Positions 1 through 33,045 of a stretch of 33,045 nucleotides of DNA are shown here, piece by piece. A program made the position numbers and the translations under genes. How positions within the stretch are numbered: the first letter of the stretch is position 1; every line of letters starts with the position of its first letter. This DNA comes from Solirubrobacterales bacterium (GTDB lineage Bacteria > Actinomycetota > Thermoleophilia > Solirubrobacterales > Thermoleophilaceae), in assembly GCA_012718975.1 (NCBI GenBank), contig JAAYBF010000145.1:1-33045 (forward strand), read 5' to 3'. Below the pieces are notes generated by a model that was not told the DNA's origin, did not search any database, and saw nothing but the letters and a program-made list of their open reading frames with translations.

Positions 1-2
1 TC

Positions 3-1439
3 GTCCTGCCGGGGGGCGCGGCGGCCGCGCCCGGTCAGGGACCGGGCGGACAGGGACAGGGCGGCGGCAAGGGCCAGGGCGGCCAACAGGGACAGGGCGG
101 CGGTCAGCCCGCGGTCGGAGGGCTGACCCAGCTGCGCGGCCCCGCGGGCTGCCTGGTCGACCGGGCGAGGCGGCGGGGGAGCTGCAAGGCGGTGCGGGCG
201 CTCGACGGCCCGGCGCCGTTCGTCGGCTCGAACGCGCTCGCGATCAGCCCGGACGGCCGCAACGTCTACGTCGCCTCCTCGCGCAGCGACGCGATCGCGA
301 TCTTCGCCCGCAACTCACGCACCGGCAAGCTCGCCCAGCGCAAGGGCCGCGCAGGCTGCGTCGCGCGGCGCGGCACCGACAGCTGCGCTCCCGCCCGCGC
401 GCTCAACGGCCCCAACTCGGTCGCCGTCAGCGCCGACGGGCGCAACGTCTACGTCACCTCGCGCGTGAGCGATGCCGTCACCGCCTTCCGCCGCAACCGC
501 TCCACCGGCGCGCTCACCCAGCTGCGCGGGGCCGGCGGCTGTGTCGCCGACCGGCTCGCCAAGGGCTGCGCGACCGGCCGCGCGCTCGGCGGGGCCGACG
601 TCGTCGCGGTCAGTCCCGACGGCGAGAACGTCTACGTCGGCGCCTTCACCGCAGACGCCGTGGCGATCCTCGACCGCAACCCCTCCACCGGCGCGCTGAC
701 CCAGCCCGCCGACGCGACCGGCTGCGTCGTCGCGACGCCGCTCGCCGGCTGCGCCACCGGCCTGGCGCTCGACGCCCCCGAGGGCCTGGCCGTCAGCGGC
801 GACGGCGCCAACGTCTACGTCGCCTCGGCGTCCAGCAGCGCGGTCCTCTCGTTCGCCCGCGACGCCTCCAGCGGGGCGCTGACCCAGGCCGCCGACGGCA
901 GCGGCTGCATCGTCCAGAGCCCGCTCGCCGGCTGCACGACCGGAACCCAGATCGGCGGCGCCAACGCGGTCGCCGTCAGCGGCGGCGACGTCTATGTCAC
1001 CACGCTGCTGAGCAAGAGCCTCGCCTCCTTCACCCGCGACGAGGGAACCGGGCTGCTGACGCAGAAGAGCGGCACCTCCGCGTGCGCGATCTACGTGCTC
1101 GCCGTGGGCTGCTCGCTGGTCCGGGAGTTCCGGGCGCCGGAGGGCGTCGCCGTCTCCCCGGACGGCGCCAGCGTCTACGCGACGGCGTTCGCGTCGGGCG
1201 CGATCGCCGTCTTCAACCGCAACACCACCAGCGGCGGCGTCATGCAGAAGCGAACGGCCCGCGGCTGCATGAGCTCTCGCCCCCGGCGGCCCGGCTGCAT
1301 CCGCGGACGGGGACTGCGGGGAGTCAGCTCGATCGCGGTCAGCCCGGACGGCCGGTTCGTCTACTCGGCGGCTTTCAAGAGCGATGCGGTCGCCGTCTTC
1401 AAGCGAGCTGCGGCGCCGCGGACACCGAGGAAGGGCTGA
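3..1439 (+). CDS. Secreted seven-bladed beta-propeller (lactonase-like), 5' truncated
   Basis: The frame is open from the first in-frame codon of the window, so the true start lies upstream. The visible 478 residues begin with what looks like the end of a signal peptide (VLPGGAAAAPG), then a Gly/Gln linker, then seven repeats of about 60 residues, each with a core like VAVSPDGxNVYV followed by a TGALTQ turn. The N-terminal LTQLRGPAGC segment completes the last blade, the usual velcro closure. Most repeats carry a Cys pair (GC, about 12-15 residues, GC), suggesting one disulfide per blade and an extracellular location. The fold matches the YVTN/6-phosphogluconolactonase-like propellers common in Solirubrobacterales. 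No enzymatic residues can be assigned, so a binding or scaffold role is equally possible. The GTG at 192 is internal and would remove the closing strand. The sulfatase gene follows after one base. Confidence 0.85.
   Translation, partial: VLPGGAAAAPGQGPGGQGQGGGKGQGGQQGQGGGQPAVGGLTQLRGPAGCLVDRARRRGSCKAVRALDGPAPFVGSNALAISPDGRNVYVASSRSDAIAIFARNSRTGKLAQRKGRAGCVARRGTDSCAPARALNGPNSVAVSADGRNVYVTSRVSDAVTAFRRNRSTGALTQLRGAGGCVADRLAKGCATGRALGGADVVAVSPDGENVYVGAFTADAVAILDRNPSTGALTQPADATGCVVATPLAGCATGLALDAPEGLAVSGDGANVYVASASSSAVLSFARDASSGALTQAADGSGCIVQSPLAGCTTGTQIGGANAVAVSGGDVYVTTLLSKSLASFTRDEGTGLLTQKSGTSACAIYVLAVGCSLVREFRAPEGVAVSPDGASVYATAFASGAIAVFNRNTTSGGVMQKRTARGCMSSRPRRPGCIRGRGLRGVSSIAVSPDGRFVYSAAFKSDAVAVFKRAAAPRTPRKG
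33..107 (+). repeat. Gly/Gln-rich linker-coding repeat
   Basis: Short imperfect GGACAGGGCGGC-type repeats encode a Gly/Gln linker (GQG, GGQ, GQQGQGGGQ) between the signal peptide remnant and the propeller. It is in frame with the gene, so it is a protein linker and not an intergenic repeat. Such runs are prone to length variation. Confidence 0.6.
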
Positions 1440-1440
1440 G

Positions 1441-3078
1441 ATGACCGAGGATCGGATCGACGGGCCGGACGGCGAGCGCGACCCGGACGGGATCACCCGC
1501 GCCGACCTGCTGAGGACCGCGGCCGGCGCCGGCGCCGGACTGCTGCTCGGCGGCAACGCCGCCAACGCCGCGGCGGCCGCCCGTCCCCGGCGGCGCCCCG
1601 CGCGCAAGCCGCGCGAGGTCGCCGGGATGAACGTGCTGGTCTTCATCACCGACCAGCAGCGCGCGATCCAGCACTTCCCGCGCGGCTGGGCGCGACGCAA
1701 CATGCCCGGCCTGACGCAGCTGCAGCGCAACGGCATCACCTTCGGCCGGGCCTTCACCAACGCCTGCATGTGCTCGCCGGCCCGCTCGACGCTGCTGTCG
1801 GGCTACTTCCCCGCCCAGCACGGCGTCAAGTACACCCTCGAGGAGGACATGCCCGCGCCGCAGTATCCGCAGGTCGAGCTGTCCACCAGCTTCGCGAACC
1901 CCGCCACGGTGACCGCGGCGGCCGGCTACACCCCCGTCTACAAGGGCAAGTTCCACTGCAACAAGCCGGCGAACGGGTCGACCTGGGTGCCCTCCGACGT
2001 CAACCAGTACGGCTTCACGCGCTGGAACCCCCAGGACGCCGGAGCCAACCAGGACATCCCGGAGGAGGGCGGCGGGATCTACGACAACGACGGCCGCTTC
2101 ATGAACTCCGTCGGCACCCCCGAGGACGGCACCGAGGGCGCGCTCCAGTACCTCCGCTCGACCGCCGCGCAGGACCAGCCGTTCTTCATGGTCGTCTCGC
2201 TGGTCAACCCCCACGACGTGCTCTTCTATCCGCGCACCTACGCCAGCGCGGGCTACGACAAGTCGTGGCTGCAGGGCGAGATCGAGGTTCCGGCGACCGC
2301 CGACGAGGACCTCTCGACCAAGCCGTCGGTGCAGGAGCAGTTCCTGAGGCTCTTCAACGCCTCCGGGCCGATCCCGACCAAGCAGATGAAGCGCAACTAC
2401 CTCAACTTCTACGCCAACCTGATGAAGGCCTCGGACGCCTATCTGGTGCGGATCCTGCGCACGCTCGCCGCCCGCGGCCTGCTCGACGACACGCTGGTGA
2501 TCGCGACCTCCGACCACGGCGAGATGGGCGCCACCCACGGCGGGATGCGCCAGAAGAACTTCAACGTCTACGAGGAGGCGACGCGGATCCCGCTCGTCTA
2601 CTCGAACCCGCGCCTGTTCGACCGGCCCCAGCGCAGCGACGCGCTGGTCTCGCACGCCGACTTCCTGCCGACGCTCGCGAGCCTGGTCGGCGCGCCCGCC
2701 TCCGCACGCGCGGACTGGGCGGGCGTCGACTACTCGAAGCTGATCCTCAGCCGCTCTGAGCGCGTCGAGCCGCCCCAGGACTACACCGTCTTCACCTACG
2801 ACGACATCCAGTCGGGGCAGGCGAGCGGGCCGTACCCCCAGGCCCCGAACCACATCGTCAGCATCCGCGAGCGCCGGTACAAGATCGCCCGCTACTACGA
2901 CGCCGAGGGCGAGGTGCCCGACCAGTGGGAGATGTACGACCTCGTCGAGGATCCGCTCGAGCGCGTCAACATCGCCCACCGCAGCCACCGGCGCACGCCC
3001 GAGCAGCGGCGCCAGTTCCGGCGCCTGCGCCGCAAGCTCGCGCGCGTCGAGCGGACGCGCCTGCAGCCGCTCGCCTGA
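1441..3078 (+). CDS. Sulfatase (arylsulfatase/choline-sulfatase type), Tat-like leader
   Basis: 545-residue alkaline-phosphatase-superfamily sulfatase that hydrolyses sulfate esters. The signature CSPARSTLLSG holds the predicted formylglycine Cys at residue 111 in a C-x-P-x-R context. D71 in TDQQ is a metal ligand, and D358-H359 in SDHGEMGATHG is the second metal/active-site motif. An N-terminal stretch (TRADLLRTAAGAGAGLLLGG, residues 19-38) looks like a Tat or lipoprotein-type export signal but has only one Arg before the hydrophobic core. Start ATG 1441 has GAGGAAGGG upstream and begins one base after the propeller stop, so the two are probably co-transcribed. No formylglycine-generating enzyme is encoded in the window. 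The substrate is unknown; the chemistry is well supported. Confidence 0.92.
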   Translation: MTEDRIDGPDGERDPDGITRADLLRTAAGAGAGLLLGGNAANAAAAARPRRRPARKPREVAGMNVLVFITDQQRAIQHFPRGWARRNMPGLTQLQRNGITFGRAFTNACMCSPARSTLLSGYFPAQHGVKYTLEEDMPAPQYPQVELSTSFANPATVTAAAGYTPVYKGKFHCNKPANGSTWVPSDVNQYGFTRWNPQDAGANQDIPEEGGGIYDNDGRFMNSVGTPEDGTEGALQYLRSTAAQDQPFFMVVSLVNPHDVLFYPRTYASAGYDKSWLQGEIEVPATADEDLSTKPSVQEQFLRLFNASGPIPTKQMKRNYLNFYANLMKASDAYLVRILRTLAARGLLDDTLVIATSDHGEMGATHGGMRQKNFNVYEEATRIPLVYSNPRLFDRPQRSDALVSHADFLPTLASLVGAPASARADWAGVDYSKLILSRSERVEPPQDYTVFTYDDIQSGQASGPYPQAPNHIVSIRERRYKIARYYDAEGEVPDQWEMYDLVEDPLERVNIAHRSHRRTPEQRRQFRRLRRKLARVERTRLQPLA

Positions 3079-3097
3079 GCCGCGGCGGGCCCGGTCG

Positions 3098-3113
3098 GCG
3101 CGGACGGCCGCGC
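3098..3113. terminator. GC hairpin between convergent genes
   Basis: GCGCGG-ACGG-CCGCGC forms a perfect 6-bp stem with a 4-nt loop in the 37-nt gap between the sulfatase stop and the convergent MpsC-family stop. There is no T tract on either strand, so it would be an atypical bidirectional terminator. Confidence 0.35.
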
Positions 3114-3115
3114 GC

Positions 3116-3493
3116 CTACCGCTCCGCGGGCTCCAGCATGAAGATCTCCAGCTGGACGTCCGGATTCTGGTGCTGGGTGCTCATGAACGCGGTCACACGG
3201 CGGCCGACGTGCTCCTCGATGATCTTGCGCATCTCCTGCTCGAGGACCTCCTGGATCGCGGCCCGGTTGGCCTTCACCTGATCCTCGCGACCGGCCTCGT
3301 AGAGGGTCTGCTCGGAGGCGAGGAACCCGCCGCCGAGCACGACGATGACGATGTCGTCGCCGGCCCAGTGCGTCTTGCAGCGCGTCGGGCCCTTGCCGAC
3401 GGCCTCACGCATCAGCCCGACCACCCGGTTCGAGATGCTCGCCAGCACCTCGCCGGGCCGTTGCTCACCAGTCGCCTGCTCCATCTGCTCCAC
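3116..3493 (-). CDS. DUF2294/MpsC-family protein
   Basis: 125-residue soluble protein that matches the DUF2294 family throughout. The conserved run is ISNRVVGLMREAVGKGPTRC, then IVIVVLGGGFLASEQTL, then a charged helix and a C-terminal RRVTAFMSTQHQNPDVQLEI segment. The family is named MpsC after a proposed Na+-translocating, membrane-potential-generating system, but most members are solitary genes of unknown role, as here. No membrane segment is visible, so it would have to act with a membrane partner not encoded nearby. Start ATG 3493 is followed by MEQMEQATGEQRPGEV. Upstream on its strand, GGAGGTGGAGCAG supplies ribosome binding. It is convergent with the sulfatase. Confidence 0.82.
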   Translation of the reverse strand: MEQMEQATGEQRPGEVLASISNRVVGLMREAVGKGPTRCKTHWAGDDIVIVVLGGGFLASEQTLYEAGREDQVKANRAAIQEVLEQEMRKIIEEHVGRRVTAFMSTQHQNPDVQLEIFMLEPAER

Positions 3494-3568
3494 CTCCTCG
3501 ACAGTGCCTGGCTCTCACCGGTAAACCTACCCCGGCTCCAGGATTCGCAGCGGGCACAATTCGCGTGG

Positions 3569-3976
3569 ATGCCCGCACCGGACCACCGCCAGGCCCTGGA
3601 CCGCGCGCGCGACGCGCTCGACCGCGGACGCGCGAAGGCGGCGGTCCGCCACGGCTGGACCGCCGCCCAGGACGCCGCGCGTGCGCGGCGGCCCGACCAG
3701 CTCGCCGAGGTCGCCGACCTCGCCGCGGCGATCGCCGAGCGCGCCGGCGGCAGGGCGGCCGGCGACGCGGAGGTCCTCGGCCGCTACTGCGCCCGCCTGC
3801 GCGAGGAGCAGCTCGCCGGTATCGAGCCGAGCCGGCCGCTCGACGCGATCTTCGACGTCTTCCGCCGCCAGCGCACCAAGACCTGCCCGGACTGCGCCGA
3901 GAAGATCAAGGCCGACGCCCGTCTCTGCCGCTACTGCGGCTACCGCTACCCGGCCGACCCGGAGCCCCGGCGGTGA
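3569..3976 (+). CDS. Small protein with C-terminal zinc ribbon
   Basis: 135 residues. The N-terminal two thirds are helical and rich in Ala/Arg. The C-terminus is a compact double-CxxC zinc ribbon, CPDCAEKIKADARLCRYCGY, of the kind found at the ends of many actinobacterial membrane or regulatory proteins. No catalytic domain is recognised. The start was placed at ATG 3569, where the protein becomes regular (MPAPDHRQALDRARDAL). An imperfect -10 (CACAAT) ends 8 nt upstream, compatible with a leaderless message; no Shine-Dalgarno sequence is visible. It converges on the LuxR-family gene with a 46-nt gap. The ribbon is certain, the function unknown; a nucleic-acid or protein-binding adaptor is the plainest guess. 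Confidence 0.7.
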   Translation: MPAPDHRQALDRARDALDRGRAKAAVRHGWTAAQDAARARRPDQLAEVADLAAAIAERAGGRAAGDAEVLGRYCARLREEQLAGIEPSRPLDAIFDVFRRQRTKTCPDCAEKIKADARLCRYCGYRYPADPEPRR

Positions 3977-4022
3977 GCTCCGGCACCGCCCGGCCTGCCC
4001 GCTGGCCGGAGGCGGCAGAGGG

Positions 4023-6770
4023 CTACTGAGCCGACCCGCGGCTCATCAGCCGCGCCAGCTCGGTGCGCGAGCGGACGCCGAGCGAGCGGTAGATCTGGCT
4101 GAGGTGGCGCTCGATCGTCTTCGGGCTGAGGAACAGCGCCGCCGCGACCTCGCGGTTGGTCATCCCGTGGGAGACCATCAGCGCGACCTTGCGCTCGTGG
4201 GCGGAGAGCCCGTCGTCGGGCGCGGCCGCGCCGGCGGCGACCCCGCCGGCGGCCTCGAGCTCGTGCCGTGCGCGGGCCGCCCACGGGGCCGCGCCGAGCC
4301 GGGCGAACTCGGCGTGGGCGCGGGAGAGCGGCTCGCGGGCGCGCATCCGCTGGCGCCGGCGCCGGAGGCGCTCGCCCCACGCCAGCTCCGTGCGGGCGCG
4401 TTCGAACGGCATGCCGTCGCGCTGGTGCCAGGCGAGCGCCGCCGCGGCGTGGCGGTCCTGGTCGTCGGCGTCGGCGGCGAGCAGCAGCGCGCAGCGCTCG
4501 GCGGCGGCGTGGGACCAGGCGCCGCCGGTGGCGGCCGCGCGCTGCGCCAGCCGCTCGCGCGCGGCCTGCGCGTCGGCGCGGCGGCCGACGCGTACGAGCG
4601 CCTCGACATGGTCGGCGGCGTCGAGCGCCATCCGCGGCTCGAGCCACTGCATCTCCACCTGGCGGCGTGCCGCCTCGTCGAGCGCCTCGACGGCCTGCTC
4701 CGCCCGGTCGTCGGCGAGCTCCAGCCGGCCGACCGCGGCGAGGTTGTAGATCACGCCGGTCGAGGCCCCCGCCGCCTCCGAGCGCGCGATGCCCGCGGCG
4801 GCGTGCTCGCGCGCGCTCCCGAACAGGCCGCGACCGCCCTCCACGCGCGCGAGCGTCGCCAGGCAGAAGGCCTCGATCGTCGCGTGGCCGACGTCCTCGG
4901 CGAGCCGCGCCGCCTCCTCGGCCTCCGCATGCCCGCGCGTCCAGTCGCCAACCCGGTCGGCGAGCAGTGCGCTGACCGTCAGCGGGTAGGGCAGCGCCCC
5001 GAGCGCGCCGGCCTCGCGATGGCGGCCCACCAGCGAACCCGTCAGACGGCCGGCACGGTCGAGCTCGCCCATCCACAGCGACGCGTGCGCCATCAGGCCG
5101 ATCGGCTCGGAGAGCTGGATCGGGTCCAGGCTGCCGACAGCCGCTTCGAGCGCGTCCAGCTCGGGAGAGACCGACGGAGCCTCGCCATGCACGGCCCGAG
5201 AGACCGCCGCCATTATCCGCACGATGGTGAGGCCCGGCTCCGGCGCTCCGGCGAGGTCGGTCTGCGCACGGGCGCGGTCGAGGACGGCGAGCAGACCGGG
5301 CGTGTCGCCCGCCATCGCGTGGGAGACCGACGACTCGAGCAGCAGCGCCGCCGCCGGCACATGGGCGCCGGCCGCCGCGGCGTCGTCCGCGGCCTGCTCG
5401 AGCAGGAGCTGGGAGGCGCGCAGGTCGCCGCGGCGGCGCGCGAGGTTGCCGCGCAGGCGCGCGATCGCCGGCAGCAGCCGCGGCTCGACGAGCGGCTCGG
5501 CGGTGTCGAGCAGGTCGAGCGCCCGCTCGGACTGGCCGGCGACCGCGGCGTCCTGGGCGGCCGCCAGCGCCCGCCGCCCCCGCGACACGGCGTCGGCGGA
5601 CAGGTCGGCCGCCCGCAGGAACGCTCGCGCCGCCTCGGCATGACCGCCGCGGGCGCGGGCGTCGCGGGCGGCCTCCTCGAGCTGCGCGGCGACCCCGGCG
5701 TCGGCCTCGGCGGCGGCGTGGGCGAGGTGCCAGGCGCGGCGGCGGCCGTCCCCGGCGACGGAGGCCAGGGCGGCGTGGACCGCCCGCCGGTCCGCGCTCG
5801 ACGCGGCGTGGTAGGCCGCGGCGCGCATGAGCGGATGGCCGAAGGTGACGCGCGCGTCGATGGCGACCAGGCCGGCACGCTCGGCCGGGCCAAGCGCGTC
5901 GTCGGGCAGCCCGAGCCCGCGCGCGGCCGCGGCGAACGTCTCGATCCGCCCGCGGCTCATCGCGGCGGCGACGGTGAGCGCGCGCTGCGCGGTCGCCGGC
6001 AGGGCGGCGACTCGCGTGGCATAGACCGCCTCGATCGCCGCGGGGCTCGGCAGCGGATCGTGGAGCGGCGCGCGGCCGGCGCGCTGGTCGGCGTCGAGCG
6101 CGCCCGGCAGCTCGATCAGGGCGAGCGGATTCCCAGCGGTGGCGCCGACGAGCGCGTCCGCCACGGTGCCCGAGACGTCGGGCCAGCTTCCGGCGAGCAG
6201 CCGCCGGGAGCTGCCGGCGTCGAGGCCGCCGAGCGCCAGCGTCTCGACACCGGCCGCGTCGAAGGGCGCGGCGCCCTGGTCGCGCGCGGCGAGCAGCAGT
6301 CCGGCGCCGCCGACGGCGAGCCGGCGGGCGACAAACAGCAGCGCGTCGCGCGAGGCGTCGTCGATCCAGTGGAGGTCGTCGACGACGGCGAGCAGCGGCG
6401 CCTCGTCGGCCGCGTGGGCCAGCAGGCCGAGCAGCGCGGCCGGGACGGCGAAGCGGTCGTGCGGGGTCGGCGGCTCGAGCGCGAGCGCGGACTCCAGCGA
6501 GCGCCGTTGCGGCGCGGGCAGGCGGTCGCGCAGGCCGAGCAGCGGGGTCGCCAGCTCGTGCAGGCCGGCGAACGGGATCTCGCGCTCGGACTCGTAGCCG
6601 CGCGCTCTCAGCACGCGCTCCACGGCGGCGGCCTCGACGGCGGCGTCGAGCAGCGCGCTCTTGCCGACGCCGGCCTCGCCGCGCACGAGCACGGCACAGT
6701 GCCCGCCGTGGGCTACCCGCTCGATCCGCTCGGCCAACCAGCCGAGTTCACGCGCGCGTCCTTCCAGCAT
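4023..6770 (-). CDS. LuxR-family transcriptional regulator with AAA ATPase domain (LAL)
   Basis: 915-residue large ATP-binding regulator of the LuxR family. The N-terminal ATPase has Walker A GEAGVGKS at residues 31-38 and Walker B LLAVVDD at 126-132, followed by HWIDD. A long Ala/Leu-rich middle (about 250-850) has TPR-like helical pairs, as in MalT and other LALs, where an inducer is sensed. The last 61 residues are a LuxR/GerE helix-turn-helix (LSAHERKVALMVSHGMTNRE, then LFLSPKTIERHLSQIYRSLG). Start ATG 6770 begins MLEGRARELGWL, the usual LAL opening (ML-R-EL--L). The sequence upstream of that ATG is non-family, so longer readings are unlikely. It is divergent from the secreted protein at 6857, which may be a target. 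The ligand is unknown. Confidence 0.93.
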   Translation of the reverse strand: MLEGRARELGWLAERIERVAHGGHCAVLVRGEAGVGKSALLDAAVEAAAVERVLRARGYESEREIPFAGLHELATPLLGLRDRLPAPQRRSLESALALEPPTPHDRFAVPAALLGLLAHAADEAPLLAVVDDLHWIDDASRDALLFVARRLAVGGAGLLLAARDQGAAPFDAAGVETLALGGLDAGSSRRLLAGSWPDVSGTVADALVGATAGNPLALIELPGALDADQRAGRAPLHDPLPSPAAIEAVYATRVAALPATAQRALTVAAAMSRGRIETFAAAARGLGLPDDALGPAERAGLVAIDARVTFGHPLMRAAAYHAASSADRRAVHAALASVAGDGRRRAWHLAHAAAEADAGVAAQLEEAARDARARGGHAEAARAFLRAADLSADAVSRGRRALAAAQDAAVAGQSERALDLLDTAEPLVEPRLLPAIARLRGNLARRRGDLRASQLLLEQAADDAAAAGAHVPAAALLLESSVSHAMAGDTPGLLAVLDRARAQTDLAGAPEPGLTIVRIMAAVSRAVHGEAPSVSPELDALEAAVGSLDPIQLSEPIGLMAHASLWMGELDRAGRLTGSLVGRHREAGALGALPYPLTVSALLADRVGDWTRGHAEAEEAARLAEDVGHATIEAFCLATLARVEGGRGLFGSAREHAAAGIARSEAAGASTGVIYNLAAVGRLELADDRAEQAVEALDEAARRQVEMQWLEPRMALDAADHVEALVRVGRRADAQAARERLAQRAAATGGAWSHAAAERCALLLAADADDQDRHAAAALAWHQRDGMPFERARTELAWGERLRRRRQRMRAREPLSRAHAEFARLGAAPWAARARHELEAAGGVAAGAAAPDDGLSAHERKVALMVSHGMTNREVAAALFLSPKTIERHLSQIYRSLGVRSRTELARLMSRGSAQ

Positions 6771-6844
6771 CGCCGCGAGTCTGCCAGGACGCGGCCGGCG
6801 CCAGCGCGAGGGATTCCCCCGATGCGCGGCCCGCGCCCCGGTCC

Positions 6845-6850
6845 TACGGT
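6845..6850 (+). promoter_or_regulatory. -10 box of a leaderless promoter
   Basis: TACGGT fits TAnnnT and is followed by exactly 6 nt and then ATG 6857, so the transcript probably starts at the start codon. There is no Shine-Dalgarno sequence in front of this ATG, which supports the leaderless reading. Confidence 0.5.
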
Positions 6851-6856
6851 CGCCGG

Positions 6857-8287
6857 ATGCTCCCGAGAGTCCTCCCCACCTCACTGTCGGCCCTGCTCGC
6901 CTGCGCGCTCGCCGCCGTCCTCGCGACGGGCGCCTCAGCCGACCCGCCGCGGCCACCGGGCGCCGCCACCGCCGCGGCGCCGATCGTCCTGCCGGCGGCG
7001 GCAACCGCCTCGCCGCGAGGCGTCGTCGCCGTCCCGCTGCGCAACCCGGGCAGCCACGCGCTCGCGGTGACCGTCCGCCTGCGCGGCGCCGGCACGAACG
7101 TCGCCCGCAAGCTGCGGATCGCCGCGGGGCGCAAGGCGACCGTCCTTCTGCGGCTCGGACGCAAGCTGCGCGGCCGGCTCGCACGCGGCGAGCGGCTCCG
7201 GGTGCGGATCAGCGCGCGGGTGCGACCGGCCCGTGGCGGCCGTGCGCGGACGGTGTCGCGCCGGCTCACCGTGGCACGCGGGAGCGGTCCCACGCCGGAC
7301 CGGCCGGGTGAGGCCCCCGAGCCGCCGCCGGCGGCGCCGTTCGACGGCACCTACGGCGACTCCGACGGAGTGACGATGGTCGTCCAGGACGGCGTCGTGA
7401 CCTCCTTCAGCGGCGACATCTCGACCTACTGCACGGTCACCCGCCGCCAGAAGACGGTCGCCTTCTCGATGGCCGCCGCCGACGCGCGCCCGACCGTCGC
7501 GGCCGACGGCGGCTTCGCCTGGGAGGCCACCAGCGACTACGGCTTCGTGAAGCTGAAGTACGAGGGCCGCATCGCCGGCGGCCGAGCCGCGGGGAACCTC
7601 GTCGTCGAGGACCGGTCGATGATCTTCGGGACCGGGCGGATCGAGTTCGACTACTGCTTCGCCGGACGCGACTTCACGCTCGAGCGGAGCGCCGACGCGG
7701 CCGCGGCCGGACCCGCACCGGCGGCGACGGAGGCCGCGCGCCGGCGCCGGGCGGCTCCCCGCTGGAGGGTCGCGAAGGTGACCCTGGACGGCTGGTCCCA
7801 GCACCGCGACGCATACGAGGACTACACGTTCGAGGCCGACGGGCGCGTCCACTACCGGACCGTCGGAAAGCCACGGTCCAAGCCGGTCGCGCTGCCGCCG
7901 AGCCGGCTCGCCGTGCCGGTGACCGTCGAGGGGCTGACCTGGCGCGCGCAGAGCACGGCGAGGATCGTCGACGGCGAGGACGTGTGGGACTGCTCGCACG
8001 CGCTGCCGCGCCAGCGGGCCGGCCTCAGCGGCGCCTTCACCGTCGGGAGAAAGCGGGCGCGGGTCCAGTGGAGCCTCGCCCCCACCTACCTCCGCTGTCC
8101 CGCCGGGGCGCCGCTGCCGGAGTTCGAGGGCCTGCCGCTCGCCGCCGCCACGAGCACCTTCCCGACCAGGCTGCTGCGGGGCCGCGTCGCGCGGATCCCC
8201 GTCGAGATCCAGCACCGCTGGATCGACAGCGCGGGCTCCAACGAGGTCCACTGGGACGGCATCGTGGTGCTCCGCCGGACCCGCTGA
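6857..8287 (+). CDS. Secreted protein of unknown function
   Basis: 476 residues. A clear Sec signal peptide (LPTSLSALLACALAAVL, cleavage near ASA-DP at about residue 29) indicates export. Residues 40-140 look like a beta-sandwich of the kind that ends in basic RLGRKLRGRLARGERLRVRI strands, often seen in Solirubrobacterales surface proteins. After a Pro-rich linker (about 155-170) comes a second beta-rich domain starting FDGTYGDSDG with two Cys (STYC and FDYC), then a third similar region after an Ala/Arg linker, with Cys in WDCSHAL and YLRCPAG. No catalytic motif is recognised. It is transcribed divergently from the LAL regulator across 86 bp. A role in the envelope is inferred only from the signal peptide. 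Confidence 0.8.
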   Translation: MLPRVLPTSLSALLACALAAVLATGASADPPRPPGAATAAAPIVLPAAATASPRGVVAVPLRNPGSHALAVTVRLRGAGTNVARKLRIAAGRKATVLLRLGRKLRGRLARGERLRVRISARVRPARGGRARTVSRRLTVARGSGPTPDRPGEAPEPPPAAPFDGTYGDSDGVTMVVQDGVVTSFSGDISTYCTVTRRQKTVAFSMAAADARPTVAADGGFAWEATSDYGFVKLKYEGRIAGGRAAGNLVVEDRSMIFGTGRIEFDYCFAGRDFTLERSADAAAAGPAPAATEAARRRRAAPRWRVAKVTLDGWSQHRDAYEDYTFEADGRVHYRTVGKPRSKPVALPPSRLAVPVTVEGLTWRAQSTARIVDGEDVWDCSHALPRQRAGLSGAFTVGRKRARVQWSLAPTYLRCPAGAPLPEFEGLPLAAATSTFPTRLLRGRVARIPVEIQHRWIDSAGSNEVHWDGIVVLRRTR

Positions 8288-8301
8288 CCGGGAGCCCCGG
8301 T
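8287..8301 (+). terminator. GC hairpin at the stop codon
   Basis: ACCGGG-AGC-CCCGGT is a perfect 6-bp inverted repeat with a 3-nt loop starting at the last base of the stop codon. No T run follows, only further GC-rich repeats (CCGCCCCGCG twice at 8321-8340). A weak terminator or 3'-end stabiliser is possible. Confidence 0.3.
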
Positions 8302-8472
8302 CCGGCCGGCCGCGGGCGCGCCGCCCCGCGCCGCCCCGCGAGGCGCCGGGCGTTGCGACCGGTGGCGACAGGGTAAGCAGGTGCCTGAGAGCCGCGCCCG
8401 CTCCACGTGGGACGGACCTCGCGCCGAGCCACAAGGCGCGCGCTCGCATGCGGAGGCGAACCAGGAGGCGAC

Positions 8473-8904
8473 ATGAGCGACAGCGAGTCCACCAAGCAGA
8501 CCGCCACGAAGCTGCTCTCGGGCGGGAACCCGCAGATCCCGAAGGGCGACGGCGACGGGCCCGTGCAGGACTACATCGCCGCGATGCCCGGATGGAAGCG
8601 CCAGGTCGGCGAGACCCTCGACCGGCTGATCGCCGACACCGTCGACGACGTCCACAAGGCGGTCAAGTGGAACCAGCCCTTCTACGGCAACGAGCCCGAC
8701 AGCTGGTTCCTGGCCTTTCGCTGCTTCACCAAGTACGTGAAGCTGACGTTCTTCCGCGGAACCTCTCTCGATCCGGTGCCCCCGGAGGCCTCCAAGCACC
8801 CCGAGCAGCGCCACTTCCACATCCACGAGGAGGACGGTCTCGACGAGGACCAGCTCGCGGCGTGGATCCGCCAGGCGAGCGAGCTGCCCGGCGAGAAGCA
8901 CTGA
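8473..8904 (+). CDS. DUF1801 (YdhG-like) protein
   Basis: 143 residues of the DUF1801/YdhG family. The characteristic segments are PVQDYIAAMPGWKRQVGETL (substrate-independent helical start), DDVHKAVKWNQPFYG, and FLAFRCFTKYVKLTFFRG, followed by the family-typical short insert and a C-terminal helix. The molecular function of the family is not established; members are small, cytosolic and often lie near stress genes. Start ATG 8473 is fixed by AGGAGG at 8463-8468 with 4-nt spacing. The gene stands alone; the ChaB-like gene converges on it with a 63-nt gap containing GGCGCC-rich repeats. Confidence 0.88.
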   Translation: MSDSESTKQTATKLLSGGNPQIPKGDGDGPVQDYIAAMPGWKRQVGETLDRLIADTVDDVHKAVKWNQPFYGNEPDSWFLAFRCFTKYVKLTFFRGTSLDPVPPEASKHPEQRHFHIHEEDGLDEDQLAAWIRQASELPGEKH

Positions 8905-8967
8905 CGGCTCGGGGCGGCGTCGCGCGGCAGGCGGCCGGGCGGCGCCGGCCCCTGCCTGGCGCCGGCC

Positions 8968-9369
8968 TCACTGCCGGCGCGCGATCGCCTCGGCGAGCTC
9001 GTCCTTGGTCATGTCGGAGCGGCCGTCGATGTCGAGCTTCTGGGCGCGCTCGTAGAGGTCCTGCTTGGTGTTGCCCTCGACGTCGACGCCGCCGTAGCTC
9101 TTGCCGTGGTTCTCGCGCGCCCGCGGGTTCTTCGCGCGCGGGTCGGACGGGCCGGGCTCGTCCTTGGGCTCCCAGTGGTCGCCGCGCTTCTCGAAGGTGC
9201 GCTTGAGCGCCGCGTATGCGACCCGGTGCGCCCGCTCGCCCTCGCCGTACTCCTCGACGGCGGCGTCGTGGGCCTTTGCGAACGTCCGCTGCGCCTTCGC
9301 CGGCGAGCGCTTCAAGGTGTCGGGCAGCTCGCTCTGCTTCGCCTTCCCGCTCTTGGTCGTCTTGGGCAT
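8968..9369 (-). CDS. ChaB-family protein with Rho-N-like C-terminal motif
   Basis: 133 residues. Residues about 14-70 match the ChaB domain (ELPDTLKRSPAKAQRTFAKA, then AHRVAYAALKRTFEKRGDHW). ChaB is named as a putative regulator of the ChaA cation antiporter in E. coli; most actinobacterial copies occur without ChaA. The C-terminal 30 residues (KQDLYERAQKLDIDGRSDMT, KDELAEAIAR) match the short helix-extended-loop-helix motif of the Rho N-terminal/SAP-like type, often nucleic-acid binding. A charged, Pro-rich linker joins the two. GGAGG lies about 11 nt upstream of ATG 9369. A DNA-associated role is inferred from the C-terminal motif. Confidence 0.85.
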   Translation of the reverse strand: MPKTTKSGKAKQSELPDTLKRSPAKAQRTFAKAHDAAVEEYGEGERAHRVAYAALKRTFEKRGDHWEPKDEPGPSDPRAKNPRARENHGKSYGGVDVEGNTKQDLYERAQKLDIDGRSDMTKDELAEAIARRQ

Positions 9370-9506
9370 CGGGGTCCACCTCCGCTGGCGGTCGTGGTTC
9401 TCCTCGCCTCTACCCGCCTCGCGCTGCGGAAAACGCGCGCTCGGCGGGCGCCCGGAGGGTCGCCGGGGCTACGGGACCCTCCGAGCGGTGGGGGCCGAGG
9501 CCCGGG

Positions 9507-10070
9507 TCAGGCGGCGACGTCGTAGACGAGCTTCTGGACGCCGTTGGCATAGACGTCGTGCTCGACCAGCTCGAGCTTGGTGGCGTCCTTGTCCGCCTCG
9601 CTGAACAGCCGGCGCCCGGCACCGAGCAGGACCGGGAAGACGAGCAGGTGGTAGCGGTCGACCAGCCCGGCGTCGGCGAGGCTGGCGCCGAGCTGTGCGC
9701 TGCCGTGGACGATGATCGGCCCGCCGTCGCCGCGCTTGAGCTCGGCGACCTCGTCGGTCGAGCGCAGGATGGTCGCCGGCCAGCGGGGATCCTCGCTGGC
9801 GAGGGTGGTCGAGACGACGTAGCGGGGCATCGCGTTGTAGCCGGCGAAGTCCTCCTCCATCGTCGGCCACACCGGCGCGAAGTCCTGGTAGCTGCGCCGC
9901 CCGAGCAGCAGCGCGGCGCTCTCGTCCTGCTCACGCCCCTTGATCTCGTAGGCGGCGTCGTCGTGGTCGACCTGCTTGAACGTCCAGCCGGCGCTGCGGT
10001 GGTCGCCGTCGCCGGGCGCCTCCATCACTCCGTCCGCCGACACGAAGGCGGTCACGATCAGGGTTCTCAT
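9507..10070 (-). CDS. Dihydrofolate reductase-family (RibD C-terminal) protein
   Basis: 187 residues with the RibD C-terminal/DHFR-like fold. Family hallmarks are MRTLIVTAFVSADGVMEAP at the N-terminus, ALLLGRRSYQDFAPVWP in the middle, and GGPIIVHGSAQLGASLADAG followed by YHLLVFPVLLGAGRRLF. These stand-alone proteins are NAD(P)H-dependent reductases of undefined substrate and are not expected to be the folate enzyme. Start ATG 10070 has AGGAG at 10076-10080 upstream, so the longer reading from about 10163 is not needed. A 240-nt gap separates it from the divergent flavin monooxygenase. Confidence 0.88.
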   Translation of the reverse strand: MRTLIVTAFVSADGVMEAPGDGDHRSAGWTFKQVDHDDAAYEIKGREQDESAALLLGRRSYQDFAPVWPTMEEDFAGYNAMPRYVVSTTLASEDPRWPATILRSTDEVAELKRGDGGPIIVHGSAQLGASLADAGLVDRYHLLVFPVLLGAGRRLFSEADKDATKLELVEHDVYANGVQKLVYDVAA

Positions 10071-10310
10071 CTCGTCTCCTTGCGTTGAGGGATCGCGGGC
10101 GCCGTCTTCGAACGGGACGGCCCCCTCCCTGCTGTGACGGTCGAGGCGCGCGGAAATCGACATCGCGACGAGGACGACTCGAAGAACTGCGGGGCGGGCC
10201 GTGCCTCCACCCCTCCTGCCAGGCTCAAAGTACAGCGCACCCGGGGGGTTGTTTCAAGCCCCAACCGACCGTCATCATCGCCCGCCGCAAACGACGAAGG
10301 AGGCGGCGCG
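10071..10310. other. Divergent intergenic region
   Basis: 240 nt between the divergent DHFR-like and FAD monooxygenase genes. It is GC-rich, with an A/T-richer patch around 10225-10275 containing GGTTG and CAACC arms (weak stem). The functional sites seen are the two Shine-Dalgarno sequences, AGGAG at 10076-10080 (minus strand) and AAGGAGG at 10297-10303 (plus strand). No convincing -35/-10 pair was found. Confidence 0.5.
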
Positions 10311-11798
10311 ATGGGCATCGAGGAGCATTCTGTGGCGGTGGTCGGGGGCGGTCCGACGGGCATGGTCCTGGGGGCCGAGCTGACCCTGGCGGGCGTCGAC
10401 GCGGTCGTGCTCGAGCGCGGTGCGGAGCCCGACCGCGTCGGCGCACGCTCGGGCGGACTGCACGCCCGCACGATCGAGGTGCTCGACCAGCGCGGCGTCG
10501 GCGACCGGGTCGTCGCGGCCGGCCGGCCGATGCAGGTCAACCGGTTCGTGACGACGGGGACGACGCTCGACATCGGCGACTTCCCGAGCCGCCGGCCCTA
10601 CGGGCTGGCGCTGTGGCAGAACCGCTTCGAGGAGATCCTGCGCGACTGGATCGCCGAGCTCGGCGTGCGGGTGATCTACGGCCGTGAGGTGGCCGGCCTC
10701 GCCCAGGACGCCGCCGGGGTCGACCTCGCCCTGGCCGGCGGTGGCACGCTGCGCGCCGGCTACGTCGTCGGCTGCGACGGCGGGCGCAGCACCGTCCGCA
10801 AGGCGGCGGGGATCGACTTCCCCGGGCTCGCCGCGACGGTCAGCTCGCTGGTCGCCGAGATCGAGCTGGACGAGCCGCCGGAGCCGACGGTCCACAGCGA
10901 CGAGCGCGGCGTCAGCGGGATCGGCCCGCTCGGCGACGGGCTGACGCGGGCGGTGGTCTGCGAGCGCGAGCTGCGCGACGGCGACGACCCGACGCTGGAG
11001 GATCTGCGCGCGGCGATGGTCGCCGTCTGGGGCACCGACTTCGGCCTGCGCGCCGGCCGCTGGATCTCCCGCTTCACCGACGCGTCGCGCCACGCCGCCA
11101 CCTACCGCGCCGGCCGTGTGCTGCTCGCCGGCGACTCCGCCCACATCCATCCGCCCGTCGGCGGCCAGGGGCTCAACACGGGGATCCAGGACGCGGCGAA
11201 CCTCGGCTTCAAGCTCGCGCTCGTGGCCGCCGGCACGGCGCCCGAGTCGCTGCTCGACAGCTACGAGGCCGAGCGCCATCCGGTCGCCGCGCGCGTCCAG
11301 CGCAACACCGCCGCGATGACGGCCCTGGTGCGCGGCGACGAGCGGACCGCCGCTCTGCGCGAGGCGATCGACGAGATCCTCCAGCTCGACGAGGCACGGC
11401 GGGCGATGGCCGGTGCCCTCTCGGGGCTCGACATCCGCTACGACCTCGGCGACGGCCACCCGCTGCTGGGCAGGCGGATGCCCGACCTCGACATCGCCAC
11501 CGCCGACGGCCCGCGCACCGTCTTCGAGCTGCTGCACCGCGCCCGCCCGGTGCTGCTGAACCTCGGCGCCGCGGGCGCGCTGGACGCCGGGCCGTGGGCG
11601 GATCGCGTGCCGGTCGTCGACGCCACCTGCGACGGGCCGTGGGAGCTGCCGGTGATCGGCGCGGTCCCGGCCCCGGCCGCCGTCCTGGTCCGCCCCGACG
11701 GCCACGTCGCCTGGGTCGGCACCGGCGACGACAGCGGCCTCGCCGACGCGCTCGACCGGTGGTTCGGGCCGGCGGCGCCCAGCACAGCGGCTCGCTAG
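10311..11798 (+). CDS. FAD-dependent aromatic-ring monooxygenase
   Basis: 495-residue class A flavoprotein monooxygenase (PF01494 type) that uses NAD(P)H and O2 to hydroxylate aromatic substrates. Motifs: Rossmann GxGxxG in VAVVGGGPTGMVLGAEL near the N-terminus, the DG motif in VVGCDGGRSTVRKAAG, and the GD/FAD-ribityl motif in VLLAGDSAHIHPPVGGQGLN. The C-terminal 120 residues are thioredoxin-like, as in phenol hydroxylases, polyketide hydroxylases and rifampicin monooxygenases; LLNLGAAGALDAG and APAAVLVRPDGHVAWVG fit that domain. AAGGAGG at 10297-10303 fixes ATG 10311. Two bases separate its stop from the convergent TetR gene. The substrate cannot be read from sequence: polyketide, phenol or an aromatic antibiotic are all possible. 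Confidence 0.92.
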   Translation: MGIEEHSVAVVGGGPTGMVLGAELTLAGVDAVVLERGAEPDRVGARSGGLHARTIEVLDQRGVGDRVVAAGRPMQVNRFVTTGTTLDIGDFPSRRPYGLALWQNRFEEILRDWIAELGVRVIYGREVAGLAQDAAGVDLALAGGGTLRAGYVVGCDGGRSTVRKAAGIDFPGLAATVSSLVAEIELDEPPEPTVHSDERGVSGIGPLGDGLTRAVVCERELRDGDDPTLEDLRAAMVAVWGTDFGLRAGRWISRFTDASRHAATYRAGRVLLAGDSAHIHPPVGGQGLNTGIQDAANLGFKLALVAAGTAPESLLDSYEAERHPVAARVQRNTAAMTALVRGDERTAALREAIDEILQLDEARRAMAGALSGLDIRYDLGDGHPLLGRRMPDLDIATADGPRTVFELLHRARPVLLNLGAAGALDAGPWADRVPVVDATCDGPWELPVIGAVPAPAAVLVRPDGHVAWVGTGDDSGLADALDRWFGPAAPSTAAR

Positions 11799-11800
11799 CG

Positions 11801-12412
11801 TCAGCCGGCGGCGAGCGCGTCGAGCAGGCGGTCGAGCTCGGCGGCCACGGCGCGGTGGGTGGCGCGCTCGTCGTCGGCCCGTGCGGTGGTGAGCGCCGCC
11901 TCGCAGAGCCCGCCGAAGAGCAGGGCGGCGAGCGGCTCGGGCGCACGCCGCGGCAGGCGGCCGGCGTCCATCGACAGCCGCAGGGCCTCCCGCAGCGCCC
12001 CCAGCAGCGGGGCCTCGGCCTCACGGACGGCGGCGAAGCCGAGCGCGCCGAAGGAGTCGACGAGCACGATCTGGCGCAGCGCGGGCTCGGTCGTGGCGTC
12101 GAGGAACGACCGGCAGGCCGCGCGCAGCCCCTCCCACGGGTCGGCTGCCCGACCGAACGCCGCGACCAGCTCGCCCGTGAGCCGCTCGAGCTCGGCGGCG
12201 AAGACGGCCTCGAAGAGCTCGCGCTTGCCGTCGAAGTGGTGGTAGAGCGCGCCCTTGGTGACGCCGGCGCGCGCCACGACCGCGTCGAGCGAGGTCGTGG
12301 CGTAGCCGTCGCGGGCGAACAGGGCGCGCGCAGCGTCGAGCAGCGCGCGCGTGGTGGCCTCGCGCCGCTGGTCCTGCGTGCGGCTCCTGGTCGCCGTGCC
12401 GGTCGCGTCCAT
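11801..12412 (-). CDS. TetR-family transcriptional repressor
   Basis: 203 residues. The N-terminal TetR helix-turn-helix is clear (TTRALLDAARALFARDGYAT, TSLDAVVARAGVTKGALYHH, FDGKRELF, residues about 20-65), followed by an all-helical ligand-binding domain with the family-typical QIVLVDSFGALGF and LAALLFGGLCEAAL stretches. Start ATG 12412 is chosen over ATG 12433 because the latter lies inside the palindromic operator and upstream of a -10 box (TATGCT, 12426-12421) that sits 8 nt before ATG 12412. It is divergent from the DUF3237-DUF385 pair and convergent with the FAD monooxygenase; it most likely represses the divergent pair and itself. Confidence 0.92.
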   Translation of the reverse strand: MDATGTATRSRTQDQRREATTRALLDAARALFARDGYATTSLDAVVARAGVTKGALYHHFDGKRELFEAVFAAELERLTGELVAAFGRAADPWEGLRAACRSFLDATTEPALRQIVLVDSFGALGFAAVREAEAPLLGALREALRLSMDAGRLPRRAPEPLAALLFGGLCEAALTTARADDERATHRAVAAELDRLLDALAAG

Positions 12413-12420
12413 CGCCCGGG

Positions 12421-12426
12421 AGCATA
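12421..12426 (-). promoter_or_regulatory. -10 box of the tetR-type gene
   Basis: On the minus strand TATGCT (TAnnnT) lies 8 nt before ATG 12412. With a 17-bp spacer the -35 would be ATAACA (12449-12444, 4 of 6 matches to TTGACA). The palindromic operator falls within that spacer, which suits autorepression. Confidence 0.45.
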
Positions 12427-12430
12427 GTTC

Positions 12431-12445
12431 CATACCCGTGGTATG
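12431..12445. promoter_or_regulatory. TetR operator-like palindrome, site 1
   Basis: CATACC-CGT-GGTATG is a perfect 6-bp inverted repeat with a 3-bp centre in the 78-bp gap between the divergent TetR and DUF3237 genes. It sits in the tetR-side promoter spacer and overlaps a plus-strand -10-like TATGTT (12442-12447). Confidence 0.65.
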
Positions 12446-12451
12446 TTATTA

Positions 12452-12466
12452 CGTACTTCAGGTATG
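12452..12466. promoter_or_regulatory. TetR operator-like palindrome, site 2 (imperfect)
   Basis: CGTACT-TCA-GGTATG repeats the site 1 layout with a perfect right arm and a degenerate left arm. Its start is 21 bp from that of site 1, two helical turns, so two repressor dimers could bind the same DNA face. Confidence 0.5.
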
Positions 12467-12490
12467 CAACTTCGGGAAGAGGAGGACCAG

Positions 12491-12991
12491 ATGCCAGACG
12501 CCCTCGCCGCGGGCGCGCTCGCCGCCATGCCGCTGCTCGACCGGCTACCCGTCGAGCACCTCTGCGACCTCTCGATCGACCTCGAGCCGCCGCAGCTGAT
12601 CCCCACGCCGCGCGGCAACCGCGTGACCTACATCGTCCGCCGGGGAACGGTCGCGGGCCCGCGGCTGGCGGGCGAGGTGCTGCCCGGCGGGGGCGACTGG
12701 CTCGTCTTCGGCGACGACGGCGCGGGCCGCCTCGACGTCAGGGCGACGATCCGCACCGGCGACGGCGCGCTCATCCACCTCGCCACCCACGGGGTCGTGG
12801 ACATGCCGCCGGAGGCGATGGAGCGGTGGAGCTCCGGCGAACGGGTCGGCTGGGACCGGATGTACACACGCTCGACGCTGCTCTTCGACACCGCCGACGA
12901 GCGCTACCGCTGGCTGGACCGCTCCGTGACCGTCGCCGTCAACGAGCTGGCGCGCGACCACGTCGACTACCGCGTCTACCGGGTCCTGTGA
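12491..12991 (+). CDS. DUF3237 family protein
   Basis: 166 residues of the DUF3237 beta-barrel family. Typical elements are LPVEHLCDLSIDLEPPQLI, the TYIVRRGTVAGPRLAGEVLP strand pair, GGGDWLVFGDDG, LDVRATIRTGDGALIHLATH and a C-terminal DRSVTVAVNELARDHVDYRV. No enzymatic activity is established for the family; members are often found beside oxidoreductases. Start ATG 12491 follows GAGGAGG with good spacing; ATG 12464 lies in the same frame but inside operator site 2. The gene overlaps the next by 4 nt (GTGA), so the two are translationally coupled and presumably controlled by the divergent TetR. Confidence 0.88.
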   Translation: MPDALAAGALAAMPLLDRLPVEHLCDLSIDLEPPQLIPTPRGNRVTYIVRRGTVAGPRLAGEVLPGGGDWLVFGDDGAGRLDVRATIRTGDGALIHLATHGVVDMPPEAMERWSSGERVGWDRMYTRSTLLFDTADERYRWLDRSVTVAVNELARDHVDYRVYRVL

Positions 12992-13467
12992 GTCGGCCGC
13001 TGTCGACCGCCGCCCGCGTCTCGCTGCGCAGCCAGCGCGCCCCCGGGCTCGCGCGGGCGATCGCCCGCCTCCACGCGCGCGCCTACCGGCTCACCGGCGG
13101 CCGCGGCGTCGGCCGCTGGTTCGGCGCTCCGGTGCTGGTGCTCGAGACCGTCGGTCGCCGCAGCGGCCGCCGCCGCCGCACGCCGATCCTCTACCTCGAA
13201 CGCGGCGAGCAGCTGATCGTGCTGGCCGCCAACGGCGGCTCCGACCGGGTGCCGGCCTGGTGGCTGAACCTCCGCGCGGCCGGTGGCGGCCGGGTCACCC
13301 TCCACGGTACGACCTGGGCGGTGACCCCACGCGTGCTCGACGGCGACGAGTACGAGCGGACCTGGGCCGCCTTCGCCCGCATGTACCCGGCGATCGACGA
13401 GTACCGCACCTTCACCGAGCGCGACCTGCCGTTGGTGGCGTTGCATCCTTCCACCGGCGGCGTGTAG
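12988..13467 (+). CDS. Deazaflavin (F420)-dependent nitroreductase family protein (DUF385)
   Basis: 159 residues of the Ddn/DUF385 split-beta-barrel family, which binds the deazaflavin cofactor F420 and reduces quinones or nitro compounds. Matching segments are VLVLETVGRRSGRRRRTPIL, LIVLAANGGSDRVPAWWLNL, and GGRVTLHGTTWAVTPRVL, with the C-terminal AFARMYPAIDEYRTFTERDL. GTG 12988 overlaps the preceding TGA (12989-12991) as GTGA. The pairing of DUF3237 with an F420 enzyme under TetR control suggests a small redox or detoxification unit responding to an organic ligand; that role is inferred. Confidence 0.9.
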   Translation: MSRPLSTAARVSLRSQRAPGLARAIARLHARAYRLTGGRGVGRWFGAPVLVLETVGRRSGRRRRTPILYLERGEQLIVLAANGGSDRVPAWWLNLRAAGGGRVTLHGTTWAVTPRVLDGDEYERTWAAFARMYPAIDEYRTFTERDLPLVALHPSTGGV

Positions 13468-13529
13468 CCCCCGCGGGATGGGCTTCGTCGCCGGACCGTC
13501 CTACACTCGGCGCGAGGGAGCGACAAGCG

Positions 13530-13934
13530 ATGACCGACGACACTGCACCCGGCTACTCGATCGCCACGCGCGAGCAGGCGCTCGACTTCATGGCCGGCTA
13601 CCCCGGCTTCGGCGAGCAGCGCTGGTACAGCGACGCCCTCGGGACCGAGCAGGTGTCGTTCAGCTGGCGGCGGATGCCGCCCGGCACCGGGGGCCGCGGC
13701 AGCTACGGCCACCGCCACCCCGGCCTGGAGGAGATCTACCTCGTCGTCGCCGGGACGGTGACCTTCAAGGTCGGCGACGACGTCTTCGAGGCGGAGCCCC
13801 AGACGGCCGTCCGGATGACCGGCGAGCGGTTCTACTCCGTCCACAACGACGGCGACGGCGAGGCCGAGCTGGTGATCTTCTCCCGCCGCCTCCCCGACCC
13901 GCCGCTGGAGAAGCTCGACGACTTCTGGCCGTGA
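13530..13934 (+). CDS. Cupin-domain protein
   Basis: 134-residue single-domain cupin. Motif 1 is GHRHPGLEEIYLVVAGTVTF, with two His and a Glu as metal ligands, and motif 2 is VRMTGERFYSVHNDGDGEAE with His in the expected place. No other domain is attached, so the substrate is unknown. ATG 13530 has a weak GAGGGAG upstream; TACACT at 13502-13507 could be a -10 box. It follows the DUF385 gene by 62 nt on the same strand and may be an independent unit. Confidence 0.88.
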   Translation: MTDDTAPGYSIATREQALDFMAGYPGFGEQRWYSDALGTEQVSFSWRRMPPGTGGRGSYGHRHPGLEEIYLVVAGTVTFKVGDDVFEAEPQTAVRMTGERFYSVHNDGDGEAELVIFSRRLPDPPLEKLDDFWP

Positions 13935-13961
13935 CCGCGGCGGTGCGCGAAGCGGCCGCGG
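13935..13961. terminator. Bidirectional GC hairpin between convergent genes
   Basis: CCGCGGC at 13935-13941 and GCCGCGG at 13955-13961 are perfect 7-bp inverted arms around a 13-nt loop, filling the 28-nt gap between the cupin and NlpC/P60 stops. No T tract. Confidence 0.4.
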
Positions 13962-13962
13962 C

Positions 13963-14739
13963 TCAGAGCCCGGCCGGGTGGGTCACCGCGAAGCCGTCCG
14001 GGGAGCGCTGCTCGGCGGTCCAGCGAGAGCCGGTGCGCGAGCGAGCGCTGGTGTCGAAGCGCAGGCCGGCGACGACCATGTACACGTGGCCGGCGTTGGC
14101 GTAGACGGTTATCCAGCGGCCCGGCCCGCGCTCGCCCCACTGGGCGAACGCGCCTGAGACCATCGGGAAGTCGACGAGGCCCGCGGCCCGCAGCGCGTAG
14201 GAGACCGAGCCGGAGCAGTCGTAGCCGGTGTCGGTCCAGGACTGGTGGCCGCCGCCCCACTTGTACGGGGTCTTGGCGATCTCGTTGCCGGCTGCGATCA
14301 CGCGCCGGACGGCGGCGGGGGCGCCCGCGGGCGGGATCGCGAACCCGTCGGCGCCGACGCTGCCGACCTTGCCCGGCACCGTCTCGGTCGGCGCGGGCGC
14401 CGCCTCGTAGACGGCGCCGCCGCCTCCCGGAGGTCTGACCGCGACCCGGATCCGGCGCTGCTCGCGGCGGGTGGCGACCCCATCGACGCGCAGCTCGAGC
14501 TGGCGCTCGGTGAGCCGCAGCGCGCGGGCGGTCCGCCGCCCGAACGCGCCGTCGACGACGACGCGGTGGCCGGCGGCGGCGAGGTAGCGCTGCAGGACCT
14601 TGACGTCGTTGCCGCGCATGCCGGCCGCGAGCGTCCGCGTCTCGTAGCGGGCCGCCGGAGCGGACGCCGGCACGGCGGCACCCAGCACGGCGGCCGCCGC
14701 GATCGCCGCGAGCGTGGTCCTGGCCGCTCCAGAGCTCAT
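13963..14739 (-). CDS. NlpC/P60 peptidoglycan peptidase with PG-binding domain
   Basis: 258 residues. A signal peptide (about 1-30, TLAAIAAAAVLGAAVPASAPA) sends it out of the cell. Residues about 33-70 form a peptidoglycan-binding repeat (LAAGMRGNDVKVLQRYLAAA, then VDGAFGRRTARALRL). The C-terminal NlpC/P60 domain has the catalytic Cys in TGYDCSGSVSYALRAAG and the His in NAGHVYMVVAGLRF. Such enzymes cut the stem peptides of murein in cell-wall turnover. The start was chosen at ATG 14739, which gives the full signal peptide; upstream codons read into non-family sequence. It converges on the cupin gene. Confidence 0.92.
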   Translation of the reverse strand: MSSGAARTTLAAIAAAAVLGAAVPASAPAARYETRTLAAGMRGNDVKVLQRYLAAAGHRVVVDGAFGRRTARALRLTERQLELRVDGVATRREQRRIRVAVRPPGGGGAVYEAAPAPTETVPGKVGSVGADGFAIPPAGAPAAVRRVIAAGNEIAKTPYKWGGGHQSWTDTGYDCSGSVSYALRAAGLVDFPMVSGAFAQWGERGPGRWITVYANAGHVYMVVAGLRFDTSARSRTGSRWTAEQRSPDGFAVTHPAGL

Positions 14740-14897
14740 CGCGGCCGTATCGGCGCCCGCGGCCGACCACTTCGACGCTGGGCGGGATGGTGCGGGACGA
14801 CGCACCCTCGCCCGCCGCGGCCCACGGTCGGGGTGGCGGCCCCGCGCTACGCCCGACCCGGACCTTGTCTCGGACTGCGCCGAGCCGCGCTACCCAC

Positions 14898-15338
14898 TCA
14901 GGCGCAGGAGGCCCAGGTCTTCGGCTGGATCAGGACGTGCCGGTCGAGTTGGACCCAGGTGCGCGAGGTCCCGCCGCCCGGACGGGTCCGCACCTGCATG
15001 CGCAGCGAGTACTCGAGCCGGCCGAGGCCGGCGTCGTCGGGGACGCCGATGGCGTAGGCGAACGGGGCGCGTCGATCGGTGCGCTGCCGTCGCCCCTCGC
15101 GCAGGAACTGCACCTTCAGTGGTCGCGCGGTGCGCCCGACGGCCGTCCGATCGCGCCGGAAGGTCGCCTTCGTGCGGAACCGCTCGCCGGGGTCGAAGCA
15201 CGTGTTCTCCGCCGGCACATGGAAGGTCACGAAGCCACCGAGCGTCCTCATCTTGACCCGCTCCAGCGCCTGGGCCGCCGGGGCGATGGCCAGCCCGAGC
15301 GTCGTCAGTGCCAGCGCGATCGTCAGCGTGAGCTTCAT
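14898..15338 (-). CDS. Small secreted protein, unknown function
   Basis: 146 residues. MKLTLTIALALTTLGLAIAP and AAQALERV form a textbook signal peptide (cleavage near AQA-LE). The mature part is beta-rich with two Cys (ENTCFDPGERF near the start and the last-but-one residue, WASCA), which could pair in a disulfide. No family is recognised. GGGAG a few bases upstream of ATG 15338 on the minus strand supports the start. It is on the same strand as the NlpC/P60 gene but 158 nt upstream of it, so co-transcription is uncertain. Confidence 0.75.
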   Translation of the reverse strand: MKLTLTIALALTTLGLAIAPAAQALERVKMRTLGGFVTFHVPAENTCFDPGERFRTKATFRRDRTAVGRTARPLKVQFLREGRRQRTDRRAPFAYAIGVPDDAGLGRLEYSLRMQVRTRPGGGTSRTWVQLDRHVLIQPKTWASCA

Positions 15339-15473
15339 TGCAACTCCCTCGCAGGTGGGGTTCCGGAACCCCGACCCGGGACTCCACCCGCGGACGTTAC
15401 TCCCGACCGGGGCCGGCCGCTACCGCGCGGCGGACGCCGATCTGGCGAGTAGGGCGGGACCGCGGCCAGACCG

Positions 15474-16199
15474 TCAGCCGCCGGCCAGCGCGCGCTGGCG
15501 GCGGGCCTCCATCTCGGCGGCCGGGTCGGGGTAGGCGAAGTTGCTGAGGCCGATCCAGTCGGGGATGCCGCGCACGAGGTGGTCGGGACCCGTGACCCTG
15601 ACCCTGCCGGCTCCGATCGCCGCCCCGAGCGACAGCTTGCCGACCCACACCTCGGCCAGCGCCCGGGCCTCGGCGTCGATCTCGAGGTCCACCCCGAAAC
15701 CCGGGTCGGTGAAGCAGAGGTCGGCCCCGGCGCGCTCGGCGACCAGCCACCAGGCCCGCTGGCCCGTGGCCACGTCACGGAAGCGGAAGAAGGTCACCAG
15801 CGGGTCCTGCGGCAGCCGGTCGAGGCGGATGCTGCGGCGCATGTCCCACATCAGCAGCGCCGGGTCGGCCTCGGCGGCGTCGACCTCGCGCGCGAGGTGG
15901 TCGCGGCTCCAGGTGCCGAGCCCGACGACCAGCGGCCCGAGCGCCTCCCCCGCCGCCGTCAGCTCGTAGCTGTGGCCGCGCTGACCGGGCAGCGGCCGGC
16001 GGACGATCAGCCCGCTGCGCTCGAGCTCGCGCAACCGCTTGCTCAGCAGCGACGACGACATTCTCGGCACTCCCCGCTGGAGGTCGTTGAAGCGGGTGCT
16101 GCCCATCAACAGCTCACGGACCACCAGCAGCGTCCAGCGCTCGGTGAGTACCTCGGCGGCCTGCGCGACGGGACAGAACTGGCCGTAGCTCTCAGGCAT
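15474..16199 (-). CDS. HxlR-family transcriptional regulator with C-terminal SCP2-like domain
   Basis: 241 residues. The N-terminal winged helix is of the HxlR type: CPVAQAAEVLTERWTLLVVR, then FNDLQRGVPRMSSSLLSKRL and ELERSGLIVRR, residues about 9-70. The Cys in QFCP is the usual conserved N-terminal Cys of the family, a possible thiol sensor. The C-terminal 130 residues are longer than the classic 110-residue HxlR protein and resemble the sterol-carrier-like domain fused to HxlR in actinobacteria. ATG 16199 lies 6 nt after TACACT on the minus strand, a leaderless arrangement. It is divergent from the methyltransferase-flavoprotein pair, with an inverted repeat between them. Confidence 0.92.
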   Translation of the reverse strand: MPESYGQFCPVAQAAEVLTERWTLLVVRELLMGSTRFNDLQRGVPRMSSSLLSKRLRELERSGLIVRRPLPGQRGHSYELTAAGEALGPLVVGLGTWSRDHLAREVDAAEADPALLMWDMRRSIRLDRLPQDPLVTFFRFRDVATGQRAWWLVAERAGADLCFTDPGFGVDLEIDAEARALAEVWVGKLSLGAAIGAGRVRVTGPDHLVRGIPDWIGLSNFAYPDPAAEMEARRQRALAGG

Positions 16200-16205
16200 C
16201 CCTCC

Positions 16206-16211
16206 AGTGTA
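16206..16211 (-). promoter_or_regulatory. -10 box of the HxlR gene (leaderless)
   Basis: Minus-strand TACACT, then 6 nt, then ATG 16199. A 17-bp spacer places TTCAAG (16234-16229) as the -35, which lies inside the inverted repeat 16223-16244. Confidence 0.5.
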
Positions 16212-16222
16212 GGTCCGCCACT

Positions 16223-16244
16223 GCAGATCTTGAAGTGGATCTGC
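16223..16244. promoter_or_regulatory. HxlR operator-like inverted repeat
   Basis: GCAGATC and GATCTGC are perfect 7-bp arms around an 8-bp centre in the 72-bp divergent gap. A second overlapping dyad, CCACT (16218-16222) and AGTGG (16234-16238), is interleaved. The element covers the putative HxlR -35, as expected for autoregulation and co-control of the methyltransferase operon. Confidence 0.55.
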
Positions 16245-16271
16245 GACCGCGATCGGCGTAAACAGGTGTTC

Positions 16272-17126
16272 ATGTCAACGACCAGCGACACCCAGACACC
16301 CGCGGAGGCCGACGCCGACGCCGCGCTGAAGACACGCCACCGCTCGATGTGGGCGGCGGGCGGATACCCGGAGATGGTCGAGGCGTTCCTCGAGCCGCTC
16401 GGGCCGCGGCTCGTCGAGGCCGCGCGGATCGGCCCCGGCGACACCGTCCTCGACGTCGCCGCCGGGACCGGCAACGCATCGATCCCGGCCGCGCTGCGCG
16501 GCGCGCGGGTCACCGCCTCCGACCTCACGCCGGAGCTGCTCGAGGCCGGCCGTGCCCGGGCACGCGACCTCGGCGCCGAGCTCGACTGGGTCGAGGCCGA
16601 CGCCGAGCGGCTGCCGTTCGCCGACGGCGCCTTCGACAAGGTGATCTCGGCGATCGGCGTGATGTTCGCCCCCCACCACCAGGCCGCCGCCGACGAGCTG
16701 GTCCGCGTCTGCCGTCCCGGCGGCGCGATCGCGCTGCTCAACTGGACGCCGGAGGGGACGATCGGCGGGCTGTTCCGCACGATCGGTCCGTTCGCGCCCG
16801 CGCCGCCGCCGGGCGCGCAGCCGCCGCCGCTGTGGGGCAGCGAGGGGCACCTCGCGGAGGTGTTCGGCGGGCGCGTCGAGCTCGACCTGCTCGAGCGGGC
16901 GACGCTCGAGGTCACGGCCTTCGAGCGCCCGGGCGACTTCGCCGCCCACTTCAAGCGGCTCTACGGCCCGACGATCGTCGCGCAGGCAAACGCGCGGCGC
17001 GAGGGCCGCGAGCGGGAGTTCGAGGAGGCGCTCGACGGCTACTTCGAGCAGGCCGACCTCGGCGGTCCCGACGGCGCGCGGTTCGAGCTCGAGTACCTGC
17101 TTGCGCGCGGGGTGCGACGGCCGTGA
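16272..17126 (+). CDS. Class I SAM-dependent methyltransferase
   Basis: 284 residues with a class I Rossmann methyltransferase domain. Motif I is VLDVAAGTGNASIPAAL (SAM binding). It is followed by the acidic strand end VTASDLTPELL, motif IV-like FDKVISAIGVMFAPHH, and VRVCRPGGAIALLNWTPEG. The family includes UbiE/COQ5-like and small-molecule methyltransferases; no substrate signature is visible. ATG 16272 lies just after the HxlR intergenic region. The stop overlaps the next start by 4 nt (GTGA), so methyltransferase and flavoprotein are made together and may act on the same compound. Confidence 0.9.
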   Translation: MSTTSDTQTPAEADADAALKTRHRSMWAAGGYPEMVEAFLEPLGPRLVEAARIGPGDTVLDVAAGTGNASIPAALRGARVTASDLTPELLEAGRARARDLGAELDWVEADAERLPFADGAFDKVISAIGVMFAPHHQAAADELVRVCRPGGAIALLNWTPEGTIGGLFRTIGPFAPAPPPGAQPPPLWGSEGHLAEVFGGRVELDLLERATLEVTAFERPGDFAAHFKRLYGPTIVAQANARREGREREFEEALDGYFEQADLGGPDGARFELEYLLARGVRRP

Positions 17127-18337
17127 CGGGCCCGGCCCGCCCCGGCTACGACGCCGTCGTGGTCGGGGCGCGCTGCGCGGGCTCGCCGCTCGCCGCGCGG
17201 CTGGCGGCGGCCGGCTGGTCGGTGCTGCTCGTCGACCCCGCACCGCCCCCCGCCGACACGCTCTCGACGCACTTCCTGTACCCGAACACGGTCGCGCGGC
17301 TGGCCGAGCTGGGGGCGCTGGAGCGGATCGAGGCCGAGCACCGGCTCAACCCGGCGATCTACGCCGCCCGGTTCCTCGGGCACGAGGTGGTCGGCGACTT
17401 CACGCCGGTCGGCGGGTTCGACCGGATGTACGCGGTGACCCGGCCGGTGCTCGACTCCGCGCTGCTCGACGTCGCGCTCGCGGCGGGCGCCGAGACGCGC
17501 TTGGGCCGGCGCGTGACCGGCCTCCTCGGCGGCGGCGACGACGCCGACCCCGTGCGCGGGGTGGTCCTCGACGACGGCGAGACGGTCGCCGCCCGCTGGG
17601 TGGTCGGAGCCGACGGGCGGGCGTCGACGGTCGCCCGCCTGCTCGGGCTGGCCAAGCGCGAGCCGCTCGCGGGCGGGATGGGATTCCTGTTCTCCTACTG
17701 GAGCGGGCTGCCCGCCTCCGACCGCTTCCAGCTCGAGGTGCTGGAGTCCGAGACGCTGACCGTCTGCCCGTGCGAGGACGACCTCTCGATCGTCCTGCTC
17801 GGCGTCGTCCCGGAGGACACCCGCGGCGACGCCGCCGGCCGCCAGCGGCGCTTCCGCGCGGGCGTCGACCGGTTCGCGGAGTGGTTCGACCCCGACGCGC
17901 TGCGCCGCGGTGAGCAACGGTCGCCGGTCCGCGTGGCGCCCGAGTCGATGCTGCGCGGCTTCTTCCGCGACGCGGCCGGGCCGGGCTGGGGCCTGGTCGG
18001 CGACGCGGGGCACTTCAAGCACCCGAACACCGCCCAGGGGATCTCCGACGCGATCGAGCAGGCGCTCGAGGTCGCCGACCGGCTGATCGCCCACGACAGC
18101 CTCGACGGCTACGGCGCCTGGCGCGACGAGCGCGCCCGCGAGCACTACGAGTGGTCGTTCCAGTTCGGCCGCCTGCCCGACCCGGCCGTCGCCGGACCGA
18201 TATTCGCCGGCCTCGCCGCAGACCCCGCCGCGGCGCAGGACTTCCGCGACTCCTTCAGCCGCCTGAAGCGCCCCCGCAGCGACGTCATGCGCGACGACCG
18301 GCTGGCCGCCTGGTTCGGAGCCGGCGCTGCCGGCTGA
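17123..18337 (+). CDS. FAD-dependent oxidoreductase (geranylgeranyl reductase/halogenase-like)
   Basis: 404 residues. The N-terminal FAD site is YDAVVVGARCAGSPLAARLA (GxGxxG variant with the ARCAGS form common to this subfamily), with the ribose-binding Asp in VLLVDPAP. The DG motif is WVVGADGRASTVARLLG, and the GD motif is WGLVGDAGHFKHPNTAQGIS. The subfamily covers geranylgeranyl reductases, tryptophan-type halogenases and monooxygenases; the halogenase WxWxIP signature is absent. GTG 17123 overlaps the methyltransferase stop. The pair sits opposite an HxlR regulator, so a ligand-inducible tailoring or detoxification step is a reasonable inference. Confidence 0.9.
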   Translation: MTGPARPGYDAVVVGARCAGSPLAARLAAAGWSVLLVDPAPPPADTLSTHFLYPNTVARLAELGALERIEAEHRLNPAIYAARFLGHEVVGDFTPVGGFDRMYAVTRPVLDSALLDVALAAGAETRLGRRVTGLLGGGDDADPVRGVVLDDGETVAARWVVGADGRASTVARLLGLAKREPLAGGMGFLFSYWSGLPASDRFQLEVLESETLTVCPCEDDLSIVLLGVVPEDTRGDAAGRQRRFRAGVDRFAEWFDPDALRRGEQRSPVRVAPESMLRGFFRDAAGPGWGLVGDAGHFKHPNTAQGISDAIEQALEVADRLIAHDSLDGYGAWRDERAREHYEWSFQFGRLPDPAVAGPIFAGLAADPAAAQDFRDSFSRLKRPRSDVMRDDRLAAWFGAGAAG

Positions 18338-18448
18338 CATCCGTACGCGGCAGCGGGGCCTGGCGATCGCAGTGCACCGAGGTCGCGGCGATCACCGCGC
18401 CCGCTCCTCGCGTGGAGGACGGCGGCGGGCCGCCCTCCCGTCGCGCTG

Positions 18449-18745
18449 CTATGCCTTCGCCCGCCGCCGCGCTGCCTTGCGACCCGCCGCGCTGCGCTTC
18501 TCGGCCTTCGCCTTGCGGCTCCGGGCGGCCTTGCGCCCGGCGGCCCTGCGATCGCCGTGCGCGACGTGTCCGCGCAGCTCCGACACCGCCTCCTCGAGCC
18601 GCTCGACCGCCTCGCGTTGGGGCTTGGGCACCTTTGCGCCCGACTCGGCCTCGCTCGGCAGATCCGACAGCTGGCGCGCCACCTTCTTGCGCACGCCGCT
18701 CGTCCTCAGCCGCTCGTAGAGCTCCTTGTCCTCGGTCTTGCCCAC
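18449..18745 (-). CDS. Small basic protein with Lys/Ala/Arg-rich tail
   Basis: 98 residues from GTG 18745 (VGKTEDKELYERLRTSGVRK). The first half is a helical domain, KKVARQLSDLPSEAES, followed by a helix EAVERLEEAVSELRGHV. The last 35 residues are a low-complexity KAARSRKAKAEKRSAAGRKA-type tail like those of actinobacterial HU, Ku or histone-like proteins. GTG is preferred because AAAGGA (18757-18752) lies 6 nt upstream of it; a longer start at ATG 18793 remains possible (114 residues). DNA or RNA binding is inferred from the tail; no named family is recognised with certainty. Confidence 0.72.
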   Translation of the reverse strand: MGKTEDKELYERLRTSGVRKKVARQLSDLPSEAESGAKVPKPQREAVERLEEAVSELRGHVAHGDRRAAGRKAARSRKAKAEKRSAAGRKAARRRAKA

Positions 18746-18820
18746 CAGGGGTCCTTTCTCGATCGGTGGCTCGTGACTACCCGCTGACGCCACAGCCGAC
18801 TCGCCGCCCGCCGGTCCCTC

Positions 18821-19297
18821 CTACAGGGCAAGCGAAGCCGCTCGCAGGTGGAGGGTCTCGAGGCGGCGAAGCTGGGCGGTGGCTCGCTCCGCCAGCGAAC
18901 CGAGGTCGAAGCTCGCGAGATCCTCGCCGTGGGTGTGCTCCAGCGCCCGCCACAACCGGCGCTTGCCGGCGACGCCGAGCTGGAGCACCTCCAGCTCGAC
19001 GAGCCGGCTGAGCGGGGAGTAACTACGCCAGCGCCCGTTCGGCTTCAACCGCCCCAACCGCTCGCCGACCACGGCGACGGCCGGCTTCAGCCTGCTCTGC
19101 CCGACGTCGAGGCGATCCATGATCTGCTTCAGCGTCTCGCGATCCGCCTCGATCTCGGCGCAGATCTCCGCGAGCGCCGGACCGAAGTCCGGGTCGTCCT
19201 CGTTCGACCCGCGCAGTCGCCGGGCCAGCTCGACGCCCGCTGTCGCGCCCGCCAGATGATCGTTGAGGTAGGTCGGAAGCAGCTCCCCCACGGGCAT
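18821..19297 (-). CDS. Conserved hypothetical protein, all-helical
   Basis: 158 residues. MPVGELLPTYLNDHLAGATA opens a helical protein, and ETLKQIMDRLDVGQSRLKPA, GRLKPNGRWRSYSPLSRLVE and GVAGKRRLWRALEHTH follow. This pattern recurs as an unnamed family in Actinobacteria, and its helix lengths resemble a ferritin-like or four-helix bundle. No metal-binding ExxH pairs are obvious. ATG 19297 is chosen because family resemblance starts there; the reading frame stays open to 19594, but that extension has no recognisable protein character and is lower in GC. On the same strand as the small basic protein, 75 nt upstream of it. Confidence 0.75.
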   Translation of the reverse strand: MPVGELLPTYLNDHLAGATAGVELARRLRGSNEDDPDFGPALAEICAEIEADRETLKQIMDRLDVGQSRLKPAVAVVGERLGRLKPNGRWRSYSPLSRLVELEVLQLGVAGKRRLWRALEHTHGEDLASFDLGSLAERATAQLRRLETLHLRAASLAL

Positions 19298-19599
19298 CAC
19301 CCCGCGGAGAGGATCGAGCACGCGGGGGCCCACACGACACAGGTCGATCTCGGCCGCGACACGCCGACGGGCTACCCGGCCGGTGCGACGGCTCAAACAT
19401 CGCCCGCCGCGCGGCCCTGCCCAAACATCACGGTTCGCCCGGAAGGCGGGGATGCCCACCAGCTCCGTTCGGCCGCTCGGCGGATCTGCCGAGCGTCTCA
19501 TGCGGACGGAACCGACCGTCGCCGCAGATACGATCTGTAGCGGAGCGACCTGCGCCAGGAGCACCACCAATCGCCACCACGAAACGAAATCCACCTCGG
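19298..19599. other. Intergenic region upstream of the DUF433/PIN pair
   Basis: About 300 nt, less GC-rich than its surroundings and lacking a gene I can support. It lies between a minus-strand gene and the plus-strand DUF433 gene and should carry both promoters. The only clear element is the palindrome at 19525-19537. Confidence 0.5.
19525..19537. promoter_or_regulatory. Palindrome upstream of the DUF433 antitoxin-like gene
   Basis: CAGAT-ACG-ATCTG is a perfect 5-bp inverted repeat with a 3-bp centre, 62 nt before the first candidate start of the DUF433 gene. Antitoxins commonly bind such sites to repress their own operon; this link is inferred. Confidence 0.4.
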
Positions 19600-20277
19600 T
19601 TGGGAGCGGACGATCCGCGTATTTCGCGCGCGGTGTTCACGCTGCGGGAGACGGCCGGATACCTAGATGTACCGAAGTCGAACATCCAGCGGTGGGCGCG
19701 GCCGCCAGATGCCAAATCTCCGCTGATCACATGCTTTCCACCGCGCGGTCGCGAGGCAACCGTTCCCTTCATCGGCTTTGCCGAGGCGTTCGTACTATCG
19801 AGCTTCCGACGCGCCGGCGTCCCTTTGCAGCGAATTCGCCCGGCCGTCGAGGTGCTGACCAGAGAGATCGGGGTTGAGCATGCGCTCGCCTCTCGCCGTC
19901 TCTACACCGACGGGGCCGAGGTGCTCTTCGACTACGCGAACAAGCACGGCGAGCGAGAGGTGATGGATCTGGTCGTCGTGCGGACGCAGCAGCGACAGTT
20001 CGCGGAGGTGGTCAAGGACTACCTCCAGCGCATTCACTACGGCGGCGATGGGTGGGCAGATTCGGTGCGGCTCCCTGCCTACGGCGAAGCGGAGGTGGTG
20101 GTCGATCCGAAGGTGGCATTCGGCCTGCCGTTGCTGGTGCATGGGGGGGCGCGCGTCGAGGATCTCGTCGACCGCTTCCAGGCGGGGGACTCGGTCGCCG
20201 AGCTTGCCGCCGACTTCGACGTCCCTCCCAACGAGGTGGAGGATGTGATCCGCCTCGCTACCCGCGCGGCGGCCTGA
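19600..20277 (+). CDS. DUF433 protein with N-terminal MerR-like HTH (antitoxin-type)
   Basis: 225 residues from TTG 19600; GTG 19633 is an alternative start that would fit a leaderless message. The N-terminus (FTLRETAGYLDVPKSNIQRW) is a MerR/excisionase-like helix-turn-helix. The C-terminal 60 residues (VDPKVAFGLPLLVHGGARVE, DLVDRFQAGDSVAELAADFD) are a DUF433 domain, itself a small HTH module frequent in antitoxins. It sits 40 nt upstream of a PIN-like gene in the same direction, which is the normal order for VapBC-type pairs. Base composition is lower in GC than most neighbours, suggesting horizontal acquisition. It probably neutralises the downstream protein and represses the operon; not proven here. 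Confidence 0.85.
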   Translation: MGADDPRISRAVFTLRETAGYLDVPKSNIQRWARPPDAKSPLITCFPPRGREATVPFIGFAEAFVLSSFRRAGVPLQRIRPAVEVLTREIGVEHALASRRLYTDGAEVLFDYANKHGEREVMDLVVVRTQQRQFAEVVKDYLQRIHYGGDGWADSVRLPAYGEAEVVVDPKVAFGLPLLVHGGARVEDLVDRFQAGDSVAELAADFDVPPNEVEDVIRLATRAAA

Positions 20278-20317
20278 ACGGCAGTCCCCACACGACTGTG
20301 TCGGATAGTCGACCGCG

Positions 20318-20725
20318 ATGTCGCGCAGCACTGAGCAGCCCGCCGAGTTCTTCGTCGATCGCAGCCTCGGTAAGAGCATCGTCCTGGGCCTCCGCACCGT
20401 GGGGCTCACGGTCTACTCGATGGCCGATGTCTACGGCGAGCGGCGTGCTCAACTTCTGACCGACGAGGTCTGGCTCCGGGACGCAGGTCAGCGCGAATGG
20501 ATCGTTCTCACCAAGGACGACGCGATCCGCCGTCGACCCGCGGAGCGCGACGCCCTGACGGCAGCCGCCGTCCGAGCGTTCTGCCTGACCAACAGCAACC
20601 TGCGCGGCGTTCAACAGACCGAACGCTTCGTCGCCAACCGCCACCGCATCCTTCGCCAGGCGCGCAAGCCCGGCCCGTACATCTACGGGGTCTACGAGCA
20701 CAGCCTGAAGCGGCTCTGGCCCTAA
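20318..20725 (+). CDS. PIN-like domain protein (VapC45/DUF5615-like toxin candidate)
   Basis: 135 residues. EFFVDRSLGKSIVLGLRTVG opens like the PIN-like proteins partnered with DUF433 antitoxins, with the first acidic residue in FVDRSLG. WIVLTKDDAIRRRPAERDAL carries the central acidic pair (KDD) expected in a metal-dependent RNase pocket. A C-terminal AVRAFCLTNSNLRGVQQTE segment follows, but the last acidic ligand is not obvious. Members of the group are predicted ribonuclease toxins. A -10-like GATAGT ends 8 nt before ATG 20318, so a separate leaderless transcript is conceivable. Toxicity is inferred from the gene pairing alone. Confidence 0.8.
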   Translation: MSRSTEQPAEFFVDRSLGKSIVLGLRTVGLTVYSMADVYGERRAQLLTDEVWLRDAGQREWIVLTKDDAIRRRPAERDALTAAAVRAFCLTNSNLRGVQQTERFVANRHRILRQARKPGPYIYGVYEHSLKRLWP

Positions 20726-20811
20726 CCACCAATCTGAGACCCGCCTGCCCGCCGGCGTAGCTCGCCGCCGCGGGACGCTCCGGACTGGTCGATATCTACA
20801 AGCGCCGTGCC

Positions 20812-20854
20812 CGATGAGTAATCGTGCACCCCAGGCCCGAAAAATTACTCATCG
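20812..20854. repeat. 11-bp perfect inverted repeat, AT-rich
   Basis: CGATGAGTAAT (20812-20822) and ATTACTCATCG (20844-20854) are exact inverted copies with a 21-bp spacer, in an otherwise GC-rich 178-bp gap between the PIN-like gene and the cupin. It has no T tract. It lies 38 bp before the cupin -10 box, a usual place for an activator or repressor site. Confidence 0.6.
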
Positions 20855-20891
20855 AGCGGATTCGGCCCCGACCGCGCCCGCGGCGCGGCCC

Positions 20892-20897
20892 TAGGAT
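20892..20897 (+). promoter_or_regulatory. -10 box of a leaderless promoter
   Basis: TAGGAT followed by 6 nt and GTG 20904. No Shine-Dalgarno sequence precedes the GTG, so transcription likely begins at the start codon. Confidence 0.5.
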
Positions 20898-20903
20898 CGG
20901 CCC

Positions 20904-21302
20904 GTGTCCTTCACCCGTATCAACGTCAAGGCGGACCTCGAGGATCTCGGGTCGAACTTCGACGGCGCGCCCGGGCTGGAGTTCCGGCTGGCGACCAAGG
21001 CGCTCGGGCTGGAGCAGTCGGGACTGGGCTACCAGCGGATCCCGCCCGGCCACCGCTTCCCTTACGGGCACACCCACCACCGGCAGGAGGAGGTCTACCT
21101 CGTGGTTGCCGGCAGCGGGCGGATGAAGCTCGACGACGAGATCGTCGAGGTCTCGCAGTGGGACGCGGTGCGCGTCCCACCTGGTGTGTGGCGCGGCTAC
21201 GAGGCCGGCCCGGACGGCCTCGAGCTGCTCGTCATCGGCGCACCCAACCTCGGCGACGACCCGCGCGGCGACGTCGAGGGCCAGCGCGACTGGTGGGCGT
21301 AG
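20904..21302 (+). CDS. Cupin-domain protein
   Basis: 132-residue single cupin. The metal-binding motif is GHTHHRQEEVYLVVAGSGRM (three His and a Glu), and the second motif AVRVPPGVWRGYEAGPDGLE lacks the usual His, having Trp-Arg-Gly at that place. The start is GTG 20904 (VSFTRINVKADLEDLGSNF), supported by a -10 box 6 nt upstream and the family-like N-terminus. Function unknown: sugar isomerase, dioxygenase or sensor roles are all found in such short cupins. An 11-bp inverted repeat lies just upstream and could regulate it. Confidence 0.88.
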   Translation: MSFTRINVKADLEDLGSNFDGAPGLEFRLATKALGLEQSGLGYQRIPPGHRFPYGHTHHRQEEVYLVVAGSGRMKLDDEIVEVSQWDAVRVPPGVWRGYEAGPDGLELLVIGAPNLGDDPRGDVEGQRDWWA

Positions 21303-21335
21303 GCCTCGAGCCCCACCGGCGCCCGACGCGACCGG

Positions 21336-21349
21336 CGGGCCGTGGCCCG
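21336..21349. terminator. GC-rich inverted repeat between convergent genes
   Basis: CGGGCC-GT-GGCCCG in the 76-nt gap between the cupin and sulfotransferase stops. The centre is very short and there is no T tract, so a terminator role is only a possibility. Confidence 0.22.
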
Positions 21350-21378
21350 GACTCCAGTCGCGCCGGCGCTCGCGGCGG

Positions 21379-22107
21379 CTACTCGGCCGCCGGGCGCTCC
21401 GGGACCTTGTCCTGCGGCCCCTGGTTGCTCTCCCACCAGGCGTTGATCGCCTCGATCGCGGGGCGCATGATCAGGTTCTTCTGGAAGTTCTCGGTGTCGT
21501 TGACGTTCGGCACCGGGCCGTCCGGGACGGGCAGGTCGAGCAGCTCGCAGAGCGGCTCCCAGCCGTCGGCAGGGTTCCAGACGAGCAGGCGGTCGGCCGG
21601 AACGGTGTCGATGACCTCCTGGTTCCAGCGCTCCATGTCGGCGGCCATCTTGTCGGGGTCGCCGTCGGTGTTGACCAGCATCTCGGCCCGGCCCCACATG
21701 TCCTCGAGCAGGTCGAGCCAGCTGGCGTAGAGCGGGTCGATGAGGTACTGCGCCCTGACCAGGTGGTGCATGACGGTGTCGCCGAACCAGATCTGGGCGA
21801 TCGTGTCGTTCATGCTGCGCACCCAGCTCTCGGCCGAGCGGACGCTGAGGAGGACCTTGGCGTCGGGGTAGACGTCCATCAGCTCGCGCCAGTAGTACGA
21901 CCCGGGGAAGTCGACGATCGACTCCTTGCCGGCGAGCAGCTCGTCCCAGTCGGCGTTGCCCTCGAACGCCTTGCGCCACTGCGGGATGCTGGTGGCCGGG
22001 TCGGCCATCATGTCGCGCATGTGGTAGCAGGGCAGCCCGAGCATCTCGAGCGCGACGAGCTGGGTCGTGGTCGCGGTACGCGGCAGGCCCGCTCCGATCA
22101 GCTTCAT
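21379..22107 (-). CDS. Sulfotransferase family protein
   Basis: 242 residues of the Sulfotransfer_4 type, which would transfer sulfate from PAPS to a hydroxyl. The N-terminal phosphosulfate-binding loop is IGAGLPRTATTTQLVALEML; most relatives have GLPRTGTTS, so the Gly to Ala change in the loop is unusual. The 3'-phosphate motif is AKVLLSVRSAESWVRSMNDT. The rest is typical, with WNPADGWEPLCELLDLPVPD near the C-terminus. AGGAG lies upstream of ATG 22107. Taken with the sulfatase at 1441 the window encodes both sulfate addition and removal, but the two are 18 kb apart and need not be linked. Confidence 0.88.
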   Translation of the reverse strand: MKLIGAGLPRTATTTQLVALEMLGLPCYHMRDMMADPATSIPQWRKAFEGNADWDELLAGKESIVDFPGSYYWRELMDVYPDAKVLLSVRSAESWVRSMNDTIAQIWFGDTVMHHLVRAQYLIDPLYASWLDLLEDMWGRAEMLVNTDGDPDKMAADMERWNQEVIDTVPADRLLVWNPADGWEPLCELLDLPVPDGPVPNVNDTENFQKNLIMRPAIEAINAWWESNQGPQDKVPERPAAE

Positions 22108-22192
22108 ACGTGTGTTCTCCTAGCGATTGGAAGGGCGACATCCTATGTCCACGGGCGCCACAGCCCGTGAAGGGGCCGCTACGGGGTGCGCA

Positions 22193-22220
22193 TGTCGAGA
22201 ACGTCGGTCCGGCTCCGCTC
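22193..22220 (+). promoter_or_regulatory. Putative ECF42 autoregulated promoter
   Basis: TGTCGA at 22193-22198 matches the -35 motif that I recall for the ECF42 sigma group, and CGCTC at 22216-22220 follows after a 17-bp spacer as a -10-like element. It lies 53 nt before the YCII start. Literature recall of the motif should be confirmed. Confidence 0.45.
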
Positions 22221-22272
22221 ACCAGGTGAAGGGCCCCGAACCGACGCGGCCCCACGACACCAGGAGGTCACG

Positions 22273-22683
22273 ATGCCCAAGTACCTGCTCCTCAAGAACT
22301 ACCGCGGCGGCCCGGAGCCGCACCACCCGTTCCCGCCGATGGACCAGTGGGCGCCCGAGGACGTCGAGGCGCACATGGCCTTCCAGCGCCACGTGCGCGA
22401 GATGCTGCGCGACAGCGGCGAGTTCGTCGACGCGCAGGCGCTCACGCCCGACCGCACCTGGGTCCGCTACGGCGGCCCGGACGCGGCCCCGGTCACCAGC
22501 GACGGCCCGCTGCCGGAGACCAGCGACCTGATCGCCGGCTGGTTCATGATCGACGTCGACTCGCGCGAGCGGGCGCTCGAGGTGGCGGCCTACGTGTCGT
22601 CGGAGCCGGGTCCGCGCGGCGAGCCGATGTACGAGTGGATAGACGTGCGCGAGGTCATGTGGGAGGCCCCCGCGGCGGACTGA
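22273..22683 (+). CDS. YCII-related (DGPF) protein
   Basis: 136 residues of the YCII/DGPF family, a ferredoxin-like alpha-beta barrel. MPKYLLLKNYRGGPEPHH, then RHVREMLRDSGEFVDAQALT, TSDGPLPETSDLIAGWFMID (the DGP motif is present) and ALEVAAYVSSEPG are characteristic. AGGAGG (22262-22267) fixes ATG 22273. It sits 4 nt upstream of an ECF42-type sigma gene, the standard partnership of DGPF proteins, where they are thought to modulate or be products of the regulon. Biochemical role unknown. Confidence 0.92.
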   Translation: MPKYLLLKNYRGGPEPHHPFPPMDQWAPEDVEAHMAFQRHVREMLRDSGEFVDAQALTPDRTWVRYGGPDAAPVTSDGPLPETSDLIAGWFMIDVDSRERALEVAAYVSSEPGPRGEPMYEWIDVREVMWEAPAAD

Positions 22684-22687
22684 CGGC

Positions 22688-23887
22688 GTGGGTGAGCCGG
22701 CGACACGCGGACTGGACGAGGGCGCGCTGCGCGCGCTCGTGCCGCGCGTGCTCGCCGGCCTGGTCCGCCGCGGAGAGGACTTCGACGCCGCCGAGGACGC
22801 GCTCCAGGAGGCGCTGCTCGAGGCGCTGCGGGTCTGGCCGCAGCGCCCGCCGGACGATCCGCGCGCCTGGCTGACGACGGTCGCGACCCGGCGGCTCGTC
22901 GACGCCCACCGCAGCGAGGTCGCCCGCCGGCGCCGCGAGGACGCGGTCGGCGCCGAGCCGCCGCCGGGTCCCGCCGAGGAGGACGACGACACCCTGCTGC
23001 TGCTCTTTCGCTGCTGCCATCCCGACCTGGCGCCGGCCTCGCAGGTGGCGCTGACGCTGCGCGCCGTCGGCGGGCTGACCACCCGCGAGATCGCCGACGC
23101 CTTCTACGTGCCGGAGGCGACGATGGCGCAGCGGATCAGCCGGGCGAAGCGCACGTTGCGCGGCCGCCCGCTCGACCGGCCGGGCGACCTGGCCGTCGTG
23201 CTGCGCGTGCTCTACCTCGTCTACACGGCCGGCCACGCGGGCCGGGTCGACCTCGCCGCCGAGGCGATCCGGCTCGCCCGCCAGCTCACCCTCGCCACCG
23301 ACGAGCCCGAGGCCCATGGCCTGCTCGCGCTGATGCTGCTCAACCACGCCCGGCTGCCGGCGCGGATCGACTCCGACGGCCGGATCGTCACGCTCGACCG
23401 CCAGGACCGCGGTCTCTGGGACACGCGCGAGATCGCCGAGGGCGTCTGCGTGCTCCAATCGGCGCTGGCGCGCCAGAGCGACGAGCGGCCCCCGGGCCGC
23501 TACCAGGTCGAGGCGGCGATCGCCGCCCTCCACGACGACGCGCCTACGCCTTCGGAGACCGACTGGCCGCAGATCCTCGCCTGGTACGACGACCTCGTGG
23601 CGCTATCCGACGATCCGGTCCGCCAGGACCCGGCGGCGGTGCTGGGCCGCGCGGTCGCGATCGGCTACGTCCACGGCGCGACCGCCGGGCTGCGCGAGAC
23701 CGACCGGCTGCGCGACGTGATCGGCGACCGCCACCGCTGGCACGCCGCCCGCGGCCACCTGCACGAGCTCGCCGGCGAGCTGCCCGCCGCCGGCGACGCC
23801 TACGCGGAGGCCGCCCGCCTGGCCGTCAACGTCGCCGAGCGCGACCACCTGATCCGCCAGGCTGCGCAGGCGCGCGCGGGTGGCTGA
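22688..23887 (+). CDS. ECF42-type RNA polymerase sigma factor with C-terminal TPR-like domain
   Basis: 399 residues. Sigma region 2 spans about 13-80 (DFDAAEDALQEALLEALRVW, DDPRAWLTTVATRRLVDAHR). Region 4 is about 115-160 (LTLRAVGGLTTREIADAFYV, PEATMAQRISRAKRTL). Between them, DDTLLLLFRCCHPDLAP is diagnostic of the ECF42 (SigJ-like) group. The C-terminal 200-residue extension ends in helical pairs (HLHELAGELPAAGDAYAEAA), replacing an anti-sigma factor. GTG 22688 begins 4 nt after the YCII stop; the two genes form an operon. It would direct transcription from the TGTCGA-type promoter upstream. Confidence 0.93.
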   Translation: MGEPATRGLDEGALRALVPRVLAGLVRRGEDFDAAEDALQEALLEALRVWPQRPPDDPRAWLTTVATRRLVDAHRSEVARRRREDAVGAEPPPGPAEEDDDTLLLLFRCCHPDLAPASQVALTLRAVGGLTTREIADAFYVPEATMAQRISRAKRTLRGRPLDRPGDLAVVLRVLYLVYTAGHAGRVDLAAEAIRLARQLTLATDEPEAHGLLALMLLNHARLPARIDSDGRIVTLDRQDRGLWDTREIAEGVCVLQSALARQSDERPPGRYQVEAAIAALHDDAPTPSETDWPQILAWYDDLVALSDDPVRQDPAAVLGRAVAIGYVHGATAGLRETDRLRDVIGDRHRWHAARGHLHELAGELPAAGDAYAEAARLAVNVAERDHLIRQAAQARAGG

Positions 23888-23913
23888 ACGCCTCATCCGC
23901 CGGCCCAGCGGCG

Positions 23914-24028
23914 CTGCAACTCTCGGCCTAGGACGTCTGCAATCCTCGGCCTAGCAGTCCTGCAATCCTCGGCCTAGAGGGCCTGCAATCATCGGCGCAG
24001 GATGCCTGCATTCGTCGGCCTGGCGATA
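23914..24028 (+). repeat. Five tandem 23-bp direct repeats upstream of the ATPase gene
   Basis: Units start at 23914, 23937, 23960, 23983 and 24006, each exactly 23 bp, with consensus CTGCAATCNTCGGCCTAG plus about five variable bases. Units 2 and 3 share their first 18 bases; units 1, 4 and 5 are more diverged. The array starts 26 nt after the sigma-factor stop and its last unit overlaps the -10 box of the next gene. 23 bp is close to two helical turns. Confidence 0.85.
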
Positions 24029-24032
24029 AGGT
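24027..24032 (+). promoter_or_regulatory. -10 box of a leaderless promoter at the end of the repeat array
   Basis: TAAGGT, then 6 nt, then GTG 24039. No Shine-Dalgarno sequence is present. The last repeat unit fills the -35 to -10 spacer, so a protein bound to the array would affect this promoter. Confidence 0.5.
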
Positions 24033-24038
24033 AGGCCG

Positions 24039-25316
24039 GTGGACACCGCCGACGTGCTCGGACATGAGTACCGCCCGCGACTGATCGACGGGCCGCTCGA
24101 TCGTGCGCTCACCGCCGCCGGCGCCGTCGTCATCGAGGGCGCCCGGGCCAGCGGGAAGACGATGACCGCGCTGCACGCCGCCGGCTCGTATGCGTTCGTC
24201 GACGATGTCGAGGTCCGGCGCGCGCTCGAGATCGCGCCGCGCTCGGTCCTCGAGGGAGATGCCCCACGGCTGCTCGACGAGTGGCAGATCGCGCCCGAGC
24301 TCTGGAACCTCGTCAGACGCGCCGTCGATGCCAGCGCGCAGCCCGGACGGTTCATCCTGACCGGATCGGCCGTACCCGCCGACGACCCGACCCGGCACAC
24401 CGGTGCGGGACGTTTCCTCCGACTTCGCCAGCGGACCATGAGCTGGTGGGAGAAGCTCGACGGGAACGACGCCCAGGTGAGCCTCACCGGTCTGTTCGAC
24501 GGTGAGCGCCCCGTGACGGACATGAGCGCGGGCATGGAGCTCGACGAGCTCATCGAGAGCATCCTCCGCCCAGGCTTTCCCGCGATGACGGCGCTCGAGC
24601 TGGACCAGTCCGCGGATCGGCTGAGGGCCTACATCGACGAGGTCGCCAGAACCGACATCCGCCGCCTCGCCGACATTCGCCACGAGCCCGCCGCGATCGA
24701 GCAGCTCATCGCAGCGCTCGCCCGATCGGTCTCCTCCGAGGTGACCTACAAGACCCTCGCCGCCGACGTGCGAACGGTCGCGCCGACGATCGACGTCGAG
24801 ACGGTCAGCCACTACGTGGGGCTTCTGCAGCGGCTCTTCATCGTCGAGCCTCAGGGACCCTGGACGCCGGCGCTGCGCTCTCGCGCGCGCCTTCGTACCT
24901 CACCGCGGCTGCATCTCGTCGATGCGTCGCTCGCTGCAGCGTCAATGGGAGCGGGACCGACACAGCTGCGCGGCGACCTGGCGACGCTCGGTGTGCTGTT
25001 CGAGAGCGCGGTCGTCCACGATCTGATGGTTCTCGCTTCGGGAATCGCCGGCGAGGTCCGCCACTACCGCGACTCGAACGGGAAGGAGATCGACGCGATC
25101 GTCACGCTCCCAGACGGCCGCTGGGGAGCGGTGGAGGTCAAGCTCGGCGGCTCCCAGGTCCAGGCCGGCGTCGAGTCGCTTCGAAGCGCGGTCGAGCAGA
25201 TCGACACCGACGCGGTGGGGGAGCCGGAGTTCCGCCTCGTCGTCACCGGCACCGGCCCGGTCCTGACCGCCGACGACGGCACCGTGACCGCTCCCCTGAG
25301 CGCGCTGGCGCCCTGA
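24039..25316 (+). CDS. AAA ATPase with DUF4143 domain
   Basis: 425 residues. The AAA_14-type ATPase has Walker A GARASGKT (34-41) and Walker B RLLDEWQ (77-83), with sensor-like GRFILTGSAVPADDP. The middle has a winged-helix-like segment (SEVTYKTLAADVRTVAPTID, then VSHYVGLLQRLFIVEPQ). The C-terminal DUF4143 region contains a PD-(D/E)xK nuclease-like core: D352 in KEIDAIVTLPDG and E366-V-K368 in WGAVEVKLGG. The family is found in bacteria and archaea, often on mobile or accessory regions, with unknown cellular role. The gene is transcribed alone, from a leaderless promoter preceded by five tandem repeats that it may itself bind. Codon use is slightly less GC-extreme than flanking genes. Confidence 0.92.
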   Translation: MDTADVLGHEYRPRLIDGPLDRALTAAGAVVIEGARASGKTMTALHAAGSYAFVDDVEVRRALEIAPRSVLEGDAPRLLDEWQIAPELWNLVRRAVDASAQPGRFILTGSAVPADDPTRHTGAGRFLRLRQRTMSWWEKLDGNDAQVSLTGLFDGERPVTDMSAGMELDELIESILRPGFPAMTALELDQSADRLRAYIDEVARTDIRRLADIRHEPAAIEQLIAALARSVSSEVTYKTLAADVRTVAPTIDVETVSHYVGLLQRLFIVEPQGPWTPALRSRARLRTSPRLHLVDASLAAASMGAGPTQLRGDLATLGVLFESAVVHDLMVLASGIAGEVRHYRDSNGKEIDAIVTLPDGRWGAVEVKLGGSQVQAGVESLRSAVEQIDTDAVGEPEFRLVVTGTGPVLTADDGTVTAPLSALAP

Positions 25317-25425
25317 GCGCGCTCGACGCCGGGTCTCCCCTCGTCCGACGGACGGACCAGACGGAACACGGTCTCGCCCCTATCGTCTTCGAGCATCGGC
25401 GTCCCTCACCGAAACGCGTGACACC

Positions 25426-25974
25426 ATGCCCACAGCGCTGATCGCATACGCCACCACCCACGGTCACACGGCCAAGATCTGCCGGCGGATCGCCGAGGTG
25501 CTCCGAGCGGCTGGAACCGACGTCGATCTCGCCGAGCTCGCCACGGCCGCCGACGACGCCGACCCCGCCGCCCACGACGGCACGATCGTCGCCGCCTCGA
25601 TCCACCGCGGCACCCACCAGCACGAGGTCGTCGACTGGATCGAGCGCAACCGGGCGAGCCTTGCGGAGCACCCGTCGGCGCTCGTGTCGGTCTCGCTCAC
25701 CGCCGCGGAGGACACCGACGAGGCCCGCGAGGTCACCGCCGCACTCTGCCGCGACCTGAGCAGCGAGACCGGCTGGACGCCGACGCGGACGCTCGCGGCC
25801 GCCGGCGCCCTGCAGTACCGCGAGTACGACTTCTTCACCCGCACGCTGATGCGCCTGCTCATGCGCCGCGGCGGCCACCCCACCGACGCCTCCCAGGACT
25901 ACGACTACACCGACTGGGACGCCGTCGACCGGTTCGCCACCGACTTCAACGCCCTGCTCACCCCGACGGGCTGA
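25426..25974 (+). CDS. hemG: Flavodoxin-domain protein, HemG-type protoporphyrinogen oxidase
   Basis: 182 residues, the length of E. coli HemG (181). The FMN-binding loop is ALIAYATTHGHTAKICRRIA; IVAASIHRGTHQHEVVDWIE gives the second flavin loop. The C-terminal half has the HemG-specific GALQYREYDFFTRTLMRLLM and DYTDWDAVDRFA segments. HemG uses FMN and a quinone to make protoporphyrin from protoporphyrinogen. Most Actinobacteria use a different, coproporphyrin-based route with HemY, so a haem role is uncertain; a general quinone-linked flavodoxin is the alternative. ATG 25426 has no strong Shine-Dalgarno sequence; TATCGT at 25381 is a possible -10 box. Confidence 0.8.
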   Translation: MPTALIAYATTHGHTAKICRRIAEVLRAAGTDVDLAELATAADDADPAAHDGTIVAASIHRGTHQHEVVDWIERNRASLAEHPSALVSVSLTAAEDTDEAREVTAALCRDLSSETGWTPTRTLAAAGALQYREYDFFTRTLMRLLMRRGGHPTDASQDYDYTDWDAVDRFATDFNALLTPTG

Positions 25975-25992
25975 CTGCCCCGGCGGGGCGCG

Positions 25993-26151
25993 TCAAGCGA
26001 GACGCTGCTTGCCGGCCTCGATCATCTTGCGCGCGTTCTGCGCGCGTGCACGCGGCGGCGAAAGCGGATGGAAGCGCCCGACCTCCTCTTCCCAAGCCCT
26101 CGGGCCGAAGACGACCTCAGCGGTCGGACCGCCTCCCCCCGCCGGCACCAT
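25993..26151 (-). CDS. Small ORF, 52 residues, unknown
   Basis: ATG 26151 to TGA 25993 reads MVPAGGGGPTAEVVFGPRAW, then EEEVGRFHPLSPPRARAQNA and RKMIEAGKQRLA. The composition (a charged helix in the second half, and a third-position G/C content near 80 percent) is plausible for a real small protein. It starts 6 nt after the stop of the next upstream minus-strand ORF, so the two look like a mini-operon. No family is recognised; a partner of the upstream small protein is possible. The case rests only on spacing and composition. Confidence 0.42.
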   Translation of the reverse strand: MVPAGGGGPTAEVVFGPRAWEEEVGRFHPLSPPRARAQNARKMIEAGKQRLA

Positions 26152-26157
26152 TCCGAC

Positions 26158-26370
26158 TCAGCCCTCGTCGTCGTATGGGACGTCGCCCGACAGCCGCTCG
26201 AAGTCCTCGGCAGACGCCAGCTTCGTTCCCTCGATGGCGTGCAGTTCGTCCAGCGGCGTGATCGGCGGCTCGAGGGTGAGCTCGCCGTCACGGGTCGGCA
26301 CGACCTCGTAACGACGCCCGTCGATCTCGACGACCTCGCCGACCGTGAGCTTGGGAACGGATACAGCCAT
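26158..26370 (-). CDS. Small acidic protein, unknown
   Basis: 70 residues from ATG 26370 (MAVSVPKLTVGEVVEIDGRR). The first 35 residues look like a compact beta structure (EVVEIDGRRYEVVPTRDGEL), the rest is acidic and ends in DVPYDDEG. TACCAT (26384-26379) on the minus strand lies 8 nt before the ATG, a leaderless arrangement; the TTG at 26379 would fall in that -10 box. Antitoxin-like size and acidity, followed closely by another small ORF, hint at a toxin-antitoxin or regulatory pair, but no motif proves it. Confidence 0.6.
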   Translation of the reverse strand: MAVSVPKLTVGEVVEIDGRRYEVVPTRDGELTLEPPITPLDELHAIEGTKLASAEDFERLSGDVPYDDEG

Positions 26371-26378
26371 CGCGCTCA

Positions 26379-26384
26379 ATGGTA
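26379..26384 (-). promoter_or_regulatory. -10 box of the small minus-strand gene
   Basis: Minus-strand TACCAT (TAnnnT), then 8 nt, then ATG 26370, consistent with a leaderless message. Confidence 0.4.
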
Positions 26385-26556
26385 GCTCGACGGGTGGAGG
26401 ACCCGGCGGTTGCGCGGCCTATCGCCGGCTTGCGCCGACGCGGACCCTGCACCCGAATAGTCATCTGCAGGCATCGCGTGTAATAGGACGTTCCCGTTAG
26501 GTTCTCGACCAGGCGGGAGGTGGTGCGCCGACTGTGGGAGTGAGCGATCGGGAGGG

Positions 26557-26585
26557 TTGCGCAGCGTGTTTGCAGGGGTTAGCCT
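26557..26585 (+). promoter_or_regulatory. Promoter of the PadR-ABC operon
   Basis: TTGCGC at 26557-26562, exactly 17 bp, then TAGCCT at 26580-26585. This is the best -35/-10 pair in the window for a housekeeping-type sigma factor and predicts a start near 26592, giving a leader of about 75 nt. The rest of the roughly 300-nt gap (26385-26666) shows no gene. Confidence 0.55.
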
Positions 26586-26595
26586 GAGCCCGTCT

Positions 26596-26610
26596 GCCAC
26601 CTGTGGTGGC
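26596..26610. promoter_or_regulatory. Operator-like perfect palindrome at the PadR operon start
   Basis: GCCACC-TGT-GGTGGC is a perfect 6-bp inverted repeat with a 3-bp centre, about 4 to 18 nt downstream of the predicted transcription start. The position suits repression of the operon, probably by the PadR protein it encodes. Confidence 0.55.
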
Positions 26611-26666
26611 TTGGAGGGAAGACGTGGGGCGTGTCGCAGGCGCGAGGCGTCCGGGACTGGAGGGAA

Positions 26667-27236
26667 ATGAGTCGTCCGCGCTCGCTGCTGGAGACCATCG
26701 TGCTGGGGTCGGTGATCGAGCGGCCCGGCTACGGCTACGACCTCGGCAAGCGGATCGAGGCGCGCATGGGCCCGGGCTGGCAGTTCAACCCGTCCGGGGT
26801 GTACGCCTCGCTCGATCGCCTGAAGGAGCGCGACCTGGTCCGCTACGAGCAGCGCGAGACGCTGCCGCGGTCCTCGCCGCGCAGCCGCGACCGCGTCGTC
26901 TACCACGCGACCGACGAGGGCGTCGTCGCCTTCGAGGACTGGCTCGGCAGCGAGGTCCGCAAGGAGCCCGTGCGGATGGACGTGCTGGCCCGGATCGCGG
27001 TCGCACGGCCCGAGCACGCGCCGCTGCTGCTGGAGGCGCTGGAGGGCTATGAGCGCGAGTGCCTCGACATGGTCGCCGGGACCACGGCGCACGAGTCGCT
27101 CGATGTCCGGCCGTGGGACCGGATGATCGCCGAGGGCGTGCGCGACTCCGTGCTGCAGCACCTGCGCGCCGAGCTTGCCTGGATACGGTCGATGCGGCGG
27201 CGGATCGAGGCGTTCGGCGACGGCGAGCCCAGGTAG
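26667..27236 (+). CDS. PadR-family transcriptional regulator
   Basis: 189 residues. The N-terminal PadR winged helix is clear: RSLLETIVLGSVIERPGYGY, then FNPSGVYASLDRLKERDLVR and a charged wing, residues about 5-85. The C-terminal domain (LLLEALEGYERECLDMVAGT and LRAELAWIRSMRRRIEAF) is the dimerising helix pair. PadR proteins usually repress a neighbouring transporter gene and release DNA on binding a small hydrophobic molecule. ATG 26667 gives the usual short N-terminus, but its GGAGGG is only 2 nt away; GTG 26631 with GGAGGG 12 nt upstream is the alternative (201 residues). The ABC genes follow after 9 nt. Confidence 0.92.
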   Translation: MSRPRSLLETIVLGSVIERPGYGYDLGKRIEARMGPGWQFNPSGVYASLDRLKERDLVRYEQRETLPRSSPRSRDRVVYHATDEGVVAFEDWLGSEVRKEPVRMDVLARIAVARPEHAPLLLEALEGYERECLDMVAGTTAHESLDVRPWDRMIAEGVRDSVLQHLRAELAWIRSMRRRIEAFGDGEPR

Positions 27237-27245
27237 GCGCGCGCG

Positions 27246-27977
27246 ATGCCCCTGCTGTCCTTCGAGGGCGTCGGCAAGGCCTACCGGGGCGCCGGCGTCG
27301 TCCTCGACGGCTTCGACCTCGACGTCGACCCGGGCGAGTTCGTCGGCGTGTGGGGCGAGCGGCGGTCCGGCAAGACGACGCTGCTGCGGCTCGCCGCCGG
27401 CGTCGAGGCGCCCGACAGCGGCGTCGTCCGCTACGCCGGCCGCGACCTGGCCGACCTGTCGGAGACCGGGCGCTCGCGGCTGCGGTTGGGCGAGATCGCG
27501 CTGGCGACGATCGATGCTCCGTCGCATGTCGCTGCCAGCGCGATCACCGTGGCCGACCATGTCGGCCTCCCACTGGTCTTCGGGGGTCGATCGCAGCGAG
27601 AGGCCGCCGACGCCGCACATCGCAGCCTGCATCTGGTTGGGGCCGGGGACTGCATGTCCGCGGCGCCGTTCGAGCTGCGCCCAGGCGAAGGCACGCGCGT
27701 CGCGCTCGCGCGAGCGTTGGTCCGTGAGCCGCGACTGCTGCTGGTGGACGAGCCGGCGGTGACCCCCGACCCCACCGAGCGGGAGGAGATTCGCGACCTC
27801 CTGCATCAGCTCACGCGTTCGCTGCGCGTTGCGATGCTGGTCGCTTCTGAGGAGGTGTCGATGATGGTCGGCGCACCGCGCATCCTGTCGATCGGCGACG
27901 GCAACGTCGTTTCCAACGAGACGACGGGCACCGTGATCTCCTTCCCGGCGCCCGCACCGACGGGTGACTCGCCGTGA
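27246..27977 (+). CDS. ABC transporter ATP-binding protein with degenerate motifs
   Basis: 243 residues. Walker A GERRSGKT (37-44) and Walker B LLLVDEP (164-170) are intact. The signature motif expected as LSGGQ is replaced by LRPGE (144-148), the Q-loop region reads GEIALATID with no Gln, and the H-loop region reads MLVASEEVS with no His. It should bind ATP but probably hydrolyses it poorly. Asymmetric pairs of one degenerate and one full ATPase are known among heterodimeric ABC exporters. The stop overlaps the next ABC gene as GTGA, which strongly links the two subunits. Ser/Thr-rich C-terminal tail of about 20 residues. Confidence 0.9.
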   Translation: MPLLSFEGVGKAYRGAGVVLDGFDLDVDPGEFVGVWGERRSGKTTLLRLAAGVEAPDSGVVRYAGRDLADLSETGRSRLRLGEIALATIDAPSHVAASAITVADHVGLPLVFGGRSQREAADAAHRSLHLVGAGDCMSAAPFELRPGEGTRVALARALVREPRLLLVDEPAVTPDPTEREEIRDLLHQLTRSLRVAMLVASEEVSMMVGAPRILSIGDGNVVSNETTGTVISFPAPAPTGDSP

Positions 27978-28684
27978 GGCTCGAGTTGCGCGAAGTGGTG
28001 AAGCGCTACCGATCCGGGACCGAGACGATCCGGGCCGTCGACCGGGTGTCGTTGACGGTCGCGCCGGGCGAGCTGGTCGCGCTCTACGGACCGAGCGGTT
28101 CTGGCAAGACGACGTTGCTGCTGACAGCCGGCGCGATGCTCCGCCCCGACTCGGGAGCGGTCCTGGCAGACGACCGGGTGATCTCCGCCCTGCCGGAGTC
28201 CAAGGCGGCGGCGTTCCGCCGGGACAACATCGGCTTCGTGCTGCAGAGCTTCCACCTGATGGACTCGGCGACCATCGCCGACAACGCGGCGATCAAGCTC
28301 GTGCTCGCGGGTATGCCGCCCCGCCGCGCCCGCCGCCTCGTCCGCCCCTGGCTGGAGCGGCTCGGTCTTGGCGAACGGCACGCTGCGACGCCTGCCCGAC
28401 TGTCGACCGGAGAGCGCCAACGCGTCGCGATCGCTCGTGCGCTGGCCAACGATCCGAAGATCCTGCTGGCCGACGAGCCGACGGGCAGCCTTGACGCCGA
28501 CCGCAGCCGTGACGTGCTCAGGCTGCTGCGTGACCTGACGCGCGAGCGGGCGCTCCCCGCGATCGTCGTGACGCACGACCCCGAGGCAGCGGAAGTCGCG
28601 GACCGGACACTCGTCCTGCGCGACGGCCGCCTGACCGACGCCGGGACCCTCCCCCGTCCGGTCGGCTCGGGCACCGGGCCATGA
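27974..28684 (+). CDS. ABC transporter ATP-binding protein (MacB/LolD type)
   Basis: 236 residues with a full set of motifs: Walker A GPSGSGKT (39-46), Q-loop Gln 91 in FVLQSF, signature LSTGE (143-147) followed by RQRVAIARAL, Walker B ILLADEP (163-169), D-loop SLDA, and H-loop His 201 in VVTHDPEA. It belongs to the MacB/LolD subfamily that drives FtsX-like permeases in efflux or lipoprotein release. GTG 27974 overlaps the degenerate ATPase stop; its own stop overlaps the permease ATG as ATGA. The three subunits are therefore translated in a coupled chain. Confidence 0.95.
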   Translation: MRLELREVVKRYRSGTETIRAVDRVSLTVAPGELVALYGPSGSGKTTLLLTAGAMLRPDSGAVLADDRVISALPESKAAAFRRDNIGFVLQSFHLMDSATIADNAAIKLVLAGMPPRRARRLVRPWLERLGLGERHAATPARLSTGERQRVAIARALANDPKILLADEPTGSLDADRSRDVLRLLRDLTRERALPAIVVTHDPEAAEVADRTLVLRDGRLTDAGTLPRPVGSGTGP

Positions 28685-31176
28685 TCCGCCTCGCCGGGCT
28701 GCGGATCAGGGCGCTGTTCGGGTTCTACGCGGCAAGGATCCGCCAGCACCCGGTCCAGGAGATGCTCGCGGGAGCTGGGATCGCGGTGGGCGTGGCGCTG
28801 GTCTACGCGGTGATGGTCTCGAGCGCCAGCATCACCGGCTCGGCGGCTCGTGTCGTCGAGGGCGTCGCCGGCCACGCCCAGCTCCAGGTGACCGCCCGTA
28901 GCGATCAGGGGTTCGATCAACGGCTCGCGGCCGAGATTCGAGCGCTCGACGGCGTCGAGGACGCGGCACCGCTGCTGCGGTCGAACGTCATGTTGGTCGG
29001 CCCGGACGGGTCGCGATCGACGCAAATGGTTGGCGTATCCCCGACGCTCGCGGCGCTGGGCGGTGAGCTTGGACCGATCCTCGCCGACGGCGACGCGCTC
29101 GGGACCGGGCTCGCAGTATCGGAGGGCGTCGCCGAGTCGCTCGGCGTCGCCTCCGGTGGCTCCGTCGAGCTGCGAGCCGACGGCCGTGCCCGCATGGTTC
29201 CACTGTCTGTGCTCAGCCCGGAGGTCGGCGGCGCACTCGCCGGAAGTGGCGCCGTCGTGACGTCGTTGAGACTCGCCCAGCGGTACGCGAACCGTGATCG
29301 CAGGGTTTCCCAGGTCCTGGTCCAGACGATCTCTGGCAGGCGGCCCGCCGTGGAGCGAGAGTTGGAGCGCCTCGCCGGCGGCTTTGCGAACGTCACCGGC
29401 GTCGACGCCGAGCTTGCCGCGCTGCGACAGGCGACCAAGCCGAACGACCAGTCGACGCAACTCTTCGCCGCCATCGGCGTGATGGTCGGCTGGCTGATCT
29501 CGTTCAACGCGATGCTGTTCACAGTGGCTGAGCGGCGGCGGTTCGTCACGGCGCTGCGGCTGGAGGGGGCGTCGCCCCGCCAGCCGCTGACCATCCTCGG
29601 ATTCGAGGCGCTCCTGCTCGGTGTCTTGGCGTCCGGTTTCGGGCTGCTCCTCGGCGAGCTGCTGGTGCGCCTGATCTTCGACGACGTGCCCGACTACCTG
29701 GCATTCGCCTTCCCGGTCGGCAGCGGGCGGGACTTCCAGCCGTCGATTGTCGTGCTCTGTTTCCTCGGTGGAGTGCTCGCAGCCGGCCTCGACGCCTTCT
29801 ACCGGGGACAGGCCGAGTCCCGGGAGGAGATCGCGCCCCGCACAGGCCGGTTCCTTCTCTGGACAGCGCTCGCGGTGGTTGCGGCGACGACCGTCGTCGC
29901 GGTCGCGGTTCCCGCGGTGACGATCGTCGGTGGCATCACCCTGGCTGTCGCAGCGATGCTGGTGATGCCCGTCGCGTTCAGGTTCGCCGCCGGATGGCTC
30001 GAGCGGGTTACAGGTTCCACAAGCCGGCTGAACATGCTCTCGGTCGCCCTGATGGAGCTGCGCGGGCCAACCACGCGGGGAGTGGCGCTGACCGCCGTCG
30101 CCGCGGTGGCCGTTTATGGAAGCGTCGCGATTGGCGGCGCGAGAGACGACATCGTCCGAGGGCTGGACAGCCACACGCGGCAGTGGCTGTCCAACGCCGA
30201 CCTCTGGGTCACCACCGGCGGCCAGGACCTGATGATCAACAGCTTCACCGCCCCTGACCTCGACAGGCTCCGGGCGGCCGAGGCCGTCGCCGCGGTACGG
30301 GTCCATCGCGGCGGCTTCCTCGACATCGGCGACCGGCGGCTCTGGCTGATCGGCCGTCCGGTCGACTCGCCGACGATGATCCCCGCCAGTCAGATGCTCG
30401 ACGGTGACATCGAGCAGGCGACCGCTCGACTGCGGGCCGGCGGCTGGGCAACCGCGTCGGCTGCCTTCGCGAACGAGCGAGGAGTCGAGGTCGGCGACCG
30501 CCTCAGGCTGCCCACGCCCACCGGCGCCCGGTCGTTCCGCCTCGCCGCGACGACGTTGAACTTCGGGTGGATTCCAGGCGCGGTGACGATCAACAACCGC
30601 GACTACGCGGATGCGGTGGGCACCGTCGCGCCATCCGCGTTGGAGGTCGACCTCGCGCCGGGCACGTCCGCTGAGGCTGGTCGACAGGCCGTCGAGGCGG
30701 CGCTCGGCCCCGCCTCGGGCCTGACGGTGCAGACCCGTGCCGAGCGGGAAGCGCAGTACTACGACTTCGGCCGCGAGGGCATCGCCCGCCTGGACCAGAT
30801 CGCGGCGCTCCTGCTGCTCGCCGCTGCTCTGGCGGTGGCCTGCGCGCTCGCCGCGGCGGCCTGGCAGCGCAGGCCGCGCCTCGCAGCGCTGAAGATCCAG
30901 GGTGCGACGCGTACCCAGCTTTGGCGGGCGATGCTCTGTGAGGCTGGCGTACTCGTAGCCATCGGGTGCACGGTCGGACTGACACTGGGCGTCTACGGCC
31001 ACCTGCTCGCTGGACGGTTCGTCCGGTCCGCCACCGGGTTTGCGAGCCCGTTCACGCTCCAGGCCGACGAACTGCTGCTCGCCGGCGGCTTCGTTGCCGT
31101 GGTAGCCCTGGCGGTCAGCGCGATTCCGGGATGGTTCGCCGCGGGTGCGTCTGCGCGAGCCAGCTTCTCCGAGTGA
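28681..31176 (+). CDS. FtsX/MacB-type ABC permease, ten predicted TM segments
   Basis: 831 residues. One TM near the N-terminus (about 27-48) is followed by a large extracytoplasmic domain (50-255). Three TMs (about 262-282, 304-332, 355-373) form the first FtsX unit, then two more TMs (391-412, 414-437) and one at about 467-485. A second extracellular domain (490-700) leads to three final TMs (about 706-727, 750-772, 795-820). Two FtsX cores in one chain mean that a single polypeptide can replace a permease dimer. Partnered with one full and one degenerate ATPase, it is likely a mechanotransmission-type exporter of antibiotics, lipids or peptides; the cargo is unknown. Confidence 0.93.
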   Translation: MIRLAGLRIRALFGFYAARIRQHPVQEMLAGAGIAVGVALVYAVMVSSASITGSAARVVEGVAGHAQLQVTARSDQGFDQRLAAEIRALDGVEDAAPLLRSNVMLVGPDGSRSTQMVGVSPTLAALGGELGPILADGDALGTGLAVSEGVAESLGVASGGSVELRADGRARMVPLSVLSPEVGGALAGSGAVVTSLRLAQRYANRDRRVSQVLVQTISGRRPAVERELERLAGGFANVTGVDAELAALRQATKPNDQSTQLFAAIGVMVGWLISFNAMLFTVAERRRFVTALRLEGASPRQPLTILGFEALLLGVLASGFGLLLGELLVRLIFDDVPDYLAFAFPVGSGRDFQPSIVVLCFLGGVLAAGLDAFYRGQAESREEIAPRTGRFLLWTALAVVAATTVVAVAVPAVTIVGGITLAVAAMLVMPVAFRFAAGWLERVTGSTSRLNMLSVALMELRGPTTRGVALTAVAAVAVYGSVAIGGARDDIVRGLDSHTRQWLSNADLWVTTGGQDLMINSFTAPDLDRLRAAEAVAAVRVHRGGFLDIGDRRLWLIGRPVDSPTMIPASQMLDGDIEQATARLRAGGWATASAAFANERGVEVGDRLRLPTPTGARSFRLAATTLNFGWIPGAVTINNRDYADAVGTVAPSALEVDLAPGTSAEAGRQAVEAALGPASGLTVQTRAEREAQYYDFGREGIARLDQIAALLLLAAALAVACALAAAAWQRRPRLAALKIQGATRTQLWRAMLCEAGVLVAIGCTVGLTLGVYGHLLAGRFVRSATGFASPFTLQADELLLAGGFVAVVALAVSAIPGWFAAGASARASFSE

Positions 31177-31177
31177 C

Positions 31178-31783
31178 CTACTCACGGCGCAGGGCCTTCA
31201 GGAGAGATGCGACGGAACGTCGACGTCGACGGGGCGCCGCGGTCGGATAGCCGCGCAGAATCAGCCACGCCGATACCGCCGACTCGACCAGCACAGACCG
31301 GGCGGCCATCAGGTGCTCCGTGGTGGCGGGTCTCGCGCGCGCCGGCGACCGGCCCGGCACCAGCTCGTCGAGCTCGGTGAGCAGGCGGGAGGGCAATGTG
31401 CACACGATCGTGACCAGCTCGCCGTCGTCGAGGCGCAAGGCGGGCTGGACGCGCCTCGCTCGTCGCGCGCTGCGCTCCCGACGCGTCGTGAGACCGCTCC
31501 GCGCCCGGGCACCCCCCACGTGGGAGCGCGTGGCGACTTCGATCGCCGCGGACCTCAGTGCCCAGGCCGTGTCGTCGCCACCGCTCGACCACCCCAGCGG
31601 CCGCAAGCGCGCGAGGGCCTCGTCGAGAGCGTCGACGCAGCCTCGACTGAGCCGCAACGTGCATGGCGTTCGGTCACCCGTCGGGGTCTGCCTGATCTCC
31701 TGGAAGCAGTCGAGGATCGCCTGATCCCACGCCTCCAGGGCCGCGGAGCGCTCACCACGATGGCGCGGCAGGGCCGTGCTCAT
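31178..31783 (-). CDS. Putative DNA-binding protein with two ribbon-helix-helix-like repeats
   Basis: 201 residues, family not recognised. Two segments look like RHH (CopG/Arc-type) units. The first is TPCTLRLSRGCVDALDEALA then ALRSAAIEVATRSHV. The second is VTIVCTLPSRLLTELDELVP then AARSVLVESAVSAWLILR. Each has a beta strand of alternating residues, a helix with the LDEL/LDEA pattern, and a second helix with an RS-x5-A pattern; a charged, Arg-rich linker lies between. RHH proteins normally dimerise to form one DNA-binding unit, so two units in one chain could bind DNA as a monomer. The C-terminus is basic (PRRRRRSVASLLKALRRE). It converges on the FtsX permease with a 1-nt gap. No Shine-Dalgarno sequence is obvious at ATG 31783. 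Confidence 0.65.
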   Translation of the reverse strand: MSTALPRHRGERSAALEAWDQAILDCFQEIRQTPTGDRTPCTLRLSRGCVDALDEALARLRPLGWSSGGDDTAWALRSAAIEVATRSHVGGARARSGLTTRRERSARRARRVQPALRLDDGELVTIVCTLPSRLLTELDELVPGRSPARARPATTEHLMAARSVLVESAVSAWLILRGYPTAAPRRRRRSVASLLKALRRE

Positions 31784-31959
31784 CTGGTGCGTTGAGAGCG
31801 TTGCTGAGCCATTCGGCCGCCGACCGTACGGACGCGCCGCCCGTCCCGCCAGGCTTCCGCCGACTATTCAGCGGTAGGTATCGGGGCCGGTGTGGTCACG
31901 CTGTCAGGCTGCGCCTGAGTAGTCGGGTGAAGGCATCGACGGCGGACACCGGGCCGGCA

Positions 31960-31965
31960 TACGTT
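31960..31965 (+). promoter_or_regulatory. -10-like element upstream of the unknown gene
   Basis: TACGTT, with TCGACG 18 bp upstream as a weak -35 (31936-31941). It would start transcription about 47 nt before GTG 32020, leaving room for the Shine-Dalgarno sequence. Confidence 0.35.
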
Positions 31966-32019
31966 GAGGCCGGCCCGCGCGACCGGGCCGGCCGTGCCAT
32001 GGAACTGGAGGGAGGGCAA

Positions 32020-32646
32020 GTGCCACCTGCCGCTGCCGAGGACGTCGAGCTGGGACCGGAGATCGTCGACGGCTGCCTCGCCAGGCTCGCCTCACCACAC
32101 CGGTTCGAGGCGGTCGGCGTCTCGCTCGACGGCGAGTACCTGCGCTACCTCGACGCCGCGCTCGCGGAGGTCGCCGCCCACGACGCGCGGCTCGCCGAGC
32201 CCGCGCCCGACCCCCCGGCCCTGCGATCCGCTGCCGCGGACATCCTCGTCGCGAAGGCGCTCGACGTTCGCGCGGGCGGCCAGGGTCACGTGCCGGGCGC
32301 GGGAATCGAGCGGGCGCTGGCCGGCGACATCTCCAACGTCCTCCTCGACGGGCTCGTGCGCCGGCTCGGCTCGCCGCCGCAGCCGCCGCCGACCCACGTC
32401 GACCTCCTGCTGAGCCACGAGACGCGCGGCCGCCTCGACACCGAGCTTCATTACCTCGTCGAGGTCTGCATCTACCCCGAGGACCAGCCGTACTATCGAG
32501 GCGACGGGTCCCCGGATCTCCGCTCGGCCTTCGTCGAGGCGGTACTGGTGACGTGGCTGGTCTGGACGTGTCGCGGGGAAGGCCCGGCGCGTCGCGTGTG
32601 TGCCGAGTCATGCGCCCGGCCGGACACTGGCGGCTGGCGCCGCTGA
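32020..32646 (+). CDS. Unrecognised protein, 208 residues
   Basis: I do not recognise the family. GTG 32020 is chosen because GGAGGGAGGG (32007-32016) sits just upstream; ATG 31999 in the same frame lacks a Shine-Dalgarno sequence, and codons further upstream look non-coding. The protein is mostly helical and acidic: DVELGPEIVDGCLARLASPH, then YLRYLDAALAEVAAHDARLA, a Pro-rich joint near SPPQPPPTHVD, and RLDTELHYLVEVCIYPEDQP. The VVE-like core and hydrophobic C-terminal AFVEAVLVTWLVWTCRGEG suggest a compact domain with a possible membrane-near end. Its 3' end overlaps the convergent MmpL gene by 39 nt. Confidence 0.6.
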   Translation: MPPAAAEDVELGPEIVDGCLARLASPHRFEAVGVSLDGEYLRYLDAALAEVAAHDARLAEPAPDPPALRSAAADILVAKALDVRAGGQGHVPGAGIERALAGDISNVLLDGLVRRLGSPPQPPPTHVDLLLSHETRGRLDTELHYLVEVCIYPEDQPYYRGDGSPDLRSAFVEAVLVTWLVWTCRGEGPARRVCAESCARPDTGGWRR

Positions 32647-33045
32647 GCTGGAGTCCGGTGCGCGGGCGGTGGCGAGCCGATGGCCCGGCCAGCCGCTGCG
32701 CTCGCCCACCAGCGTGATGAGCGCAGGCACGAACAGCGTGCGAACCAGGAAGGCGTCGATCAGAAGTCCGGCCGCCATCGCGAACGCGAGCTCCCGGAAC
32801 GGCTGCACCGGGACGAGCGCGAGCAGCGCGAAGGAGCCCGCGAGCACCAGGCCGGCGATCGTGATCGGCGTGGCGGCCCGCGAGCCGGCGACGCGCACGG
32901 CGTCGCGCAACGGCCGCCGGCGCGCCTCGTCCCAGATCCGGCCGACCAGGAAGATGTTGTAGTCGGAGCCGAGCGATACGAGCAGGATCGCCGCGGCGAA
33001 GGGGACGAAGTAGGTGATCTCGCCCTGGTCCAGGAGTCCCTGGAA
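32608..33045 (-). CDS. MmpL/RND-family transporter, C-terminal fragment (cut by window end)
   Basis: The reading frame is open to the right edge of the window; the 145 visible residues are the C-terminus. YFVPFAAAILLVSLGSDYNI is a TM segment ending in the GSDYNIFL motif typical of MmpL proteins, where the Asp-Tyr pair takes part in proton relay. RIWDEARRRPLRDAV is the cytoplasmic loop, followed by two more TM helices (ITIAGLVLAGSFALLALVPV and LAFAMAAGLLIDAFLVRTLF) and the classic PALITLVGE ending. MmpL proteins export lipids or other hydrophobic compounds. The TTG at 32910 is internal and not the start. Confidence 0.9.
   Translation of the reverse strand, partial: FQGLLDQGEITYFVPFAAAILLVSLGSDYNIFLVGRIWDEARRRPLRDAVRVAGSRAATPITIAGLVLAGSFALLALVPVQPFRELAFAMAAGLLIDAFLVRTLFVPALITLVGERSGWPGHRLATARAPDSSSAAPAASVRPGA

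What the first reader, a model, noticed from the sequence alone, without database searches (positions are those of the whole stretch)
27246..28684. Asymmetric ABC-ATPase pair: one degenerate, one complete
The first ATPase keeps Walker A and B but lacks the LSGGQ signature, the Q-loop Gln and the H-loop His; the second has all. They overlap by GTGA. Most MacB/FtsX systems have a single type of ATPase. A heterodimer with one dead site, joined to a permease in which two FtsX cores are fused, would give a fully asymmetric transporter.
Basis: partly seen in the sequence, partly recalled or inferred. Interest (0 to 1): 0.55.

Follow-up and report, generated by a model that had tools for sequence, protein, structure and literature searches.

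The report
Conserved half-dead ATPase pair, FtsX transporter
A soil actinobacterium carries a membrane pump whose two engine proteins are unequal, one working and one that has kept its ATP pocket but lost its catalytic parts; the same unequal pair recurs in dozens of related genomes, usually beside a terpene-making enzyme gene, so it looks like a real and undescribed design rather than a decayed gene.

Summary
ABC1 (27246-27977) keeps Walker A and B but has no Q-loop Gln, LRPGEGT for the signature and Glu for the switch His; ABC2 (27974-28684) is canonical. Of 92 ABC1 relatives 1 has the switch His and 19 keep both signature Ser and Gly; all 92 keep the Walker B Asp; their 76 ABC2 partners are essentially intact. 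ABC1 is one clade: an old pseudo-ATPase family, seen only in Solirubrobacterales-type genomes.

The permease is YbbP-like, a known plan normally served by two identical ATPases. All defects sit in one subunit, so an ABC1:ABC2 dimer has two hybrid sites, not one dead and one canonical. A nested nine-permease clade lost ABC1 but kept ABC2.

New: DUF2600 (tetraprenyl-beta-curcumene synthase family) genes accompany the family; 86 of 96 examined lie within 1.5 kb of it, though the window's contig has none. Best guess: a YbbAP-like machine with a non-hydrolysing ATPase seat, handling a terpenoid-like lipid. Heterodimer and cargo are inferred.

The parts
26631..27236 (+). PadR-family transcriptional regulator, first gene of the cluster
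   Evidence: Pfam PadR 44.6 bits, cut-off 27; a PadR lies upstream on the same strand within 400 nt of 84 of 92 ABC1 relatives
27246..27977 (+). ABC1, ATPase-like subunit with degenerate Q-loop, signature, D-loop and switch
   Evidence: Pfam ABC_tran; motif table; model pLDDT 89.7, best PDB match YbbA 9ge8_B
27354..27380 (+). ABC1 Walker A GERRSGKTT (residues 37-45)
   Evidence: translation; last Gly of the P-loop 92 of 92, Lys 57 and Arg 35 of 92 relatives
27675..27695 (+). ABC1 degenerate signature LRPGEGT (residues 144-150)
   Evidence: translation, alignment
27849..27851 (+). ABC1 switch position, Glu202 in place of His
   Evidence: alignment
27974..28684 (+). ABC2, canonical ATPase of the LolD/MacB/FtsE class
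   Evidence: Pfam ABC_tran 109 bits, closest NCBIfam LolD/MacB/FtsE
28244..28246 (+). ABC2 Q-loop Gln91
   Evidence: alignment
28400..28420 (+). ABC2 signature LSTGERQ
   Evidence: alignment
28574..28576 (+). ABC2 switch His201
   Evidence: alignment
28681..31176 (+). Permease, 831 aa, two FtsX cores, ten predicted membrane helices, two large extracytoplasmic domains
   Evidence: Pfam FtsX, 2 stretches; family-mean hydropathy; low-confidence model whose best PDB match is YbbP 9ge6_A

Best explanation
This is a Type VII (MacB/FtsX superfamily) ABC system of the YbbAP kind in which one of the two identical ATPases has been replaced by a dedicated pseudo-ATPase. Shown: a PadR-headed operon encodes one ten-helix, two-core permease, one canonical ATPase (ABC2) and one old, conserved, catalytically degenerate ATPase-like protein (ABC1). 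Inferred: ABC1 and ABC2 take the two NBD seats under the permease. ATP held between the ABC1 pocket and the intact ABC2 signature acts as a non-hydrolysed clamp (site I); any hydrolysis happens in the ABC2 pocket against the weak ABC1 signature (site II), so the cycle is slow and one-sided. Inferred from gene neighbourhood: in most family members the machine extracts or exports a hydrophobic, terpenoid-like product made by the neighbouring DUF2600 enzyme, under PadR control. The window copy has no such enzyme on its contig; its genome has three DUF2600 genes on two other contigs beside sister systems.
For: Motif split ABC1 against ABC2 in 92 and 76 sequences. ABC1 monophyletic, 92 of 92 rows, support 98.8. 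dN/dS 0.16-0.59 for ABC1 against 0.14-0.42 for ABC2 in the same 8 locus pairs: purifying selection. Order PadR-ABC1-ABC2-permease repeated; 39 of 76 ABC1-ABC2 junctions overlap. ABC1 folds as a full NBD nearest YbbA; permease profile matches LolC/LolE and its ten-helix plan matches the published YbbP plan (PMC12646458 section 10). DUF2600: 48 of 68 ABC1 loci with at least 5.2 kb downstream have it in the gene chain, 41 on the same strand; 86 of 96 examined DUF2600 genes are within 1.5 kb of the family; the C98 copy matches tetraprenyl-beta-curcumene synthase 5yo8, E 3.9e-43.
Against: No complex could be modelled or measured. ABC1's signature, which would face the only competent pocket, is poorly conserved (Ser 44 of 92, Gly 29 of 92, both lost 38 of 92). 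A nested nine-member permease clade lost ABC1 and keeps ABC2. 35 of 92 ABC1 have Arg for the Walker A Lys, which may not bind ATP. Six permeases have ABC1 but no adjacent ABC2. Within single genomes ABC1 and ABC2 distances correlate only weakly (r 0.17-0.66; 77 to 320 of 2000 permutations as high, five genomes). The window itself has no DUF2600.
Confidence: 0.52

Rival explanations
1. ABC2 homodimer is the motor; ABC1 is a regulatory or competing subunit that docks only at times (an ATP-sensing brake), not an obligate half of the motor.
For: A nested clade of nine permeases lost ABC1 and kept ABC2 and, in five fetched loci (L295, L296, L298, L299, L319), an adjacent DUF2600; the ABC1 signature is weakly constrained; ABC2 keeps every motif needed for a homodimer.
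Against: ABC1 and ABC2 are genes of one tight operon with overlapping junctions in 39 of 76 pairs; ABC1 evolves under purifying selection like ABC2; within the ingroup the triad is the ancestral arrangement.
Confidence: 0.25
2. Ordinary asymmetric ABC design: one dead composite site, one fully canonical site, as in TM287/288 or Pdr5.
For: Consistent loss of the switch His in one subunit.
Against: In Pdr5 the degenerate site combines Walker/H changes in one NBD with signature changes in the other (PMC7756269, passages). Here the ABC2 signature is intact in 75-76 of 76 and the ABC1 signature is the broken one, so no fully canonical site remains in a heterodimer.
Confidence: 0.1
3. The systems are envelope-stress or antimicrobial-resistance machines of BceAB style rather than terpenoid handlers; the DUF2600 enzyme adjusts prenyl diphosphate pools instead of making a cargo.
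For: In Bacillus subtilis, deleting ytpB (same enzyme family) while limiting MenA lets heptaprenyl diphosphate accumulate, which had been linked to bacitracin sensitivity and BceAB (PMC7038271, passages); PadR regulators often answer to toxic compounds (recalled).
Against: The same paper found that heptaprenyl diphosphate accumulation does not inhibit BceAB. The permease has two outer domains, BceB one (PMC11466899 and PMC12646458, passages). No histidine kinase turned up among the neighbouring proteins scanned, though none was searched for as such.
Confidence: 0.2
4. Local decay: ABC1 is a degenerating duplicate of ABC2.
For: The window signature has lost the Ser that the close relative L009 keeps (LSQGER).
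Against: Same kind of defects across the clade, intact frames, dN/dS below 1, separate old clade from ABC2.
Confidence: 0.02

Closest known systems
E. coli YbbAP-TesA (Type VII ABC, PDB 9GE6-9GE8; PMC12646458)
   Same: One permease chain with two FtsX cores, ten helices, outer domains between helices 1-2 and 7-8; LolD-like ATPase; ABC1 model's best PDB match is YbbA; proposed to extract hydrophobic molecules from the membrane.
   Different: YbbAP has two identical YbbA; here two different ATPase genes, one degenerate. Partner is TesA there; here the recurrent neighbours are a DUF2600 terpene synthase-like gene and a PadR regulator.
LolCDE / MacB / FtsEX / YtrEF (Type VII)
   Same: Superfamily by profile and Pfam FtsX.
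   Different: Identical ATPases (LolCDE: PMC8277102 passages; B. subtilis Type VII: PMC11466899 passages).
Degenerate-site ABC exporters (TM287/288, BmrCD, TmrAB, Pdr5, TAP)
   Same: One NBD with lost catalytic residues.
   Different: Another transporter fold; degenerate residues assemble into one composite site, leaving the other canonical (PMC7756269, passages).
RbsA/NupO fused NBDs
   Same: A degenerate NBD as a standing feature (PMC11466899 passages).
   Different: Importers, one fused polypeptide, Walker A Lys lost.
C-P lyase PhnK/PhnL dual ABC dimer (7z15, 7z16)
   Same: Two different ABC proteins pair (entry titles in the listing only).
   Different: Bound to C-P lyase, not to an FtsX permease.
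Tetraprenyl-beta-curcumene synthase YtpB family (PF10776, PDB 5yo8)
   Same: Neighbouring genes in sister loci belong here, with conserved D98/D101/E105 and D260/D264/D268.
   Different: Product unknown; absent from the window.

Membership tests
Type VII (MacB/FtsX) ABC systems | FtsX-type permease core | tested here: met
   PF02687, 68.4 bits, 2 stretches; LolC/LolE/MacB by profile, best E 3e-9
Type VII (MacB/FtsX) ABC systems | ATPase of the LolD/FtsE/MacB class | tested here: met
   Best NCBIfam for both ABC1 and ABC2 is LolD, below the equivalog cut-off
YbbAP type | Ten helices with two large outer domains in one chain | tested here: met
   Family-mean hydropathy over 67 permeases; the structure model itself is low confidence, pLDDT 59
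YbbAP type | Two copies of one ATPase | tested here: not met
   Two different ATPase genes here; single-ATPase relatives exist outside the clade, L310-L313
YbbAP type | TesA periplasmic hydrolase partner | not tested
   No search for TesA was made
BceAB type | Single outer domain | tested here: not met
   Two soluble stretches, about residues 50-260 and 485-705
Asymmetric exporters with one degenerate composite site | Degenerate Walker/H in one NBD with degenerate signature in the other, second site canonical | tested here: not met
   Signature defect lies in the same subunit as the H/Q defect
Asymmetric exporters with one degenerate composite site | Physical NBD heterodimer | not testable with these tools
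   Only single chains can be predicted
DUF2600 / tetraprenyl-beta-curcumene synthase-linked system | PF10776 gene in the cluster | tested here: not met
   Met in most sister loci but absent from the window contig

The most novel reading that the evidence does not exclude
A Type VII ABC machine with an obligate heterodimer in which every defect is in one subunit (a clamp-type pseudo-ATPase), dedicated to terpenoids or prenyl lipids made by a co-encoded DUF2600 cyclase and multiplied to as many as eleven paralogous systems per genome in Solirubrobacterales.
Probability: 0.33. Interest if true: 0.8.

Novelty: new variant of a known kind. Interest (0 to 1): 0.58.

Why it matters
[quoted passage not shown] A large family with a conserved pseudo-ATPase, plus natural relatives that lost either partner, would let one test directly whether these mechanical ABC machines need two hydrolysis events, one, or only ATP binding. 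The tie to DUF2600 genes gives a first handle on an unknown class of bacterial terpenoids and how they leave the membrane.

Tried and rejected
Local decay of ABC1: rejected by conservation and dN/dS. Misbinned contig: the sigma-factor gene 22688-23887 is 85% identical in two same-genus genomes (82% in G042), so the contig fits the genus; an earlier test with the AAA/DUF4143 gene was uninformative. The operon is accessory in the genus: 0 of 4 other same-genus genomes have it. Phylum search with the ABC1 profile: 396 of 396 genomes match at E 1e-30, uninformative because canonical ATPases match; 0 of 29 fetched best loci from other genomes (L121-L149) score higher with the ABC1 profile than with the ABC2 profile (7 candidates scored per genome). 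Mirror-tree: r 0.70 over 67 triads but weak within genomes, so not used as proof of pairing. Which permease half binds which ATPase: partial correlations and coupling-helix comparison (mean identity of the two helices 0.30 in 75 triads, 0.43 in 4 single-ATPase relatives, ranges overlap) do not decide. A conserved ABC1 C-terminal tail (hydrophobic-x-hydrophobic-Pro): only 47 of 92 (5 of 76 ABC2). ABC1-ABC2 natural fusions: none among the ORFs tested. Permease model too poor for fold conclusions.

Full report
Observation. The window holds four genes in a row on the + strand: PadR regulator 26631-27236, ABC1 27246-27977, ABC2 27974-28684 and permease 28681-31176, with GTGA and ATGA overlaps at the last two junctions. 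Pfam gives PadR, ABC_tran (67 and 109 bits) and FtsX with two stretches. Aligned with ABC2, ABC1 has GERRSGKTT for Walker A, LLLVDE for Walker B, no Gln in the Q-loop stretch, LRPGEGT for the signature, TPD for the D-loop and Glu202 where the switch His should be. ABC2 has all motifs.

Conservation. Searching 232 genomes of the order with an ABC1 profile gave 31 with a match at E 1e-64 or better, in 5 of 54 genera, and in the window's genus only the window's own genome (1 of 5). I fetched these loci and kept ORFs with at least 150 bits that scored higher with the ABC1 than the ABC2 profile: 92 distinct ABC1, 76 with an ABC2 directly behind. Motifs, ABC1: switch His 1 of 92, Q-loop Gln 9 of 92 (loose alignment), signature Ser 44 of 92, signature Gly 29 of 92, both 19 of 92, Walker A Lys 57 and Arg 35 of 92, Walker B Asp 92 of 92, Glu 57 of 92, D-loop Asp 32 of 92. 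ABC2: His 76, Gln 74, Ser 75, Gly 76, Glu 76, Lys 76 of 76. More diverged ABC1 found by position next to other permeases (10 complete, 13; one frame-broken gene in L303 and one unrelated ABC hit in L348 left out) are degenerate too; three of them (L293, L324, L334) have a His one residue off, where the alignment is not certain. So no relative with restored motifs was found, but because selection was partly by profile the 92 are not a blind sample.

Age and spread. A tree of 92 ABC1, 76 ABC2 and 54 other ATPases puts ABC1 in one clade (support 98.8) and ABC2 in another (97). Copies are numerous: 11 in G114, 9 in G042, 6 each in G090 and G146. dN/dS between close copies is 0.16-0.59 for ABC1 and 0.14-0.42 for ABC2 over 8 pairs of loci.

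Permease. Family-mean hydropathy of 67 permeases predicts ten helices with soluble stretches after the first and the seventh. A profile of seven permeases finds LolC and LolE, best E 3e-9, then MacB and LolF. The structure model is poor (pLDDT 59, pTM 0.39); its best PDB match is YbbP 9ge6_A, E 2.2e-14 but TM-score only about 0.3. ABC1 models well (pLDDT 89.7) and its best match by E-value is YbbA 9ge8_B. YbbAP-TesA is 2:1:1 with two YbbA, ten helices, and coupling helices after helix 2 and helix 8 (PMC12646458, section 10 read; abstract and passages seen). Hence the fused permease is a known plan; the unequal ATPases are the unusual part. In B. subtilis the Type VII systems in the table rows I saw have identical NBDs (PMC11466899, passages).

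History of gain and loss. A search with the permease profile (35 of 232 genomes; only 4 candidates scored per genome) and its loci, together with the loci already held, gave 105 distinct permeases: 76 with ABC1 and ABC2, 13 with ABC2 only, 6 with ABC1 only, 10 unclear or neither. Rooted on four single-ATPase relatives (L310-L313), the triad is ancestral in the ingroup of 101; nine permeases without a detected ABC1 (two of them with the contig ending nearby) form one clade, support 100, inside the triads, with a further separate case L294. Upstream of twelve ABC2-only genes no ABC1 was found even at E 0.1. So ABC1 appears to have been gained once near the base and lost later at least once, which suggests that ABC2 can manage without it. 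Two of the ABC1-only loci (L305, L306) group with support 100 in different genomes, so loss of ABC2 is also inherited there, and a partner in trans is then likely.

Composite sites. [quoted passage not shown] In Pdr5 the Walker and H changes in NBD1 go with the signature change in NBD2, all in one site (same source). Here the signature change is in ABC1 itself. In an ABC1:ABC2 dimer site I (ABC1 pocket, ABC2 signature) can hold ATP but lacks Q and His; site II (ABC2 pocket, ABC1 signature) has all catalytic residues but a weak signature. ABC1's pocket residues are kept better than its signature, which is why I favour a clamp role for ABC1. This is inference.

Gene neighbourhood. Clustering of neighbouring ORFs over 29 loci showed that the gene after the permease is often DUF2600 (Pfam for two own-genome copies). 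Of 68 ABC1 loci with at least 5.2 kb downstream, 48 have DUF2600 in the gene chain (gaps up to 1.5 kb), 41 on the same strand. In the order 30 of 232 genomes have PF10776 and 24 of these are among the 31 ABC1 genomes (my count); two more, G112 and G138, have diverged triads beside it. Of 98 DUF2600 matches (fragments of one gene merged by me), 96 were examined: 65 plus 21 (my count) lie within 1.5 kb of a family gene; one is 2.2 kb away, four are in genomes without the family, five others show no such neighbour, some at contig ends. The C98 copy matches tetraprenyl-beta-curcumene synthase 5yo8 at E 3.9e-43, and acidic motifs are conserved in 18 sequences. The window is the whole contig (33,045 bases) and has none; the same genome has three DUF2600 genes beside sister systems on C98 and C217.

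What is in print. Searches for FtsX/MacB with degenerate or heterodimeric NBDs, DUF2600, tetraprenyl-beta-curcumene synthase, YbbAP, terpene with FtsX and Solirubrobacter, YtrEF and class IB terpene synthase listed no description of this pair or this cluster; only open-licence papers are held. For these I read listings; passages were read only in the papers cited by identifier.

Noticed in passing
L039:7926-8687 and L039:8684-9418: The window's genome has a lone, weakly scoring ABC1-like gene (192 bits) followed by an uncharacterised 244-aa protein that is 42% identical to one beside the C217 system (L038:7505-8113).
   Followed up: partly
window 31792-32646 (+) and 31178-31783 (-): Downstream of the permease lie two uncharacterised frames; 31792-32646 is weakly similar (26%, E 1.7e-7 in a four-sequence comparison) to the unknown proteins beside the sister systems.
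   Followed up: partly
L295, L296, L298, L299, L319: In the ABC1-less clade the DUF2600 gene sits directly upstream of ABC2 and no PadR was found there, a rearranged version of the cluster.
   Followed up: partly
L305, L306, L189, L213, L224, L239: ABC1 directly followed by permease with no adjacent ABC2; suggests sharing of ABC2 between paralogous systems or decay.
   Followed up: partly
L303:6885-7645: An ABC1 gene split over two frames, apparently broken.
   Followed up: no
G114, G042: Up to eleven ABC1 paralogues in a 3.6-Mb genome, diverged to about 40% mean identity.
   Followed up: no
window 24039-25316: AAA_14/DUF4143 protein just upstream, 44-46% identical in two genomes of other genera but 36% in one and undetected in three of the four other same-genus genomes searched, so probably mobile.
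   Followed up: no
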